64,000 bases of DNA from Congregibacter litoralis KT71 (GTDB taxonomy: Bacteria; Pseudomonadota; Gammaproteobacteria; Pseudomonadales; Halieaceae), in assembly GCF_000153125.2 (NCBI RefSeq), contig NZ_CM002299.1:248809-312808 (forward strand). Reading direction: 5' to 3'. Every line of letters starts with the position of its first letter. The stretch's first letter is position 1. Shown here piece after piece: positions 1 to 64,000 of this stretch. Below the pieces are notes generated by a model. It was not told the DNA's origin. It saw only the letters and a list, made by a program, of their open reading frames with translations, and searched no databases. The translations under genes and the position numbers were made by a program.

Positions 1-354
1 AAGCAGGAAGAAGCGGCGCAGGTCCGTGAGCTCATGGCTCAGACCTTCACCATGGACGAGCTCATGGCGCGCGGTAAGGAAGTTTACGACCGTGCCTGCC
101 TTGCCTGTCATGGTGCTAACGGTGAGGGCGGCGTCGGTAATGCCATCGCAGGCTCTGCGGTCGCCACCGGTGAGCTGGGGCAGCATCTGAACATTGGTAT
201 CAATGGTGTAGCCGGATCAGCAATGCAGGCCTTTGGTGGCCAGATCAACGATGTGGAGATGGCAGCAGTTATCACCTATCAGCGCAACGCATTCGGCAAC
301 AACATGGGCGACATGGTTCAGCCCATCGATGTATTTAATTACAAGAAGGGTTGA
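1..354 (+). CDS. coxB: Cytochrome c oxidase subunit II, C-terminal part (partial)
   Basis: The reading frame is open from the first base, so the true start lies upstream of the window. What remains is the C-terminal cytochrome c domain: a CLACH heme c site at about codon 33, followed by Gly/Ala-rich loops and a late NNMGDM stretch that probably gives the axial Met. In aa3-type oxidases with a fused cytochrome c (caa3-like), subunit II carries CuA in its periplasmic domain and this extra heme c passes electrons to it. The CuA domain itself is outside the window, so it cannot be inspected. The gene ends 14 bases before coxA, whose ribosome site overlaps its stop codon. Identity is supported mainly by this position plus the CXXCH domain. 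Confidence 0.9.
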   Translation, partial: KQEEAAQVRELMAQTFTMDELMARGKEVYDRACLACHGANGEGGVGNAIAGSAVATGELGQHLNIGINGVAGSAMQAFGGQINDVEMAAVITYQRNAFGNNMGDMVQPIDVFNYKKG

Positions 355-368
355 GGGGAGTATTAACG

Positions 369-1940
369 ATGGCACACGGACCCGCTAAAGGCATCAGCCG
401 CTGGCTGTTTACCACGAACCACAAGGACATCGGCACGATGTACCTGTGGTTCTCCTTCGCAATGTTCATTCTGGGTGGCGCTTTCGCGATGATCATTCGC
501 GCAGAGCTGTTTCAACCCGGCATGCAGCTTGTGGAGCCTGCATTTTTTAACCAGATGACGACGCTTCACGGACTCGTCATGGTGTTCGGGGCGATCATGC
601 CCTCCTTCGTGGGATTGGCGAACTGGCTGATACCCATGATGATTGGCGCGCCGGATATGGCATTGCCGCGCATGAACAACTGGAGCTTCTGGATCCTTCC
701 GCCCGCGTTCCTGATGCTTGCATCAACGCTGTTCATGGAAGGTGGCGCTCCGGCCTTTGGTTGGACTTTTTATGCGCCTCTCTCAACCACCTACGCCGCT
801 CCATCGGTCACTTTCTTTATCTTCGCGATCCACATTCTTGGTCTGTCGTCCATCATGGGCTCGATCAACATTATCGCGACGGTAATGAACATGCGTGCAC
901 CGGGTATGAGCTACATGAAAATGCCCCTGTTCGTATGGACCTGGTTGATTACCGCCTTCCTGCTCGTGGCTGTTATGCCCGTATTGGCGGGAGCGGTGAC
1001 CATGATGCTCATGGATATCCACTTTGGCACCAGCTTCTTCTCGGCGGCCGGTGGAGGTGACCCCGTACTGTTCCAGCACATCTTCTGGTTCTTCGGACAC
1101 CCTGAGGTGTATATCATCATCCTGCCGGCCTTCGGTGTGGTCTCTCAGATCATTCCGGCATTCAGCCGCAAGCCGCTGTTCGGTTACGACTCCATGGTCT
1201 ATGCAACGGCTGCTATTGCCTTCCTGTCGTTCATCGTCTGGGCGCACCACATGTATACCGTGGGTATGCCTGTCGCCGGCGAGCTGTTCTTCATGTACGC
1301 AACGATGCTCATCGCGGTCCCCACGGGCGTCAAAGTGTTCAACTGGGTCAGCACCATGTGGCGCGGCGCGCTGTCTTTTGAGACACCCATGCTGTTCTGC
1401 CTCGGCTTCCTTGTGCTCTTCACCATCGGTGGATTCACGGGTCTGATGTTGTCCATCGCACCAGCGGACTTCCAGTATCACGATAGCTACTTCGTCGTGG
1501 CGCACTTCCACTATGTGATGGTTGCCGGTGCGGTGTTCTCCATGTCAGCAGCCGTCTATTACTGGCTGCCCAAGTGGTGCGGCAAGATGTACAACGAAAC
1601 CATGGGTAAGACCCACTTCTGGATCTCTTTCGTTGGCTTCAACATCACCTTCTTCCCGCAGCACTTTGTGGGACTGGCCGGCATGCCCCGCCGTATTCCT
1701 GACTACGCCCTGCAGTTTGCGGATTTCAACATGATGTCCTCTATCGGTGCGTTCATTTACGGCGGTTCGCAGATCCTCTTCCTCTACAACGTGGTTGCGA
1801 CCATCGTAGCGGGCAAGCCTGTGAGCGACGAGAAAGTGTGGGACGGTGCCGAGGGACTCGAGTGGACCGTGGCTACGCCAGCGCCTTACCACACCTTTGA
1901 AGTGCCGCCGACGATTGATCCTGAGCACGCGCACTCCTAA
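369..1940 (+). CDS. coxA: Cytochrome c oxidase subunit I
   Basis: Catalytic subunit of the heme-copper oxidase, 523 residues and about 12 membrane helices. It reduces O2 to water at the heme a3/CuB site and pumps protons. The hallmark ligands are present: TTLHGLVM (His about 67, low-spin heme), HPEVYIIIL (His 244 with the Tyr four residues later that is cross-linked in A-type oxidases), the His-His pair at 293-294 (CuB) and the HFHYVM motif at 379-381 (high-spin and low-spin heme). I chose the ATG at 369 because GAGGGGAG lies just upstream; an in-frame TTG at 351 overlaps coxB and gives a non-homologous start. It is the second gene of the oxidase operon and is followed by ctaG. Confidence 0.98.
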   Translation: MAHGPAKGISRWLFTTNHKDIGTMYLWFSFAMFILGGAFAMIIRAELFQPGMQLVEPAFFNQMTTLHGLVMVFGAIMPSFVGLANWLIPMMIGAPDMALPRMNNWSFWILPPAFLMLASTLFMEGGAPAFGWTFYAPLSTTYAAPSVTFFIFAIHILGLSSIMGSINIIATVMNMRAPGMSYMKMPLFVWTWLITAFLLVAVMPVLAGAVTMMLMDIHFGTSFFSAAGGGDPVLFQHIFWFFGHPEVYIIILPAFGVVSQIIPAFSRKPLFGYDSMVYATAAIAFLSFIVWAHHMYTVGMPVAGELFFMYATMLIAVPTGVKVFNWVSTMWRGALSFETPMLFCLGFLVLFTIGGFTGLMLSIAPADFQYHDSYFVVAHFHYVMVAGAVFSMSAAVYYWLPKWCGKMYNETMGKTHFWISFVGFNITFFPQHFVGLAGMPRRIPDYALQFADFNMMSSIGAFIYGGSQILFLYNVVATIVAGKPVSDEKVWDGAEGLEWTVATPAPYHTFEVPPTIDPEHAHS

Positions 1941-1984
1941 GCCTTCATTAACTCGGGAAGATACTTGAGCAGCCGAAAAGCATC

Positions 1985-2545
1985 ATGATCCGCGTCAGCA
2001 ACAATCCGTCTATCGATACCGTCATCAAACTGGTGACGGTAGCGGTAGCGATGTTCGCTTTTGTGTTCGTGGTCATGGTGCCCCTGTACAACGTGCTGTG
2101 TGATGCCCTCGGTATCAACGGAAAAACCTCGGGTGAGGTGTATACCGCCGCGCAGGCGGGTGTGGACGAAAGCCGGGAAATTACCATTCAGTTCGTTGCG
2201 ACGAACAACGATGGGATGCCCTGGGAGTTTCGGCCTTCCAACACCATGATGCGCGTCAATCCCGGCGCGTCGAACGACACGGTGTTTCTTGCGCGCAATC
2301 CAATGCCCCAGGCGATGGTTGCCCAGGCAATTCCCAGCGTGTCACCGTCGCGCGCTGCCGAGTATTTTCACAAGACCGAATGTTTTTGCTTCAACCAGCA
2401 GCCGCTGGATGGACGCAGTTCCGCGGAGATGCCGCTGCAATTCATTATTGATCGCGAGCTTCCGCGGGATATCAAGACAATTACATTGTCCTATACCTTG
2501 TTTGATGTGACAGATATGGCGCAGGGCGCCGTTGCTGCACGCTAA
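1985..2545 (+). CDS. ctaG: Cytochrome c oxidase assembly protein CtaG/Cox11
   Basis: Copper chaperone of 186 residues that inserts CuB into subunit I. One N-terminal membrane helix (about residues 14-38) anchors a periplasmic immunoglobulin-like domain. The copper-binding CFCF motif, with Cys 133 and Cys 135 followed by NQQPL, is intact. The C-terminal part has the family's FIIDRELP and ITLSYTLFDV strands. It lies between coxA and coxC, the normal proteobacterial order. The ATG at 1985 has only a weak upstream ribosome site, so translation may depend on the operon context. Confidence 0.96.
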   Translation: MIRVSNNPSIDTVIKLVTVAVAMFAFVFVVMVPLYNVLCDALGINGKTSGEVYTAAQAGVDESREITIQFVATNNDGMPWEFRPSNTMMRVNPGASNDTVFLARNPMPQAMVAQAIPSVSPSRAAEYFHKTECFCFNQQPLDGRSSAEMPLQFIIDRELPRDIKTITLSYTLFDVTDMAQGAVAAR

Positions 2546-2592
2546 CGGCTGTCGGTCAGGGGGACCGACGGTTTAACTGGAGAGAAAATTCA

Positions 2593-3561
2593 ATGACAAG
2601 CCAGACCTCCACGGAATACGAAAAGTATTACGTACCAGAAAAAAGCTCTCTTGCCGTCATGGCAACCATCGGCCTGGTGCTCAGCGTATTCGGCGCCGCT
2701 AATTTTATTAATCAGCTGACCTTCGGAGAGGCGGGTGAAGCGTCCCCGACCATTCTTTACTGTGGTCTTTTTGTGTTCGCGGCAACGCTGTTCGTGTGGT
2801 TCCGTACCACCATCCGCGAAAACATTGCGGGCATGGCAAGCGGCCAGCTCAAGAAGTCCTATGTACTGGGCATGTACTGGTTCATCTTCTCCGAAGTGAT
2901 GTTCTTCGCAGCCTTCTTCGGCGTGCTGTTTTACGTTCGTAACCTCGCAGGACCCTGGTTGGCTGCCGAAGGTGAAGGCGGACGTATGAATTATCTGCTC
3001 TGGGAGGGCTTTCAGTTTAGCTGGCCCATGATGCAGACACCTCAGGAAGCGGTAGGCGGTGCAGCGGATCAGCTCATCGCGAACAACGGCTCCTTTGCCA
3101 GCGCCAAGCAGAGCATGTCCTTTGCTGAAGCGCATCACTGGTATGCCTGGTTGCCCCTCTGGAACACCATCATTCTGCTGTCTTCGTCCGTCACGGTGCA
3201 TATCGCTCACACAGGTCTCCTGAATGACGACAAGAAGAAGTTCAACCTGTGGCTGTCTGCCACGGTCGCCCTGGGCGTCTTGTTCGTGATCCTGCAGATC
3301 GCGGAGTATTACGAGGCTTATGCGCACTTCGGCCTCACCCTGAACTCCGGTATCTATGGATCCACCTTCTTCATGCTCACCGGATTCCACGGATTCCACG
3401 TGTTCATGGGTATGACCATGCTGGCAATCCAGCTGATGCGGTCCCTGCGAGGAGGCCACTTTACTGCGGCAGATCACTTTGGTTTCGAGGCGTCGAGCTG
3501 GTACTGGCACTTCGTCGACGTGGTCTGGGTCTTCCTGTTTCTCTTTGTTTATATTCTTTGA
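2593..3561 (+). CDS. coxC: Cytochrome c oxidase subunit III
   Basis: Structural subunit III of the aa3-type oxidase, 322 residues and seven membrane helices. The family regions are clear: YWFIFSEVMFFAAFFG in the central helices, HTGLLNDDKKKF in a loop, and the C-terminal FGFEASSWYWHFVDVVWVF segment that packs on subunit I. An insertion at about residues 120-165 between helices is longer than in short bacterial forms. The ATG at 2593 follows TGGAGAG with good spacing. It is the last structural gene of the operon; a hairpin with a following T-rich stretch lies right after the stop. Confidence 0.97.
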   Translation: MTSQTSTEYEKYYVPEKSSLAVMATIGLVLSVFGAANFINQLTFGEAGEASPTILYCGLFVFAATLFVWFRTTIRENIAGMASGQLKKSYVLGMYWFIFSEVMFFAAFFGVLFYVRNLAGPWLAAEGEGGRMNYLLWEGFQFSWPMMQTPQEAVGGAADQLIANNGSFASAKQSMSFAEAHHWYAWLPLWNTIILLSSSVTVHIAHTGLLNDDKKKFNLWLSATVALGVLFVILQIAEYYEAYAHFGLTLNSGIYGSTFFMLTGFHGFHVFMGMTMLAIQLMRSLRGGHFTAADHFGFEASSWYWHFVDVVWVFLFLFVYIL

Positions 3562-3566
3562 ATTGT

Positions 3567-3839
3567 TTACTGGTCCCTGACGGGACCTTCTTTAACAGGA
3601 TTTGAAGAGGCGGCCCCCTGGGGGCCGTTGTCCCAGGGATTGCGATGACCGAGCTGTCCCGTCGCAACACCGAAGATAATCAAGCTCATTAAACCTATCG
3701 CCAGCCCGAGCCGTACACCCAGAGAATTGAGTGTGCGGCGTTTTGTTTTGTCTCCCTGATCAACCATCAGGAAGTACGCACCACTGACGAGGCTGCCCAC
3801 CAGCATCACCATGAAAAGCACGATCAGAAATTTCAGCAC
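3567..3839 (-). CDS. DUF2909 twin-transmembrane small protein
   Basis: A 90-residue protein with two hydrophobic helices (about residues 3-27 and 43-62) separated by a basic DQGDKTKRRT loop, followed by a polar tail. This fits the DUF2909 family of small inner-membrane proteins, which in gammaproteobacteria sit beside cytochrome oxidase assembly genes; no biochemical role is established. The gene is convergent with coxC (gap of 5 bases) and divergent from the SURF1 gene. A role in oxidase biogenesis is an inference from position only. Confidence 0.85.
   Translation of the reverse strand: MLKFLIVLFMVMLVGSLVSGAYFLMVDQGDKTKRRTLNSLGVRLGLAIGLMSLIIFGVATGQLGHRNPWDNGPQGAASSNPVKEGPVRDQ
3572..3593 (+). 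terminator. Hairpin terminator after coxC
   Basis: A perfect 6-bp stem (GGTCCC 3572-3577, GGGACC 3582-3587) with a 4-base loop is followed by TTCTTT. It lies 11 bases past the coxC stop and inside the 3' end of the opposing DUF2909 gene, so it probably ends the oxidase transcript. The U tract is imperfect, so strength is uncertain. Confidence 0.55.
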
Positions 3840-3914
3840 AGCGGGGACCTTGTTTAAACCAAACCCACAGTATAGCGAAGCGTCGCCGGGAACGGTTTTG
3901 CCTGGGAGTTTGTC

Positions 3915-4718
3915 TTGTCTGCGTTAAAGCTCGATCTGGAGTGGCGAACCACGCTAATGACCCTGCTGTTGTTTCCCGGACTCATTGCTCTGGGTTTCTG
4001 GCAGCTGGATCGGGCCCAGGAAAAAGCCGAGATTGCCCAGCGGGAAAATGATCGGGCCCAGGCCGCGGCGGTGAGCGTGGCAGTACTCAGATCGATGCCC
4101 AGGGCGGAGCGGGCTTATCGTAAGGTCATGCTACAGGGGCACTATCTCAGCGATGCGGTGGTACTCGTCGACAATCAGATTCGTGATGGTCGCTATGGCC
4201 ATGATGCTCTGGGACTGTTTTTTGACCAAGCCAGTGGCCAGTACCTCTTATTGAATCGCGGCTGGGTGCCCGGGGATTCCTCGCGTCGCAGCGTGCCTGA
4301 TGTCGAGGTGCCTGCCGGTGATCTCACCCTGACCGCCACTGCCTACGTGCCGCCGGGGGACCCCTATTTGCTCGCGGAGGAGCAGTTTTCATCGCTGGAG
4401 TGGCCGATGCTGGTGCAAACGGTGAGCTCCGCAGCACTCCGGGAACTGCTGCACAGGGAAGTGGGTGAAAATCTTCTTGCCACGGAATTACGTCTCTTGC
4501 CCGGAGAGCCCACGGGCTTTCGTCGCGACTGGCCCGTGGTCAACGTTTCCCCGGAAAAGCACCAGGGTTATGCGCTTCAATGGTTTACCATGGCGGCCGC
4601 TTTGGCGGTGTTCTTCATCCTTCGCAGCACTAATATTTTGAGTCTTGGGCGGTCGAGCGGTTCTACAGATGGCGTGATCGAGACCCAGGCCCATAAGTCC
4701 CCGGAAAAAAAGGAGTAG
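3915..4718 (+). CDS. SURF1-family oxidase assembly protein
   Basis: 267 residues with the SURF1 architecture: an N-terminal membrane helix (about residues 14-30) containing the LGFWQLDRAQEK signature, a periplasmic domain with LLNRGWVP, and a C-terminal helix (about 222-240) preceded by HQGYALQWF. SURF1 helps deliver or insert heme a in cytochrome oxidase subunit I. The start is a TTG at 3915; CTGGGAG at 3902-3908 gives a suitable ribosome site and no closer ATG fits the family N-terminus. It opens the second transcription unit of the locus, which continues through the CX3C protein, ctaB and SCO. Confidence 0.93.
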   Translation: MSALKLDLEWRTTLMTLLLFPGLIALGFWQLDRAQEKAEIAQRENDRAQAAAVSVAVLRSMPRAERAYRKVMLQGHYLSDAVVLVDNQIRDGRYGHDALGLFFDQASGQYLLLNRGWVPGDSSRRSVPDVEVPAGDLTLTATAYVPPGDPYLLAEEQFSSLEWPMLVQTVSSAALRELLHREVGENLLATELRLLPGEPTGFRRDWPVVNVSPEKHQGYALQWFTMAAALAVFFILRSTNILSLGRSSGSTDGVIETQAHKSPEKKE

Positions 4719-4725
4719 GGATCGC

Positions 4726-5409
4726 GTGGACGGCGTAAACAATCAAAATTCGGCCCGGGCCGTGCCGGAGCCCGGCAGCGGTCGCATGACATTGTTGCTT
4801 ATCGCCGGCATCCCCGTGATTGTTATCCTCGCGGCGAGCTGGATGTGGTACTTCGTGGCCAAGGGCCAGCTCGACCTGGTGGGCGCCCTGGGCACCTCAA
4901 ACAGGGGACAGCTGGTTCAACCCCCTCGCCAGGCTACGGAAGCGGGTTGGTCTGACGCCGCGGGTGAGCAATTCGCCATGGGAAGTTCAGCGAAATGGTC
5001 CCTGGTGATTCCCCAGCGCGGGGCAAACTGTGAAACCGCCTGCGAACGGCGCCTCTATGAAGTGCGACAGATTCATATGGCATTGGGCAAGGAGTTGGGC
5101 CGCGCCCAACGCCTCCTGGTCACCGATGCTGCCCTGGAGGACCTCACCCTGAACGTCGAGGCATTGAGTGATCAGCGCCCTCTCCCCGATGATTTTGCCA
5201 CTTACGTTGAGAGAGAGCAGCGCGGCATGAGTCTCTGGCATAGCGGAACTGATGGTTTTGCGACGATGTTCCCGGAGTATGTCGAGCACCCCGATAGCTG
5301 GTACCTCATGGATCCTGCGGGTTGGGTGATGATGCGCTACGACCAGTCCGTAAGCTATAAGGATGTTATCTCGGATCTTAAATTTCTCATGAAGAATTCC
5401 AATGGCTGA
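4726..5409 (+). CDS. Membrane-anchored CX3C protein of the oxidase locus
   Basis: 227 residues, GTG start at 4726 with AAGGAG upstream. An N-terminal tail of about 20 residues precedes one membrane helix (about 22-45). The periplasmic part has CETAC (Cys 102, Cys 106) followed by ERRLYEVRQIHMALGKE, and ends with LMDPAGWVMMRYD, resembling the final strands of a thioredoxin fold. The spacing CX3C is the same as in the copper motif of SCO proteins. Genes of this kind lie between SURF1 and ctaA/ctaB in pseudomonads and are usually annotated as hypothetical. A role in copper or thiol handling for the oxidase is my inference. Its stop overlaps ctaB by 8 bases. Confidence 0.8.
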   Translation: MDGVNNQNSARAVPEPGSGRMTLLLIAGIPVIVILAASWMWYFVAKGQLDLVGALGTSNRGQLVQPPRQATEAGWSDAAGEQFAMGSSAKWSLVIPQRGANCETACERRLYEVRQIHMALGKELGRAQRLLVTDAALEDLTLNVEALSDQRPLPDDFATYVEREQRGMSLWHSGTDGFATMFPEYVEHPDSWYLMDPAGWVMMRYDQSVSYKDVISDLKFLMKNSNG

Positions 5410-6325
5410 GTCAGTGAGTGTTCCCAGCGAGGCGTCGGACTCCCGTGCCACCTGGCGTGACTATAAGGAACTAACCAAACCGGGTGTGGTGGCATTGCTG
5501 ATCCTCACGTCGGTGATCGGTATGTGCATGGCCGTGCCGGGCTGGGTTCCCCTGGACGTTCTCATACTGGGCAACCTGGGTATCGCTTTGTGCGCGGCGG
5601 CAGCAGCGGCGGTCAATCATGTTGTTGATCAGAGAATCGACCAGCGCATGGCGCGAACCCGGAACAGGCCTCTGGCCAAGGGGCGCGTGAGCAATCAAAA
5701 CGCCATCATTTTTGCTCTGGCCCTCGGCGTTGCCGGCATGGCCATTCTTCTTGTCTGGATTAATGCGCTGACCGCCTGGCTCACCTTTGCATCCCTCGTG
5801 GGCTATGCCTTTATCTACACGCTGTTTCTGAAGCGGGCGACGCCTCAGAACATTGTGATCGGCGGTCTTGCGGGCGCCGCGCCGCCACTGCTGGGTTGGA
5901 CCGCGGTTACCGGCGAGGTACATGGGCATGCACTGCTGCTCGTGTTGATTATCTTTGCCTGGACGCCACCGCACTTCTGGGCCCTGGCGATCCACCGCCG
6001 TGAAGAGTACGCCCTGGTAGACATCCCTATGCTCCCGGTTACCCACGGTGTGCGATTTACGCAGCTGCACATCATTCTCTACACCATCATCATGTTTTTG
6101 ATCACCCTGATGCCCTTTGTCACCCGTTTGAGCAGTTGGCTGTACCTGGCGGGCGCCGTGGTGCTGGGGTTGCGTTTTTTCTACTGGTCCATCGAAATAT
6201 GGCGGGAAAAAAACCCCAAGGCTCCTATCTATGCCTTTAAATATTCCATTACCTATCTCATGTTGCTGTTTCTGATTATGTTGCTCGATCACTATCTTGT
6301 TCCCTTGCCGGCTTATCCCGTATGA
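5402..6325 (+). CDS. ctaB: Protoheme IX farnesyltransferase (heme O synthase)
   Basis: UbiA-family integral membrane prenyltransferase, 307 residues with about nine helices. It attaches a farnesyl group to heme b to make heme O, the precursor of heme A. The first Asp-rich motif NHVVDQRIDQRMART (Asn 72, Asp 76, Asp 80) and the RPLAKG segment are intact, and the second motif region has HFWALAIHRREEYALVDIPMLP. The start overlaps the end of the CX3C gene and the stop overlaps the SCO start in an ATGA junction, so the three are translationally coupled. Heme A synthase would be expected beside it but is not in the window. Confidence 0.96.
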   Translation: MAESVSVPSEASDSRATWRDYKELTKPGVVALLILTSVIGMCMAVPGWVPLDVLILGNLGIALCAAAAAAVNHVVDQRIDQRMARTRNRPLAKGRVSNQNAIIFALALGVAGMAILLVWINALTAWLTFASLVGYAFIYTLFLKRATPQNIVIGGLAGAAPPLLGWTAVTGEVHGHALLLVLIIFAWTPPHFWALAIHRREEYALVDIPMLPVTHGVRFTQLHIILYTIIMFLITLMPFVTRLSSWLYLAGAVVLGLRFFYWSIEIWREKNPKAPIYAFKYSITYLMLLFLIMLLDHYLVPLPAYPV

Positions 6326-6984
6326 CGACTACCCGGGAAAAGAGCCAGCGCCGCGGTGTGGTCATGACCATTGCGGCCGTACTGGTGTTTATGCTGATTG
6401 TGGTGGCGGGCTTTATTCACCGCATCGGTCAGCCGCGCCTTATGTCCGATGGCGAGCTGCAGGCTAACGGGCTATATCTCATGGACCCGCCGCGGGACTT
6501 TGGTGATTTCGCCCTGACGGATCATCGCGGTGAGCCCTTTACGCCTGCGTCTTTCGAGGGCCAGTGGACCCTGGTGTTTTTTGGTTTCACCCACTGTCCC
6601 GATGTCTGTCCCACCACCATGGCGTTTCTTGACCAGTTTGTGGGTCAGCTTGAAGGTACCGAAGCAAAGGACACCGAGGTGGTGATGATCAGTGTGGATC
6701 CCGCCCGGGATACCGTGGAGAAACTGGCGACTTATGTGCCCTACTTCAACGAAGACTTTACCGGTGTCACGGGTGAATTCCTGGATCTGTTCCGTTTTGC
6801 CACGGCCCTCAACACCCCGTTCAGGAAGGTGCCGGGTCAGGGCGAGGACTATCAGGTAGATCACAGTGCAAACGTGGTACTGATTAATCCCCGCGGGCAC
6901 TATCATGGGTTTTTTAAAGCCCCCCTGGATCTTGCAAAAATGAAAGTCACCTATCGGGCAGCGCGCTACATCTGGGACCATTGA
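6322..6984 (+). CDS. SCO1/SenC copper chaperone
   Basis: 220 residues: an N-terminal anchor (about residues 14-32) and a periplasmic thioredoxin-fold domain. The copper ligands are all present: FTHCPDVCP (Cys 92, Cys 96) and the distal His 181 in VDHSANVVL. SCO proteins mature the CuA site of oxidase subunit II. It is the last gene of the SURF1–CX3C–ctaB–SCO unit, starting inside the ctaB stop codon. Confidence 0.95.
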   Translation: MTTTREKSQRRGVVMTIAAVLVFMLIVVAGFIHRIGQPRLMSDGELQANGLYLMDPPRDFGDFALTDHRGEPFTPASFEGQWTLVFFGFTHCPDVCPTTMAFLDQFVGQLEGTEAKDTEVVMISVDPARDTVEKLATYVPYFNEDFTGVTGEFLDLFRFATALNTPFRKVPGQGEDYQVDHSANVVLINPRGHYHGFFKAPLDLAKMKVTYRAARYIWDH

Positions 6985-7026
6985 TAAAGCGATAGAACGA
7001 TAGGATGACAGGAGTCTGAAAACCCC

Positions 7027-9756
7027 ATGAGCGACAAGCAGCCTTTGATCCTGGTGGACGGGTCTTCTTATCTCTATCGTGCCTATCACGCCCTCCCGCC
7101 GCTCACGAACTCCAAGGGTGCGGCCACGGGCGCGGTCAAAGGCGTTATCAACATGATTCGCCGCCTCCAGAAGGATTACCCCGAGAGCACCATTGCCGTG
7201 GTCTTTGATGCCAAGGGCAAAACCTTCCGCGACGATATTTATCCCGAGTACAAGGCCAACCGGCCGCCCATGCCCGATGACCTTCGGGAGCAGATTGAAC
7301 CCATTCACAGCATTGTGCGGGGCATGGGTCTGCCCCTGCTCTGCGAGCCGGGCGTTGAGGCGGATGACGTTATCGGAACCCTCGCTAAAGAGGCGAGTGA
7401 GGCGGGCTGCTCCGTTATCGTATCCACCGGCGATAAAGATATGGCGCAGCTGGTCAACGATCGGGTCACGTTGGTGAACACCATGAACGACACGCTCATG
7501 GATCCCCAGGGCGTGGTGGATAAATTTGGCATTCCCCCGGAGCTGATCATTGATCTTCTGGCGCTCATGGGTGACAAGGTGGACAACATCCCCGGGGTGC
7601 CGGGAGTAGGAGAGAAAACCGCGCTGGGTCTCCTCCAGGGCCTTGGCGGTCTTGATCAGATTTATGCGTCCCTCGATGAAGTGCAGAACCTGTCTTTTCG
7701 CGGGGCCAAAACCATGGCGGCGAAGCTGGAGAAGGAGCGGGATAACGCCTATCTATCCTACGAGCTTGCGACCATCGCCACGGACCTGAAACTTCCCCTG
7801 GTGTATGCGGATCTTGCGAATGGCGTGCCGGATAAGGCAGCGCTCCTGGCGTTGTTCCGGGAGCTGGAATTCAAGAGCTGGATAGACGAGCTGGAGAACG
7901 AGGCATCCGGTGATAGCAGCGATGCCACGGTGGAAGCGGACACCCGCGAGCAAAACTATGTAACGGTTTTGGACCAGGCCACTTTTGATGACTGGTTATC
8001 GCGCCTGTCCGAGGCCCCGTTGTTTGCGTTTGATACGGAAACCACCAGCCTTAACTATATGGAAGCGGATATCGTGGGCCTGTCCTTTGCGGTGGAGCGC
8101 GGTGAGGCAGCCTATGTACCCCTTGCTCACAGCTATCCCGGGGCGCCGGCGCAGCTAGACCGCGATGCCATTCTGGCGGCACTGAAACCGCTGCTGGAGG
8201 ACCCTGCAAAACCCAAGCTCGGGCAGAATCTCAAGTATGACGCCAGCGTGCTGGCGCGCTACGACATTCACATGCAGGGCATCGCCTTTGACACCATGCT
8301 GGAGTCCTATGTATTGGATTCCACGGGCACGCGCCACGACATGGATAGCCTTGCGCTGAAGTATCTCGGTCGCAGTACCACTCATTTTGAGGATGTAGCA
8401 GGCAAAGGCGCCAAGCAGATTACCTTCGATCAGGTGGGCATAGAGCAGGCGGGGCCCTACGCTGCGGAAGATGCCGAGGTCACCCTCGCGCTCCATGAGA
8501 CCCTCTGGCCAAAGCTTCAGGAGTCTGCGGGCCTCGCCAGCGTCTTTTCTGATATTGAGCTGCCCCTGGTACCGGTGCTCTCCCGCATGGAGCGAACCGG
8601 TGCACTGCTGGATGAAGAGCGGCTTTGGGAGCAGAGCCGCGAGCTGGGGGGTCGGTTACAGGCTCTGGAAGAGGAGGCTCACAATCTGGCGGGCCAGGTG
8701 TTTAATCTCGGCTCCCCGAAACAGCTGGGGCAGATACTCTTCGAAAAACTCGAGCTTCCCGTCATCAAAAAAACACCCAAGGGTGCGCCCTCTACCGCAG
8801 AAGAGGTCCTGCAGGAACTTGCGCTGGATTACCCTCTGCCCAAGCTGCTTATCGAGCACCGGGGCCTATCCAAGCTCAAGTCCACCTACACGGACAAGCT
8901 GCCGGGCATGATCAACCCGCGCACGGGGCGAATTCATACCTCTTACCACCAGGCGGTGACGGCCACGGGCCGTTTGTCGTCATCGGATCCGAATTTACAA
9001 AACATACCCATCCGCACGGAAGAGGGTCGGCGTATTCGCCAGGCATTTATCGCCGCCGAGGGTTACCAGGTGGTGGCGGCGGACTATTCGCAGATTGAGC
9101 TGCGCATCATGGCGCATCTCTCGAAGGATGCGGGGCTTCTCGAAGCCTTCAGAGAGAATCTTGATGTGCACAGCGCCACGGCCGCAGAGGTCTTTGGCGT
9201 GTCCCTGGATGCGGTGTCCGGTGAACAGCGCCGCAAAGCCAAGGCGATTAACTTTGGTTTGATCTATGGCATGTCGGCCTTCGGTCTTGCCCGGCAATTG
9301 CGTCTTGATCGCGGCGAGGCCCAGCGTTACATCGACGTGTACTTTGAGCGCTATCCCGGGGTGCGGGAGTATATGGACAACACCCGGGCCCTTGCCCATG
9401 AGCAGGGCTACGTCGAAACGCTCTTCGGCCGACGTCTGTATCTGCCGGAAATCAATGTCCGGAACAAAAATCGCCAGCAGGCGGCGGAAAGAACCGCCAT
9501 CAATGCGCCTATGCAGGGTACCGCGGCAGATATCATCAAAAGAGCCATGATCACCGTAGATCGCTGGATCGCCGACGATAGCGTCGATGCGAAGATGATC
9601 ATGCAAGTTCACGACGAATTGGTGCTGGAAGTCGCAGAGGATCAGCTCGATCCTGTCTGTGATGAGCTGTGTAAGCAGATGTCGGCGGCCGCTGAACTCG
9701 CCGTGCCTTTGCTCGTCGAGGTGGGGCGCGGCGCGAATTGGGACGAAGCCCACTAA
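7027..9756 (+). CDS. polA: DNA polymerase I
   Basis: 909 residues, close to the family's usual 900-930. The N-terminal 5'-nuclease domain (about 1-290) has [14 protein letters not shown] and the VEADDVIGT metal site. The 3'-5' exonuclease domain (about 310-500) keeps its acidic residues in [16 protein letters not shown] and YAAEDAEVT, so proofreading should be active. The polymerase domain (about 530-909) has the DYSQIELR motif A at about 687, the O-helix region with [14 protein letters not shown] and the catalytic HDE at about 862. ATG at 7027; AGGAGT lies 14-19 bases upstream. Downstream lies a small RNA candidate and then engB, the gene order in which Spot 42 and ErsA occur. Confidence 0.99.
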
Positions 9757-9774
9757 ATTTTTTTCATCTCCTTT

Positions 9775-9802
9775 GGAACTTCTTTTCTAAAGCGCCCTCA
9801 AA
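9775..9802 (+). promoter_or_regulatory. Sigma-E/AlgU-type promoter
   Basis: GGAACTT at 9775-9781, a 16-bp spacer, then TCAAA at 9798-9802. This matches the -35 (GGAACTT) and -10 (TCAAA) elements known for the extracytoplasmic stress factor sigma-E (RpoE; AlgU in pseudomonads). It begins 18 bases after the polA stop and points at an intrinsic terminator about 90 bases further on, with no open frame between. Confidence 0.65.
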
Positions 9803-9807
9803 CTTAT

Positions 9808-9931
9808 CGTGACAATGAAGTGAAGTGCATTGTTCCGGAACGCTGGTTAGCATGGTTTCCAGCGTTCGAACCCCTAGAGACCCTGACTGCCCGGTTGCTT
9901 TTCTCCTCGTTTTGCAACCGGGCCTTTTTTT
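9808..9931 (+). ncRNA. Candidate ErsA/Spot 42-locus small RNA
   Basis: A predicted transcript of about 124 bases starting roughly six bases after the sigma-E-like -10 and ending at an intrinsic terminator. It contains a first hairpin with a perfect 9-bp stem (9838-9846 with 9859-9867, loop of 12) and the terminator hairpin, whose loop is pyrimidine-rich (TTTTCTCCTC), the type of sequence that can pair with ribosome binding sites. The interval between polA and engB holds spf (Spot 42) in enterics and ersA in Pseudomonas, the latter about 132 bases long and dependent on AlgU. Position, promoter type and length agree with an ErsA analogue; I did not see clear sequence identity to either RNA. Confidence 0.65.
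9889..9931 (+). terminator. Intrinsic terminator of the polA–engB small RNA
   Basis: A perfect 10-bp GC-rich stem, GCCCGGTTGC (9889-9898) with GCAACCGGGC (9914-9923), and a 15-base pyrimidine-rich loop is followed by C and seven T residues. This is the strongest intrinsic terminator in the region and would also end read-through from polA. Confidence 0.85.
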
Positions 9932-9984
9932 GCCCGCAATTCTCATAAACCGCTGAAAAATTTCATTTTTATTGGCTTTGTAAC

Positions 9985-10209
9985 GCGAGCAATCACCGCA
10001 GTGCCCCGCTCGCTGCTGTCGCTTTTACGCTTCGCGAAACACTTCCGCGCTTGCTCGCTGAGCACAATGTCAGCGAACCGGCGTGTGGTTTCCGTAGACT
10101 CCTACGCCACGAACCGCGAGCAATCACGGCAGTGCCCCGCTCGCTGCTGTCGCTTTTACGCTTCGCGAAACACTCCCGCGCTTGCTCGCTGGGCACGATG
10201 CGAGCGAAT
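9985..10209 (+). repeat. Two direct copies of a 94-bp repeat with internal inverted arms
   Basis: Copy 1 (9985-10078) and copy 2 (10116-10209) are offset by exactly 131 bp and differ at only a few positions. Each copy starts with GCGAGCAA and contains TTGCTCGC about 58 bases later (10051-10058 and 10182-10189), so each can fold into a long stem-loop. The 37-bp spacer holds its own small hairpin (CGTAG/CTACG). No open frame or promoter explains the block. It fills the space between the small RNA terminator and engB and looks like a REP- or MITE-like intergenic element, but I cannot assign a family. Confidence 0.7.
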
Positions 10210-10213
10210 CGGT

Positions 10214-10274
10214 AGATGACAAGGTTCACGTACCGATCCCCCAAGTCTTTTTCGGGGAGTGAACCTTGTCATCT
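10214..10274. repeat. Perfect 16-bp inverted repeat with nested stem
   Basis: Arms at 10214-10229 and 10259-10274 are perfect 16-bp reverse complements. Inside the 29-base loop, TCCCC (10237-10241) can pair with GGGGA (10254-10258), extending the structure. It lies 33 bases past the engB stop and between convergent polA and engB, where a bidirectional terminator could be useful; there is no T run outside the arms. It abuts the 131-bp-period repeat block and may be part of the same element. Confidence 0.6.
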
Positions 10275-10306
10275 GCTGGTTTGCGGAATGCTTGCGCAGG
10301 GGGTGT

Positions 10307-10999
10307 TTAGGGGGCGAGGTCGGCCTCTTCGGAGTCATCGTCAAATACTGACGTATCCGTAAGCCACTGATCAAGGGTCGCGATCAACTCGCCATGCCCT
10401 GTGTGCTTAAGTGCCGAGAACAGCTGGCAGGTGACCAGTTCACCGAGAGGGGCGACGCTGTTTCTGACCTTGAGAAGGGTCTGTTTGCCGGCGCCCTTGG
10501 ACAGCTTGTCGCATTTGGTGAGGAGCATGTGCACCGGCATATCCGCTTCTGCGGCCCAGGTGAGCATCTGCTGGTCAAAGGGCTGGAGGGGGTGGCGACA
10601 GTCCGATAACAGGATAAGACCCCGCAGGCTCTGTCGCTCCTGGAGATAGGCCTCCATCTGTTTAGTCCAGTCCTGCTTGAGTTTTTGCGGTACTTTGGCA
10701 TACCCGTAGCCCGGCAGGTCGACGATGCGCTGCTGCTCACCGACGGTGAAAAAGTTGATGAGCTGCGTTCGCCCCGGGGTTTTGGAGGTGCGCGCGAGTT
10801 TGTGGTTTTGCGTCAGGCTGTTGATAGCACTGCTTTTTCCGGCGTTTGAGCGTCCTGCGAAGGCCACTTCCCAGCCAATATCCTCAGGGCATTGGCTGAC
10901 TTTGGCGGCGCTGGTGAGGAACGCGGCTTTGCGATAGGCCGGTTTGCTGACGGGCTCGGCCAGGGCGGCGCCCTTCGGGTGATTTGTTGGGGTATCCAT
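10307..10999 (-). CDS. engB: Ribosome biogenesis GTPase EngB (YihA/YsxC)
   Basis: 230-residue TRAFAC GTPase needed for large ribosomal subunit assembly. The G motifs are in order: GRSNAGKSS (49-57), [15 protein letters not shown] and LLTKCDK. I chose the ATG at 10999; a frame extends upstream by 37 codons but crosses the promoter region and lacks family similarity. The protein ends in an acidic tail ([12 protein letters not shown]). It is convergent with polA and divergent from the cytochrome c5 gene, with the repeat block behind it. Confidence 0.97.
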
Positions 11000-11011
11000 C
11001 TTGAGTATAAT
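10984..11011 (+). promoter_or_regulatory. Sigma-70 promoter of the cytochrome c5/c4 genes
   Basis: TTGTTG (10984-10989), a 16-bp spacer and a perfect TATAAT (11006-11011) point toward the cytochrome genes. The leader would be about 118 bases. The promoter overlaps the first codons of the divergent engB gene. Confidence 0.5.
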
Positions 11012-11135
11012 AGCGCGCCCTTCAAATAGAGGGGCGTGAATTGTGGGGTGTTTCTCGCATCGAATTACCAGAGGTCTTGAGCACATGTTGAGACCTTGTG
11101 AGGACGCCAACCTTGACCGTTAGGAGGAATTTACC

Positions 11136-11432
11136 GTGAAGAAAGTCATTTTGGCCGCTGCGGTAGCGGTACTTGCTATGGCTGCTCATGCAGAGCCGAA
11201 TATGGAGAAGTACGGTAAAAGCTGTGCCGTCTGTCACGCTGCCGGTGTCGCCGGTGCCCCCAAGACGGGCGATGCGTCAGCCTGGGAGCCTCGGCTGGCC
11301 AAGGGCATGGACGCATTGATGGCGTCTGTGAAGAACGGTCTCAATGCAATGCCGCCCATGGGCATGTGCTTTGACTGTTCGGATGAAGAGTACATGGAAC
11401 TGATCAAGTACATGTCTACACCGGCTGAATAA
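11136..11432 (+). CDS. Cytochrome c5-type monoheme cytochrome
   Basis: 98 residues with a signal peptide (about 1-19, cut after AHA), a CAVCH heme site (Cys 30, Cys 33, His 34) and a late PPMGM segment giving the Met ligand. The CFDC pair after the Met is typical of cytochrome c5, where it forms a disulfide. It starts with GTG at 11136, eight bases after an excellent AGGAGG site. As a periplasmic electron carrier it would serve terminal oxidases. It is followed 34 bases later by cytochrome c4, and the two probably share one transcript. Confidence 0.93.
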   Translation: MKKVILAAAVAVLAMAAHAEPNMEKYGKSCAVCHAAGVAGAPKTGDASAWEPRLAKGMDALMASVKNGLNAMPPMGMCFDCSDEEYMELIKYMSTPAE

Positions 11433-11466
11433 GCAGCCGGAAAAAAAGCGTAGGGATTCTGAAATT

Positions 11467-12108
11467 ATGAAAAAGCTGCTTGTTCTCAGAGCGTTCATTG
11501 TAGGCGCAGTTGTTAGCACCGCGAGTGTGCAGGCTGCTGAGATACTCAAGGGTGACCCCGTCGCCGGTGAGCAAAAGGCCGTTGCCTGCGGTGCCTGCCA
11601 TGGTGCTGATGGAAACAGTGCCGTTGCAATGTTCCCCAAGCTTGCGGGACTGGGCGAAAAGTACCTGCTCAAGCAGACCCAGTACATCCGCGATGGCGTG
11701 CGCCCGGTAGCGCAGATGGCTGGTCAGGTTGACAACATGTCCGATCAGGATCTTGCGGATATCGCCGCCTATTTTGACAGCCAGCCTCGCGGGGTTGAGA
11801 AAGCCGATCCGGAGCTCGTTGCCCTGGGCGAAAAGGTTTATCGCGCCGGTGTCGCAGAACGCAATGTGGCTGCCTGCATCGCCTGTCACGGCGCCCGGGG
11901 TGCCGGAAACGCACCAGCGGGCTTTCCTGCCCTCGGCGGTCAGCATGCAGACTACGTAGCATCGCAGCTCAAGGCTTATCGCAAAGGTTACGAGGATCCC
12001 ACGGGTCGCGTTACCGGCGGTGAGACCAAAATCATGCGCAGCAACGCTTTCGGCCTTTCTGATATGGAAATCGAAGCGGTGGCGGCCTATGTGTCGGGCC
12101 TCAACTAG
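11467..12108 (+). CDS. Diheme cytochrome c4
   Basis: 213 residues: signal peptide (about 1-23) and two cytochrome c domains with heme sites CGACH (41-45) and CIACH (137-141). Each domain has the KxMxxxxxxLSDxE-like end, seen as NNMSDQDLADIAAYF and NAFGLSDMEIEAVAAY. Cytochrome c4 carries electrons to terminal oxidases in gammaproteobacteria. It follows the c5 gene and precedes dsbA, the same cluster as in pseudomonads, and ends at an intrinsic terminator. Confidence 0.96.
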   Translation: MKKLLVLRAFIVGAVVSTASVQAAEILKGDPVAGEQKAVACGACHGADGNSAVAMFPKLAGLGEKYLLKQTQYIRDGVRPVAQMAGQVDNMSDQDLADIAAYFDSQPRGVEKADPELVALGEKVYRAGVAERNVAACIACHGARGAGNAPAGFPALGGQHADYVASQLKAYRKGYEDPTGRVTGGETKIMRSNAFGLSDMEIEAVAAYVSGLN

Positions 12109-12138
12109 CCAGCATTTCTGAACGCAGTAGTTCGATAA

Positions 12139-12166
12139 ACGGCTCGCCTTGCGGGCCGTTTTTTTT
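12139..12166 (+). terminator. Intrinsic terminator after cytochrome c4
   Basis: Stem ACGGCTC (12139-12145) with GGGCCGT (12153-12159), one G-U pair, 7-base loop, then a run of eight T (12159-12166). It separates the cytochrome transcript from dsbA. Confidence 0.85.
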
Positions 12167-12276
12167 GATAGACGGATTTGAATAACGACCGGGATCCATG
12201 GCGGTGCCCAAAAGACGAACTTTTCGTTACGATGCCTGTCCGAGTAGTTAACCCCAAGATGTTTCTGGAGAAGATT

Positions 12277-12933
12277 ATGCTTAAGCGTATTTGCCTCGCT
12301 GCCTTCGCGATGCTCGCCCTGCAGCTGGCGGCGCTGTCCGCTCAGGCCCAAGACGAAAACTACGTGGCGGGAGAGCACTACGATGTTATCTCCCCGGCCA
12401 TCCGTGGAAGCTCTGACAAAATCGAGGTCACGGAGTTTTTCTGGTACGGCTGTGGCCACTGCTACACCTTCGAGCCTCAGCTGACGCAATGGAAAAAAGG
12501 TCTGGCGGACGACGTGGTTGTGAAGGGCTCACCCGCCATGTGGAACGGACCGATGGAAATCCACGCAAAAGCTTTTTATGCCGCAGAGGCGCTGGGCGTG
12601 TTGGATAAAATGCACATGCCGCTGTTTCAGGCCCTCAATGTAGATCGCAAGCGCCTGGCTAATGAGGACGAGCTGGCGGACCTGTTTGCCGCTAATGGCG
12701 TTTCCCGGGAGGACTTTTCCAAGGCGTTTAACTCCTTCGGCGTTGGCAGCCAGGCCCGACAGGCAAACGCACGGGCCCGTGCCGCTAAAATCACCGGTAC
12801 GCCGGAACTGATGGTGGCGGGGAAGTATCGCATCAGCACACGCAAGGCCGGTGGTCAGGCAAATATGCTCAAGATTGCGGATTTTCTCATTGAGAAAGAA
12901 CGCGCCATGCAGATGGCAGACTCCAAGTCCTAA
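12277..12933 (+). CDS. dsbA: Thiol:disulfide interchange protein DsbA
   Basis: 218 residues: signal peptide ending at SAQAQ (about residue 25) and a thioredoxin-fold domain with the active site CGHC (Cys 59, Cys 62) in FWYGCGHCY. The cis-proline loop GTPELMV is present. DsbA introduces disulfides into exported proteins in the periplasm and is reoxidised by DsbB. I chose ATG 12277 because GGAG lies six bases upstream and it gives a proper signal peptide; upstream in-frame codons do not. A strong GC hairpin follows the stop. Confidence 0.96.
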   Translation: MLKRICLAAFAMLALQLAALSAQAQDENYVAGEHYDVISPAIRGSSDKIEVTEFFWYGCGHCYTFEPQLTQWKKGLADDVVVKGSPAMWNGPMEIHAKAFYAAEALGVLDKMHMPLFQALNVDRKRLANEDELADLFAANGVSREDFSKAFNSFGVGSQARQANARARAAKITGTPELMVAGKYRISTRKAGGQANMLKIADFLIEKERAMQMADSKS

Positions 12934-12943
12934 TCTAATAAAC

Positions 12944-12975
12944 CGCCCCGCCGCCCATAGCGGCGGGGCGTTCTT
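12944..12975. terminator. GC-rich hairpin between dsbA and the FMN reductase
   Basis: A perfect 11-bp stem, CGCCCCGCCGC (12944-12954) with GCGGCGGGGCG (12960-12970), 5-base loop, followed by TTCTT. It lies between convergent genes and may end transcription from both sides, though the T tract is weak. Confidence 0.65.
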
Positions 12976-13003
12976 GCCGCTGGTAAGACCCTCCCTGGTT
13001 TAA

Positions 13004-13624
13004 TCACATGCCGTTGGTGTACTCCTCCAGCGAGGTTTTACCGCTCGCTCTGATTTGCTGAAACGCTTTGGTGTATTCACCGAGCATCTCCAGACAGTAC
13101 GTGAGCCGCGCATCCAGGTAGTCATGCTGCTTGTCGTCGTTTTCGGCGCTGTCTTCGTTAAATACCATGCCTGCATTACGCACGATGAGATGTTCCGGCA
13201 GATAGCAGATCCGGCTGTTTTTGTAGCTACTCATGCGCAGCTCCGCAACGGGATAGGCTCCACCTCCGGCACCGCCGGATACCGCCACGATGAGGGCGGG
13301 CTTGTGAGCCAGCTCACCAGAACCGGGAAACAGCAGAAAGAGGTTTTTGAGTCCTGAAGGCACCATGCCGTGCCACTCCGGCGTCACGACAATAAAACCA
13401 TCGCAGCTGTTGAGCTCATCGCGGAGCTCACCAATGGCTTCTTCCCATTTCGGATCGCCATTCCAAAGCCCCTCGTCCCAGAATGGCAGGGGGTTGTCGG
13501 CCAGGGAAAACAAGTAGGTTTCGTAGCAAAGGCCGTGCTTTTCGAGCTTCCCCAGTGCGTAGCGCGCTATCTTTTCGCTTTGAGAATCGTTGCGATGACT
13601 ACCGCTGATAATGCCAATCTTCAT
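13004..13624 (-). CDS. NADPH-dependent FMN reductase-family protein
   Basis: 206 residues of flavodoxin-like fold. The N-terminal GIISGSHRNDSQS loop binds FMN phosphate and the PEWHGMVPSGLKN segment matches the family's PEY-N flavin-contacting motif. Relatives reduce flavins, quinones, chromate or azo dyes with NAD(P)H; the substrate cannot be told from sequence. It overlaps the preceding MFS gene by four bases (ATGA), so the two are one operon. A link between the pair, for example detoxification plus export, is an inference. Confidence 0.85.
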   Translation of the reverse strand: MKIGIISGSHRNDSQSEKIARYALGKLEKHGLCYETYLFSLADNPLPFWDEGLWNGDPKWEEAIGELRDELNSCDGFIVVTPEWHGMVPSGLKNLFLLFPGSGELAHKPALIVAVSGGAGGGAYPVAELRMSSYKNSRICYLPEHLIVRNAGMVFNEDSAENDDKQHDYLDARLTYCLEMLGEYTKAFQQIRASGKTSLEEYTNGM

Positions 13625-14868
13625 GGTGAGTCGGGCTCCGTAGATAAAGGGTGAATAGGGTAATGTTTTTTGCTCTGCGCCCTGCCGTAAACCATTAAAA
13701 GCAGTGCAAGCACCTGAGTCACTGCCATGGTGATGATCATGGGCAGCGGTGATGACACTAATACGCTTCCCACCGCGACCGTGATCACCGCTGACAGTCC
13801 CATCTGTAAAAAACCAAACAGCGATGAATTGGTGGCGGCGATTCTAGGGAAGTGTTCCATGGCCATGGCCATGGCCTGAGGCAGCACCAGGCCCAGGGCG
13901 GCGGAGTAAAAGCTCATGGGTAGAATCAGTGCCAGTATTGAGGTGGGTGCCAGGAGGTGCAGAGGGAGCATGGACAGCACCGCGACCGTAGCGATCACCC
14001 CACCGAGGAGTAACAACTCAGATGTGGCGTATCGGACAGCGAGGCGCGCGCTCACGGCGCTGCCTCCCATGTAGCCAAACACCGAACTCAGAAAGATAAA
14101 GCCGAAATACTCCACGGGTACGCCCAGCATGTCGATAAAGACGAAGCCGGAACAGGCAAGGTAGGCCATCAGTCCCGCATAGACCAGCGCGCTGGCTGCG
14201 GCGATGGGTAAAAACACCGGATCCCTCAACAGCACAAGGTAATTGGCAGCGATGTTTCCGGGGCGCAGACTTTGTGGCTCAGCCAGGGTCTCCGGTATGC
14301 GAAAGCCGATGATTACCATGACAATCGACCCATAAACACTGAGAAAAACGAAGACCGCTGGCCATTCCACGTAGCGCAGCATAAGCCCTCCAAGCCCCGG
14401 GGCCACGGCAGGTGCAAGTGCCATAAGCATGGCAATCAGTGATAACGCCCGGGCGGCACCCTTCGGTCCAAAGATGTCTCGCGTGATGGTGCGGGCCAGG
14501 GTGGGTCCTACGCAGGCACCGACCCCCTGCATAAACCGATAGGTGGTCAGCTCCTCTACGCTGTTCGCCAGAGCGCAGCCTGCGGAGGCCAGAACAAACA
14601 GTCCTGTGCCCCCAAGAAGTACCGGTTTCCGTCCAAAACGATCCGCGAGGGGACCGCAGGCGAGATGAAAGACCGCAAAGCCCCAGAGATAGGCGCTAAG
14701 GGTAAAGTGCATATGCACGATGTCAGTGTTGAAGGCCTGTTGCATGGCCGGCATTGCCGGCAGGTACATATCAACGCTAAGCGGGCCCAGGGCGACCAGC
14801 GCTGCAAGAAACATCAGCGTTGCTTTGGAGCCGGGATCAAGACGCGAGTTTTCGGGGGTGTATGCCAT
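13621..14868 (-). CDS. Bcr/CflA-family MFS drug efflux transporter
   Basis: About 415 residues with 12 hydrophobic helices. The first helix region has LGPLSVDMYLPAMP, the hallmark of the Bcr/CflA (DHA1) subfamily, and the loop between helices 2 and 3 has GPLADRFGRKPVLLGG, the MFS motif A. These proteins export antibiotics such as bicyclomycin or chloramphenicol, or small metabolites, using the proton gradient. The start is ambiguous: ATG 14868 is given, but the frame is open to an ATG at 14919 and neither has a strong ribosome site. The stop overlaps the FMN reductase start. Confidence 0.9.
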   Translation of the reverse strand: MAYTPENSRLDPGSKATLMFLAALVALGPLSVDMYLPAMPAMQQAFNTDIVHMHFTLSAYLWGFAVFHLACGPLADRFGRKPVLLGGTGLFVLASAGCALANSVEELTTYRFMQGVGACVGPTLARTITRDIFGPKGAARALSLIAMLMALAPAVAPGLGGLMLRYVEWPAVFVFLSVYGSIVMVIIGFRIPETLAEPQSLRPGNIAANYLVLLRDPVFLPIAAASALVYAGLMAYLACSGFVFIDMLGVPVEYFGFIFLSSVFGYMGGSAVSARLAVRYATSELLLLGGVIATVAVLSMLPLHLLAPTSILALILPMSFYSAALGLVLPQAMAMAMEHFPRIAATNSSLFGFLQMGLSAVITVAVGSVLVSSPLPMIITMAVTQVLALLLMVYGRAQSKKHYPIHPLSTEPDSP

Positions 14869-14983
14869 GGGCGCGCAATGGTACACCAGGGCGTTGTGCT
14901 CCCTCGCCACAGGATGCATTTTCCCGGGGGATGTTCTCCGTCGGCCCCGCTGACGTTAAAGTAGCGCGCAGGAGGAACCGCAA

Positions 14984-16807
14984 ATGCGTTGGCTAGTACT
15001 GATCACGGGTTTGGCGCTCATTGTTGGTGGGCTGTATATCGACCGACAAGAGACGGTCGATGGCCCGCTTACGCTAATGGCAGATAACAGCACACTGCGG
15101 GACACGCAGTCCGGGCCGGTGCTGGGTGGCATCAGTGCGCCGGGAGCACAGCTCTGGCTCGGCATTCCCTACGCTGCTGCCCCGGTGGGTGAGCGCCGTT
15201 GGCGCGCTCCGGAACCTGTACAGCCCTGGGCACGCCCCCGGGAGAGTCTCGCCTTTGGCGATGTATGCCCGCAGTTTGCCAGTCGCCTGTCTGCCTCCAC
15301 GGCAGATCCCGGCACCCTTATCGGCAGCGAGGACTGCCTGTCCCTCAATGTCTTTGCTCCCGGCGGTATAGACGAGAAAGCCGGCTTGCCCGTGATGGTG
15401 TTCATTCACGGTGGTGGAAACACCATCGGCTCGGCCGTCCCCTACGAGAGCTCTGCTTTTGTTCAGGAGCAGGGCGTGCTGATGGTGACCCTGAACTACC
15501 GCCTCGGGCTTCTTGGCTGGTTTAGCCATGCCGCACTGCGCGACGGCGTCTCGGCGGAGGACGCCTCGGGAAACTACGCCCTCCTGGATATGATTGCGGC
15601 GCTCAAGTGGGTGCGGGACAACATCGAAAATTTTGGCGGCGATCCTGAGCGGGTCACCGTGTTTGGCGAGTCCGCCGGCGGTCGCAATATCTTTGGCTTA
15701 CTGGCATCCCCCCTGGCCAAAGGCCTGTTTCACGGGGCAATTATCCAGAGTGGCTTCCCCGGGACCTTTACGCGCAGCCGCGCGGAAAATCCTCCGGACG
15801 ATCCCCAGCCAGGTCATCCCAACGGCTCCTACGCTTTAGCCCGAGCCTGGCTTCAGCAAGACGACGGTCCCGAGGCATCAGCTCCGATAGACCAGATGCC
15901 GGCAGCTGAGCTCGCCCGCTATTTTCGACGACTCAGTGTTGAGGACATCATGACGCCCCTCTTCACGCCCGGCGGCCTATACCGTGCGCCGGCATTGTTC
16001 CGCGATGGCGTGGTATTGCCCGAGGAACCCCTCACGGAGATATTCAACGACCCCGCGCGTTGGAACCAGATGCCCCTGATGATTGGGGGAAATCGCGACG
16101 AGATGAAGCTGTTCCTGTTGCTTTCCGGGCGCTACACCTCAAATTTGCTGGGCGTGCTACCGCGGGTGGATGACCCCGAGCGCTATGAGCGCCTAAACCG
16201 CTATCACAGCGATGCCTGGAAGGCGACGGGCGTGGATCTCCCGCTGTCGCTCATCAGCGAGAGCAGTCCCGATACGCCTCTGTACGCCTACCGCTTTGAC
16301 TGGGATAGCATGCAGAAAAACTGGTTTGTAGATTTGCCTGAGCTCCTCGGGGCCTCTCATGCCCTGGAGCTGGATTTTCTGTTTGGTCCCCTGATCAGTC
16401 GCGTCGCACCCGGGGTTTTCTATGCCGGTAACTATGAGGAGCGCGAGGCACTTGGACGTGCCATGCGGGATTACTGGGCGGGCTTTGCCTACAGCGGTCG
16501 TCCGGGCAGCGGCCGAAGCTCGGCGCAAGCCGCCTGGCCCTCCTGGAGTGCGGAGGAGCCCAACCTCATGCTGTTGGACGCTGCGGAGGATGGGGGTGTG
16601 CGCTCCCGGCGCATCAGTGTGACCGTGGAGGATGTAAAGCAGCGCCTTGCTAAAGAAGAGTCGCTGCCCGAGCGTTTACGCTGCGCCCTCTACGTCGACC
16701 TGTTCCTGGACAACAACGGTCTGAGTGAACAGTTCGTTTCTCGTGAGTATCAGGATTTGGGTTGCGGCGAGATTCCCTCGTGGCCCCTGTCGGGATTGTC
16801 GCGCTAG
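14984..16807 (+). CDS. Type B carboxylesterase
   Basis: 607 residues with an N-terminal hydrophobic anchor or uncleaved signal (about 3-19) and an alpha/beta hydrolase of the cholinesterase/carboxylesterase family. It has the family EDCLSLNVF signature, the oxyanion loop FIHGGGN, and the nucleophile Ser 230 in FGESAGGRN. A Glu in GGNRDEMKLF and a His in ASHALELDF are likely triad partners. It probably hydrolyses carboxylic esters in the periplasm; substrate unknown. Start ATG 14984 is preceded by GGAGGAACC. It stands alone, divergent from the MFS gene. Confidence 0.92.
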   Translation: MRWLVLITGLALIVGGLYIDRQETVDGPLTLMADNSTLRDTQSGPVLGGISAPGAQLWLGIPYAAAPVGERRWRAPEPVQPWARPRESLAFGDVCPQFASRLSASTADPGTLIGSEDCLSLNVFAPGGIDEKAGLPVMVFIHGGGNTIGSAVPYESSAFVQEQGVLMVTLNYRLGLLGWFSHAALRDGVSAEDASGNYALLDMIAALKWVRDNIENFGGDPERVTVFGESAGGRNIFGLLASPLAKGLFHGAIIQSGFPGTFTRSRAENPPDDPQPGHPNGSYALARAWLQQDDGPEASAPIDQMPAAELARYFRRLSVEDIMTPLFTPGGLYRAPALFRDGVVLPEEPLTEIFNDPARWNQMPLMIGGNRDEMKLFLLLSGRYTSNLLGVLPRVDDPERYERLNRYHSDAWKATGVDLPLSLISESSPDTPLYAYRFDWDSMQKNWFVDLPELLGASHALELDFLFGPLISRVAPGVFYAGNYEEREALGRAMRDYWAGFAYSGRPGSGRSSAQAAWPSWSAEEPNLMLLDAAEDGGVRSRRISVTVEDVKQRLAKEESLPERLRCALYVDLFLDNNGLSEQFVSREYQDLGCGEIPSWPLSGLSR

Positions 16808-16879
16808 GAGAGAGGGCGCCTTAGCTTTTACTCAGAGTTATTACTGTCCCGTCGTCGGTCCTGGTCGAAAGCAGGGGCC

Positions 16880-17245
16880 CTAAAGTTCGACGATGCGTTT
16901 AAAGCCGCCATAGATAAGACGGCTGCCATCAAAGGGCATCGGATTCTTCTGGGTGTTTAGTCGATCATCCTCAAAGGTGTCGGACATCATCGTCGCCATT
17001 GCGGCTTCGCGGGTGTCTTTGTCTGGCCACTCGACCCATGCGAACACAATGGATTCGTCGGCTGTCGCCTGTACGGCTTTGCGCATATCCGTGGTGCTTC
17101 CTTCGGGAACATCGTCACCCCAGCACTGGACTACTCTCGTTGCGCCCATCTCGATGAAGATGCTGTCGCTGGACTGTGCGTAGTCGATGTACTTTTGTTC
17201 ATTCGCCGTCGGCACGGCAATCAAATAACCGTCGATGTAGCTCAT
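16880..17245 (-). CDS. DUF1428 family protein
   Basis: 121 residues matching the DUF1428 family (dimeric alpha+beta barrel): MSYIDGYLIAVP at the N-terminus, a central ESIVFAWVEWPDK strand and a C-terminal MPFDGSRLIYGGF. Function is not established for the family. It lies 14 bases after the 240-residue membrane protein on the same strand and probably ends the LLM oxidoreductase transcript. Confidence 0.9.
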   Translation of the reverse strand: MSYIDGYLIAVPTANEQKYIDYAQSSDSIFIEMGATRVVQCWGDDVPEGSTTDMRKAVQATADESIVFAWVEWPDKDTREAAMATMMSDTFEDDRLNTQKNPMPFDGSRLIYGGFKRIVEL

Positions 17246-17259
17246 TTGCTTCTCCGTAG

Positions 17260-17982
17260 TCAGGGCTTTTCGAGCAACCTTTGTATTTCTTCGATGGCCT
17301 CTAAAACGTAGCGATACTCATCCAAGGTATGGTTCATGTTGGCGTAGCGATACTCAAGGGTCGTGCAGTAGGCCCGATCTTTGAACAACTGAGTGAAAGC
17401 CTCGGAATCCGGGTTTGAGGGTTTTGTTGCCCGTGGCCAGGGCGTGCCGTCCTTACCGTTGTTTCCGTGAGCCAGCCCTATTCCGTGTTTGGAGTAGAAG
17501 GGCAGAAGTTGCTCCCTTACGAGATCAGCGCTGGCCAGTTGCGTGTCGGTCAGCTCATCAAGATACCGATCCCAATCGGCGAGCTTTTTACGCAGTTCAA
17601 TATCGCTGATGATTTCGATCCGCCCAGCGTTAATGAGGGAATCGCGAACGCTGGATCCAAGATCTGTCGTTACCGGGACAAGCGATGCCCATACTGCGTC
17701 ATCGATACTGACACTGTTTTCTTCGTAGCTGCCCACTGCGCAGGCTTCGAGAAGCGTAGCGATACCGCGAAGAAGCTGTTCATGAAAGTCGATCTGCCGA
17801 CTAATATCTTTGAAGTGTTCGTCATACTCCGCGTTGAACCCCAGCAAGCTGTCTTTCTCGTAGCGGCGCTCTTTCTGTTCGTCCCACCAGGCATCGATAG
17901 CAAACGCCAGAAGAATGCTCGCAACAATTGCGATGGACTCCGCAAAGAGTTTTGGCCACTTGATGGAATCCGGCTTAGTCAC
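17260..17982 (-). CDS. Hypothetical protein with one N-terminal membrane helix
   Basis: 240 residues. An N-terminal helix (about 12-28) contains the recognisable sequence [21 protein letters not shown], which occurs at the start of a widespread uncharacterised family of proteobacterial inner-membrane proteins. The rest is polar, mostly helical and probably periplasmic. No catalytic motif is evident and I do not assign a function. Its start overlaps the stop of the LLM gene by four bases (ATGA), so it is translationally coupled to that gene. Confidence 0.8.
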
Positions 17983-19016
17983 GCCGACGTCAGCACCGCT
18001 TCTTCGGTGCTCTGCTGGGTACTCTTTTCGGTATTCTGCCCCATGGCCTCAGCCAGCAGCTCGAAGGAACGCACACGTGCCTTGTGATCCCAGATGGCCG
18101 CCGAGACCATGAGCTCGTCAGCAGCCGTTGCGTCGATCAAGGTTTGGATCTTCTCGCGAATGGTTTCCGGCGATCCATAAAACGAGCAGGCGAGCATGGA
18201 CGATACCTGGGCTTTTTCCGCAGGCGACCAGAAGGTTTCGATGTCGTCGATGGGCGGTGGCAGCTTGCCCCGGCCGCCGCGCACCATGCGGGTGAAGGTC
18301 TGCTGTGATGAGGTAAAGAGGCGCCTTGCTTCGTCTTCGGTGTCGGCAACGATTGCGTTGCAACTCACCATCACCCGGGGGCTGGCAAGCTGCGCCGATG
18401 GCTCGAAGCGCTCGCGGTAGATGTTGATAGCCTGATGCAGGGCCTGGGGCGCGAAATGCGATGCAAAAGCATAGGGCAGTCCCAGCATGGCAGCGAGCTG
18501 GGCGCCGAAGAGGCTCGACCCGAGTATCCAAAGGGGTACGTTTGTGTCCTCGCCGGGGATTGCACGGAGGGACTGACCGTCCTGGCGCGGCCCCAATAGC
18601 GCCTGTAACTCTACAACGTCCTGGGGGAAGTGCTCTGAAGCGTCGGCACTGCGGCGCATTGCACGCAGGGTGTTCTGGTCCGTGCCCGGAGCGCGGCCAA
18701 GACCAAGATCGATGCGGTCCGGGTACAACGTGGCCAGGGTGCCGAACTGCTCTGCAATCACCAGGGGAGAATGGTTGGGCAGCATCACGCCGCCAGCACC
18801 CACCCGTATGCTCCTCGTGCCGCCGGCAACGTGGGCGATGCACACCGCGGTGGCGGCGCTGGCGATACCATCAAAGTTGTGATGCTCGGCCAGCCAGAAG
18901 CGATGATAGCCCGCAGCTTCCGCATGCTGTGCGAGGTCGAGAGCATTGGCGAGGGCATCTGCGGGGGTAAAGCCCTCGCCGATATTGGCAAGATCGAGTA
19001 CGGAGAGTTTAGTCAT
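17979..19016 (-). CDS. Luciferase-like (LLM class) flavin-dependent oxidoreductase
   Basis: 345 residues of TIM-barrel luciferase-like monooxygenase. Typical features are the N-terminal [23 protein letters not shown] stretch, RFWLAEHHN, the [25 protein letters not shown] segment and [13 protein letters not shown]. This subgroup uses reduced FMN and O2, or F420 in some lineages; physiological substrates are usually unknown. It is the first gene of a three-gene minus-strand operon with the membrane protein and DUF1428 protein, and its promoter region is shared with the divergent cupin gene. Confidence 0.93.
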
Positions 19017-19147
19017 GGGGGGAGTCTAGGCTCGCGACACCCTACACACAAATGCGTCGACGCAGGTTCAAACGTAGAGCGATTTGATTTGATGACGCAA
19101 TGCAATGGTTACAATGAACCGTCGAATCACTCTTGGGAGAAAAGTAC

Positions 19148-19534
19148 ATGCGGCGATCCGCAATCTTAGCGCTGGCGGCCGCCGTGAATTGCGTCGGTGT
19201 GAGTGCCGGAGATCTTCCCGGTCCCCTCGAGGCCGGTTGGGATGGCGAGCCGGTTTGCGAGAAGCTCCACGAAGATGACAATCTCCGGGTTTTGCGCTGC
19301 AGCTTTCCTCCAGGGGTAGGCCACGAACGCCACTATCACCCTCCTCATGTGGGTTATGTGATTAGCGGCGGAATCATGGAGATAACGGATGCCGACGGCA
19401 CGCGTACGATGGAAATTCCCGACGCGTATATGTTCTCCAACCCTGATGGGATTCCCTGGCACGAGGCACTTAACGTGGGAGAGCAGGAGTCGACCTATTT
19501 GATGATTGAGCCCAAGCAGGCAGCTAAGCAATAA
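19148..19534 (+). CDS. Secreted cupin-domain protein
   Basis: 128 residues with a signal peptide (about 1-18, cut near VSA) and one cupin barrel. The metal-binding motif 1 is seen as GHERHYHPPHVGYVISGG; motif 2 is weaker, near the GIPWHEALN segment. Single-domain cupins have many roles, so the reaction is unknown. ATG 19148 is chosen over an upstream TTG because TTGGGAGA precedes it and a signal peptide begins there. It is divergent from the LLM gene. Confidence 0.85.
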   Translation: MRRSAILALAAAVNCVGVSAGDLPGPLEAGWDGEPVCEKLHEDDNLRVLRCSFPPGVGHERHYHPPHVGYVISGGIMEITDADGTRTMEIPDAYMFSNPDGIPWHEALNVGEQESTYLMIEPKQAAKQ

Positions 19535-19677
19535 CGCCCGGAGAATACTTTGACAGCGGGCGCACCGGAACGGGTTGCGGAGAATCCTGGGAGCGCGTGG
19601 CGTATAATTTGTGCATTGCGAATGTCTGGATTACCAAGATCAGTTCTTGGCCAGGCGATGGAAATCCGTCAGTCAAG

Positions 19678-19694
19678 CAAACAAACAAACAAAC
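19678..19694 (+). repeat. (CAAA)4 simple repeat in a 5' leader
   Basis: Four CAAA tetramers plus a final C, ending five bases before the AAGGAG ribosome site of the 60-residue membrane protein gene at 19714. A TATAAT at 19603-19608 lies upstream, so the repeat would be transcribed in the leader. Confidence 0.8.
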
Positions 19695-19713
19695 AGATAA
19701 GGAGTAGATGTAA

Positions 19714-19896
19714 GTGGGTATAGAAGTCAGCGGTATTTTCGGACTCCTCGTTCTCATCGCCGACGTGTGGGCGATTATCAACGTTTTGCAGGCGCCAAAC
19801 TCCATGGGGTCGAAGCTCCTATGGACCCTTGTGATTCTGTTGCTCCCCGTTATTGGCGTTTTGATTTGGTTTTTCGCCGGTCCGCGGGCCCGCTGA
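19714..19896 (+). CDS. PLDc_N-type small membrane protein
   Basis: 60 residues with two membrane helices (about 5-26 and 34-55) and a short basic end (GPRAR). The pattern of a first helix, a NxxxxxxxSxxxKxLWxLxxxxxPxxGxxxWFxxG motif and a second helix fits the phospholipase D nuclease N-terminal domain family, which occurs alone as small membrane proteins of unknown role. GTG start at 19714 with AAGGAG eleven bases before it. The leader carries a CAAA repeat. Confidence 0.85.
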   Translation: MGIEVSGIFGLLVLIADVWAIINVLQAPNSMGSKLLWTLVILLLPVIGVLIWFFAGPRAR

Positions 19897-19931
19897 CCTT
19901 TCATAACGCCGTCAAGGGCTTCCTGGGCCGC

Positions 19932-20423
19932 CTAAGTCTCCCGGGCAGTATGCTCCAGGGGTAGTGCCGTGCGCTGAACCACGCGGCGTAACACGAAGCT
20001 GGAGTGGACGCCGGTCACACCGGGAATACGCGTAAGCTTGCCCAGCAAAAATCGCTCGTAGTACGTCATGTCGGGCACCACCGCTTGCACCAGATAGTCC
20101 GAATTCTGGCCGGTTACCACATTGCACTCGATCACCTCCGGATAATCCCTGACCGCCTCCTCAAAGGCGTCGAAACGGTCCGGGGTATGCCGGTCCATGC
20201 TGATACTGATAAACGCCGTCAGGGTGAGTCCAAGCTGCTGTTGATCAAGGAGCGTGACATGGCCCCGGATGAGTCCCGACTCCTCCAGGCGTTTCACCCG
20301 TCGGGCACAGGGGGTCGGAGACAGGCCGATGGCAGCCGCCAGGTCCAGGTTGCTGATGCGCGCATCGGCCTGGAGGTGCTGGAGAATCCGTCGATCCAGA
20401 CGGTCGAGCTCAGGCGCGGGCAC
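19932..20423 (-). CDS. Lrp/AsnC family transcriptional regulator
   Basis: 163 residues: an N-terminal winged helix-turn-helix (LDRLDRRILQHLQADARISNLDLAAAIGLS, split by the recognition helix PTPCARRVKRLEESGLI) and a C-terminal RAM/AsnC effector domain with VIECNVVTGQNSDYLVQAVV. I chose GTG 20423 because CTGGAG lies eight bases upstream and the size then fits the family; the frame itself is open further upstream without similarity. It is divergent from leuA, with the TAGCTA repeat just upstream of its start as a likely binding site. Such regulators sense amino acids; control of leuA is an inference. Confidence 0.92.
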   Translation of the reverse strand: MPAPELDRLDRRILQHLQADARISNLDLAAAIGLSPTPCARRVKRLEESGLIRGHVTLLDQQQLGLTLTAFISISMDRHTPDRFDAFEEAVRDYPEVIECNVVTGQNSDYLVQAVVPDMTYYERFLLGKLTRIPGVTGVHSSFVLRRVVQRTALPLEHTARET

Positions 20424-20452
20424 TATAAAATCTCCAGTGATTTGTTTGATGA

Positions 20453-20467
20453 TAGCTACTATAGCTA
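20453..20467. promoter_or_regulatory. TAGCTA-N3-TAGCTA candidate operator
   Basis: Two palindromic TAGCTA hexamers separated by CTA, 30 bases upstream of the Lrp-type regulator start, in an AT-rich patch inside GC-rich DNA. Lrp-family proteins often bind AT-rich dyads near their own promoters. The remainder of the 377-base gap to leuA has a TATACT at 20552-20557 as a possible leuA-side -10, but no convincing attenuator. Confidence 0.4.
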
Positions 20468-20800
20468 ATAAAAGGCCATTTTGAAGTGATAATCTCTCTA
20501 TATAGGGCAGATTACACCGTAGTTTGCAGTAATTCCCTACGCGACCCCGCCTATACTGTGGGCTCTGGTGCAAACGTTGCCCCGCCGCTTGCGAGCTACC
20601 CCTCGGTCAGCGTCGGCAATGCTCACAAGGTACGCCTGCCGGGCAACGTCGCCAGCCTCCACCTCAGGCATTACCCGTGAGTCCTGTGGTTAAAAAAAAC
20701 GTTTCGGGCCTCTGGCCATTCGGTCGGCACAGCGTCGGCGCTTACCCGCTCCGCGCTGTTAAAATACCGACCTCAGCTTCACATCAGCACGGAATTCGCC

Positions 20801-22486
20801 ATGAGCCGCTTTGATCACCGCCGATACCCCACTTTTGCCCCGGTGCCGATGACGTCCCGTCGTTGGCCCGACCGGCAGATTCGACGCGCGCCCAACTGGT
20901 GCAGTGTGGATCTGCGCGATGGTAATCAGGCGCTTATTGAGCCCATGACGGCGGCGCAGAAACTGCGTATGTGGGAGCTCCTGGTAAAACTGGGCTTCAA
21001 AGAGATTGAGGTTGGCTTTCCCTCGGCCTCCGGCCACGACTTCGCCTTTGTGCGCAATCTCATCGAAAACAAGCGTATCCCTGCCGACGTCACGATTCAG
21101 GTCCTTACCCAGGCCCGTGAGGAATTGATTGCCCGGACCTTTGAGTCCCTTGAGGGCGTGCCCCGGGCCATCGTTCACGTATATAACTCCACGTCTACGG
21201 TGCAGCGTGAGCAGGTTTTTGGTCTGGACCGAGAGGGCATTAAAGCCATCGCCGAAAACGGTGCCCGCCTGGTAAAAGACTACGCGGGTCGTTACCCGAA
21301 TACCGATTGGACCTTCGAGTACTCCCCGGAGAGCTTCACCGGTACGGAGCTGGATTACGCCGTGGAGGTTTGCGATGCGGTCACCAGCGTCTGGCAGCCC
21401 ACCCCGGAAAAGAAATGCATCATCAACCTGCCGGCGACGGTGGAGATGAGCACCCCCAATGTCTACGCGGATCAGATCGAATGGTTCTGTGACCATGTCG
21501 CGCGGCGGGACAGCATTGTTCTGTCTTTGCACACGCACAACGACAGGGGCTGCGCCGTAGCCGCGGCCGAACTGGGTGTCATGGCCGGCGCGGACCGCAT
21601 CGAGGGCACGCTCATGGGTAACGGCGAGCGCACGGGCAACATGGACATCATCACCATGGCCATGAATCTTTACAGCCAGGGCGTCGACCCCGAGCTGAAC
21701 CTCGCGGGCATGGATGAGATTATTGAGACCGTGAAAGCCTGCACACAGTTGCCCGTGCATCCCCGCCACCCCTACGCAGGAGAGCTGGTGTTTACCGCCT
21801 TCTCCGGCAGTCACCAGGACGCCATCAAAAAGTGCCTCGCGCGGCGGGAAGGTGATGAGACCCGGCCGTGGGAAGTGGCTTACCTGCCCATCGATCCCGC
21901 GGACATTGGCCGCTCTTATCAGGAAGTTATCCGCATCAACAGCCAGTCCGGTAAGGGTGGTGTTGCTTACGTTATGCACGCGGATCACGGCTACGACATG
22001 CCGCGATGGCTACAGATCGACTTCAGCGCCACGGTGCAGGCCTATGCAGAAGATACTGAGGGTGAGGTGGGCTCTGAGGCCATCTACAGTTTGTTTCAGG
22101 AAACCTATCTTCCCGATTCACCGCGCTGGCGTCTCAATGATTACCAACTGCGTCGTGCAGGGGGTGTCGATAATCTGGAGCTCACCATCCAGGACGGCTC
22201 CCAATCCCGTCAGTTGAGCGGCACCGGTAACGGCGTGGTGGCGGCCTTTGTGGATGCCCTGGAGCGCTTTGTGGGCAAATCCATTGTGCTGGTGGAGTAC
22301 AGCGAGCACGCTCTGTCCCAGAGTGCCGATGCCGAAGCCGTGTGCTATATCCAGCTCAATATTGAGGGAGATCGCAGCTGCGGCGTGGGACGTAGCCACG
22401 ATATCGTCCAGGCCTCCCTCCTAGCGATTCTGGGCGCCCTTAGTCGTTCTCCGGCGCTGGCAGATACCAGCAGCGCCGCCGCTTAA
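20801..22486 (+). CDS. leuA: 2-isopropylmalate synthase
   Basis: 561 residues, the long (LeuA type 2) form. It condenses 2-oxoisovalerate with acetyl-CoA in the first committed step of leucine synthesis. The catalytic TIM barrel begins with WCSVDLRDGNQALIEPM; metal-binding HTHNDRG and the NGERTGNMDI loop are intact. The C-terminal third is the leucine-responsive regulatory domain. The ATG at 20801 has no strong ribosome site; the N-terminus MSRFDHRRYPTF resembles the family start. Other leu genes are not in the window. The gene is divergent from the Lrp-type regulator. Confidence 0.97.
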   Translation: MSRFDHRRYPTFAPVPMTSRRWPDRQIRRAPNWCSVDLRDGNQALIEPMTAAQKLRMWELLVKLGFKEIEVGFPSASGHDFAFVRNLIENKRIPADVTIQVLTQAREELIARTFESLEGVPRAIVHVYNSTSTVQREQVFGLDREGIKAIAENGARLVKDYAGRYPNTDWTFEYSPESFTGTELDYAVEVCDAVTSVWQPTPEKKCIINLPATVEMSTPNVYADQIEWFCDHVARRDSIVLSLHTHNDRGCAVAAAELGVMAGADRIEGTLMGNGERTGNMDIITMAMNLYSQGVDPELNLAGMDEIIETVKACTQLPVHPRHPYAGELVFTAFSGSHQDAIKKCLARREGDETRPWEVAYLPIDPADIGRSYQEVIRINSQSGKGGVAYVMHADHGYDMPRWLQIDFSATVQAYAEDTEGEVGSEAIYSLFQETYLPDSPRWRLNDYQLRRAGGVDNLELTIQDGSQSRQLSGTGNGVVAAFVDALERFVGKSIVLVEYSEHALSQSADAEAVCYIQLNIEGDRSCGVGRSHDIVQASLLAILGALSRSPALADTSSAAA

Positions 22487-22537
22487 GCGAGATGATGCCT
22501 GCATCCAAAAGCTTTAAGGCGTAAGTAAGCGATTACT

Positions 22538-23884
22538 TTAGTAGGGGTGGCGAGCGAAGTACTCCCGGGCTGCCGCCATGACCTTGGGTGCCAGCACCAG
22601 GGTGCTTACCATGGTGGGTATTGCCATCAGTCCGTAGGCACCGGAAATAATATTAAACACCATGTCAATGCTGACGCTGGCGCCGACGATCACGGTGCCC
22701 ACAAAGACCCAGCGAAAATGGTGCTGCACCTCCGCGCCAAATAAGAACCCGAAGCACTTCGCGCCGTAGTACCAACCCGTGAACATTGTCGTGGTGCTGA
22801 GAATCAGCGTGACAAACGCCAGGGGTATCAGGCCAAAATGCCCCATCTCGCCCACAAAGGCGTTGGCCGTCAAGGTGATACCGGAGAGCTCCCCCGGAAC
22901 CTGCCACTGCCCCGTGAGAAGAATGACCAGCGCAGTGCAGGTGCACACCAGGAGCGTGTCGATGACCGGCCCGAGCATCGCTACCAGGCCTTCGCGGATG
23001 GGTTCGTTCGTGCGGGCCGCGCCGTGGGCCATCACTTCGGTGCCCACCCCCGCTTCGTTGGAGAATGCGCCCCGACTGATACCGATCAACAGGGTGCCGA
23101 TAAAGCCGCCTCCCGCCGCCTGCGGTGTAAACGCTTCGGTGACAATGCTGGCAAATACCGCGGGTACCAGTGCAGCGTTGCTGATGATCACGTAGAGCGT
23201 CATCAACATGTAGACCACCACCATGCTGGGAAGCACGGCGACGGCGACCTTGGCCACACGAGGAAGCCCCCCAAAAATAACGCCGGCCACCAAACAGGCG
23301 ATGCAGATACCGATGGTGGGACCACCCCAGCCAGGCATATTGCCGTTGAACACCGTGTCACCGATCAGTGCCGTGAGCTGGTTGGCTTGAAAAAGCGGCA
23401 GCGTGCCCACGAGCCCCGCCACGGCAAATAAAATCGCGAGGGGATAGAACTGCCTGGGCAGGGCTTCACGAATAATGTACATGGGCCCGCCCTGAAGCTT
23501 GCCCATGCTGTCCTCTCCGCGGTACATCACACCCAGGGAGCAGGTAAAAAACTTGGTGGCCACGCCCACGAGCGCCGAAATCCACATCCAGAATACGGCG
23601 CCGGGGCCCCCTGCCACGATGGCGAGGGATACGCCGGCAATATTGCCGAGGCCCATGGTGCCGGACAAAGCTGCGGCCAGTGCCTGGCCGTGGGAGAGTT
23701 CACCAGCCTCGCCCGGCGTATCGTGGCGACCGAGCATGATGCCGACGGCATGGCCGAAATGTCTATAGGGCAGTGCCCGGGAGTAAAACAGAAAGAAAAT
23801 GCCGCCCCCGAGGAGCAATGCGACGAGGGGGGTACCCCAAACCGCGTCGACAAACCGTTGGGAGAATTCTTCTAGCGTGGGCAT
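22538..23884 (-). CDS. Alanine/glycine:cation symporter (AGCS family)
   Basis: 448 residues and about 11 membrane helices. The AGCS hallmark GQALAAALSGTMGLGNIAGVSLAIVAGGPGAVFWMW region (split here by helices 2-3), the SLGVMYRG loop and GAFSNEAGVGTE motif are all intact. These proteins import alanine or glycine with Na+ or H+. It is convergent with leuA and divergent from the glyoxalase-fold gene; nothing in the sequence suggests shared regulation with the Lrp-type protein, though alanine or leucine sensing would make sense. Confidence 0.95.
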   Translation of the reverse strand: MPTLEEFSQRFVDAVWGTPLVALLLGGGIFFLFYSRALPYRHFGHAVGIMLGRHDTPGEAGELSHGQALAAALSGTMGLGNIAGVSLAIVAGGPGAVFWMWISALVGVATKFFTCSLGVMYRGEDSMGKLQGGPMYIIREALPRQFYPLAILFAVAGLVGTLPLFQANQLTALIGDTVFNGNMPGWGGPTIGICIACLVAGVIFGGLPRVAKVAVAVLPSMVVVYMLMTLYVIISNAALVPAVFASIVTEAFTPQAAGGGFIGTLLIGISRGAFSNEAGVGTEVMAHGAARTNEPIREGLVAMLGPVIDTLLVCTCTALVILLTGQWQVPGELSGITLTANAFVGEMGHFGLIPLAFVTLILSTTTMFTGWYYGAKCFGFLFGAEVQHHFRWVFVGTVIVGASVSIDMVFNIISGAYGLMAIPTMVSTLVLAPKVMAAAREYFARHPY

Positions 23885-24017
23885 GTTACGGCCAAAGTCA
23901 GCAAACGCAGCACATTAGCACAGGCTAAATGAGAGTTGCCGCTTCCCCTTGGCAAAAGGTTCGCTATGATTCCGTCTGCTACACGCTTTCAACTACCGCT
24001 AAATATCCGGAGATCCC

Positions 24018-24458
24018 ATGCCAAGTACAGCATTCCATTTGGCGCTTCCCGTGGACGACCTTGAGGCTGCCGAAACTTTCTATGGCGGCATTTTGAGTTG
24101 CCCCCGGGGCCGTTCCTCGCCTCGCTGGATCGACTACGATTTTTACGGTCATCAGCTCGTGGTCCACAAGGTAGCGAAGGATGATATGCCGGCGGTGGCG
24201 CGCAATCCCGTCGACGGTGAGGCTGTGCCGGCGAGCCACTTCGGCGTGGTCCTGGACTGGGATGACTGGGATGCCCTCCAAAGCCGCCTGAAATCAGCCG
24301 GCGTGGATTACGCCATTGCGCCCACCACCCGTTTTGCCGGGCGCCAGGGGGAGCAGCGGACCTGCTTTGTACGCGATCCCGCCGGTAATCATCTGGAGTT
24401 CAAATGCTTTCGCAATCCCGAGATGCTTTTTGCTACGGAAGGCTTTGACTACGAGTAG
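24018..24458 (+). CDS. VOC (glyoxalase/bleomycin-resistance fold) protein
   Basis: 146 residues with two beta-alpha-beta-beta-beta modules. The N-terminal FHLALPVDDLEAAETFYGGIL and the C-terminal RTCFVRDPAGNHLEFKCF are typical of VOC metalloenzymes, with His in the first strand, Glu in the last and a central SHFGVVLDW. The reaction is unknown. The ATG at 24018 follows CGGAGATCCC. Its last codons overlap the start of the downstream lipoprotein, suggesting coupled expression. Confidence 0.9.
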   Translation: MPSTAFHLALPVDDLEAAETFYGGILSCPRGRSSPRWIDYDFYGHQLVVHKVAKDDMPAVARNPVDGEAVPASHFGVVLDWDDWDALQSRLKSAGVDYAIAPTTRFAGRQGEQRTCFVRDPAGNHLEFKCFRNPEMLFATEGFDYE

Positions 24459-25476
24459 GCACGGCATATCCCGGGGAGCACGACTGTTCTCCTGGCGCGG
24501 GGGTCTGCTGGGAGCCTGTCTGCTCCTGGTTACAGCCTGTAGCAGTACCACTCTGGTCTACAACCGTCTCGACACTATTTTGCCCTGGTACCTCGGGCGC
24601 TATGTGGATCTCACGCGTAGTCAGTCCCGGGCATTTGATGTGGGGCTCGAGGTTATTCTCGACTGGCATCGGCGGGAGGAGCTGCCGCGCTATGTAGATT
24701 TTCTGGACAGCGTTGAACAGGATCTGGAGTCACCCTTCACCGTGGCAACCCTGGAAAGTTACGCGGACCGCGCCGAGGAGGCGTGGTTTCGAATTCGGGA
24801 TCCGGGGCTTGAACAACTTTTGGAGCTGGGCGCGAGCCTCAGTGACAAACAAATCCGCGACTTCATGAAGGTGATGGAAAAAAAGCAGCGCAAATATGAG
24901 CGCAAATACCTCGATCGTGATGATGAGGAGATGCGCGATGATGCTTTTGAAAATCTCGAAGAGACGCTCGAAGATTACCTCGGTCGATTAAATGATGCGC
25001 AATCCGACCGGCTCCGGGTTGCCGCCGATGAGCTTCTGCGCTCCGATGAGGTCTGGCTGGGTGAGCGCAGGGCCTGGATGGCAGCTCTGGATAGGGAGCT
25101 TGAGCGGGAGCCGGGGTGGCAGCAGCGCGTAACGACGATTGTCCGTGACTGGGAAGACAATCTGGATCCCGATGTTCAGGCGCTCTACGACCGCAACAGA
25201 AGCATTGTGCTGTGGGCCATCGTCGATGTGGTTAACACTCGAAGCGAAAAACAGGATGAGCGTTTGCGCAAGAAGATTGCTGATTTTAAAGAAGACTTTG
25301 AACTGCTCATTAGTCAGGCGAAAGCTTCGGAGCAGGGACAAGAATTGCTCCGCAACGATGCTCTGCTCAGACCGCTGTGGATCCCCAGACAAGAGCTTTT
25401 TGGGATGATTAAAACAAAGGCGTTGACGTCCGCTTCCGCCTATTTTGAGTCGTTCACAGCCCCTGGGAGTGGATGA
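24445..25476 (+). CDS. DUF6279-type lipoprotein
   Basis: About 343 residues. A basic start (TSRHGISRGARLF) leads to a hydrophobic stretch and a lipobox LVTACSS with the acylated Cys at 32. The mature protein begins TTLVYNRLDTILPWYLGRYVDLTRSQ, which fits the DUF6279 family of outer-membrane or periplasmic lipoproteins, and continues as charged, mainly helical sequence (EEMRDDAFENLEETLEDY). Function unknown. The start is uncertain: TTG 24445 inside the end of the VOC gene is the only reasonable initiator close to the signal, since no ATG or GTG lies between it and the lipobox. Confidence 0.8.
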   Translation: MTTSRHGISRGARLFSWRGGLLGACLLLVTACSSTTLVYNRLDTILPWYLGRYVDLTRSQSRAFDVGLEVILDWHRREELPRYVDFLDSVEQDLESPFTVATLESYADRAEEAWFRIRDPGLEQLLELGASLSDKQIRDFMKVMEKKQRKYERKYLDRDDEEMRDDAFENLEETLEDYLGRLNDAQSDRLRVAADELLRSDEVWLGERRAWMAALDRELEREPGWQQRVTTIVRDWEDNLDPDVQALYDRNRSIVLWAIVDVVNTRSEKQDERLRKKIADFKEDFELLISQAKASEQGQELLRNDALLRPLWIPRQELFGMIKTKALTSASAYFESFTAPGSG

Positions 25477-25758
25477 CCGCTTCTGACCCACTTCTGCCGG
25501 TTAGGCTGGAAGAGGTGTCAGGTTTCTTTGCACCTCCAATATCGGTCATTCGCTATTAGGCGGCGAATATGGCCGTTTACGCCACATATCCGAAGTTGCC
25601 GGGCTACTCAGTGTCGGGAAATTTAACAGGTGGGTCATAAAAGTAGAGGGCCACGTCAGAGCTTCGCCGGTAAAAAACTGACTGATATAGGTTATCCAGT
25701 GATGGGCATGGATCATGCATTGTTTACTCCATTTGTTAGAGAATAGGAGTTGATAAGG
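25477..25758. other. Intergenic region before the PEP-CTERM gene
   Basis: No convincing gene. It holds a hairpin GAGGTG/CACCTC (25512-25517 with 25531-25536) that could end the lipoprotein transcript, though without a T run, and an inverted repeat ATTCGC-N9-GCGAAT (25548-25568). The latter includes GCGGCGAATA (25560-25569), the same ten bases that recur in the array upstream of the fic gene at 58491-58619. Confidence 0.5.
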
Positions 25759-26373
25759 ATGATGCGTTACTTAGCAGGGTTACTTTTTGGCCTAACGTCT
25801 ACAATCGTCGCTGCTGGCCCGATCATAGACCTCACCACACCAGGAGCAGAGTTTGGCTCGTCGAGTTATACGTTGGGGTTTGAGTTCGCAGTAAGCAGCG
25901 CAATCTCTGTGACTTCTCTCGGAGTTTACGACTCAGGCGCTGATGGCCTGGAAGAGAGCGCTCAAGTAGGTTTGTGGTCGAACGCTGGAGACTTGTTAAC
26001 GTCGACACTTGTTCCTGCGGGCACCGCTGGAGAGCTCGACGGATTGTTCCGGTTTGAGTCAATCAGCCCATATCTGTTGAGTGCGGGGCAAACGTACGTA
26101 GTTGGCGCGTATCTTGGTGGTGCCGGTATCGCGTCTTCGTGTGACACGGGCCAAGGGGGTGCGTGTGCGATTGATCCGCAGGTTAGCGTATTCAATGATC
26201 GTTATTCCCCTTTCGATTCCACCTTCGGCTTTCCGACGCAAACAGACAATACTGGCGGTGTGTGGCTTGGCGCTAATTTCCGCTTCGAAGAGGCATCGTC
26301 CGTGCCTGGCCCGGGCAGCCTCGCCCTTGTAGGCTTAGGACTTCTCGTCATGGGGCTTCGTCGCGAGGCTTAA
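25759..26373 (+). CDS. PEP-CTERM sorting-domain protein
   Basis: 204 residues: signal peptide (about 1-20), a beta-rich secreted domain with two Cys (CDTGQGGAC) and a C-terminal VPGPGSLALVGLGLLVMGLRREA. That tail is a PEP-CTERM signal: VPxPGS motif, one membrane helix and a basic end. In exosortase systems such tails are recognised and cut during export, usually in species making extracellular polysaccharide. The exosortase gene is not in this window. Two adjacent ATG codons (25759, 25762) follow GGAG; the first is given. The domain resembles DUF4082-like repeats only loosely, so I do not name it. Confidence 0.8.
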   Translation: MMRYLAGLLFGLTSTIVAAGPIIDLTTPGAEFGSSSYTLGFEFAVSSAISVTSLGVYDSGADGLEESAQVGLWSNAGDLLTSTLVPAGTAGELDGLFRFESISPYLLSAGQTYVVGAYLGGAGIASSCDTGQGGACAIDPQVSVFNDRYSPFDSTFGFPTQTDNTGGVWLGANFRFEEASSVPGPGSLALVGLGLLVMGLRREA

Positions 26374-26388
26374 GACCAAACCTGACAT

Positions 26389-26410
26389 GGCCCGCTATCG
26401 CGGGCCCCTT
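26389..26410 (+). terminator. Hairpin after the PEP-CTERM gene
   Basis: Perfect 7-bp stem GGCCCGC (26389-26395) with GCGGGCC (26400-26406), loop TATC, followed by CCTT. It starts 16 bases after the stop; the T tract is short. Confidence 0.55.
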
Positions 26411-26586
26411 CTACTGTCAGGCTCTGGACGATCACCAACGACAGGCTCGCCCCAACCTAGGAGTCTGCGACGTCTGCTATGAGGGGGAAACTGCCGCAGA
26501 ACCGGTGCGCATCAAACTTGCACTGTTGGCCTATGGCGGTCCTAAAAACCATTTTGTTTACTCTCCATCGACCGGCCGCTATGAGG
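26411..26586 (+). other. Sequence between the PEP-CTERM gene and the IS
   Basis: An open frame crosses this stretch and is cut at the left end of the IS; part of it reads CDVCYEGETAAEPVRIKLA and then LLAYGGPKNHFVYSPS. It has a GTG at 26505 but no good ribosome site, and on the right side of the element the frame stops almost at once if rejoined. It could be the remnant of an interrupted gene or chance. I cannot name it. Confidence 0.25.
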
Positions 26587-28276
26587 TCAGACTGTGTCAA
26601 AACTCGCCTCGGTACTTCTCGCACCGATTTGCTGCGCACAGCAGATCCGCTCGACTCACTGAGAGGCCCTTGCGGCGTCGCAGATTTCCTTGGCAGTTAT
26701 TCGGTTTTCAAAGCGCGTCGCTCAGAATCGCGCACACGCGGCCTCAGATTATAGATTTCTAGGCGCAAAATGAGGCTGCTTAGCCCCTTATCGCCGCCAT
26801 CAGCGGCACAACACCAAACATCTGCAACATCCGTTTGGGGTTGTAGGACAGGACATGCAGGCTCATCTCCGTGCTGACGTGTTTGAGCGTCTTCATCTGG
26901 AAGTGCGTCGGCCCCAACCAGGACTTGATCGTGCCAAACGGGTGTTCCACCGTGCTGCCGCGAATGCGCATGCAGTTCGACAGACGGTCCACCCGATCCT
27001 CCATCGCCTCCAGTATCTCTTCATGTTCCCAGCGACCCATACGGCGTTCCTTGCCCGTCGTGCATTTTGGCTTTAGCTCGCACTGCGGGCAGGCCGACGA
27101 CCAGTAACGACGCATCGAATGCTCTTTTGAGTTATCTGTGAACCGATAGATCAATCGCTCGCCGGCAGGACATTCGTATTCGTCGTCTTCCGGCTGGTAG
27201 ACAAAGTCTGCTCGAGCAAACAGTCCTTTGGCCTGGTTGTTCGAGGTTTGAGTCTTGGGCACGTAGGTCGTAATGCCAGCGTTCTCGCAGGCCAATATCT
27301 CGGCCCCACTAAAGTAACCGCGGTCCGCCAGTACCGACAGGTCCTCGCGGTCGGTCGCTTCTTTGGCTTGGAGCGCCATGTTGGCCAATTGCGAACGGTC
27401 GTGACCGATGTTGGTGACTTCGTGGGCTACGATTAAATGGTGCTCTGTATCCACAGCGGCCTGTACGTTGTAGCCGACAATCGCTTTGCTGCGCGCTGCG
27501 GTGGACATTACGCGGGCGTCAGGATCAGTCAGGGATATCTGTTGGTCCGGTGTTGCCAGCATCCGGACCTCCAGCTTTTTTAGTGCCTGAATCTCCTCCT
27601 TGAGCGCCGCGATTTTACTTTCCAGTCGATCGGTCTTGGTGTGACTGGCCTCACTGTCGCGCCGGTCGGCGCTGGCGATCTGATCCAGATAGCGGGCGAT
27701 GCTGTCGTCGATCTGCTCCAGGCGTCTCTTGATCTTGGCTTTGCTGAAGTTGCGATTGCGGTTGTTCACCGCTTTGAACTTGCTGCCATCAATCGCCACA
27801 AAGGCATCGCTGAATAAATTGAGCTTGCGGCACAACATGACGAACTCTCGACACACCAGGCGAATGGCTTCACCGTTGTTCTTGCGAAAGTCAGCGATGG
27901 TTTTGAAGTCCGGCGTCAGTCTGCCCGTTAACCACATCAACTCGACATTGCGCCCGGCCTCGCGCTCTAACCGGCGAGACGATTGGATGCGATTGAGGTA
28001 ACCGTAGATATAGAGCTTCAGCATCATCGCCGGGTTATAGGCGGGTCGACCCGTGACGGCGGGAATTGTTTTGAAACCCAAACCGGAGAGGTCCAGCTCA
28101 TCGACGAACACGTCGATGACGCGAACCGCGTTCTCTTCTGCGATGTAATCGTCAATGCGTTCAGGAAACAGCGTGGCCTGTGATCGGCTTTCGCCCTCGA
28201 TGAATCCACTCATGGCAGCAACTCTTCAGCGAGAAAGTTGAATCATATCTCGGTGAGAAGTTTTCACACAGTCTGA
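26587..28276 (-). mobile_element. IS1182-family insertion sequence, apparently intact
   Basis: A 1690-bp element bounded by 18-bp terminal inverted repeats: left 26587-26604 starts TCAGACTGTGTCAAAACT, right 28259-28276 is its reverse complement with one mismatch. It contains a single full-length transposase gene on the minus strand. Only a GG dinucleotide is shared at both outer flanks, so no long target duplication is visible. Its base composition is slightly lower in GC than the neighbouring housekeeping genes. One copy in this window. Confidence 0.88.
26780..28213 (-). CDS. IS1182-family transposase
   Basis: 477 residues with the IS1182 layout: an N-terminal DUF772-like domain (PAYNPAMMLKLYIYGYLNRIQSSRRLEREA, about 57-90, split by a short linker), then a DDE catalytic core. 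The first Asp is in FVAIDGSKFKAVNNRN, the second in the LSVLADRGYFSGAEI region, and the Glu in RMRIRGSTVEHPFGTIK. The central Cys cluster CPAGE, CPQCELKPKC is typical of the family and may bind zinc. The length is complete and no frameshift is seen, so the enzyme could be active. ATG 28213 is 46 bases inside the right repeat. Confidence 0.95.
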   Translation of the reverse strand: MSGFIEGESRSQATLFPERIDDYIAEENAVRVIDVFVDELDLSGLGFKTIPAVTGRPAYNPAMMLKLYIYGYLNRIQSSRRLEREAGRNVELMWLTGRLTPDFKTIADFRKNNGEAIRLVCREFVMLCRKLNLFSDAFVAIDGSKFKAVNNRNRNFSKAKIKRRLEQIDDSIARYLDQIASADRRDSEASHTKTDRLESKIAALKEEIQALKKLEVRMLATPDQQISLTDPDARVMSTAARSKAIVGYNVQAAVDTEHHLIVAHEVTNIGHDRSQLANMALQAKEATDREDLSVLADRGYFSGAEILACENAGITTYVPKTQTSNNQAKGLFARADFVYQPEDDEYECPAGERLIYRFTDNSKEHSMRRYWSSACPQCELKPKCTTGKERRMGRWEHEEILEAMEDRVDRLSNCMRIRGSTVEHPFGTIKSWLGPTHFQMKTLKHVSTEMSLHVLSYNPKRMLQMFGVVPLMAAIRG

Positions 28277-28661
28277 GGTGTTTTGAGCCATTGCTGCAAT
28301 CTGTTCAAACCTGAAAATCGACTTGCACACATGATTTTGGCCAACTGCAGCAAGCGCCCCATTCGTGGCGACTGATACCGAGCGCCCCCGTCCCATGCGC
28401 CTCCGAAGTTAGCGAGCGACAATCATTTCCTGTAGGTCTGCCTATACCTCACTCAATTTTTGTTGGATCCGGGATGGTCTTGCGTATGTTGGCATCCCAG
28501 CGCCAAGGATGGCATCAGCATCGCATCAGTCGATGCTCAATTTGAGTCGAATTCGAAAGAGCGGCGGCCGCTGGTAGGGTGGTTGTTAACTTACCGGTGA
28601 GTGTGTCCAATCCTGCGACGCTGTATATCAAGAGCGAGTGCCTGACCTATCCCCGGAGCAA
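28277..28661. other. Intergenic region right of the IS
   Basis: No gene recognised. A small hairpin GCATCG/CGATGC (28518-28523, 28531-28536) is present. A short open frame runs in from the IS junction and stops near 28369. Function, if any, is unknown. Confidence 0.4.
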
Positions 28662-28706
28662 CGGTAACTTTTCCGTAACCAGCTTGTAACGGGTCTCTGG
28701 TTGAAT
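28662..28706 (+). promoter_or_regulatory. PhoB-box-like operator and promoter of the nuclease gene
   Basis: Three direct 7-bp units, CGGTAAC (28662-28668), CCGTAAC (28673-28679) and TTGTAAC (28684-28690), are each separated by exactly 4 bp, giving an 11-bp period. This is the architecture of PhoB-binding pho boxes (consensus CTGTCAT or CTGTAAC units with 4-bp spacers). A -10-like TTGAAT follows at 28701-28706, ten bases after the box, where PhoB-activated promoters carry their -10. The start codon of the secreted nuclease lies 66 bases further on. Confidence 0.55.
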
Positions 28707-28772
28707 CTGATGAATGGGTATCGTTTGCCCAACAAGCTGCCTCACGCTCTTGATCTCACAGGACCTTTTCGA

Positions 28773-31700
28773 ATGAAGAAATTAGTACTTACGCTGGCGG
28801 TTTCCGCCTTGGCGATAAACGCCAACGCACAATTGCTGATCACCGGCGTTATCGACGGCCCCAGAAGTGGAGGCGTGCCGAAGGCGGTGGAGCTGTATGC
28901 CACGGAAGACATCGCTGATCTGAGCATCTACGGCATTGAATCGGCCAACAATGGCGCCGATGCGCAGGGGCCTGAACTGACGACTCTCACGGGGTCGGTG
29001 CTAGCGGGTGGGTTCATTTATGCTGCCAGCGAATCCGACGGATTTACGGAATTTTTCGGCTTTGCCCCTGACTTTACCGGAGGCGCGCTGTCGATCAACG
29101 GTGATGACGCGATCATTTTGTATAAAAGCGGGTCGAAAATCGACGAGTTCGGTGTCGTGGGCGAGGACGGCACGGGGAAAGATTGGGAATACACCGACGG
29201 CTGGGCGTACCGAACCAACAACCCGGCCTGCGCCGGGCCCTTCGACTTAGGTGCCTGGCAGTTTCGCGGCACCAACGCCCTGGATGGAGCAACGACCAAC
29301 GGCGCGGCGACAACCGCCTTCCCCCTGGCCACCTTTGCCTCGACCATCGAGTGCGACGACCAGGACGTGGTGGTGACGATCAATGAGATTCACTATGACA
29401 ACAATGGTGGGGATGCAGGAGAGGCCGTGGAGATCGCGGCCACTGCCGGGGCCGACCTGTCAGGGTGGTCCGTGGTTCTCTACAACGGTAATGGCGGCGC
29501 CTCTTACGGAGCCGTCCCCCCGCTAGCAACGGCGTTCGAAGGCAGCTCCGCGGACAGGGATTTTTACGTGCTGCGGATCAGCGGGATACAGAACGGTTCG
29601 CCGGACGGCCTCGCGCTGGTGGATGCCGGCGGCAATACGGTCGAGTTTCTGAGTTACGAGGGATCGTTTACTGCCGAGGGCGGACCTGCCGACGGCCTGC
29701 CTAGCACAGACATCGGTGTTAGCGAAGATTCCGGCACCGCAATAGGCCAGTCGCTGCAGCGCTGTGGCGAGACCGACTGGAGGGCCCCGCAGCTCTCTAC
29801 CTTCGGCACGGAGAACACCTGCCCGGACGTGCCTCCGGAACCCATTGACGTCCGTATTAGCGAGATTCAGGGCGTGACAGACTCCAGCCCCTTGAACGGG
29901 CAGTTTGTACGTATCACCGCTGTCGTAACGGCAGATCTCGAGGAACCGGGTGAAATCGGCGGCTTCTTCGTGCAGGAAGAAGCCGCCGACGAGGACGGGG
30001 ACCCCGCCACCTCAGAGGGTATCTTCGTCTTCTGTGGCGGCGTGACATGTAACGTGGCTGTCGGCGATACGGTGACCGTTCAGGGTAAAGTTGGAAGTTT
30101 CTCCGGCCAGACCCAGATTGACAACGACGATGGCAATCTGAGCGTGGTCGTGACTGACGCCCCGGCAGGACTCGGAGCGCCCGTCGCGGCGTCGCTGAAC
30201 TACCCGCTAGCGCCAGACTTTGATCTCGAATCGGTGGAGGACATGCTCGTCACTGTAGCGAGTGACATGCGGGTGACGGAGTACTTCAATTTTGACCGCT
30301 TTGGCGACCTAGTGCTCTGGACGGACGGCACCGGAGCGGAGCGCCCCTATCAGGCGTCGCAGATCATGGACCCGTCTGTGGTGAATCGGGACGATGTCGA
30401 CGAAGAGTTCGCGCGGCAGTCCCTGGTGGTGGATGACAGCCGCGGAGGCCAGAACGTCGGCAAGCTGTTTCCGGTCAACGATCTCGGTGAGCCGGTCTTC
30501 GGCGATGCCAGCTATGTTCCCTCTGCCAGCCTCGACGGCTACGCCGGCTTCCGGGGCGGCGACCTGGTAACAGGCATCGAAGGCGTGATGGGTGAAGCAT
30601 TCGGTAGCTATCGTCTCTACGTCAGCGACCCCTCGGCGGGAACGGCGATCGACGGCGACGCTTTTGATGTCCAGATCGTGAATACCAATCAGCGCCAGAC
30701 TGCGCCAGAGGCGGTCGGCGGCTCATTGAAGGTGGCATCCTTCAATGTCCTGAACTATTTCACCACGCTCGACCTCGGGCAGGACACCTGTGGGCCGTCC
30801 AAGAATCTCGAGTGCCGCGGTGCTGACTCTGCCGACGAACTGGCCCGCCAGCAGGAAAAAATTGTCGCTGCGCTGGCCGATCTGGACGCCGATATCGTCG
30901 GACTGATAGAGATAGAAAACACTGATGGTGTCTCAGCCGAAGCCACGCTCGCCAGTGCGTTGAGCGCAGTATCCGGGCGCAGCTACGCCGCGGTTCAGAC
31001 GGGCACCGTGGGTACCGATGCCATCAAGGTCGCTTTCATTTACGACACCGCAACTGTTCAGCTTGTTGGCGGCTTCGCGGTGCTGGAGGAGGGCTTCCTC
31101 GACCCACTGGGTATTGGACGCGATCTGAACCGCGCGGCTCTAGCCCAGACGTTCCGAGAGGCCGCTGGCAACGGTATCGTGACCGTGGCCGTGAACCACT
31201 TCAAATCAAAGGGCTCCGGATGTGGTGACGGCGACGACGACCCCGTGCAAGGTAGCTGTAATGCAACGCGGACGGCCGCAGCCGGAGCCCTCGCCGCCTG
31301 GCTCGACTCAGATCCAACCGGCAGTGGTGACGACGACATGCTGATCCTGGGCGACTTAAACAGCTACGCCAAGGAGGATCCCATCACATTGCTGGTCAAC
31401 GCTGGCTACACGGATCTCGCAGCGTATTTCCTTGGCGATAGCGCGTATGGCTATGTGTTTAGTGGCCGATGGGGCACCCTGGATTACGCAATGGCAAACC
31501 CGGCGCTGCTGGCGCAGGTCGCCGGCGTGACCGAATGGCACATCAATGCTGACGAGCCGGATGCCATCGATTACGACACACGTTTCAACCCCCAAGCGTG
31601 GTTTGCCGGTGACGCCTTTCGCTCGTCCGACCACGACCCGGTCTTGGTAGGCCTGAATCTTCTGGGAAGCCCGGAAGTCAGAGATGACTGCAAGAAAGGC

Positions 31701-31823
31701 GGATGGAAAACCTTCGTCACCGCCGAAGGCGAATCTTTTAAGAACCAGGGGTCGTGCGTAAGCTACGTCGCGTCCGGGAAAGACGCCAAGGGCAAAAAGA
31801 AGCCTAGAGATAAGGGTAAGTAA
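28773..31823 (+). CDS. Extracellular nuclease, ExeM/NucH type
   Basis: 1016 residues. Signal peptide (about 1-20, NANA-Q), then a first lamin-tail-like beta domain (about 20-190), a second (about 205-340, beginning VVVTINEIHYDNNGG), an OB-fold domain (about 360-460, VRISEIQGVTD) and an endonuclease/exonuclease/phosphatase domain (about 650-960). The catalytic signatures are SLKVASFNVLNYF, GLIEIENTD, VNHFKSKGSGCG, LGDLNSYAKED and SSDHDPVLVGL. The C-terminus (about 970-1010) has CKKGGWKTF and FKNQGSCVSYV, a Cys-paired module found at the ends of many secreted proteins. Such enzymes degrade extracellular DNA, for biofilm turnover or phosphate and nucleotide supply. ATG 28773 with AGGA nine bases upstream gives the signal peptide. 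A Pho-box-like site precedes it. Confidence 0.93.
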   Translation: MKKLVLTLAVSALAINANAQLLITGVIDGPRSGGVPKAVELYATEDIADLSIYGIESANNGADAQGPELTTLTGSVLAGGFIYAASESDGFTEFFGFAPDFTGGALSINGDDAIILYKSGSKIDEFGVVGEDGTGKDWEYTDGWAYRTNNPACAGPFDLGAWQFRGTNALDGATTNGAATTAFPLATFASTIECDDQDVVVTINEIHYDNNGGDAGEAVEIAATAGADLSGWSVVLYNGNGGASYGAVPPLATAFEGSSADRDFYVLRISGIQNGSPDGLALVDAGGNTVEFLSYEGSFTAEGGPADGLPSTDIGVSEDSGTAIGQSLQRCGETDWRAPQLSTFGTENTCPDVPPEPIDVRISEIQGVTDSSPLNGQFVRITAVVTADLEEPGEIGGFFVQEEAADEDGDPATSEGIFVFCGGVTCNVAVGDTVTVQGKVGSFSGQTQIDNDDGNLSVVVTDAPAGLGAPVAASLNYPLAPDFDLESVEDMLVTVASDMRVTEYFNFDRFGDLVLWTDGTGAERPYQASQIMDPSVVNRDDVDEEFARQSLVVDDSRGGQNVGKLFPVNDLGEPVFGDASYVPSASLDGYAGFRGGDLVTGIEGVMGEAFGSYRLYVSDPSAGTAIDGDAFDVQIVNTNQRQTAPEAVGGSLKVASFNVLNYFTTLDLGQDTCGPSKNLECRGADSADELARQQEKIVAALADLDADIVGLIEIENTDGVSAEATLASALSAVSGRSYAAVQTGTVGTDAIKVAFIYDTATVQLVGGFAVLEEGFLDPLGIGRDLNRAALAQTFREAAGNGIVTVAVNHFKSKGSGCGDGDDDPVQGSCNATRTAAAGALAAWLDSDPTGSGDDDMLILGDLNSYAKEDPITLLVNAGYTDLAAYFLGDSAYGYVFSGRWGTLDYAMANPALLAQVAGVTEWHINADEPDAIDYDTRFNPQAWFAGDAFRSSDHDPVLVGLNLLGSPEVRDDCKKGGWKTFVTAEGESFKNQGSCVSYVASGKDAKGKKKPRDKGK

Positions 31824-31985
31824 GCAAAACGATAAGGAACAGCCGGGTTGCCGCTCGTCTCCGGGGTTTAGTCGAGCGAGTTCCGAGCGGTAGCTCTTCA
31901 CGGGCTTGTTCAGGGGTGCGATGCCAGATCGCTAATGTACAAATGATTGCCCAGTATGCGGCCGAAGGAACAGGCTTCGCAGACT

Positions 31986-33320
31986 CTAGCTGTTCTGCGC
32001 CAGCGTCTTGAAAAATACCTTGGAGTTGCGCTGCAGATTGTAAAGAGCTTTTCGCGTGGGCGGCAGCTTCTCCAGGGATCCCTCCTCAAAGCCCTGCTCT
32101 AAAAACCAGTGGGCGGTCTGGGTAGTCAGAACAAACACTTCCCGGAGTCCCTGAGCTAACGCTTCATGCTCCAGCTCCTGCAACAGCCGCCGCGCCCGCT
32201 GCTCACCGCGATAGTCGGGGTGAGCGACGATGCAGGCCAGTTCGGCACTCTTTCGTTCTTCAAAGGGGTAGAGCGCTGCACAGGCAATGGTGCGACCATC
32301 GCGCTCGAGGATGCGAAAGCGTCCGATCTCTGCCTCAAGAAGATCCCGGGAGCGCTTGAGGAGTACGCCGGAGGCTTCCAGCGGGGTAATAAGATCCAGT
32401 ACACCGCCGACATCCCGAATGCTGGCCCAGCGTGACTGCTCATAGGGACGGCGGGCGACGAGGGTACCGCTGCCGTCCGTGGTAAACAGCTCACCCAGTA
32501 AGGCATCCGGGTCCTGAAAGCTCACAATATGGCTTCGGGGAACACCGGCACGACAGGCGTCGCAGGCAATGTGCAAAAGTCGCGCTTCTTCCTCATGGTC
32601 GGGTGCGGCCACCGACTGCTGATCCACGGCAATTTGTTTGATGAGTGCGCCGTCGCTGTCGTGCACGCCCGCGGTGCTACCCAGAATGATGAGTTTGTCG
32701 GCGCTCAGATCCCGGGCTGTGCTGATGGCGACATCACCCAGGGACAGGTTGAAGGCCTCTCCCGTGGGCGAGTAGCCCACAGAAGACAGCAATACCAGAC
32801 TGCCGTTTTGCAGCAGCGACTGTATGCCGTCGGTATCCACCCGTCGCACCCGCCCCGTCAGGTGATGATCCACGCCATCGACCACGCCCAGGGGCTGTGC
32901 CATCACAAAGTTGCCCGATACGGCCCGAAGCTTTGCGTCCTGCATGGGTGAGTTGGGCAGACTGAGGGACAGGAGGGCCTCGAGCTCAATGCGCTGGGCA
33001 CCGACGACCTGGAGCACATGGGGCAAGGTGTCGGTGTCCGTGATGCGCTGACCGCGGTGCAGACGGGTTTCTATGCCGCGTTCTTTGAGCCGGCGATCAA
33101 TCTGGGGGCGGCTGCCAAACACCAGTACGAGGCGCACACCCAGGCTGCTCAGCAGCGCCAGGTCGTGGAGGATGCGGGGCAAGGCGCCGCTCTCCTGCAC
33201 CGCACCCGGAATCACAATGACAAAGGTCGAACCGCGGTGCCGGTTAATATACGGCGCGGTATTGCGAAACCAGGAAATTGGCGAGCTGGGCGAGCTGTGT
33301 GAGTTGATTGAGTCGGTCAT
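31986..33320 (-). CDS. argA: Amino-acid N-acetyltransferase (N-acetylglutamate synthase)
   Basis: 444 residues: an N-terminal amino-acid-kinase-like domain (about 20-290, FVIVIPGAVQESGALPRILHDLALL... LVLVFGSRPQID) that binds arginine in this enzyme, and a C-terminal GNAT domain (about 300-435) with the acetyl-CoA loop HPDYRGEQRARRLLQ. It makes N-acetylglutamate, the first step of arginine synthesis, and is normally inhibited by arginine. The size and two-domain build match the classical bacterial ArgA. It stands alone between the nuclease and the phosphate transporter. Confidence 0.96.
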   Translation of the reverse strand: MTDSINSHSSPSSPISWFRNTAPYINRHRGSTFVIVIPGAVQESGALPRILHDLALLSSLGVRLVLVFGSRPQIDRRLKERGIETRLHRGQRITDTDTLPHVLQVVGAQRIELEALLSLSLPNSPMQDAKLRAVSGNFVMAQPLGVVDGVDHHLTGRVRRVDTDGIQSLLQNGSLVLLSSVGYSPTGEAFNLSLGDVAISTARDLSADKLIILGSTAGVHDSDGALIKQIAVDQQSVAAPDHEEEARLLHIACDACRAGVPRSHIVSFQDPDALLGELFTTDGSGTLVARRPYEQSRWASIRDVGGVLDLITPLEASGVLLKRSRDLLEAEIGRFRILERDGRTIACAALYPFEERKSAELACIVAHPDYRGEQRARRLLQELEHEALAQGLREVFVLTTQTAHWFLEQGFEEGSLEKLPPTRKALYNLQRNSKVFFKTLAQNS

Positions 33321-33368
33321 GGCGATAGCTTACAGCGCCGGAGCGCCGGAGGTGTAGCGGAGTGAGGC

Positions 33369-34646
33369 TCAGCCAAATATGCCGCGAAGAGTGAAGAAAA
33401 AGATAATCGCCAGTATAGCGCCGGCAGGAAGGGTGATAAGCCAACTCAGGAAGATCGAGCCGATAACCCGCAGGTCAATCGCCGCTATGCCCCGCGCCAG
33501 GCCCACACCCAGCACTGCGCCTACGAGGGTGTGCGTTGTGGAGATGGGCAGGCCGGTCGCGGAGGCAAAAACCACCGTCGAAGCAGCTGCGAGGGTTGCG
33601 GCAAAACCCCTCGAGGGCGTCAGTTCGGTGATTTTATTGCCGACGGTGGCGATGACTTTCCAACCGTAGGTCGTCAGGCCCGCCACGATACCCAGGGCAC
33701 CAATAAGGAGAATCCAGCCGGGCATCACAGAGGTGGCGTTTACGGCGCCTCCGGACTGAACGATGCTGGTGACGGCGGCCAGAGGCCCGATGGCGTTTGC
33801 TACATCGTTGGAGCCGTGGGCAAAGGCCATGGCGCAGGCCGTGAACATCATGAGAACACCAAAGACGCGCTCCACACTGGCGAAGCGGTTGTCCTCATCG
33901 GCTTCAAAGTGAATGCGTCGCATGAGCATGGCCCCAAACATGGCCACAATGAGGCCAATGCCAAAGGACAGGGGCACGGCGTTGGCAAACTTCGATCCCA
34001 GACCGAAGTCCAGCTCCAGGCCCAGGTGTTTCAGGCCCTTGAGCAGCGTCACCATGGTGATCATAAAGCCCACGATCCACATGTAGACGGGAATGAGCCG
34101 TTTGGCGCGCAGGAAGGGATCGTCGTTATCGAGAATCAGGATTTTGACACTCATAAACAGTGCGAAGGAGATGCTGCCCGCCAGCACCGGCGATATCACC
34201 CAGCTCATGGCGATGGTGCCCACCTGGCTCCAGTTGACGGACTCCACGGAGATACCCACGGCGGCAAAACCCACAATAGCGCCCACGATGGAGTGCGTGG
34301 TGGAGACGGGCCAGCCTCGCACGCTGGCAATGAGCAGCCAGGTGCCCGCAGCAAAAAGGGCTGACATCATGCCGTAGACCAGAAGCTCAGGAGATCCTTC
34401 AAGAAGTCCCGGGTCGATAATGCCCTTGCGGATGGTTTCCGTGACTTCGCCACCGGCGAGATAGGCGCCGAGGAACTCGAAGATGATGGCGATCATAATC
34501 GCCTGACGGATAGTGAGGGCGCCGGAGCCAACGGAGGTGCCCATGGCATTGGCTACATCGTTGGCACCAATTCCCCAGGCCATAAAGAACCCGGCTATGC
34601 AGGCAAGACCCAGGAATTGGGGGCCGAAAGCAGCAATAATTTCCAA
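33369..34646 (-). CDS. PiT-family inorganic phosphate transporter
   Basis: 425 residues and about 10-12 membrane helices, with the two inverted PiT signature repeats: GANDVANAMGTSVGSGALT near the N-terminus and GSNDVANAIGPLAAV in the second half. These carriers import phosphate (often as metal phosphate) with H+ or Na+. The gene follows the DUF47 protein by 28 bases, the usual DUF47–PiT operon in bacteria, and belongs to the same minus-strand transcript. Confidence 0.96.
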   Translation of the reverse strand: MEIIAAFGPQFLGLACIAGFFMAWGIGANDVANAMGTSVGSGALTIRQAIMIAIIFEFLGAYLAGGEVTETIRKGIIDPGLLEGSPELLVYGMMSALFAAGTWLLIASVRGWPVSTTHSIVGAIVGFAAVGISVESVNWSQVGTIAMSWVISPVLAGSISFALFMSVKILILDNDDPFLRAKRLIPVYMWIVGFMITMVTLLKGLKHLGLELDFGLGSKFANAVPLSFGIGLIVAMFGAMLMRRIHFEADEDNRFASVERVFGVLMMFTACAMAFAHGSNDVANAIGPLAAVTSIVQSGGAVNATSVMPGWILLIGALGIVAGLTTYGWKVIATVGNKITELTPSRGFAATLAAASTVVFASATGLPISTTHTLVGAVLGVGLARGIAAIDLRVIGSIFLSWLITLPAGAILAIIFFFTLRGIFG

Positions 34647-34674
34647 GATCTATTATCCGTTGGCTTAATTCAGA

Positions 34675-35349
34675 TTAGCGAGCTAAAAGCAGTTCAAGCT
34701 GTTCGCCCACTTCGCCACAGGCATCGGCTAACTGGGCGAGGGCGGTGGCAATCTGGTAGTAGAACACCGCATCGAGAACGGGAAAGCTGTCTTCGCTCTT
34801 ACCCAGCTGGCGAACCAGGCGCTGCTGCTGCGCGTCACAGCGTCGTACCTGCCGCTCAAGGGACGTCAGCATCTTCTCCATGATCTTGCGTTCCCGCTTG
34901 CCAAAGCCCTCGGTAACGAGCTCATCGAGCTCCCGGATCGCGGTAAGCGCTTCGCCCACGGTTGCCGCAAGGAGGCTGCAGTGCTTATCAAGAATTGTTT
35001 GTAGCGGCGCAGGAAAGCGCATGCCGCGTAAAGCCACGGGCCTTGCTATCTCCCGGACACACACGGTGATGCGGTTTTGTATATCAAGGAGCTCAAGGAG
35101 GTCCGGACGGGGCATGGCCAGAAGCAATCCCCGGGGGAGGTGCTGGCGGATTTCCCGTCGGAGTTTGCGCGCGTCCGCGGTGGTGCTGTCAATGACGCTG
35201 TGAATCTCCGCAACGCGGGTCCAGTCCTGGTCCGCGCTTGCCGCGAGGAGCTCACAAAGGAGCTGCACGGTCTCCTGCGCGAGCTGCATATGCTCCTGAA
35301 TTGGCCGGATCGGAGACCGACCAAATAGCTTGCCCAAAGGACTTGTCAT
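34675..35349 (-). CDS. DUF47/TIGR00153 PhoU-like protein
   Basis: 224 residues, almost entirely helical with heptad-like Leu spacing, matching the DUF47 (TIGR00153) family. Its start MTSPLGKLFGRSPIRPIQEHM is typical, as is the IRELDELVTEGFGKRER segment. DUF47 proteins resemble PhoU and are thought to control the partner PiT transporter. I chose ATG 35349; the frame continues upstream for 54 codons without family similarity. A possible promoter (AAGACA, 18-bp spacer, TATACT on the minus strand, 35383-35412) lies upstream. Confidence 0.92.
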   Translation of the reverse strand: MTSPLGKLFGRSPIRPIQEHMQLAQETVQLLCELLAASADQDWTRVAEIHSVIDSTTADARKLRREIRQHLPRGLLLAMPRPDLLELLDIQNRITVCVREIARPVALRGMRFPAPLQTILDKHCSLLAATVGEALTAIRELDELVTEGFGKRERKIMEKMLTSLERQVRRCDAQQQRLVRQLGKSEDSFPVLDAVFYYQIATALAQLADACGEVGEQLELLLAR

Positions 35350-35537
35350 GCAAGCGCCATCTCTAGTCTCGGGAAGTCGCGGAGTATAGAGCCTGATTGC
35401 GCCATCTGTCTTGTCTCGAATTATGAAATATAACCACACTCCTTTTAAGGCTTTATGCGGTCGAAGTCGAGGGTGAAGGCGTTCTGCTGTGATAGCATGC
35501 GGTAGCGCCAATAGCCGTGAAAACAGGGGTTTTTCCC

Positions 35538-37313
35538 ATGCTTAAGCCGCAAAACAGCGAGCCTGCGGAAGGCAAGCTGACACTGAAGGCTTTACTCGAA
35601 GGATTGCTTAGGGACGGCCGTATTGCTGCGGGTGATCTTCGTCGCTTGCAGGGCCTCTCTCCCGGCGCGATTCACCCGCTGGTTTTTCTTGCTGAGCAGA
35701 AGCTCCAGGACCTCGAAAATCCCGGCCAGACCCTCGATATGACAGCGCTCCTGGACTGGTTGAGCCATCGTTGTGGCCAGACGGTGGTAGAGATTGATCC
35801 TTTAAAGGTGAATGTCTCGGAAGTCTCAGAGGTCATGTCACGGGCTTTTGCGGAGCGCCATCGAATTCTCGCCGTGGACGTCACCGATGAAGAGGTAGTA
35901 ATTGCCAGCGCTGAACCCTATCAGCGCGCCTGGCAGGGCAACCTTGAGCAGGTGCTGCGCAAGCAGATTCGCCGGGTTCTTGCCGACCCGCGGGATCTCG
36001 TACGGTACACCGCCGAGTTTTACACCATGGCAGGATCCGTACGGGGTGCCCGGGCTGCGGGTAAAGGCAGCACCGCGGGGAACATCGGCAACCTGGAGCA
36101 GATGCTGGAGCTGGGCTCTATGCGGGAGCCCGATGCCAATGATCAGCATATCGTCAGCATCGTGGACTGGTTGTTGCAATACGCGTTTGAGCAGCGCGCC
36201 AGTGATATCCACATCGAGCCCCGGCGCAACGTGGGCAATGTGCGCTTCCGTATCGACGGCGTCCTGAATACGGTGTACGAACTACCGGAACAGGTCTGCG
36301 CCGCCGTCACCAGCCGCATCAAGATTCTCGGTCGCATGGATGTCGCTGAAAAACGGCGACCCCAGGACGGCCGATTGAAGACCCGCAGCCCCGGTGGTGC
36401 CGAGGTGGAGCTGCGTCTCTCCACGCTGCCCACGGCCTTTGGCGAAAAACTGGTCATGAGGATTTTTGATCCCGAAGTGCTGCAAAAAAGCTTTGAAGCC
36501 CTGGGGCTTGCGGATGAGGACCTCGTCCGTTGGCACGCCATGACCGGCACGGGTAACGGTATCGTGCTGGTCACGGGACCGACGGGGTCGGGCAAGACCA
36601 CCACCCTCTATTCCACCCTGCGCCAGCTCGCCACGTCTTCCGTGAACGTCTGCACCATCGAAGACCCCATCGAGATGGTCGAAGGCGCCTTTAACCAGAT
36701 GCAGGTCAACCATGGCATTGATCTGGATTTTTCCTCAGGGGTGCGAACCCTCATGCGCCAGGATCCCGACATCATCATGATCGGTGAGATACGGGACCTT
36801 GAAACCGCCAACATGGCCATCCAGGCAGCGCTTACGGGCCACCTCGTGCTTTCAACCCTGCACACCAACGATTCGCCAAGCTCCGTGTCCCGTCTTCTGG
36901 AGCTGGGTGCTCCCGCCTACCTGGTAAAGGCCACCCTGCGTGGGATTATGTCCCAGCGCCTGGTGCGGATCCTGTGTGATGACTGTAAGCGTCCCAAGCC
37001 GGCGGACCTGGATGGTTGGCGGGAGCTGGTGCAACCCTTTGATATTCCCGCGCCGGAGCACATCTACGATGCCGTGGGCTGCAAAACCTGTCGCGATACG
37101 GGGTACCGCGGCCGGCGGGGCATCTATGAGGTGCTCGTGAACAGCCCGGCGGTGCAGGAAGAGATCGTCACGGACATCAACACCGCGCGGCTGCGAAGCA
37201 TTGCCTTCAGTGAGGGAATGCAGTCCCTTCGGGTCAGTGGCGCCGCTCGCGTTGCCCGCGGTGAGACCACCGTGGAAGAGGTGTTGCGGGTCGCTCCCGC
37301 CATCACTCAGTAA
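35538..37313 (+). CDS. GspE/PilB-family secretion ATPase
   Basis: 591 residues with the type II secretion/type IV pilus assembly ATPase layout: N-terminal MshEN-like domain (about 1-150), then N2 and hexameric ATPase core. Walker A is GPTGSGKTT (Lys 354), followed by the Asp box EDPIEM, Walker B with RQDPDIIMIGEIRD and the His box LSTLHTND. The tetracysteine zinc element CDDC (480, 483) and CKTC (515, 518) is intact. I chose ATG 35538 over GTG 35517 for spacing from AGGGG. No pilin, platform or secretin genes are nearby, so the partner system lies elsewhere; it is followed by glnE four bases after its stop. Confidence 0.94.
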   Translation: MLKPQNSEPAEGKLTLKALLEGLLRDGRIAAGDLRRLQGLSPGAIHPLVFLAEQKLQDLENPGQTLDMTALLDWLSHRCGQTVVEIDPLKVNVSEVSEVMSRAFAERHRILAVDVTDEEVVIASAEPYQRAWQGNLEQVLRKQIRRVLADPRDLVRYTAEFYTMAGSVRGARAAGKGSTAGNIGNLEQMLELGSMREPDANDQHIVSIVDWLLQYAFEQRASDIHIEPRRNVGNVRFRIDGVLNTVYELPEQVCAAVTSRIKILGRMDVAEKRRPQDGRLKTRSPGGAEVELRLSTLPTAFGEKLVMRIFDPEVLQKSFEALGLADEDLVRWHAMTGTGNGIVLVTGPTGSGKTTTLYSTLRQLATSSVNVCTIEDPIEMVEGAFNQMQVNHGIDLDFSSGVRTLMRQDPDIIMIGEIRDLETANMAIQAALTGHLVLSTLHTNDSPSSVSRLLELGAPAYLVKATLRGIMSQRLVRILCDDCKRPKPADLDGWRELVQPFDIPAPEHIYDAVGCKTCRDTGYRGRRGIYEVLVNSPAVQEEIVTDINTARLRSIAFSEGMQSLRVSGAARVARGETTVEEVLRVAPAITQ

Positions 37314-37317
37314 GGCT

Positions 37318-40281
37318 ATGAACCTGCAGGATAATCTACCGGAAACTCTCAGGGAGCCGGCGTCCCGGGCATGGGCGGCCATACTTGAGGCCGCAGGCCC
37401 CACGGAGGCCCCCGCCCTTGAGGGGCTCCTTGAGCGCAGCGGTTTTGCGCAGCAACTGGCCACGGTCCTCGCCGGCTCGCGATACGTCGGGGAGACCCTG
37501 AGGCGCAGGCCCTGGCTCCTCGTGCAGTTGGCGACGGCGGGTCATCTGGAAGCGCCCTTGAGAGAAGGTGCTCTTGAGGCGGAGTTGGCGGAGTTGCTGG
37601 CGCGCAGTGATGACGATCCCGGGGTCGTGCTCCGACGCTTCCGGCAGCGCCACATGCTGCGAATCATCTGGCGGGACCTTAATCGACTGGCGCCGACCCT
37701 CGAAACCACCCGGGACGTCTCCTGGCTGGCCGATGCCTGCATCTCCCTTGGCCTTGAGCGGTGCATGGCCGAGCTTGAAGCAAAATACGGACAACCCCGG
37801 GGCCAACGAAGCGGCGAGGCCCAGGAACTGATTGTCGTGGCAATGGGTAAGCTCGGCGCCCATGAGCTCAACCTCTCCTCGGATATCGACCTGATATTCA
37901 CCTATCCCGAGAGCGGCAGCACCGAGGGCGCCCGGCGCTCTGTAAGTAATGAGGAGTTTTTTACCCGCGTGGGCCGCGCCCTGATCGCGCTCCTTGATCC
38001 CGTTACCGCCGAGGGTTTTGTGTTTCGCGTGGACATGCGCCTGCGACCCTATGGGGAAAGTGGCGCCCTGGTGCAGAGCTTTGCGGCTCTCGAGGCCTAC
38101 TATCAGGAACAGGGACGGGACTGGGAGCGCTACGCGCTGATTAAGGCGCGGCCCGTGACCGGCAGTCTGCGACATCGCCGCGAGCTTCTGCAGTGTCTCC
38201 AACCCTTCGTCTATCGCCGCTATGTGGACTACAGCGCCATAGAGAGCCTGCGTTCCATGAAGCAGCTGATCGTGGCAGAGGTACGGCGCCGGGGTTTGCA
38301 GGGAAACGTAAAACTTGGCAGCGGTGGTATTCGCGAGATTGAGTTTATAGCCCAGTGTTTTCAGCTTATCCGTGGCGGCAGGGATGTGTCATTGCAGCGC
38401 CGGGAACTCTGTGCCGTGCTGGCTGAGTGCGCAAGCCTGGGTTGTCTTCCCGAGTCTGTGGTGCAGGAGCTTCAGGTAGCCTATCTGTTTCTGCGCGATG
38501 GGGAGCATGCTATTCAGGCCTGGGAGGACCGCCAGACCCAGGAGCTGCCCACGGACCCCATCGCCCAGGCGGCCCTCGCTCATTGCATGGGCTTTGGAGA
38601 CTACGACGCTTTCTCCGAGGCCCTGGCAGGGCATCGTGATGCCGTCGCAAGGCACTTTGCTGCGCTCATCGCCGAAGATGAGAACTCCACTCCGGCGCCC
38701 GAGAGTGCCGATCTGTGGAGTGCTGACTGTGATCCACAGCAACTGGCAGATCTGGGTTTCAGCGATGCCGCGGGACATGCCCGGCGCCTCTGCGCTCTCT
38801 TCGACTCCCGGCGTATCCAGTGCCTCCAGGCCGAGGGCCGTGAGCGCCTTGACCGCTTTATGCCCCTGCTGTTGGAGGCCTGCGCTGAATCGGAACACCC
38901 GGATCTGGCTTTGGAACGGTCGCTTCCTTTAGTGAGCGCTGTAGCGCGACGCAGCGCCTATCTGCTTCTGCTCATTGAAAACCCACCGGCTCTGGCAGAT
39001 CTTGCAGCGCTTTGTGGTGCCAGTCCGTGGATTGCGGAGCAGCTGGCCACCCGCCCCGCCTTGCTGGACGAGCTTCTGGACCGTGCCAGTCTGTATACCG
39101 CGCCGGAGCGCGAGGCGCTGCAGTCGGAACTCCGTCAGCAGACGGCACGCCTCACCGTCGATGACCTTGAGGGGCACATGGATGCGCTGCGCTACTTCAA
39201 AGCCTCCCAGGTGCTACGTGTAGCGGCGAGTGAGCTGTCGGGACGTCTTCCCCTGATGAAGGTCAGCGACAAGCTCAGCTTTATTGCCGAAGTCTGTCTG
39301 GAGCAGGTACTGGCGCTTGCCTGGGCACAGCTGGCGCTTCGCTATGGCGAACCCGCGAGAGAAGGCACGGGAAGCGGGTTTGTGGTTCTCGCCTACGGCA
39401 AGTTGGGCGGCATTGAACTGAGTTATGCCTCGGATCTGGATCTGGTCTTTATCTTCGACGCGAAAAAAGGCGGTTACACCGATGGTGACCGTTCCATCGA
39501 TAACGCCACGTTTTACATGCGCCTCGGGCAGAAGATGATTCATATCCTCGAGACCCGAATGGGCCTCGGCCAGCTCTACGAGATTGACATGCGTCTGCGC
39601 CCTTCGGGCGATTCGGGGATGCTGGTGTCCACCCTCAGCGCTTTTGAACAGTATCAGCGCAACGAAGCCTGGACCTGGGAACATCAGGCCTTTGTCCGCG
39701 CCCGGCCCGTTGCCGGGGACGAGGTCCTTGCCCAAAAGGTCGAAGCCCTGCGCCGGAATATTCTCTGCCAGGCCCGGGACGTGGGCACGCTTGGCGAGGA
39801 AGTCGTCACCATGCGCGAAAAGATGCGCAGCCACGCCAAAGTACGCCGTGAAGACGCTGAAATGGACCTCAAGCAGGGTTTCGGCGGTATCGTGGATATC
39901 GAATTTGTGGTGCAATACGCCGTCCTCGCCTGGGCGTCGCAGGAACCTTCCCTGGCCGACTGGTCGGACAACGTCCGGATTCTCGAAGCCCTGGCCGACA
40001 GCGGATACCTGCCGAAGGAACAATGTCGGGCTTTGATCCAGGCCTACCTGGAATTGCGCAGCGTAACGCACCAGCTGGCTCTGCAGCAGCAACCGCCGAA
40101 ACTGCCGGCAAAGCAATTTGCGACGGAGAGGAGTACGGTGCAGCTCGTTTGGGAGTCGCTGTTTGCGGAGGTTACCGCGGCCGGGACCCCTGAGGCGGAC
40201 GGGACAGACGGAGCAGGCGGGAAAGCAGTACCAACGGAAGCTGAGACCACCTTCAGATCAGACCATCACAACAAAGAATAA
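37318..40281 (+). CDS. glnE: Glutamine synthetase adenylyltransferase/removase
   Basis: 987 residues, the usual length plus a short tail. GlnE has two nucleotidyltransferase domains: the N-terminal deadenylylating one with LSSDIDLIFTYPESG and the C-terminal adenylylating one with YASDLDLVFIFD, each followed by a helical PII-signalling region with MRLRP(Y/S)G. It adjusts glutamine synthetase activity to nitrogen supply. The start ATG 37318 is close behind the GspE stop with TAAGG upstream. The end carries about 35 low-complexity residues (AAGTPEADGTDGAGGKAVP) beyond the conserved domain. Confidence 0.97.
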   Translation: MNLQDNLPETLREPASRAWAAILEAAGPTEAPALEGLLERSGFAQQLATVLAGSRYVGETLRRRPWLLVQLATAGHLEAPLREGALEAELAELLARSDDDPGVVLRRFRQRHMLRIIWRDLNRLAPTLETTRDVSWLADACISLGLERCMAELEAKYGQPRGQRSGEAQELIVVAMGKLGAHELNLSSDIDLIFTYPESGSTEGARRSVSNEEFFTRVGRALIALLDPVTAEGFVFRVDMRLRPYGESGALVQSFAALEAYYQEQGRDWERYALIKARPVTGSLRHRRELLQCLQPFVYRRYVDYSAIESLRSMKQLIVAEVRRRGLQGNVKLGSGGIREIEFIAQCFQLIRGGRDVSLQRRELCAVLAECASLGCLPESVVQELQVAYLFLRDGEHAIQAWEDRQTQELPTDPIAQAALAHCMGFGDYDAFSEALAGHRDAVARHFAALIAEDENSTPAPESADLWSADCDPQQLADLGFSDAAGHARRLCALFDSRRIQCLQAEGRERLDRFMPLLLEACAESEHPDLALERSLPLVSAVARRSAYLLLLIENPPALADLAALCGASPWIAEQLATRPALLDELLDRASLYTAPEREALQSELRQQTARLTVDDLEGHMDALRYFKASQVLRVAASELSGRLPLMKVSDKLSFIAEVCLEQVLALAWAQLALRYGEPAREGTGSGFVVLAYGKLGGIELSYASDLDLVFIFDAKKGGYTDGDRSIDNATFYMRLGQKMIHILETRMGLGQLYEIDMRLRPSGDSGMLVSTLSAFEQYQRNEAWTWEHQAFVRARPVAGDEVLAQKVEALRRNILCQARDVGTLGEEVVTMREKMRSHAKVRREDAEMDLKQGFGGIVDIEFVVQYAVLAWASQEPSLADWSDNVRILEALADSGYLPKEQCRALIQAYLELRSVTHQLALQQQPPKLPAKQFATERSTVQLVWESLFAEVTAAGTPEADGTDGAGGKAVPTEAETTFRSDHHNKE

Positions 40282-40294
40282 GCAGGAGAAGAAC

Positions 40295-41221
40295 ATGAAT
40301 TTTGCGGAACGCGAAGGCACCATCTGGCTCGACGGGGAAATGGTTCCCTGGGGTGAGGCCAAGGTGCACGTGCTAACGCATACCCTGCATTACGGTCTGG
40401 GCGTATTTGAGGGTGTTCGTGCCTACAAAACTCCCGATCGCGGTACCTGCATCTTCAAGCTCAAGGAGCATACGGAGCGTCTTTTTAACTCCGCGAAGAT
40501 ACTTACCATGGATATGCCCTATGACCGCGAAACGCTTATTGAAGCCCAGCGCGCTGTGGTCAAAGCCAACGAACTCGAAGAAGCCTATCTGCGGCCCATG
40601 TGTTTTTATGGCTCCGAAGGCATGGGACTGCGGGCCGACGGTCTGAAAACCCACGTCATGGTCGCCGCCTGGGAGTGGCCGTCCTACATGGACCCTGAAG
40701 CTGTTGCCCGGGGTATCAAAGTACGCACCTCGTCCTATACCCGGCATCACGTAAATATCACCATGTGCAAAGCCAAGGCCAACGGCAACTACATCAATTC
40801 CATGCTGGCCCTTCGCGAGGCTCTGGAGTCCGGTGCCGAAGAGGCGCTCCTTCTGGACAATGAAGGCTACGTTGCCGAGGGCAGCGGCGAGAACGTCTTT
40901 ATCGTGCGCCGGGGCAAGATACATACGCCGGAACTGACCTCCTGCCTCGATGGCATCACCCGGGCAACGGTTTTTGCCTTTGCCGAGGAACTGGGGCTGG
41001 AGATTATTGAGCGCCGTATTACCCGCGACGAGGTGTATGTCGCGGATGAGGCCTTCTTTACGGGCACCGCGGCAGAGGTCGTGCCTATCCGGATGCTCGA
41101 CGGCAGAGAAATCGGCAGCGGTAGCCGGGGGCCTATCACCGAACAGATGCAGTCCATGTATTTTGATGCCGTGCGTGGCAACCGACCCCAGAATGCGGAG
41201 TGGCTGACTCCCGTTGCATAG
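40295..41221 (+). CDS. ilvE: Branched-chain amino acid aminotransferase
   Basis: 308 residues, fold-type IV PLP enzyme. It starts MNFAEREGTIWLDGEMVPW, with HTLHYGLGVFEGVRAY near residue 30, the PLP lysine in MCKAKANGNYINS (Lys 161), and EGSGENVFIV plus TSCLDGITRATV around the phosphate site. It performs the last step in leucine, isoleucine and valine synthesis. ATG 40295 follows AGGAGAAGAAC. The glnE–ilvE order is conserved in pseudomonads. Confidence 0.97.
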   Translation: MNFAEREGTIWLDGEMVPWGEAKVHVLTHTLHYGLGVFEGVRAYKTPDRGTCIFKLKEHTERLFNSAKILTMDMPYDRETLIEAQRAVVKANELEEAYLRPMCFYGSEGMGLRADGLKTHVMVAAWEWPSYMDPEAVARGIKVRTSSYTRHHVNITMCKAKANGNYINSMLALREALESGAEEALLLDNEGYVAEGSGENVFIVRRGKIHTPELTSCLDGITRATVFAFAEELGLEIIERRITRDEVYVADEAFFTGTAAEVVPIRMLDGREIGSGSRGPITEQMQSMYFDAVRGNRPQNAEWLTPVA

Positions 41222-41301
41222 TTGCATAAAGGGATCCCGGGGGGCGTCAGCTCCCGCGCCGCTTTTCACGTTCCGGCTCATCAAAGATAAGAGAAACAAC
41301 C

Positions 41302-42156
41302 ATGAGTGACAACGCAGCGCTGATCGCACAGGAATTAACGCTTGAGAACGGAGACGCCCGCGGCGTGTTCTATCGGCGCTGGGATGTGGAGTCGCCCCGG
41401 GGGGTAGCGCTCATTGTCCATGGTCTCGGCGAACACAGCGGTCGTTATCAGCATGTGGCTGAGGCCCTGGCGGCGCGCAATATCGCAAGCTTTGCGCCGG
41501 ATCATCCGGGTCACGGTCACACGCCGGGTCATCGCTGCTTTATCAACAAGTTTGAGGATTTCTATCCTGCACTGGATGCCCTGCGAGAACAGATCGCCTC
41601 GGACTATGCGGAAGTTCCCTGTTTCATCATCGGGCACAGCATGGGTGGCCTGATCATCGGTAACTATCTTCTGGATCGGCAATCCCGGTTCGCCGGAGCT
41701 GCTTTTTCCGGCGCTGCTTTTGAGGTGCCCGAGCCCCCCAGTGGTTTTGCCATTTTTCTCAACAAGCTTTTGGCGTCCATTGTGCCGAAGCTGGGTGCCT
41801 TGCAGCTTGACGCCAGCGAGGTGAGCCGCGATGCGGAGGTTGTTCGCCGTTATCAGGAGGACCCCCTGGTACACAGCGGGAAAATCACGGCGCGCCTGCT
41901 GGTGGAGCTCTTTGCTGCCATGGATATGCTTGAGCAGCGTCGTGGCGACATCAGCCTCCCGGTGCTGGTCATGCATGGAGAAGGGGATGTGATGGCGGCG
42001 GTCAGGGGCTCTCAGCATTTCTTTGACGCAGTGGGCAGCACGGATAAGACCCTGCGCCTGTATCCCGGGCTCTACCATGAGATTTTTAACGAGCCGGAGA
42101 AGGATCAGGTGCTGGGTGAACTGGGTGACTGGCTGGATGCTCACATTCCGGACTGA
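41302..42156 (+). CDS. Alpha/beta hydrolase, monoacylglycerol-lipase-like
   Basis: 284 residues of the serine aminopeptidase S33/Hydrolase_4 type. The oxyanion region is VHGLGEHSGRY, the nucleophile Ser 113 lies in GHSMGG, the acid in HGEGDVMAAV and the His in GLYHEIFNE. That pattern matches lysophospholipases and monoacylglycerol lipases. There is no signal peptide, so it acts in the cytoplasm. Start ATG 41302. It lies between ilvE and the rhamnose genes without a clear functional link. Confidence 0.92.
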   Translation: MSDNAALIAQELTLENGDARGVFYRRWDVESPRGVALIVHGLGEHSGRYQHVAEALAARNIASFAPDHPGHGHTPGHRCFINKFEDFYPALDALREQIASDYAEVPCFIIGHSMGGLIIGNYLLDRQSRFAGAAFSGAAFEVPEPPSGFAIFLNKLLASIVPKLGALQLDASEVSRDAEVVRRYQEDPLVHSGKITARLLVELFAAMDMLEQRRGDISLPVLVMHGEGDVMAAVRGSQHFFDAVGSTDKTLRLYPGLYHEIFNEPEKDQVLGELGDWLDAHIPD

Positions 42157-42178
42157 GAGATGAGCGTCGATACTGTTT

Positions 42179-43084
42179 GTGGCATACGCTGTGGCTGAGG
42201 CGTCCCTTTCCAGGGTACTGGTGACCGGTGGCGGAGGTCAGCTGGGCTCTGCCCTGGCGGCGACGGTGCCGCCGTCTATCAGCCTTCGGGCCTTAGGCCG
42301 TGCTGACTGCGATATCAGTAATCCCGCGGCCGTAGATGCGGCTCTGGATGCGGAAGAGCCTCAGCTTCTGATCAATGCGGCGGCCTATACCGCCGTGGAT
42401 CGTGCCGAGGAGGACGCCGATGCGGCCTTCGCGGCCAATGGAGAGGCCCCCGGGGTGCTTGGGGAGGCCTGCGCTCGACGGGGCATCCGGCTTATTCATG
42501 TCTCCACGGATTTTGTTTTCGACGGCACGCGCAGCTCTCCTTACCCTGTAGATGCGCCCACGGCGCCCCTGGGCGTCTATGGCCGCAGCAAGGAAGCGGG
42601 CGAGCGTGCAGTGCTCGATTCCGGCGCCGATGCCCTTCTTGTGCGAACGGGTTGGGTGTATTCCCACAGTGGCCAGAACTTCCTGCGCACCATGCTGAGA
42701 CTCCACGGCTCCCATGAGGAAATCAGCGTGGTGTCGGATCAGGTAGGCACGCCCACGGATGCTTACTCCCTCGCTTATGCCCTGTGGGCCGCCGCCGCGC
42801 GGCCGGCCTTGGGGGGGATTTATCACTGGAGTGATGCGGGGGTGTGCAGTTGGTACGACTTTGCGCAGGCCATCGGTGAAGAGGCTCACGCTCTGGGCCT
42901 GCTGCAGGCGGTCGCCAGGGTGAAGCCCATCCGCACCGAGGATTATCCGACGCCAGCGCGACGTCCTGCCTACAGCGTGCTGGACAAAAGCTTAAGTTGG
43001 CGGGATTTCGAGATGCCACCCACGCACTGGCGCAGTCAACTACGCGCTGTTCTGACAAGGCTTAAGGAGACAGCTCATGGCTAA
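42179..43084 (+). CDS. rfbD: dTDP-4-dehydrorhamnose reductase
   Basis: 301 residues, extended short-chain dehydrogenase. The NAD(P)-binding loop is VTGGGGQLGSAL, the catalytic YxxxK is in YGRSKEAGE and the C-terminal substrate region has TEDYPTPARRPAYSVLD, typical of RfbD. It performs the last step of dTDP-L-rhamnose synthesis. The start is uncertain: GTG 42179 is given, but a GTG at 42191 would also keep the Rossmann fold. Its end overlaps rfbB by eight bases, so the two are coupled. Confidence 0.95.
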   Translation: MAYAVAEASLSRVLVTGGGGQLGSALAATVPPSISLRALGRADCDISNPAAVDAALDAEEPQLLINAAAYTAVDRAEEDADAAFAANGEAPGVLGEACARRGIRLIHVSTDFVFDGTRSSPYPVDAPTAPLGVYGRSKEAGERAVLDSGADALLVRTGWVYSHSGQNFLRTMLRLHGSHEEISVVSDQVGTPTDAYSLAYALWAAAARPALGGIYHWSDAGVCSWYDFAQAIGEEAHALGLLQAVARVKPIRTEDYPTPARRPAYSVLDKSLSWRDFEMPPTHWRSQLRAVLTRLKETAHG

Positions 43085-44141
43085 GACCCTATTGGTGACC
43101 GGCGGTGCAGGATTTATTGGTTCCAATTTTGTGCACTACTGGCTGGGCACCCACCCGGAGGACCGTGTGATTGCCTACGACGCCCTCACCTACGCCGGTA
43201 ACCGGGAGAATCTGGCCTCCGTAGAAGACAACGCTAACTTCAGCTTCGTGCAGGCGGATATCTGCGATGAGGCGGGCGTGACACAGCTCATGCGCGATGA
43301 GTCCGTAGATACCGTGGTGCACTTTGCCGCGGAAAGCCATGTCGACCGGTCCATCAGCGGGCCTGATGCCTTTATTGAGACTAATGTCATCGGCACCCAC
43401 AGCCTGTTAAAAGCGGCGCGAAGTGTCTGGTTGGACGGGGACGGCAAGCCCCACCGTTTTCATCATGTCTCCACCGACGAGGTGTACGGCTCCCTGGCAC
43501 CCGATGCGCCGGGATTCTTTGAGGCTCAGCAATACCAGCCCAATTCGCCCTATTCCGCCAGTAAAGCCGCGTCGGATCACCTCGTGCGGGCCTATCACCA
43601 CACCTACGGTTTACAGGTGAGCACAAGTAACTGCTCGAACAATTACGGGCCCTTTCACTTTCCCGAGAAGCTGATTCCCCTCTGTCTGACCAATATTCTG
43701 CGCGGCAGGGAGCTGCCGGTGTACGGCGATGGCAGCAATATCCGCGACTGGCTGTATGTCGAGGATCACTGCCGTGGCATCGAGCTTGTACTCAACAAGG
43801 GTGAGGTGGGTGAGTGCTACAACATCGGTGGCAATAATGAGTGGAACAACCTGGCGATTGTGAAGCTCCTCTGCGAACGCCTGGATGCGAGGTTTGCGGC
43901 GGATCCAGAATTGCGGGAAAGTTATCCCGACGCACCCCAGAGCCAGGGCGAATCCGCCGATAGCCTGGTGCGCTTTGTCACCGACCGGGCGGGACACGAC
44001 TGGCGCTATGCCATTGATGCGAGCCGGATCATGAATGAGCTCGGCTACGCGCCCGCAGAGACCTTTGAAACGGGTATTGAACGGACCATCGATTGGTATC
44101 TTGCCCATGAAGCCTGGTGGCGCCCCCTGGTACAGGCCTGA
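43077..44141 (+). CDS. rfbB: dTDP-glucose 4,6-dehydratase
   Basis: 354 residues. VTGGAGFIGSNFVHYW binds NAD, followed by HFAAESHVDRSI, STDEVYGSL (catalytic Asp-Glu pair) and YSASKAASDHLVRAY with the active Tyr and Lys. Together with RfbA, RfbC and RfbD, all in this window, it makes dTDP-L-rhamnose for surface polysaccharide. Start ATG 43077 lies inside the end of rfbD, with AAGGAG upstream. Confidence 0.98.
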   Translation: MAKTLLVTGGAGFIGSNFVHYWLGTHPEDRVIAYDALTYAGNRENLASVEDNANFSFVQADICDEAGVTQLMRDESVDTVVHFAAESHVDRSISGPDAFIETNVIGTHSLLKAARSVWLDGDGKPHRFHHVSTDEVYGSLAPDAPGFFEAQQYQPNSPYSASKAASDHLVRAYHHTYGLQVSTSNCSNNYGPFHFPEKLIPLCLTNILRGRELPVYGDGSNIRDWLYVEDHCRGIELVLNKGEVGECYNIGGNNEWNNLAIVKLLCERLDARFAADPELRESYPDAPQSQGESADSLVRFVTDRAGHDWRYAIDASRIMNELGYAPAETFETGIERTIDWYLAHEAWWRPLVQA

Positions 44142-44167
44142 GCAAGTCGGGGAATAGTCAGGCCCTG

Positions 44168-45031
44168 ATGCACCTGGAGTGTCACGGCCTGCGCCTGGAG
44201 ATTTCGCCCCGGGAGGGTGCAGCCCTCGTGGCGCTGCAGTCCCGTCGTGGAGATCGCTGGTGTGATTGGCTCGTAGACAGGGAGCTGGCCTCCTCCACAG
44301 GCACTCCCGCCTGTTTCCCCCTGATACCCTTTGCCAATCGCATTGCCCATGGTGAGCTTGAGTTTTCCCCTCAGCGCCTTGCGGCAAATCGCCCGGATTT
44401 GTCGGCGCATCCGATTCATGGCTATGCATGGCAGGCGCCCTGGGACCTGGACTGGCAGAAAGACGATGCGCTGCAGCTCAGCTATGACGGCAGTGATGAT
44501 CCCTGGCCCTGCCAGTATCGTGCGTCCATGGTCTTCGCCCTGGCACCGGGGGAACTTCGCATCACCTTAAAACTCTCTCATCGAGGCGTCGGCGAGATGC
44601 CCGCGGGCCTGGGACTGCATCCTGCATTTCCCAGCGAAGGCTTGCTGTCCGTGCAGGCAGATTGCGCAGCATTTTTAGCCGTTGATGACGATGGCCTTCC
44701 GTCGGCAATCCACAGGGATGCGCAGGAATGCGCAGACCTCGCTGAGGGCCGTGTACCCGCGCGGGGTGTGGATAGTGATTTCGTGGATTGGAAGCACAAA
44801 GCGACCCTGCTTTGGCGTGACCGCGCCTTAAGCTTGTCTGCGGATCCGGTGTTTAGTGCCCTGCATGTATTTCGACCCGGAGACAAAGCGCTGCTATGCC
44901 TGGAGCCCGTAAGCCATCTCACGGGAGCCATGGCCCGGGAGCGCTTGCCGTCTATCCCGTCGCCGCAGATGCTGGGTAGCGGTGAGACGCTGGAAGGCAG
45001 CATCCGGTTTCACCTGGAGGACTTTTCTTAA
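44168..45031 (+). CDS. Aldose 1-epimerase-family protein
   Basis: About 287 residues of the galactose-mutarotase fold. Recognisable parts are the GTPACFPLIPFANRIA strand, HPIHGYAWQAPW with the first His, and GLGLHPAFP with the second; the catalytic Glu is expected near the C-terminus, perhaps in LLCLEPVSH. Such enzymes interconvert alpha and beta anomers of hexoses. The start is a choice: ATG 44168 lacks a strong ribosome site, and the frame is open back into rfbB. It lies at the end of the plus-strand rfbD–rfbB unit, facing rfbC. Confidence 0.87.
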   Translation: MHLECHGLRLEISPREGAALVALQSRRGDRWCDWLVDRELASSTGTPACFPLIPFANRIAHGELEFSPQRLAANRPDLSAHPIHGYAWQAPWDLDWQKDDALQLSYDGSDDPWPCQYRASMVFALAPGELRITLKLSHRGVGEMPAGLGLHPAFPSEGLLSVQADCAAFLAVDDDGLPSAIHRDAQECADLAEGRVPARGVDSDFVDWKHKATLLWRDRALSLSADPVFSALHVFRPGDKALLCLEPVSHLTGAMARERLPSIPSPQMLGSGETLEGSIRFHLEDFS

Positions 45032-45114
45032 TCCTTCTGTTTAAACTCTTTGGCTTAACTTTTGGGTAGCAATGAACCTGAGCTTCCGCGGCGGCTTGCG
45101 GCTGTCGTTTTGGT

Positions 45115-45663
45115 TCAGGCCAGGCGCGGTGCGTCGCGAAACGCCAGGCCCGTCTGGTCTTTCGCAGAGAGTGCGGGCTCCTTGCCGTCCACCAGGGGCC
45201 AGTCAATGGCAAGCTCCGGGTCATCCCAGGCAATGCTGACTTCACTGCCGGGATCGTACTTGTCAGTGCATTTGTACTGAAAGTCCGCGTACTCCGATGT
45301 CACATAAAAACCATGGGCAAAGCCCGGGGGTACCCACAGCATCTGCTGGGTCTTTGCATCCAGAGTGACGCCATACCATTGGCCCAGAGTGGGTGAATCC
45401 CGGCGGAGATCCACGGCCACGTCGTAGACGCTTCCGGCCGTTACTCGAACGAGTTTTCCCTGGGTATGGGCGGTTTGGTAGTGAAGTCCCCGGAGAATGC
45501 CCTGGGCAGAGCGACTGTGATTGTCCTGCACAAAGTGAAGATCAAAGCCCGCCTCTTTAAAGGCCTCAGCGTTCCAGCTTTCCACAAAGAATCCGCGCTC
45601 ATCGCCGAACACCTGGGGCGTGAGAAGGTAAACGCCGGGCAGAGGGGTGGCTTCAAATTGCAT
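45115..45663 (-). CDS. rfbC: dTDP-4-dehydrorhamnose 3,5-epimerase
   Basis: 182 residues, cupin-fold sugar epimerase. The signatures [34 protein letters not shown] (substrate and catalytic His), [13 protein letters not shown] and [12 protein letters not shown] are intact. The start overlaps the rfbA stop by 11 bases. It converges with the aldose epimerase gene. Confidence 0.97.
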
Positions 45664-46558
45664 TGCGGACGGCTCCTTCCTCGCGAAGCAGTCCCATCAG
45701 ATATTCGCCGTACCCGCTCTTGATAAGCGGTGCCGCCAGCGCCTGAAGATCCGCCGCGTTTATGTAACCCATGCGATAAGCCACTTCCTCAGGACAGGCA
45801 ATCTTGAGGCCCTGCCGCTCCTCTACGACGCGAATAAAGTTCGCCGCGTCGAGCAGCGAATTATGGGTGCCCGTATCCAGCCAGGCCGTGCCGCGACTCA
45901 TGACTTCCACGTGGAGATCACCGCGTTTTAGGTAGGCAAGGTTTACGTCGGTAATTTCCAGTTCACCCCGGGGCGATGGGCGAATACTTCTGGCGATATC
46001 CACAACATCGTTGTCGTAAAAGTAGAGCCCCGTGACCGCATAGTGAGACCGGGGGTTGGCGGGTTTTTCTTCGATATTGCTGGCCACCCCGTCACTGTCA
46101 AAGTCCACGACACCGTAGCGTTCGGGATCGTTGACGTAATAGGCGAAGACCGATGCGCCGCTTTTGCGCTCGGCTGCGTGGCGCAGGCTTTTTGAAAAGC
46201 CGTCTCCGTAAAAGATATTGTCCCCCAGCACCAGGCTGACAGGGCTGTCGCCCACAAAGTCGGCGCCGAGGATAAACGCCTGAGCCAGGCCATCAGGACT
46301 GGGCTGGACGGCATAGGTGATATTCACACCCCACTGCTCACCACCGCCGAGTAAGTCGGCAAAGGCTTTCTGGTCCCGGGGGGTCGTGATAATCAGTACG
46401 TCACGAATACCCGCCTCCATGAGGGTTGCCAGGGGGTAATAGATCATTGGTTTGTCATAGACCGGCATGAGCTGCTTGCTCACGGTGCTCGTGAGGGGGT
46501 GAAGTCGGGTGCCCGAGCCGCCGGCGAGGATGATGCCCTTGTAGGCCTTGTTGCTCAT
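45653..46558 (-). CDS. rfbA: Glucose-1-phosphate thymidylyltransferase
   Basis: 301 residues. [13 protein letters not shown] and the downstream [16 protein letters not shown] hold the nucleotide and metal sites; [13 protein letters not shown] is the second signature. It makes dTDP-glucose, the first step in the rhamnose route. ATG 46558 with TAAGG five bases upstream; a longer frame upstream overlaps the promoter. It forms a two-gene operon with rfbC. Confidence 0.97.
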
Positions 46559-46586
46559 TGCCTTACGTCCGTAATAAAAGAGGCCT

Positions 46587-46616
46587 AGTATATCGGGCGT
46601 CTCCGGAGCCTGTCCC
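46587..46616 (-). promoter_or_regulatory. Candidate promoter of rfbA–rfbC
   Basis: Read on the minus strand: GGGACA, 18-bp spacer, TATACT. The -10 end lies 28 bases upstream of the rfbA start. The -35 is imperfect. Confidence 0.4.
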
Positions 46617-46671
46617 GCCACGACCCGCTGCCGTCGGCAGTTTTCCCGCAGCTTGGGACGAGGATCACAAC

Positions 46672-46699
46672 TTGTGCCCCCGCCCGCGGTGTATACAAT
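46672..46699 (+). promoter_or_regulatory. Candidate promoter of the glycosyltransferase operon
   Basis: TTGTGC (46672-46677), 16-bp spacer, TACAAT (46694-46699), 36 bases before the glycosyltransferase start and divergent from the rfbA promoter. Confidence 0.5.
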
Positions 46700-46735
46700 G
46701 CGCGGCTCTCTTTAACATCATCCCCTCGGAGCACC

Positions 46736-47974
46736 ATGTCGGGTCCTTTGCACATTGCCCTGCTCGGCTATCGCAGCCAGCCCCATGGCGGGGGCCAGGG
46801 TATCTATCTGCATTACCTGAGCAAAGCCTTGGTGGAAGCGGGACACAAGGTGGATGTCATTTCCGGACCCCCTTATCCGGAGCTCGACCCCCGGGTACGA
46901 CTCATACATATTCCAAGTCTGGATTTGTTTACCCACGGTCTGGGTTCCTTGCGTCCCCGTCACCTTTTATCTCTCAGCGACATGATCGAGTGGTGCAGCA
47001 AGCTCACCGGGGGCTTTGCCGAGCCCTATACCTTCGGGCGACGAGTGAGGAAGTACCTTCACCGGGAAGGGCGTCACTACGATCTTATCCACGACAACCA
47101 AAGCCTGAGCTACGGCGTGATGAAGCTGCAGCATGAGGGCTTTTCCGTGGTGACCACGGTGCACCATCCCATCACCCATGATCTGCGCATTGCCCTGCGC
47201 GCCGCGCGGAGCTGGTACGAGCGCCTGCTCGTGCGGCGCTGGCACTCCTTTCTCACCATGCAGGGGAAGGTGATTCGTCAGCTGCGCCATGTAATCACCG
47301 TGTCGGAGCAGTCACGACAGGATATCGCCACGGATTTTGGTCTGCCTGTGGACAGCATTGACCTGGTGTACAACGGTATCGATACGGCGGTTTTTCGCCC
47401 GCATAGCGAGATAAGGCGGCGAGAGAACCTCTTGATGGCCACCGCTTCCGCCGACGCGCCCCTCAAGGGACTGCGGTATCTCCTCAAAGCCTATGCCTCT
47501 CTTCTTCCTCGCTATCCCGACCTCGAGCTCCTGGTGGTGGGCAGGCCGCAACCCGGTGGCAAAACCGAGCAATTGCTGGATCGCCTGGCGCTTCGCGACC
47601 GCGTGCGGTTTATCTCCGGCATCAGCACGGGCGAGATGGTGCGTCATTACGCCGAGGCCACCGTGGCGGTCATACCATCGATTTACGAAGGCTTCGGTTT
47701 GCCCGCAGGAGAAGCCATGGCCTGCGCCGTGCCCGTGGTGTCTACGGACGGTGGGGCGCTCCCCGAGATCGTTGCCGACGCGGGGGTCATTGTTCCCAGC
47801 GCCAACGCTGAGGCCCTGGCAGGGGCTATAGGGGCACTTCTCGAGGACCCCTCGGAGCGGGAGCGCCTGGCTCGAGCGGGTCGCGAGCGGATTCTGAATA
47901 CCTTCAGCTGGACCGTCTGTGGTGAGCAGATGGTGCGCTACTACCGGGAGGTGATCGCCGATGCAGACCGTTGA
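46736..47974 (+). CDS. Family 4 glycosyltransferase
   Basis: 412 residues, GT-B fold. The N-terminal GYRSQPHGGGQGIYLHYLSKAL is the acceptor-side glycine loop; the C-terminal nucleotide-sugar site has VPSIYEGFGLPAGEAMA in the form IPSIYEGFGLPAGEAMA, the EX7E motif of GT4 enzymes. Sugar and acceptor are unknown; envelope polysaccharide or glycolipid is likely from the setting. ATG 46736 follows CGGAG. Its last 14 bases overlap the methyltransferase start. Confidence 0.93.
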   Translation: MSGPLHIALLGYRSQPHGGGQGIYLHYLSKALVEAGHKVDVISGPPYPELDPRVRLIHIPSLDLFTHGLGSLRPRHLLSLSDMIEWCSKLTGGFAEPYTFGRRVRKYLHREGRHYDLIHDNQSLSYGVMKLQHEGFSVVTTVHHPITHDLRIALRAARSWYERLLVRRWHSFLTMQGKVIRQLRHVITVSEQSRQDIATDFGLPVDSIDLVYNGIDTAVFRPHSEIRRRENLLMATASADAPLKGLRYLLKAYASLLPRYPDLELLVVGRPQPGGKTEQLLDRLALRDRVRFISGISTGEMVRHYAEATVAVIPSIYEGFGLPAGEAMACAVPVVSTDGGALPEIVADAGVIVPSANAEALAGAIGALLEDPSERERLARAGRERILNTFSWTVCGEQMVRYYREVIADADR

Positions 47975-48689
47975 TCGCAGCTACCTGCCCCTGCAGCCGG
48001 GCCAGCGCGTGCTGGATCTGGGTTGTGGCGAGGGTCGTCATGTCATTGCCGCCTGGGCCCTTGATGGCGTGGATGCGGTGGGCGTGGATCTGTCTCTCGA
48101 CGATCTGGCCACGGCTCGGGAGCGCATGCGGGAGTTTCGTGGCCTTGAGGGTGGCGGCGGTCCCGGGGACTCGGCGGGGTTTCTGCTCCTCGCTGGCGAT
48201 GCCCTGAAGCTCCCCTTTGCTGATGCCAGCTTTGATACGGTGATCTGCAGCGAAGTGCTGGAACATATTCCCGACTACCGCAGTGCCCTCGCTGAGATTT
48301 CCCGGGTGCTGAAACCCGGCGGCCGTTTGTGCGCCAGCGTGCCCCGCGCCTGGTGCGAGCGAATCTGCTGGGCGCTGTCCCGGGACTATCATCAGGTAAT
48401 GGGCGGACACCTGCGCATCTTTGACACGCAGCGCCTGCGCACAGAGATCGAGAAGCATGGCTTTACCGCCTACTACGAGCATGGCGCCCACGCCCTGCAC
48501 AGTGTTTACTGGTGGTTGCAGTGTCTGTTCTGGAAATCCCGGGAGCGCAACTGGCTGGTGCGCCAATATCATCGTTTGCTGGTCTGGGATATGATGAGCC
48601 AACCAGCATTTACACGTGTGCTTGAGCGCGCACTCAACCCCGTTCTCGGTAAAAGCGTCGTCATGTATTTTCGCAAGGGCAGCGAGTGA
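47961..48689 (+). CDS. Class I SAM-dependent methyltransferase
   Basis: 242 residues. Motif I is VLDLGCGEGRHV, followed by an acidic loop VGVDLSLDDL and motif post-I to III in DTVICSEVLEHIPDY and GGRLCASVPRAW. It resembles the Methyltransf_11/UbiE-like group; acceptor unknown. It is coupled to the glycosyltransferase (14-base overlap) and to the next gene (4-base ATG/GTG overlap), so the three proteins are probably made in parallel and act on one product. Confidence 0.92.
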   Translation: MQTVDRSYLPLQPGQRVLDLGCGEGRHVIAAWALDGVDAVGVDLSLDDLATARERMREFRGLEGGGGPGDSAGFLLLAGDALKLPFADASFDTVICSEVLEHIPDYRSALAEISRVLKPGGRLCASVPRAWCERICWALSRDYHQVMGGHLRIFDTQRLRTEIEKHGFTAYYEHGAHALHSVYWWLQCLFWKSRERNWLVRQYHRLLVWDMMSQPAFTRVLERALNPVLGKSVVMYFRKGSE

Positions 48690-49756
48690 GCGGCCCCTAC
48701 TTCACCACCGGATTATTTCCCCGGGACTTTCTCGCGCCGACCATCGCATCGATCCGCGATGCCCAGCTGTCGAATGGCGAAATCCCCTGGTCACCGGGTA
48801 ACTACGCAGATCCCTGGGATCATGTGGAAGCTGCCATGGGGCTTTCCATTGGCGGTGAGTGGGAGGCGGCAAAGCGAGCCTACCGCTGGCTGGCGGAGCA
48901 GCAGCTGAGTGACGGGAGCTGGTGGGCGGCCTACCGAAACGGCGAACCGGACAACCGCGAGCGGCGGGAGACCAATTTCGTTGCCTACGTTGCCACGGGC
49001 GTCTGGCACCACTATCTCATCAGCAATGATGGCGATTTTCTTGCCGAGCTATGGCCCGTCGTTGATGGCGCCATGAGCTTTGTGATGGCCTTGCAGTCAG
49101 AGCATGGCGATATCGATTGGGCCGTCGACGAAGACGGGACTCCCCGGCCGGATGCCCTCGTAACCGGTTGCAGCTCCATCTATAAAAGTCTTGAGTGCGC
49201 GCACAATATTGCCGTGACGCTCAAGGAAGAACGTCCGGAATTTCTACGCAGCCGTAACGCCCTCGGCGAGGCCCTGCGTCATCGCCCCCAGCGTTTCGAT
49301 CGCACCTGGGAGAGCAAGTCCCGCTATTCCATGGACTGGTTTTATCCCGTGCTCACGGGCGTGGTGACAGGCCCTGCGGCCCGGGCCCGCCTGGCCTCCC
49401 GCTGGGATGAGTTCGTGGAGACAGGCATGGGCTGTCGCTGCGTTGTTGAAGAGCCCTGGGTGACCGTCGCCGAATCCTGCGAGCTGGTGATGGCCCTGTT
49501 GGCGGCGGGAGATCGGGCGCGAGCGGTGGAGCTCTACAGCTGGCTCCATCAGTGGCGCAGTGATGAAGGTGATTATTGGACGGGCTACCAGTTTGCCGAG
49601 GATCTCCTGTGGCCCGACGAGCGGCCTACCTGGACCGCCGGCGCGATCTTACTGGCTGCGGATGCGTTGACCCAGCATACGGCTGCAGCACAGATTTTCA
49701 CCCGCGTTGAGCTTCTCGATACCGCCGCTGTGCCGTTGTCCCGCCGCGCGACCTGA
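48686..49756 (+). CDS. Alpha-toroid protein, prenyltransferase/glycosidase-like
   Basis: 356 residues without signal peptide. Repeated helical pairs with aromatic and Gly motifs (IRDAQLSNGEIPWSPGNYADPWDHVEAAMGL, split by a loop; WLAEQQLSDGSWWAAYRNGE; WTGYQFAEDLLWPDERPTWTAGAILLAADAL) fit an alpha/alpha toroid, as in squalene cyclase, prenyltransferase and six-hairpin glycosidase folds. It is often labelled prenyltransferase, but I see no DxDD cyclase motif, and a glycoside-processing role is just as possible. GTG start inside the methyltransferase stop region. Third gene of the operon. Confidence 0.75.
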   Translation: MSGPYFTTGLFPRDFLAPTIASIRDAQLSNGEIPWSPGNYADPWDHVEAAMGLSIGGEWEAAKRAYRWLAEQQLSDGSWWAAYRNGEPDNRERRETNFVAYVATGVWHHYLISNDGDFLAELWPVVDGAMSFVMALQSEHGDIDWAVDEDGTPRPDALVTGCSSIYKSLECAHNIAVTLKEERPEFLRSRNALGEALRHRPQRFDRTWESKSRYSMDWFYPVLTGVVTGPAARARLASRWDEFVETGMGCRCVVEEPWVTVAESCELVMALLAAGDRARAVELYSWLHQWRSDEGDYWTGYQFAEDLLWPDERPTWTAGAILLAADALTQHTAAAQIFTRVELLDTAAVPLSRRAT

Positions 49757-49811
49757 ATCTCAGACCTTTAGGCTTGCTTCTGAAGCTGCCGCTCCTTGGA
49801 ACCCATCAGCC

Positions 49812-50438
49812 CTAAAGCCGCTCCAGCACTCTGAGACTGTCTACCGCGGCGACTTCCCGAAACAGGCCCGAGGCCAGAGCAAGGCGATAGATTGTGATCG
49901 GCGCCTGCCCACCCGTTTCCGAGTCGGGATACACATCGTGAATCGCCAGACGACCGTTTCCAGGGATAAACCCGACCCAGCTCCGGTAATCCAACAAAGC
50001 CGCGTCGAGGCTGTGGCCACCGTCAATAAAGACAAGGCTCAGGGAACCCTGCCAGACCCGGGCGAACTGTGCAGAGCTGCTGAGGACGGGGATCACCGTG
50101 TCATCAAGTCCTGCGGAACGTATCGTGCTTCTGAAGTTGGCCAGGGTGCTGAAGGCGCCTGTCTCATCCACAAGCTCCGGATCATGGAACAGTTCGCCCG
50201 CCTGATGTTCTTCCGATCCGCGATGGTGGTCCACGGCAAAAAGCGTGCTCTGCGCTTTCTTGCAGCCAAGGCCCAGATACACCGTTGACTTACCGCAGTA
50301 GCTACCGATCTCCAGGGCCACGGACCCCCGAGGCATCTCCCTCGCACACTCAAAAAGCGTGTTGCCCTCCGCCGGGGAGAGAAAGCCTTTGACGCTGTTG
50401 ATATCGATAGGCATGGAGACCTGGGACTGATCGGGCAC
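49812..50438 (-). CDS. Class I SAM-dependent methyltransferase (type 24)
   Basis: 208 residues. ALEIGSYCGKSTVYLG is motif I, VFIDGGHSLDAALLDYRSW is the characteristic acidic and His motif of Methyltransf_24 proteins, often found in polysaccharide or glycan modification clusters. The start is uncertain: GTG 50438 is given; an ATG at 50414 is also possible. It converges with the toroid-protein gene and is divergent from waaA. Confidence 0.87.
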   Translation of the reverse strand: MPDQSQVSMPIDINSVKGFLSPAEGNTLFECAREMPRGSVALEIGSYCGKSTVYLGLGCKKAQSTLFAVDHHRGSEEHQAGELFHDPELVDETGAFSTLANFRSTIRSAGLDDTVIPVLSSSAQFARVWQGSLSLVFIDGGHSLDAALLDYRSWVGFIPGNGRLAIHDVYPDSETGGQAPITIYRLALASGLFREVAAVDSLRVLERL

Positions 50439-50560
50439 GGTGTTTTTCTCAAGTTTGCCGGGGCGCTGACACTACCGATGGCCGTTGCCGCTGGCAAGCT
50501 GTGGTCGGCACCGTTTTTCACCGTTATGCTGCAGACCTCTTCCGGGTTCGGGCGTCAGTT

Positions 50561-51841
50561 GTGGTTCGTTTTGCCTACAGCATGCTGTTTACCGTGTTGC
50601 AGCCGTTCATCGTGCTGCGCATGCTGTTGCGTTCGCGCCGGGCGCCGGCCTACCGGCAGCGCCTGGGAGAGCGCTTCGGCTTCTTTGATGCACCCGACGA
50701 TACGCGCCCCTGCATCTGGATCCATGCGGTCTCTCTCGGTGAGACGCTGGCGGCGGGGCCCCTGGTGGAGAGAATACTCAAAGAACACCCCGATCACCGG
50801 GTGATAGTGACCACCACCACGCCCACGGGATCTGCCCAGGTGAAGCGTTTGTTCGGGGAGCGGGTGTTTCATGTCTACGCACCCTGGGATACGCCCGGTG
50901 CGGTGAAGCGTTTTCTCAAACGCGCCAGGCCCCGATTGCTGATCCTTATGGAGACGGAGCTGTGGCCTAACCTTCTTTATTACGCCCAGCGCTCAGGCTG
51001 TCAGGTACTCCTCGCAAATGCCCGTCTGTCGGCGCGTTCCGCCGCGGGCTATGCCAGGGTGGAGCGACTGACGCGGGAAATGCTTGCTGCCCTTGACTGG
51101 GTTGGGGTGCAAAACGCGACGGACGGTGAACGGTTTTTGCAGCTGGGTCTGGACCCCCGGCGTCTCAGGGTGACGGGTAGCGTGAAATTTGATGTCGCCG
51201 TTGATGATGCAACGCGTTGTTCCATTGGGGAGCTCTCCCAGCAGTGGGCGCTCGGGGAGCGCTTTGTGATCATCTTTGCGAGTACCCACGAGGGCGAAGA
51301 CGAGGTGGCGCTCTCTGTCTATACGGCCTTCCGCCAGCAGCATAAAAATGCGCTTTTACTCCTCGCACCGCGCCACCCGGAGCGGTTTCAGTCCGTGTAC
51401 GAGCTGTGTACCCGAAACTCTTTTGAGGTCGCCCGTCGATCACAGACCGACCCGGTGGATGGCAGCACCGATCTCCTCCTCCTGGACTCCCTGGGTGAGC
51501 TGTCAGCGCTCTTTGGTGTGGCAGACCTTGCGGTCATCGGGGGGAGCTTTATCGATCGTGGCGGTCACAATCCCCTGGAGGCAGCGGCCTGGGGTATTCC
51601 CGTGCTCTGCGGGCCGTCGATGTTTAACTTTGAGGACATCACCGTCCGACTTTCGACGGCGGGTGCTCTGCAGCGCTGTGCGGATGAGCATGAGCTCCTC
51701 AGGCAGTTCGAGTTACTGGCCTCGGATGCCAGGGAAAAACGCCGCCGGGGGGCGGCGGCGCTTGAAGTGCTGGAGAATAATCGGGGCGCCCTGGACGCCC
51801 TGTGTGACGGACTGACGGAGTTACTTGGGCGCCATCCCTGA
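50561..51841 (+). CDS. waaA: 3-deoxy-D-manno-octulosonic acid transferase
   Basis: About 426 residues, matching the usual 420-430. WaaA adds Kdo to lipid A precursor at the inner membrane. The N-terminal membrane segment leads to RSRRAPAYRQRLGERFG, then WIHAVSLGETLAAGPL with the catalytic Glu, VTTTTPTGSAQ, and ILMETELWPN. The Kdo-CMP side has FASTHEGEDE and GGSFIDRGGHNPLEAAAWG. The start is set to GTG 50561 by alignment with the typical length; upstream codons stay open but are not family-like. The last 21 bases overlap the tolC-type gene on the other strand. Confidence 0.95.
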   Translation: MVRFAYSMLFTVLQPFIVLRMLLRSRRAPAYRQRLGERFGFFDAPDDTRPCIWIHAVSLGETLAAGPLVERILKEHPDHRVIVTTTTPTGSAQVKRLFGERVFHVYAPWDTPGAVKRFLKRARPRLLILMETELWPNLLYYAQRSGCQVLLANARLSARSAAGYARVERLTREMLAALDWVGVQNATDGERFLQLGLDPRRLRVTGSVKFDVAVDDATRCSIGELSQQWALGERFVIIFASTHEGEDEVALSVYTAFRQQHKNALLLLAPRHPERFQSVYELCTRNSFEVARRSQTDPVDGSTDLLLLDSLGELSALFGVADLAVIGGSFIDRGGHNPLEAAAWGIPVLCGPSMFNFEDITVRLSTAGALQRCADEHELLRQFELLASDAREKRRRGAAALEVLENNRGALDALCDGLTELLGRHP

Positions 51842-53257
51842 ACTGGTGGGCGCTGCGGCCTCTTCCAGGAAGCTGTCCAGAGTGATGATGTCCTCGGGGC
51901 TGAGAAGACCTGCCTGCTCTTTCAGCAGCAGGGTATTGATGATGTAGTCGTAGCGGCTGTTGGCGTAGTCGCGCAGTGCGCCAAACAGCGTGTTTTGCGC
52001 ATTCAGCACATCCACGATGTTCCGTGTTCCCACTTCATAACCGGCCTGAGTCGCATCGAGGGCGCTCTTTGACGAGAGAATGCTTTGCTTGCGGGCCGCA
52101 ACGCGTGCTACATCGTTGACCACGGTCATATGAAGCGACCGAGCATCGGTGACGGTTTGCCGGGTGAGGTTGATACGCTGCTCCCGGGCCTGGTTGAAAA
52201 GCTGCGCGGCCCTGCGACGCTCGGCGCTGATGGCGCCGCCGGTGTACAGGGGCATGGAGAGCTCAATGCCCAAGATTGCCTGCTCGCGTTCGGAGTTGGG
52301 CGGGAAGTTAAAAATACCCGCAGGATCCTGAAAACGCGTACCGTCGGTGTTGGATTCCAGATACTGGGCATTACCGCTGATCGTCGGTGCGTGGGCCAGT
52401 CGTCGGGCCTTGGCATTCTGACGGGCCGCCTCTTCGGCGTATTGTGAGGCCTTGAGGTTGAAGTTGTTTGCAAGGGCAAACTCCACCCAGGCGCTGCGGT
52501 CCGCCGGCTCGGGTTTGTTCACTTCGAAGGACTCTACCAGCACGTCCAGAGTGTCGTGGCGCTTGCCCGTGAGGACACTGAGGTTTTCCAGTGCGACCGC
52601 AACGGCGTTCTCATCGGAGATGCGATCGACCTGGGAAAGATCGTAGGCCGCCTGAGATTCATAAACGTCCGTGATTGCAATAAGACCCACTTCGAAGCGT
52701 TGCTGGTTCTGCTCCAGCTGACGACCAAAGGCTTCTTCTCTGGCGACGGAGGCGCGAAGATTGTCCTGGGCTCGCAGGACCGCGAGATAAGCCTGCACCA
52801 CGCGCACAATCAGGTTCTGCTGATTTGCGGCAAAGGTCGCCTCCACCTGTTTTGACAGCTCTTTGCCTCTTTGGAATGAGAACCACGCCGGCAGATCGAA
52901 AATGGCCTGCTGGAGCGACACCTGGTAGGTGTCCGTGTCGATATCTGTGTTATCGAAGGTGTCGCCGATAACAGGCGCGCCCGAGGGGTCAAAACCGATA
53001 ATACCCGGGCTGGTGGTATCCGTATCCGAATTCTGGGTCCGGGCGCTCGCAGTGACCTGGGGCAACAGGACGGACAGGGCTGCGTTTTCATCCTCCAGGC
53101 CCGCCATGTATTGTGCTTGCTGGGCCTTGAGGGTCGCATCGTTTTCCAATGCCAGTTCGTAGATATCACGCAATGACTCGGCGCTTGCAGAGGCCGACGC
53201 CACGACGGTCGCAGCCAGAGTCAGAGAGGCGAGGAAAACCTTGCCGGGGACATTCAT
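51821..53257 (-). CDS. tolC: TolC-family outer membrane efflux protein
   Basis: 478 residues: signal peptide (about 1-26, SASAESLRD) and two outer-membrane-efflux repeats, each beginning with a long helix and strand. Family features include LRDIYELALENDATL near the start and the GTRNIVDVLNAQNTLF motif in the second repeat. It forms the outer-membrane channel for tripartite drug efflux or type I secretion. It is divergent from the yqiB-like gene as in enterics. The 3' end overlaps waaA by 21 bases, so the two transcripts are antisense there. Confidence 0.95.
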   Translation of the reverse strand: MNVPGKVFLASLTLAATVVASASASAESLRDIYELALENDATLKAQQAQYMAGLEDENAALSVLLPQVTASARTQNSDTDTTSPGIIGFDPSGAPVIGDTFDNTDIDTDTYQVSLQQAIFDLPAWFSFQRGKELSKQVEATFAANQQNLIVRVVQAYLAVLRAQDNLRASVAREEAFGRQLEQNQQRFEVGLIAITDVYESQAAYDLSQVDRISDENAVAVALENLSVLTGKRHDTLDVLVESFEVNKPEPADRSAWVEFALANNFNLKASQYAEEAARQNAKARRLAHAPTISGNAQYLESNTDGTRFQDPAGIFNFPPNSEREQAILGIELSMPLYTGGAISAERRRAAQLFNQAREQRINLTRQTVTDARSLHMTVVNDVARVAARKQSILSSKSALDATQAGYEVGTRNIVDVLNAQNTLFGALRDYANSRYDYIINTLLLKEQAGLLSPEDIITLDSFLEEAAAPTSSGMAPK

Positions 53258-53541
53258 AATGAAATCCTTGGGTATGCGGGTTAAAGCCGGGCAAATCTTA
53301 CCAGTAATGTCGACTGCTTCGCAGTGCTGAATAGTGACGAAAGCGAAGCTAGCCAGGGCTCCAATCTTAGGTGGTACACTGATTTCAATGCCAGTGACCC
53401 AGGCGCGGCCTGTCGCAATTTAGATGCATTTGATCGATTTTACTCATCAGCAGGCGACGCACAGGTAACAAATACGTGCAATCCTCAGGGATTGGTTCAG
53501 GGGGTGGTGGTAATTGTTTAGACTTGCCTCACTACAGGGGA

Positions 53542-54138
53542 ATGAGACAGGCAGTGATTAAAGGCTCTTACAAAGTCGATTTACGCGCATTGCATGCCCT
53601 GTGCGAGGCCAATTATGCGCGTTTGCTGCGTCTTTTCTCCGACTACGAGAGCTGCAACAGCAAGCGTTTTTCCGTAGACGGTGCCCAGGTACACATCGAG
53701 GTGCTTGAGCGGAGCCGTTACACCACGCTTTTCTGCCTCAAAAGCTTCCGCAGTAATGCCCCGGAGACTGCGCGGGGAAACGAGCGGGAAAGTGATCGGG
53801 AGAGTAGCCTTGAAAGTAATCGGGAAAGCGCCCAAAAAGGGGCTGGCGAGGGCGCCAAAGACCGCGTTGAAGCGACTGAGCAGGAACCCGCGCTGAATTG
53901 GCTGACCCCTCTCATTATGGAAGCCCGGGCATACCACGATGCGGGAATGATCGAAGTCGTGCGTTTTCAGTCAGGCGGCAAAACCCAGGGCCGCTATGCC
54001 TACCCCAACCCGTCCATGCATCAGCAGGATGAAAAGAACCAACAAAACAGATTTCTTGCCGACTGGCTGTCCCACTGCCTCCATTATGGTCAGGCTGATG
54101 TCGCCGGGTTGTTAAAACCCGGGACGGAACACGCCTAG
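53542..54138 (+). CDS. DUF1249 (YqiB) family protein with a low-complexity insert
   Basis: 198 residues against the usual 140-150. The family parts are YKVDLRALHALCEANYARLLRLF at the N-terminus, IEVLERSRYTTLFCL, and MIEVVRFQSGGKTQGRYAYPN and DEKNQQNRFLADWLSHCL at the C-terminus. Between them, at about 85-122, is an Arg/Glu/Ser-rich insert built from repeated ES-RES units (NERESDRESSLESNRES). The function of YqiB is not known. ATG 53542 has a close AGGGG; GTG 53554 is an alternative. It starts the yqiB–cpdA unit. Confidence 0.87.
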   Translation: MRQAVIKGSYKVDLRALHALCEANYARLLRLFSDYESCNSKRFSVDGAQVHIEVLERSRYTTLFCLKSFRSNAPETARGNERESDRESSLESNRESAQKGAGEGAKDRVEATEQEPALNWLTPLIMEARAYHDAGMIEVVRFQSGGKTQGRYAYPNPSMHQQDEKNQQNRFLADWLSHCLHYGQADVAGLLKPGTEHA

Positions 54139-54151
54139 GGGCCAAGCTTTA

Positions 54152-54988
54152 ATGAGTGATAACCCCAACAGTGTTCGTCAACTGAGTGTGCGCAGCGAGA
54201 CCGTCCGGGTGGTTCAGCTCACGGACACGCATCTCAAGGCCCACGATGGGGGCAAACTGTTGGGTCTGGACACCGATTACTCCCTCCAGGCCGTGATCGA
54301 CCTCGTTAACAGCGAATACCCTGATCCTGATTTTGTTCTCGGTACCGGCGATCTCGCGGATTCCGGCGCCGGTGATGCCTACAATCGGCTCATCGGCTAC
54401 TTCGATCAGGTGAGTACCGAGCATTTCTGGCTGCCAGGCAATCACGATCTGCGCGAGGTGATGGCCGATGTGGGTGGCGCCCGACGTCTCCCGGGAGAGA
54501 TACGCGTGGGAGCCTGGCAGATCGTCATGCTCGACTCCCAACTGCCCGGTGAAGTCGGCGGGCACCTCGGTCGCGGAGAATTGCAGCGCCTTGAGGAATG
54601 TCTCGCGGCGAGCGCCGAGGCAGGTTTGTATACGCTGATTTGCATGCACCATCAGCCGGTCCCCGTGGGTTGCGACTGGCTGGACGAGCAAATGGTGTCC
54701 GACGCGGACTCCTTTTTCGAAATTCTGGGTCGCTATCCCCAGGTGCGGGGGGTCTTATGGGGTCATGTGCACCAAGCCCTTGATCAGCGCTGTGAAGATC
54801 TCCGACTCCTGTGCACACCCTCAACCTGCGTTCAGTTTCTCCCAAAGCAAACGGATTTCGCCGTCGATAGCCGGGCACCGGGATACCGCTGGCTGGAGTT
54901 GGAGCCCGACGGCACTATCCGTACCGATGTTTCCCGTGCGGAGTCGCAGATCTTCCCCGTCGATAAAGAAGCGTCCGGTTATCTGTAA
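54152..54988 (+). CDS. cpdA: 3',5'-cyclic-AMP phosphodiesterase
   Basis: 278 residues, calcineurin-type metallophosphoesterase. Metal motifs are in order: LTDTHLKAHDGG, GTGDLADSG, GNHDLRE, CMHHQPVPVG and GHVHQA. This matches CpdA (Icc), which hydrolyses cAMP and so tunes CRP regulation. It follows the YqiB-like gene by 13 bases, as in enterics. Confidence 0.95.
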   Translation: MSDNPNSVRQLSVRSETVRVVQLTDTHLKAHDGGKLLGLDTDYSLQAVIDLVNSEYPDPDFVLGTGDLADSGAGDAYNRLIGYFDQVSTEHFWLPGNHDLREVMADVGGARRLPGEIRVGAWQIVMLDSQLPGEVGGHLGRGELQRLEECLAASAEAGLYTLICMHHQPVPVGCDWLDEQMVSDADSFFEILGRYPQVRGVLWGHVHQALDQRCEDLRLLCTPSTCVQFLPKQTDFAVDSRAPGYRWLELEPDGTIRTDVSRAESQIFPVDKEASGYL

Positions 54989-55065
54989 TCCGTGATCGGA
55001 GCCTCGATCTGTACCTGGGCGACAGAACCCCAACGCTCACGGAAAAATTCAAAGAGGTCGCCCGC

Positions 55066-56163
55066 ATGGCCACGGTAGCTTTTCGTCAATTCCGATGCGC
55101 CCTTACGGGCTTTTTAGCGCTGGGTGTTGCATCGATCATTTCTTCCGCCGATGCAGCTGATGCAGGTAAAGCGCCCATCGAAATACGCGTCGCGGTCCTG
55201 GTGAATTTCGAGGTCGGAGACGATCGGGGTGATGCCCCTGGTGAATTCCAGGCTTGGCGTGAGCGCGGGCTGGACAATCAGCCTCTGGACGAATGTTTTG
55301 ACCTGCCTTTCAGTACCCACGAAGCCTGCGTAGATCGCGAGAGCGGCCTGTTAGTCACCTTTACCGGCCTTACTCAGGATCGGGCCGCGGCCAGCGTCAT
55401 GGCCCTGGGTTTGGATGAGCGCTTCGACTTTTCCCATAGCTACTGGATCATTGGCGGTATCGCCGGTATCGACCCCGGCGATGGCACCTTGGGATCCGCC
55501 GTGTGGGGTAACTACGTGGTGAATGGCGACTGGGCCCACGAGATTGATGCCCGGGAGATGCCTGAGGACTGGAAGACCGGCTATTTCCCCTTTATGACCG
55601 GCGAGCCCTACCCCCAGCCCCGCGCCGATGACACGGGTAAGGTTTTTGCGCTGAACCAAAAGCTCGCCGCATGGGCCTATGAGGAGAGCGTCGGCGTCAA
55701 GCTCTTTGACAACGCCGCGGCGAAGGCCTTGCGCGACGAGTATCAGGGCTTTCCGCAGGCCCTTGCCCCACCGAAGATCATGCGTGGTGACAATCTCTCT
55801 GCCAGTACCTTCTGGCACGGGCGTTATCTCAACGAATGGGCCAACGACTGGGTCGCCTACTGGACCGAGGGTGACGGTGAGTTCGTGACCACCGCCGTTG
55901 AGGACAGCGGCATTCTCGAAGCCCTGCGCTTTCTGGATGGTGGCGGGCGTGTGGACTTTGACCGGATCATGCTGTTGCGCACGGCGAGTAATTTCTCCAT
56001 GCAGCCGCCCGGCATGACGGCCGTGGAAAGTCTCACACGGGAGACCGAGGGGTTCGGCGGCATGCTGCCCGCGGTGGAAAACCTCTGGCGGGTCGGCAGT
56101 AAGGTCGCAGGAACACTGATCGCAGATTGGGAGCAATACCGCACCACGCCGCCGGGCAATTGA
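55066..56163 (+). CDS. Purine nucleoside permease (NUP)-family secreted protein
   Basis: 365 residues: signal peptide (about 10-31, SADA) and one domain with the NUP family pattern: PIEIRVAVLVNFEVGDD, YWIIGGIAGIDPGDGTLGSAVW and GDWAHEIDAREMPEDW. NUP proteins were named after a yeast nucleoside transporter, and the fold resembles nucleoside phosphorylases. Here the only hydrophobic segment is the signal peptide, so transport is unlikely and a periplasmic nucleoside-binding or nucleosidase role is more reasonable. It lies between cpdA and parE, where enterics carry the esterase yqiA. Confidence 0.88.
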   Translation: MATVAFRQFRCALTGFLALGVASIISSADAADAGKAPIEIRVAVLVNFEVGDDRGDAPGEFQAWRERGLDNQPLDECFDLPFSTHEACVDRESGLLVTFTGLTQDRAAASVMALGLDERFDFSHSYWIIGGIAGIDPGDGTLGSAVWGNYVVNGDWAHEIDAREMPEDWKTGYFPFMTGEPYPQPRADDTGKVFALNQKLAAWAYEESVGVKLFDNAAAKALRDEYQGFPQALAPPKIMRGDNLSASTFWHGRYLNEWANDWVAYWTEGDGEFVTTAVEDSGILEALRFLDGGGRVDFDRIMLLRTASNFSMQPPGMTAVESLTRETEGFGGMLPAVENLWRVGSKVAGTLIADWEQYRTTPPGN

Positions 56164-56278
56164 GGCAGGAGCACGAGGGTAAAAGGTCGAATGACGCATC
56201 CGACCCCTTAAACCTCGGTGTTTGTGATCTTGCCGTGTACAATGCCGCGATCTTTTTCATCAGGCGATTATTACCGCA

Positions 56279-58165
56279 GTGAGCGATTACTCTTCTGACT
56301 CCATCGAGGTCCTCACGGGCCTGGAACCGGTGCGCAAGCGACCGGGAATGTATACCGACACCACGCGCCCCAACCATCTTGCCCAGGAGATTATCGACAA
56401 CAGTGTCGATGAAGCCCTGGCGGGTTTCGCCCGGCAGATAGACGTGATTCTTCATACTGATGGCTCTCTTTCCGCCTGTGATGATGGTCGTGGCATGCCT
56501 GTGGACATGCACCCTGAGCAGAAAAAACCCGGGGTCGAGGTGATTCTCAGCACCCTGCACGCCGGCGGTAAGTTCTCCAGCAAGAACTACCAGTTCAGCG
56601 GCGGACTCCACGGTGTGGGAGTCTCGGTGGTCAACGCCCTCTCAAAACAGCTCACGGTCACCATCCGTCGCGACGGCCAGGTGCATGAGATGAGCTTTGC
56701 CGGCGGCGAGAAAACATCGGAACTCAAGGTTATCGATAGCTGTGGTAAGCGGAACACGGGCACCATGGTGCGCTTTACACCGGATCCCCAGTATTTCGAC
56801 TCCATCAATTTTTCTGTACCCCGGCTGATGCACGTGCTGCGGGCAAAAGCGGTGTTGTGCCCGGGACTTCGCGTCACCTTTCTCGATGAAAAGAAAAACG
56901 AGAAAGAAGAGTGGTTTTACGAAGACGGCCTTACGGACTATCTGCTGTCTGCAACGGAAGGCTTTCCTACGGTCCCCGCGGCGCCTTTTACCGGTAGCTT
57001 TAGTGGCAGTACCGAGGCCGTTGACTGGGCCGTGCAGTGGTTACCCGAAGGCGGCGAGCTGATCACCGAATCCTACGTAAACCTTATTCCCACGGCGCAG
57101 GGCGGCACTCACGTAAACGGGCTGCGTACGGGCTTGCTGGATGCCATGCGCGAGTTTTGTGAGTTGCGCTCCCTGCTGCCGCGAGGCGTCAAGCTTGCTC
57201 CTGACGACATCTGGGAGCGCTGCAGCTATGTGCTCTCTTCCAAGTTAGAGGATCCGCAATTCTCCGGGCAGACCAAGGAGCGCCTCAGCTCCCGGGAAGC
57301 CGCTGCCTTTGTATCCGGTGTGGCAAAAGACGCTTTCAGTCTCTGGCTCAACCAGCATACCGGTGATGCGGAAGCATTGGCAGAGCTGTGTATCAATACG
57401 GCTCAGCGCCGTTTGCGCAGTGCCAAAAAGGTTGTGCGCAAAAAGGTTAGTGCCGGTCCTGCGCTCCCGGGCAAGCTCGCGGACTGCTCCGGAGAAGATA
57501 TCTCGCGTACGGAGCTGTTTTTAGTCGAAGGTGACTCTGCCGGAGGTAGTGCAAAGCAGGCCCGGGATCGCGAAACCCAGGCGATTCTGCCCCTGCGCGG
57601 CAAGATTCTGAACACCTGGGAGGTCGACTCCCAGGAGATTCTCGCCTCCCAGGAAGTACACAATATTTCCGTAGCGCTGGGCATTGATCCGGCAGATGAC
57701 GATCTCACGGGCCTGCGCTACGGCAAGGTCTGCATTCTCGCGGATGCGGATTCCGATGGCCTGCATATCGCGACGCTGATCTGCGCGCTGTTTGTGCGTC
57801 ATTTCCGCGCCCTGGTATCTGCAGGGCATGTGTATGTGGCGATGCCGCCGCTGTACCGGATCGATATCGGTAAAGAGGTCTTCTACGCGCTGGATGAGGG
57901 CGAGAAACAGGGCATTCTTGATCGTATCGAGGCCGAGAAAAAACGCGGCAAGGTGAACGTACAGCGTTTTAAGGGTCTGGGCGAGATGAATCCCTTGCAG
58001 CTGCGCGAAACAACCATGAGCGCTGATACGCGACGTCTGGTGCAGTTGCGTCTGGAAGCCGGTGACGAAACCAACGAAGTGCTGGATATGCTGCTGGCAA
58101 AAAAGCGCGCGGGAGACCGCAAGTCCTGGCTTGAGACCAAGGGCGACCTGGCGGAAGTTTTGTGA
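56279..58165 (+). CDS. parE: DNA topoisomerase IV subunit B
   Basis: 628 residues, type IIA topoisomerase ATPase subunit. GHKL ATP site: NSVDEALAGF, DDGRGMPVD and GGLHGVGVSVVNALS. The TOPRIM domain has EGDSAGGSAKQARDRETQAILPLRGKILN (in two parts) and DADSDGLHIATL. It lacks the extra segment of GyrB near the TOPRIM, and its length and ADSD context fit ParE. With ParC it decatenates replicated chromosomes. GTG start at 56279. parC is not in the window. Confidence 0.96.
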   Translation: MSDYSSDSIEVLTGLEPVRKRPGMYTDTTRPNHLAQEIIDNSVDEALAGFARQIDVILHTDGSLSACDDGRGMPVDMHPEQKKPGVEVILSTLHAGGKFSSKNYQFSGGLHGVGVSVVNALSKQLTVTIRRDGQVHEMSFAGGEKTSELKVIDSCGKRNTGTMVRFTPDPQYFDSINFSVPRLMHVLRAKAVLCPGLRVTFLDEKKNEKEEWFYEDGLTDYLLSATEGFPTVPAAPFTGSFSGSTEAVDWAVQWLPEGGELITESYVNLIPTAQGGTHVNGLRTGLLDAMREFCELRSLLPRGVKLAPDDIWERCSYVLSSKLEDPQFSGQTKERLSSREAAAFVSGVAKDAFSLWLNQHTGDAEALAELCINTAQRRLRSAKKVVRKKVSAGPALPGKLADCSGEDISRTELFLVEGDSAGGSAKQARDRETQAILPLRGKILNTWEVDSQEILASQEVHNISVALGIDPADDDLTGLRYGKVCILADADSDGLHIATLICALFVRHFRALVSAGHVYVAMPPLYRIDIGKEVFYALDEGEKQGILDRIEAEKKRGKVNVQRFKGLGEMNPLQLRETTMSADTRRLVQLRLEAGDETNEVLDMLLAKKRAGDRKSWLETKGDLAEVL

Positions 58166-58225
58166 GTGTAAATGTACGCATAATTCACTAATTTGAACTC
58201 ATATCTCTATAAAAACGAACGCAAA

Positions 58226-58252
58226 GGCCGCAAAAACGGGTGTTTTACGGCC
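58226..58252 (+). terminator. Possible terminator after parE
   Basis: Stem GGCCG (58226-58230) with CGGCC (58248-58252), extended by AAAA/TTTT pairs with one mismatch, followed by GCCATTCTTCTCC. It lies 60 bases past the stop. The following T tract is poor. The rest of 58253-58490 shows no gene or clear structure. Confidence 0.4.
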
Positions 58253-58490
58253 GCCATTCTTCTCCTCTACATCGGTCATAGCTCATACAGCATCGTTCTA
58301 TCCGCCTTGGTCTGAATGAAACATCACCCTCTTGGGATGATTACGCGCCGTCAGCGCAATCTCCAAAGCAGCGGTTACAAGATCGGCATGAGGTCTTGTG
58401 GTAATTGAAGATCCAACGATCAATGCGGTAACCATGGTCGCGCATCTGACCCTGCAATGTTCGACTGCCTGCAGATCCTATTGGCCGGTT

Positions 58491-58619
58491 GCGGCGAATA
58501 CGGGGATTAATCACGGCCTTATTCGCGGTGAATATGACGAATAAACACCGCAAATAGTGCGGCGAATAGACAAATGCGGCGAATACGGACTACAATAGCC
58601 GCAAAAGCTGCGGTGAATA
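58491..58619 (+). repeat. Array of GCGGYGAATA motifs in 17-bp phase upstream of fic
   Basis: Five direct copies of GCGG(C/T)GAATA start at 58491, 58525, 58559, 58576 and 58610. All spacings are multiples of 17 (34, 34, 17, 34). At the skipped 17-bp steps (58542 and 58593, less clearly 58508) lie inverted versions, CACCGCAAATA and AGCCGCAAAAG. The array therefore holds about eight phased units on alternating strands. It overlaps a promoter and ends three bases before the fic start. It looks like a cooperative operator. Confidence 0.75.
58567..58596 (+). promoter_or_regulatory. Sigma-70 promoter of fic, embedded in the repeat array
   Basis: TAGACA (58567-58572), 18-bp spacer, TACAAT (58591-58596). 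Two repeat copies overlap the -35 and spacer, and two units lie downstream of the -10. A start near 58603 leaves a leader of about 20 bases, where GGTGA inside the last repeat doubles as the ribosome site. Confidence 0.6.
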
Positions 58620-58622
58620 GCA

Positions 58623-59732
58623 ATGTGGATCTGGGAGCGGCCCGAGTGGCCTGACTTTACCTACGACATTAAAGCGGTGATGCCTCAGCTCCTCAAAGCT
58701 CACGGGGCGGAGAAGCGCCTTCTGGGCGTAATGGAGGGTCTGGGCTTTGACCTGCAGTCCCACGCGTATCTGCAGACCCTGATCCAAGACGTGGTGCAAA
58801 GCAGTGCCATTGAGGGTGAGCGCCTGGCGCCTGAGGACGTGCGCAGCTCGATCGCGCGGCGTCTGGGTATGGATGTTGGCGGCTTGCGACCGGTCAACCG
58901 CTCCGTTGAAGGCGTCGTGGAGATGATGGTGGATGCCACCCGCAACTACAGCGAGACGCTGACGGCCGAGCGAATATATGCCTGGCATGCCGCCCTGTTC
59001 CCTACGGGCCGCAGTGGAATGCAGGAGATCATCGTGGGCGCCTATCGAGACGATGCCAAAGGGCCTATGCAGGTGCTGTCAGGCCCCATGGGTCGCGAGA
59101 CGGTGCACTACGAGGCCCCGCCTGCGAATCGCCTCGAGACTGAAATGTCCGCATTCTTTCACTGGTTTGAGACCTCTCCCATCACTGACTTGGCGCAGGT
59201 CGCGATAGCGCACCTGTATTTTGTGACACTCCACCCCTTTGCCGATGGCAATGGGCGCATGGCACGCGCAATCGCGGACATGGCGCTGTCACGCTTTGAT
59301 GGATCAAGCCAACGGTTTTACAGCATGTCCGCTCAGATCCATGCGGAGAAGGATGATTACTACAACATGCTGGAAAGCACACAGCGCTGCAAAATTTCCG
59401 TAACGGACTGGGTGCTATGGTTTCTGGGGTGTTTTGAGCGCGCCGTCCATAACAGCGAGGCTGCACTGGAGACGACGATGAACCGACATCGCTTCTGGCA
59501 GGCGTGGGCAGCGATTGATCTGAACGAGCGTCAATCGAAGGTGCTTAATCGCATGCTCGGTGACAAGGGTCCTTGGGAGGGGAAGCTCACGACGAAGAAG
59601 TATGCGTCGTTGGTGAAAAAATCTGCCGACACCGCGCAGCGCGACATCAAGGACCTGGTGAACAAAGGAGTGCTGGTAAAGGATGACTCCGCCGGCGGGC
59701 GCTCGACCAGCTATCTGCTGGTGCCCGTGTAG
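58623..59732 (+). CDS. Fic-domain adenylyltransferase with winged-helix C-terminus
   Basis: 369 residues. The N-terminal DUF4172-like region (about 1-85) ends with SSAIEGE, which fits the inhibitory helix motif (S/T)xxxE(G/N) of class II Fic proteins, with Glu blocking the ATP gamma-phosphate. The Fic core (about 110-270) has the active motif HPFADGNGRMAR with the catalytic His. The C-terminus (about 300-369, LTTKKYASLVKKSADTAQRDIKDLVNKG) is a winged helix-turn-helix. Fic enzymes usually transfer AMP to protein hydroxyls. ATG 58623. It is a single gene preceded by the phased array, suggesting that it regulates itself. Confidence 0.92.
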   Translation: MWIWERPEWPDFTYDIKAVMPQLLKAHGAEKRLLGVMEGLGFDLQSHAYLQTLIQDVVQSSAIEGERLAPEDVRSSIARRLGMDVGGLRPVNRSVEGVVEMMVDATRNYSETLTAERIYAWHAALFPTGRSGMQEIIVGAYRDDAKGPMQVLSGPMGRETVHYEAPPANRLETEMSAFFHWFETSPITDLAQVAIAHLYFVTLHPFADGNGRMARAIADMALSRFDGSSQRFYSMSAQIHAEKDDYYNMLESTQRCKISVTDWVLWFLGCFERAVHNSEAALETTMNRHRFWQAWAAIDLNERQSKVLNRMLGDKGPWEGKLTTKKYASLVKKSADTAQRDIKDLVNKGVLVKDDSAGGRSTSYLLVPV

Positions 59733-60036
59733 GGCTGTCACGAAATCGCTATTGAGGCGCTTCTTTCCAGTCAGACGGCGCTTCCGCCTTTGATATCGAT
59801 AGCCGCCTCTGGAGGCTTTCTGCAAGAGTGAGCACTCCGGCCCTGACAAGTCTTGCCCCGCATATCCAGCTCCACTTTGGTTTGTTTCGCGACTAGTATG
59901 GAGTCACAAAGAGTTTGTGCGTGCGCGGCGCTGAAAACGACCCCGTTTAAAAAAGGCACCAATTTGGTCTCTTCAAGTGCCTTTGTGGCTGCGCTAAGAG
60001 AGCCGGGGAAGTATGCCCGCGGCTCATCGTTACTCT
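59733..60036. other. Gap between fic and the DUF3047 gene
   Basis: No secure gene. On the minus strand a frame of about 100 codons is open from near 60075 to 59774, with a protein-like stretch PRAYFPGSLSAATKALEE and VPFLNGVVFSAAHAQTLCD; the only initiators are GTG or TTG near 59962 and there is no ribosome site. It may be the decayed end of a gene or chance. No similarity was recognised. Confidence 0.3.
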
Positions 60037-61209
60037 TCAGAGCAAGCGGACGCTGCCCTTCGCTCCTTCAAGATGAATATCTGCGTAATCGCAGCTCCCC
60101 TCGATGCGTTGAAATATGCTGTTCGCAATAAACCACACCCGGGTGATGCGCGGGGGCGGCTCGCCCATGTACTTTTTGTAATCCTTATACAGATTACGAC
60201 GTTCATCCAGCCACTCCCCCAGGCCCTGCTTACCGCTACGCACTACGACGTGGTATTCGATCCCCTTCCAGTTTGGCAGGGGGCAGTCATAGCCATATCC
60301 CTCGGGCAGGGTGGCAGACCAGTAGTAGGTAATGTCGCGGCCGTTGTCGAACTCGACGGCAATGCTGAGGTAGTCGTGACTCGGCAGGGTGTCTTCGCGC
60401 AGCGTTGAGGGAAGCTTGTTCACACACCAGCGCCAGCGGATCTCGCTCTCCGGGGTCAGTGCCTGATCCACATCATGCTGGAGAATCCCCACATCTTTGT
60501 GGGTTCGACAGTGGATGCAGGGGGTCGAACCATCGCCACTGTGGCCCTCGCGGAATATTTCTGCGGGACCGACATGCCAAAGATACTTCCAGCCTTCTGG
60601 CGCGGTGTCACCCTGCTCGAGGCGCGCCAGTTCGTCGACTAGCCTGGGCTCCTTCCCCGTGCCCAGCAATGCGCGGAGCCCATCGGCAGCGCGCTCTGAC
60701 CAGACAATCACAAGGATGCGGAACAGGCCCTGATTGCCCTTGTAAACATCAGTGTCGGTAGTGAGCTCACCCTGAGGGGTCTGCCAGGTCGAGGGAAAAT
60801 AGTTACCGAAGTACAGGGGGCCGCCTTGGCTGGCTTTAAAGCTGTGGCTATCGCGGGTGCCGCGAAAAATCTCACCGGTATCGCCAGCGCGACACCAGAC
60901 TTGCAGGCTCGGTTGAAACTGAAGATCCAGGGCCTTGCTGGCAAAAACCTGCCCCGCCAGAAAGTAGCTGACGTCATCGCCTTCATCGACCGTCACACCG
61001 CTGTGGGTCCAGGGCGGTTGGTTTGCCGGCATGTCCAACCAGGCGGTCTGTTTGATGACCCCGGGTGCAATCCCCTGGAGCAGAGGATCCATTGCTTCGC
61101 GAAAGGCTTCAAGGTCCGGGGCAGGCGCCTGCTGTCCTTTCAGACGGCGGCCCGTGGCCCGTAGAAACAGCTGAGACGCAACGGAGAGATCGGTAAGCAG
61201 GCTTGGCAT
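60037..61209 (-). CDS. DUF3047 protein with an N-terminal beta-sandwich domain
   Basis: 390 residues without signal peptide. The C-terminal half (about 245-385) fits the DUF3047 family: IRWRWCVNKLP, EFDNGRDITYYWSATLPEGYGYDCPLPNW (in two parts), EYHVVVRSGKQGLGEW and PPRITRVWFIANSIF. The N-terminal half (about 50-175) begins TAWLDMPANQPPWTHSGVTVDEGDDVSYFLAG and resembles galactose-binding lectin-like (PA-IL type) beta sandwiches by pattern only. Most DUF3047 proteins are secreted single-domain proteins, so this fusion is unusual. Function unknown. GGAG lies upstream of the ATG. Confidence 0.82.
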   Translation of the reverse strand: MPSLLTDLSVASQLFLRATGRRLKGQQAPAPDLEAFREAMDPLLQGIAPGVIKQTAWLDMPANQPPWTHSGVTVDEGDDVSYFLAGQVFASKALDLQFQPSLQVWCRAGDTGEIFRGTRDSHSFKASQGGPLYFGNYFPSTWQTPQGELTTDTDVYKGNQGLFRILVIVWSERAADGLRALLGTGKEPRLVDELARLEQGDTAPEGWKYLWHVGPAEIFREGHSGDGSTPCIHCRTHKDVGILQHDVDQALTPESEIRWRWCVNKLPSTLREDTLPSHDYLSIAVEFDNGRDITYYWSATLPEGYGYDCPLPNWKGIEYHVVVRSGKQGLGEWLDERRNLYKDYKKYMGEPPPRITRVWFIANSIFQRIEGSCDYADIHLEGAKGSVRLL

Positions 61210-61309
61210 GGGTCACTCCTCAACACAGCTACGGTGTTTTTAGGATTGTGTTCGGTGCGCTAGTGTAGCCTTGTTGGGGATGCCACCGCTTTACCCAGGG
61301 GAATACCCT

Positions 61310-61651
61310 TTGAGAAAAACTGATAAGAAGCGTGAAAGAGATATTGTCGCGGCCCTTACCCGGGTCTGCGATGAAGCTTTGGACTCCAGCCCGGGCTTCG
61401 CCTGGATAACGCATTTTGTTGACTACGGGCGTTTTCCCGAATCCCTGGTGGTCGTCAGTGTTTTCAAAGGGGACGAGCAGTTGCGCAGGGCTCGCGCCTC
61501 AAAGGTCGATGAACGTTTATCGGCCTTGGTGAGTGCGGAATTGCGCGCTGTTGGCATTAGCCTCAGTGCCGGCTCGCCTCAAATTCGCTGCGATTCGGAA
61601 GAGGCCTGCGAGCGGGAGCATGGGGGAAACTGGCAGCTGCGCTATCGATGA
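61310..61651 (+). CDS. Conserved hypothetical protein, MRKTDKK type
   Basis: 113 residues. It starts LRKTDKKRERDIVAALTRVCDEAL and continues GFAWITHFVDYGRFPESLVVVSVF, a pattern known from short conserved proteins of gammaproteobacteria that are sometimes annotated as Fis-family regulators without evidence. No helix-turn-helix is obvious to me. The TTG at 61310 aligns with the usual N-terminus and has AGGGGA eight bases upstream. It is divergent from the DUF3047 gene. Confidence 0.8.
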   Translation: MRKTDKKRERDIVAALTRVCDEALDSSPGFAWITHFVDYGRFPESLVVVSVFKGDEQLRRARASKVDERLSALVSAELRAVGISLSAGSPQIRCDSEEACEREHGGNWQLRYR

Positions 61652-61786
61652 GGGTTCGCCTAATTGCCGGCAATAGGCTACTTTCGAGTCTGAGAAATAC
61701 TCAGCATATTTAAAAAACCATCGAAGGAAGCAGCTTCGCCGCGTAGGCAGCAGCTGCGGCAATAGATCCACAAGGAGAGAAGTTCT

Positions 61787-63211
61787 TTGAGTAAAAATCA
61801 TGAATCGAGAGTGACGGGGGTTTCTCTGGCTGCGTGGATACGGCCCCTGAGGGCCGGACTGATGGCAGCACTGTGTGCCTGTGTTTTGCCGGCGTCGGCC
61901 CAAACCCTGGATGATGAGGCGGTGGACTGGCTCCAGGCGTTTTTGAAAATCGACACTATAAATCCGCCGGGGAACGAGTCCCGAGCAGTAGATTTCTACT
62001 CCAAGATCCTTGATGCCGAGGGCATTGCCTGGAGTTCTGCTGAGAGTGCGCCCGGTCGCGGCAACATCTGGGCGCGCATTGAGGGCGGTGATGAGCCCGC
62101 TTTGATTCTCCTGCAGCACACGGATGTGGTTCCCGCGGATCCCAAGTACTGGACTACGGATCCCCTCTCCGGGGAAATTAGCGACGGCTTTATCTGGGGA
62201 CGTGGTGCCATCGATATGAAGGGAACGGGTATTACCCAGCTTGCGACCTTCTTGAGTCTCCACCGTGCAGGCAAGCCCCTGAATCGTGACGTGGTGTTTG
62301 TGGCGACCGCTGATGAAGAGGCCGGAGGGCTTTATGGCGCGGGCTGGCTGCTCAAAAATCATCCCGAGATTTTTGAGGGCGCGGGACTGCTTCTTAACGA
62401 GGGTGGTAGCGGCCGTCTGACTGCCAAGGGCGAAACCATATTCTCGGTGGAGCTGACACAGAAAGTGCCCGTATGGTTGCGGCTTACGGCCGTCGACAAG
62501 CCCGGGCATGGCTCCATGCCCTACCCCACGTCCTCGGTTACCCGCGTGGTTCAGGCCTTGGAGTTGGTGCGTACAAACCCCTTCCCCGCGCGGATCATTC
62601 CTCCCGTGGATGCCATGTTCCGCAGCATCGCTCAGAGTGCAGAGCCCGATTGGGTGCCTGCGTTTGAAGACATGGCCAAGGCGATCGAAGAGCCGGGGTT
62701 TCTGGAGCGTTTGCAGGGCTTTTCACCACCCATGCACGCCCTCACGCGGGATACCTGCTCTATTACCCGGATGTCGGCGTCCAACAAGATCAACGTTGTT
62801 CCCCCGGAGTCCTGGGGTGAGCTGGATTGCAGGATTCTTCCCGACAAACCCGTGGAAGAATTTGTAGAGGAGCTGCGAGAGCTGGTGGCGCCCAGCGGCG
62901 TGGAAGTGGAAGTGCTGATGGCGTTCTCGCCGGCGATTACCGATACCGGTTCGCGCCTTTACTCTGCCATTACCGATATCACTGCGGAGCGGCATCCGGG
63001 ATCGCGGGTGATGCCCTCGGTGTCAGCGGGTTTTACGGACAGCCACTTTACGCGGGATGCGGGCATCGCCAGCTACGGCTTTACGCCCACGGTGATACCC
63101 GAAGAAGAGATGGTGCGAATTCACGGCAACGACGAAAGGATCAGCGAGGCTGCCTTTCGTCGAGGAGTAGATGACCATCTGGCCATCATCGAAGCCGTGG
63201 TTTACGACTGA
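61787..63211 (+). CDS. Secreted M20-family metallopeptidase
   Basis: 474 residues: signal peptide (about 20-38, ASA-Q), then a dizinc peptidase with an inserted dimerisation domain. Metal and catalytic residues are in LLQHTDVVP (His 111, Asp 113), GRGAIDMKGTG, ATADEEAGG (catalytic and metal Glu) and the late HGNDERIS. It resembles the M20/M25/M40 carboxypeptidases and acylases, acting in the periplasm on peptides or acyl amino acids. TTG start at 61787 with AAGGAGAG upstream; no in-frame ATG fits before the signal. Confidence 0.93.
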   Translation: MSKNHESRVTGVSLAAWIRPLRAGLMAALCACVLPASAQTLDDEAVDWLQAFLKIDTINPPGNESRAVDFYSKILDAEGIAWSSAESAPGRGNIWARIEGGDEPALILLQHTDVVPADPKYWTTDPLSGEISDGFIWGRGAIDMKGTGITQLATFLSLHRAGKPLNRDVVFVATADEEAGGLYGAGWLLKNHPEIFEGAGLLLNEGGSGRLTAKGETIFSVELTQKVPVWLRLTAVDKPGHGSMPYPTSSVTRVVQALELVRTNPFPARIIPPVDAMFRSIAQSAEPDWVPAFEDMAKAIEEPGFLERLQGFSPPMHALTRDTCSITRMSASNKINVVPPESWGELDCRILPDKPVEEFVEELRELVAPSGVEVEVLMAFSPAITDTGSRLYSAITDITAERHPGSRVMPSVSAGFTDSHFTRDAGIASYGFTPTVIPEEEMVRIHGNDERISEAAFRRGVDDHLAIIEAVVYD

Positions 63212-63236
63212 GGTCTGTCGTTCTGGTGCGGAATGC

Positions 63237-63908
63237 TTAGCTTTGCTGGCGCCGGCGCAGCAGTAACAGGGCGCCGACAGCCATCAGGGGGAGGGAGCCG
63301 GGTACGGGGACGGCGTTTACTCTCAAGGTTTGCCACTCAGTGGAAGTCTGTCCGGTAGTCCTGGCTGTCTGCGAGGTTTCAAAGGTCCGGTAGCGAGCTG
63401 AGTTGATTCCGTCGCAGCATCCTTCAAAGCCCAGCAACGTGAGCGAGAAGCTTCCGACATCGGAGAATTCGTAGCTCAGAACGTCACTATTGTTCCAGTT
63501 TTTGCTCCACCAGATATCAGTGTTGTAGTAGTCAATGGGTGCGTCCTCATAGTCGGCGAGGATGAAGCCACCCAGACCCCAATCAAGACCAAACTCAAAC
63601 TCTACGGAGCCCGACAGGCTGCCGTTAATTGTGTAGAGCGCACCATAATCCTCGCGAGTACCGTTACAGGTTTTACGATAGCTGATGCCCTCAAAAGCCT
63701 CGAGATCCTTGCTACAAACCTCACCCTCGCTTGAGTTAAAAGCGTCCAGGGCTGCGTCGTAGCGATCACCGTTGTCGCCGCCAAGATCTCTCGCCGAGTA
63801 CTCTGTGCTGACCATTTGTACATTGATGGAATCAATCACAAGACCCGCATTCGCAAGACCTGAAAAAGCAGCGATGGTCAGACCGGCAACTAGTTGTGTG
63901 TAACGCAT
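63237..63908 (-). CDS. PEP-CTERM sorting-domain protein
   Basis: 223 residues: signal peptide (about 1-22, ANA-G), a Cys-containing beta-rich domain (CSKDLEAFEG, KTCNGTRED, GFEGCCDGIN) and the C-terminal tail VPVPGSLPLMAVGALLLLRRRQQS. The tail has the VPxPGS motif, hydrophobic helix and Arg cluster of PEP-CTERM proteins, which are processed by an exosortase encoded elsewhere. The secreted domain is not recognised. It converges with the M20 gene. The 92 bases upstream to the window end contain no further gene. Confidence 0.82.
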   Translation of the reverse strand: MRYTQLVAGLTIAAFSGLANAGLVIDSINVQMVSTEYSARDLGGDNGDRYDAALDAFNSSEGEVCSKDLEAFEGISYRKTCNGTREDYGALYTINGSLSGSVEFEFGLDWGLGGFILADYEDAPIDYYNTDIWWSKNWNNSDVLSYEFSDVGSFSLTLLGFEGCCDGINSARYRTFETSQTARTTGQTSTEWQTLRVNAVPVPGSLPLMAVGALLLLRRRQQS

Positions 63909-64000
63909 GATTCAGTACTTTTATCTGGATGTGATGCCATTGGGCCCCATTCAGGGCTCCCAGGCACCCCACGGGGCTGTTCTCTGCGAAATCCATCACG

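Follow-up and report, generated by a model that had tools for sequence, protein, structure and literature searches.

What does the interval between polA and engB encode in Congregibacter litoralis KT71, and is it related to the small RNAs described at this chromosomal address in other bacteria? An earlier inspection of the bare DNA, the sequence-only reading, had proposed a small RNA driven by sigma-E at this place. We followed up the proposal in a window of 64,000 nt from the single-contig genome of 4.35 Mb, and conclude that a short regulatory RNA, controlled by envelope stress, is very probably produced from the DNA just behind the gene for DNA polymerase I. Comparison with related genomes strongly supports a sigma-E-driven small RNA between polA and engB. 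The RNA of the window is new, polA-engB small RNAs as a kind are already known, and the broader family is the more interesting part of the result. The features of the locus are as follows, R2 being the family covariance model introduced below.

7027..9756, + strand: polA, encoding DNA polymerase I, the upstream neighbour (NCBIfam TIGR00593 957 bits and NF004397 1220 bits, both above cut-off)
9775..9802, + strand: sigma-E-type promoter motif GGAACTT-N16-TCAAA (from the sequence; upstream motif conserved across the RNA family)
9808..9931, + strand: putative small RNA of about 124 nt, its start predicted from the promoter (R2 match 9813-9930, E=5.5e-4; fold z-score -3.0)
9808..9837, + strand: hairpin 1, at the 5' end (fold; family helix 1 changed on both sides at 5 of 5 pairs)
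9838..9867, + strand: hairpin 2, 9 bp, loop with a conserved CATGG (fold; compensatory changes within the genus)
9868..9888, + strand: C-rich single-stranded linker GAACCCCTAGAGACCCTGACT, probable pairing region (unpaired in the fold; alignment with hairpin 3 of the relatives)
9889..9931, + strand: intrinsic terminator with 10-bp stem, anti-Shine-Dalgarno-like loop TTTTCTCCTCGTTTT and T run (sequence and fold)
10307..11110, - strand: engB/yihA, the convergent downstream neighbour (TIGR03598 238 bits, cut-off 124)

Both flanking genes are recognised by their curated models, TIGR00593 and TIGR03598, and the claimed location between polA and a convergent engB/yihA is therefore correct. The stop codon TAA of polA occupies positions 9754-9756, and the promoter that had been described behind it is borne out base for base, with GGAACTT at 9775-9781, a spacer of 16 nt at 9782-9797 and TCAAA at 9798-9802. 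The arms GAACGCTGG and CCAGCGTTC (9838-9846 and 9859-9867) form hairpin 2, and the terminator consists of a perfect stem of 10 bp (GCCCGGTTGC/GCAACCGGGC, 9889-9898/9914-9923) closing a pyrimidine-rich loop of 15 nt, followed by the T run CTTTTTTT at 9924-9931, confirming the 9-bp hairpin, the terminator hairpin and the overall length of about 124 bases given by the sequence-only reading. A simple terminator scan misses this terminator because it allows loops of 8 nt at most. Folding of positions 9808-9934 gives a z-score of -3.0, with none of 200 shuffles equally stable.

Between the RNA and engB the window also carries a direct repeat of 98 nt (9984-10081 and 10115-10212, 93% identical), which a search of the whole genome finds in these two places only; similar repeats were seen by eye in the polA-engB interval of the congener G001. 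An inverted repeat with 33-nt arms, 79% complementary, lies at 10204-10284 just before the engB stop codon. Behind engB, cytochrome-c-like and DsbA-like genes were noted by eye at 11136-12933, an order known from Pseudomonas.

Taken by itself, the promoter motif is without significance and proves nothing, because the strict pattern GGAACTT-N15-17-TCWRA occurs three times in the 4.35-Mb genome, the window site included, and four times when read backwards as a control; a simple scan of the site for sigma-70 promoters was uninformative. What rises above chance is the conservation of the motif together with the RNA, plus the covarying helices. Searches with blastn find the RNA in all four genomes of the genus, always after polA, and each of these carries GGAACTT-N16-TCAAA or TCATA at this place. 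The segments best conserved in the genus include GAGACCCTGACTGCCCGG, running from the end of the linker into the terminator stem and identical in all four congeners, and the invariant core of the terminator loop, TTCTCCTCGTT. At least one compensatory double change is present at 4 of 23 predicted pairs in these four sequences.

With blastn the RNA matched only five of 100 genomes of the taxonomic family, while PolA matched in 93 of them, the four genus genomes included. A common RNA became apparent on reading 64 regions of up to 1 kb downstream of polA, from 60 of 89 genomes outside the genus, the three congeners and the window. A first covariance model, R1, comprised only 12 pairs from a poor alignment, gave 20 matches at E<=10 over 80 named loci (16 of which lay on the + strand at most 600 nt from polA) and was replaced by two others, R2 and R3. 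R2, built from 13 family members outside the genus, finds the RNA in 52 of the 64 regions (133 kb searched), a count which by construction includes the 13 training sequences, and gives no match in the stretch read for the remaining 12; two further matches (E 0.47 and 0.94) lie on the opposite strand over the same RNAs. The window RNA is thus recovered by a model trained wholly outside its genus, as the sole match at E<=1 in 64 kb (E=5.5e-4), and the three congeners follow with E-values of 6.2e-4, 0.0062 and 0.027, the match in L082 skipping hairpin 1. In six of the 52 regions (L088, L090, L113, L115, L118 and L120) the RNA stands about 0.9 kb behind polA, with other sequence between.

Covariation was assessed in an alignment of 49 complete RNAs, from which three cut by the end of the stretch (L088, L090, L115) and the two opposite-strand matches had been dropped. 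Pairing is possible in 96.8% of cells versus 84.9% after shuffling, and the covariation score is 0.368 versus 0.151, with at most 0.062 for slid structures, figures that are flattered by an alignment fitted to the structure. All four helices covary, and 23 of 26 pairs have changed on both sides. The pattern GAAC[TC]-N15-17-TC precedes 48 of the 49 RNAs versus 34 of 2450 shuffles of the same stretches, and its position is -29 relative to the model start in 42 of the 49; the count of 48 is partly circular, since most members were first chosen by the promoter pattern (L114 was added by hand). The covariance models themselves contain no promoter, and a less biased figure comes from loci chosen across the class by R3 alone, 21 of 30 of which carry the motif, own locus included and with L173 among the 21 as a poor match. 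An alignment of the polA-engB interval across relatives, which the sequence-only reading had named as a check on its proposal, yields a promoter motif in 48 of 49 members and four covarying helices.

These data bear on two rival accounts of the locus. The conserved segment could merely be the terminator and 3' untranslated tail of polA, preceded by an accidental promoter-like motif: the RNA follows polA on the same strand, neither inspection by eye nor the scan revealed another terminator between them, and strict promoter motifs are not enriched genome-wide. A tail of this kind is difficult to reconcile with a motif whose distance to the RNA is constant in 42 of 49 members, with four covarying helices, with the roughly 0.9 kb of other sequence separating polA from the RNA in six family genomes, or with one genome in which four copies stand in tandem between polA and engB (L154 1285-2039, G252:C33), each copy having a separate promoter-like motif (GGAAC...GGTCTGACC) and a separate terminator, and we consider this account very improbable. 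The locus could also specify a dual-function RNA after the manner of Spot 42/SpfP that acts mainly by way of a small protein; the spfP frame is carried by E. coli spf. The claim that the RNA is without a reading frame was nearly right: frames do start inside it, an ATG frame of 34 codons at 9852 and GTG frames of 42 and 43 codons at 9820 and 9825, and none retains both start and length across the four congeners. All three continue beyond the terminator, and from the ATG of 9852 a stop is reached after 8 codons in G001 and after 11 in G002. The sequence RWL(A/T)WF is encoded in one frame in three of four congeners, in frames of 42, 22 and 38 codons with differing start codons, is missing in G003, and its common residues fall on the conserved loop of hairpin 2. 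From these comparisons a small protein appears unlikely, and of all the alternatives weighed here its being the main product is the one to which we give the least credence.

The usual form of the RNA in the taxonomic family has four hairpins, three of them with C-rich, anti-Shine-Dalgarno-like loops: a GTAGC-GCTAC hairpin, a second one often with the loop UCUCCAU, a third reading GUCUC-UUUCCCCA-GAGAC, and a terminator whose loop resembles CCCCCUA. In 33 of 49 members CCCC or CUCC is present in three of the hairpin loops, and the mean number of such loops is 2.49 per RNA versus 0.20 in mononucleotide shuffles (n=49). As single folds, four members of the usual form reach z-scores of -5.4 to -7.8 and three congeners -2.8 to -3.7. 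In a sub-group (L131, L132, L135) the terminator loop is without CCCC (GTAAAA, TGCGAGAT, GAAA) and the loop of hairpin 3 keeps it.

The genus of the window has a derived form, in which hairpin 3 was lost, the C-rich stretch became linear and the loop of the terminator was altered. All four genus members lack the 5' arm of hairpin 3 according to alignments by eye, leaving the C-rich stretch linear, and hairpin 3 is not formed in the folds; aligned with the relatives, the linker 9868-9888 corresponds to family hairpin 3 minus this arm. The sequence of loop 2 is UUAGCAUGGUU or close to it, and UCUCCUCG is found in the loop of the terminator. In place of the three C-rich loops of sX13, the window RNA has a single hairpin loop with CUCC, together with a C-rich linker that is linear. 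Given the loss, in the genus, of one arm of hairpin 3 and of two C-rich loops out of three, functional likeness to the relatives is not assured. The changed parts are those expected to pair with mRNAs, and the targets may have changed with them.

RpoE is encoded at 1857665 (308.9 bits, curated cut-off 236), followed by genes with RseA_N and MucB_RseB domains, and GGAACT-N17-TC lies upstream of rpoE with a spacing equal to that of the window motif, the start codon of rpoE being provisional. These genes, the motif upstream of rpoE and the conservation of the motif with the RNA lend good support to the sigma-E promoter that had been claimed. The RpoE model matches nine genome loci at E<=0.001, and another sigma factor of the ECF type might therefore read the site. 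Hfq is encoded in all four genomes of the genus.

How does the RNA relate to those already named? Rfam gives no match at gathering score anywhere in the 64-kb window. A sub-threshold search of 211 bases returned six matches at E<=10, the best being ErsA (RF01719) with 24.3 bits and E=0.0056 at a gathering score of 50; Spot 42 (RF00021) reached 12.5 bits (E=5.2, gathering 80). These are the two covariance models with which the sequence-only reading had proposed a comparison, and its suggestion of an undescribed member was right. Matches to NsiR1 and BSR0626, the latter on the other strand, were treated as chance. The sX13 model (RF02232) gives no match in the window at its gathering score of 50 and is not one of the six matches at E<=10, the best of 20 family loci reaching 35.1 bits; likewise anti-hemB (RF02837) gives no match in the window at gathering score (49.5 bits) or among the matches at E<=10.

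Run over 100 whole family genomes, the ErsA model produced 13 matches at E<=1, none above cut-off, and seven of them lie at the polA-engB locus, the seventh (G043) adjoining engB at a contig end; the only match in the own genome is the window locus (E=0.027). With E=7e-4, G063:C108 is the family's strongest match; it stands at the end of an open frame and not beside polA, and was judged to be chance, and five more away from polA have E-values of 0.12 to 0.59. Rfam models applied to 20 family loci gave 15 matches at E<=1, 11 of them on the RNA: five to sX13 (best 35.1 bits, E=0.0021), three to anti-hemB, two to ErsA and one to BcKCsr2.

Beyond the taxonomic family, a search of 79 named polA loci with R2 gave 21 matches at E<=10, of which 19 lie on the + strand and no further than 600 nt from polA. 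The broader model R3 was built from the 49 RNAs with the window included, so that its E-value of 8e-10 in the own genome is not independent evidence, which R2 provides. Over 99 loci R3 gave 36 matches at E<=10; 32 of these have the same strand and the same maximal distance from polA and belong to 30 loci, 13 of which have E<0.01; at E<=10 it matched neither E. coli spf nor any of 19 control loci away from polA. Spot 42 membership was rejected on the 12.5 bits and the missing R3 match to spf. Rfam was applied to 77 of these 79 named polA loci and at gathering score identifies ErsA in four (L018, L022, L027, L052); the other matches are three tRNAs, and no further named small RNA is found; R3 recovers all four ErsA loci in place with E-values of 0.00027, 0.031, 0.22 and 0.87, the last two being weak.

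Over 276 class genomes R3 gives matches at E<=0.1 in 59, the own genome, which contributed to training, included. The class is presumably Gammaproteobacteria, judging from the closest PolA matches, which come from a Gammaproteobacteria MAG (L002), a Cellvibrionales MAG and Spongiibacter thalassae. Thirty of the loci were fetched, own included, and 24 adjoin polA or engB: 20 have the end of PolA within 1.5 kb upstream on the same strand, four have a convergent EngB downstream and six have neither. Three hairpin loops with CCCC or CUCC occur in 18 of 29 loci, the own locus excluded. Of 18 loci examined with Rfam, L168 is sX13 (103.2 bits), L159 and L160 are anti-hemB (58.4 and 51.7 bits), and 15 have no match at gathering score; Rfam assigns no clan to RF01719, RF02232 and RF02837. 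Relatives occur in many families of the class, a scope that the sequence-only reading understated. L170, L175 and L176 have the RNA and a sigma-E-type motif with no PolA or EngB match in the 3 kb fetched, and are therefore perhaps moved copies. L167 (1140-1593, G222:C12), likewise with no PolA or EngB match in 3 kb, contains two R3 matches about 0.36 kb apart.

ErsA resembles the window RNA in its location in the polA-engB interval, its sigma-E-type motif, its length of about 130 nt, its C-rich segments and its strong terminator, and differs in the terminator loop, which is UUUUCUCCUCGUUUU in the window and of the CCUCCCCAUA type at the four ErsA loci. The ersA gene is placed in the polA-engB region in one report (PMC8575079), and in two others ErsA is described as sigma-22-dependent and as repressing algC with the aid of Hfq (PMC8395346), its regulation of amrZ being said to be Hfq-independent (PMC5819304). 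sX13 of the Xanthomonadaceae lies just downstream of polA and has C-rich loops of the family form, its model matches five family RNAs and R3 finds its locus L168; it differs in that no sigma-E-type motif was found at L168, and the window RNA is without hairpin 3. Anti-hemB, or Burkholderia RNA 7, is represented above gathering score by two R3 loci, L159 with polA and engB as neighbours and L160 next to engB, whereas its model has 81 positions and leaves the window RNA unmatched. Spot 42 of enterics and Vibrionaceae shares with the window RNA the polA-yihA/engB interval in E. coli and differs in the spfP frame. Its promoter is repressed by CRP-cAMP, and the 'cuckoo' RNAs of Alphaproteobacteria carry CCUCCUCCC loops. 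According to the sX13 paper (PMC3771888), the C-rich loops of this RNA repress mRNAs with G-rich motifs near their start sites independently of Hfq; the same source notes polA-adjacent Spot 42 and alpha-r7 and asks whether other polA loci encode small RNAs, and by its description alphaproteobacterial alpha-r7, polA-adjacent with three stem-loops and C-rich motifs, is also alike.

In the searched literature, which leaves most subscription-journal papers and preprints outside its scope, so that a link may be in print elsewhere, no paper names any two of sX13, ErsA, anti-hemB and RF01719. Four papers mention Spot 42 alongside one of them; only PMC3771888 and PMC8575079 combine small RNA with polA-locus, polA-engB or downstream-of-polA wording, and no paper on a small RNA of Halieaceae was found by title.

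Do these likenesses reflect common descent? A polA-locus small RNA unrelated by descent to ErsA or sX13 might have converged with them on C-rich loops and a strong terminator. With the ErsA model the window stays at 24.3 bits, short of the gathering score of 50. C-rich stems and T runs work in favour of R3, its E-values for two of the four ErsA loci are as weak as 0.22 and 0.87, and the 5' sequence profile does not extend outside the family: a sequence-only profile of the pre-terminator part gave three matches with E-values of 2 to 7.7 in 128 loci, none convincing, so that the wider relation rests on structure, loops, terminator, promoter motif and position. Convergence has to be set against the finding that R3 locates all four ErsA in place (E 0.00027 to 0.87), these being the only named small RNAs at the 77 scanned polA loci, that class-wide it finds one sX13 and two anti-hemB loci, that the Rfam models of sX13, anti-hemB and ErsA in turn match family RNAs in place, and that locus, promoter type and loop order are common to them; we regard it as unlikely, albeit as the most serious of the competing accounts. 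The data suggest that the window RNA belongs to an old and widespread family, to which ErsA, sX13 and anti-hemB may belong too. Another question is whether the RNA uses its C-rich or CUCCU segments to sequester a protein or ribosomes instead of acting on specific mRNAs. Its loops are generic anti-Shine-Dalgarno motifs, and in the own genome no gene targets are enriched: translation starts preceded by the loop complement number four versus four for the reversed control (nine versus none in G001), and no gene is common to the own genome and G001. The nearest studied RNAs, sX13 and ErsA, act on particular mRNAs, and sequestration seems improbable to us. An open frame of 265 codons at L188, exported-looking by eye, is a weak target lead only.

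Altogether, we favor a model, to which we assign a probability of about 0.8, according to which the locus specifies a trans-acting noncoding RNA transcribed by sigma-E, the diverged genus form of the family, that blocks ribosome-binding regions under envelope stress. RNA polymerase with a sigma-E of the RpoE/AlgU type would transcribe about 124 nt of noncoding RNA from the promoter just behind polA, and transcription would end at the RNA's own terminator before engB. Envelope stress would free RpoE from an RseA-like anti-sigma factor, resulting in a rise of the RNA, the genus's diverged representative of a polA-engB family with C-rich, anti-Shine-Dalgarno-like loops. Its linker 9868-9888 and the UCUCCUC terminator loop would then pair, probably with Hfq, with G-rich ribosome-binding regions, lowering translation of chosen mRNAs. 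Blocking of ribosome-binding sites under envelope stress is its likely function.

Going further back, we tentatively consider, at less than even odds, that one ancestral sigma-E-dependent anti-Shine-Dalgarno RNA became fixed at polA-engB early in the Gammaproteobacteria (in the broad GTDB sense), from which ErsA, sX13, anti-hemB and unnamed RNAs would descend, and also Spot 42 with changed promoter and sequence. The genus of the window would then have switched its seed, hairpin 3 becoming a linear pairing region and the terminator loop changing from CCCCCUA to UUCUCCUCG, and its target set should therefore differ from that of the sister genera.

In summary, the polA locus in many families carries a structured RNA whose loops are C-rich and which a sigma-E-type motif usually precedes, and one model, R3, links three Rfam families that are without a clan. 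If the common origin holds, RNAs that block ribosome sites would have been coupled to envelope stress at a single chromosomal address over a very long period, and the genus of the window would be a natural experiment on seed change in such an RNA.
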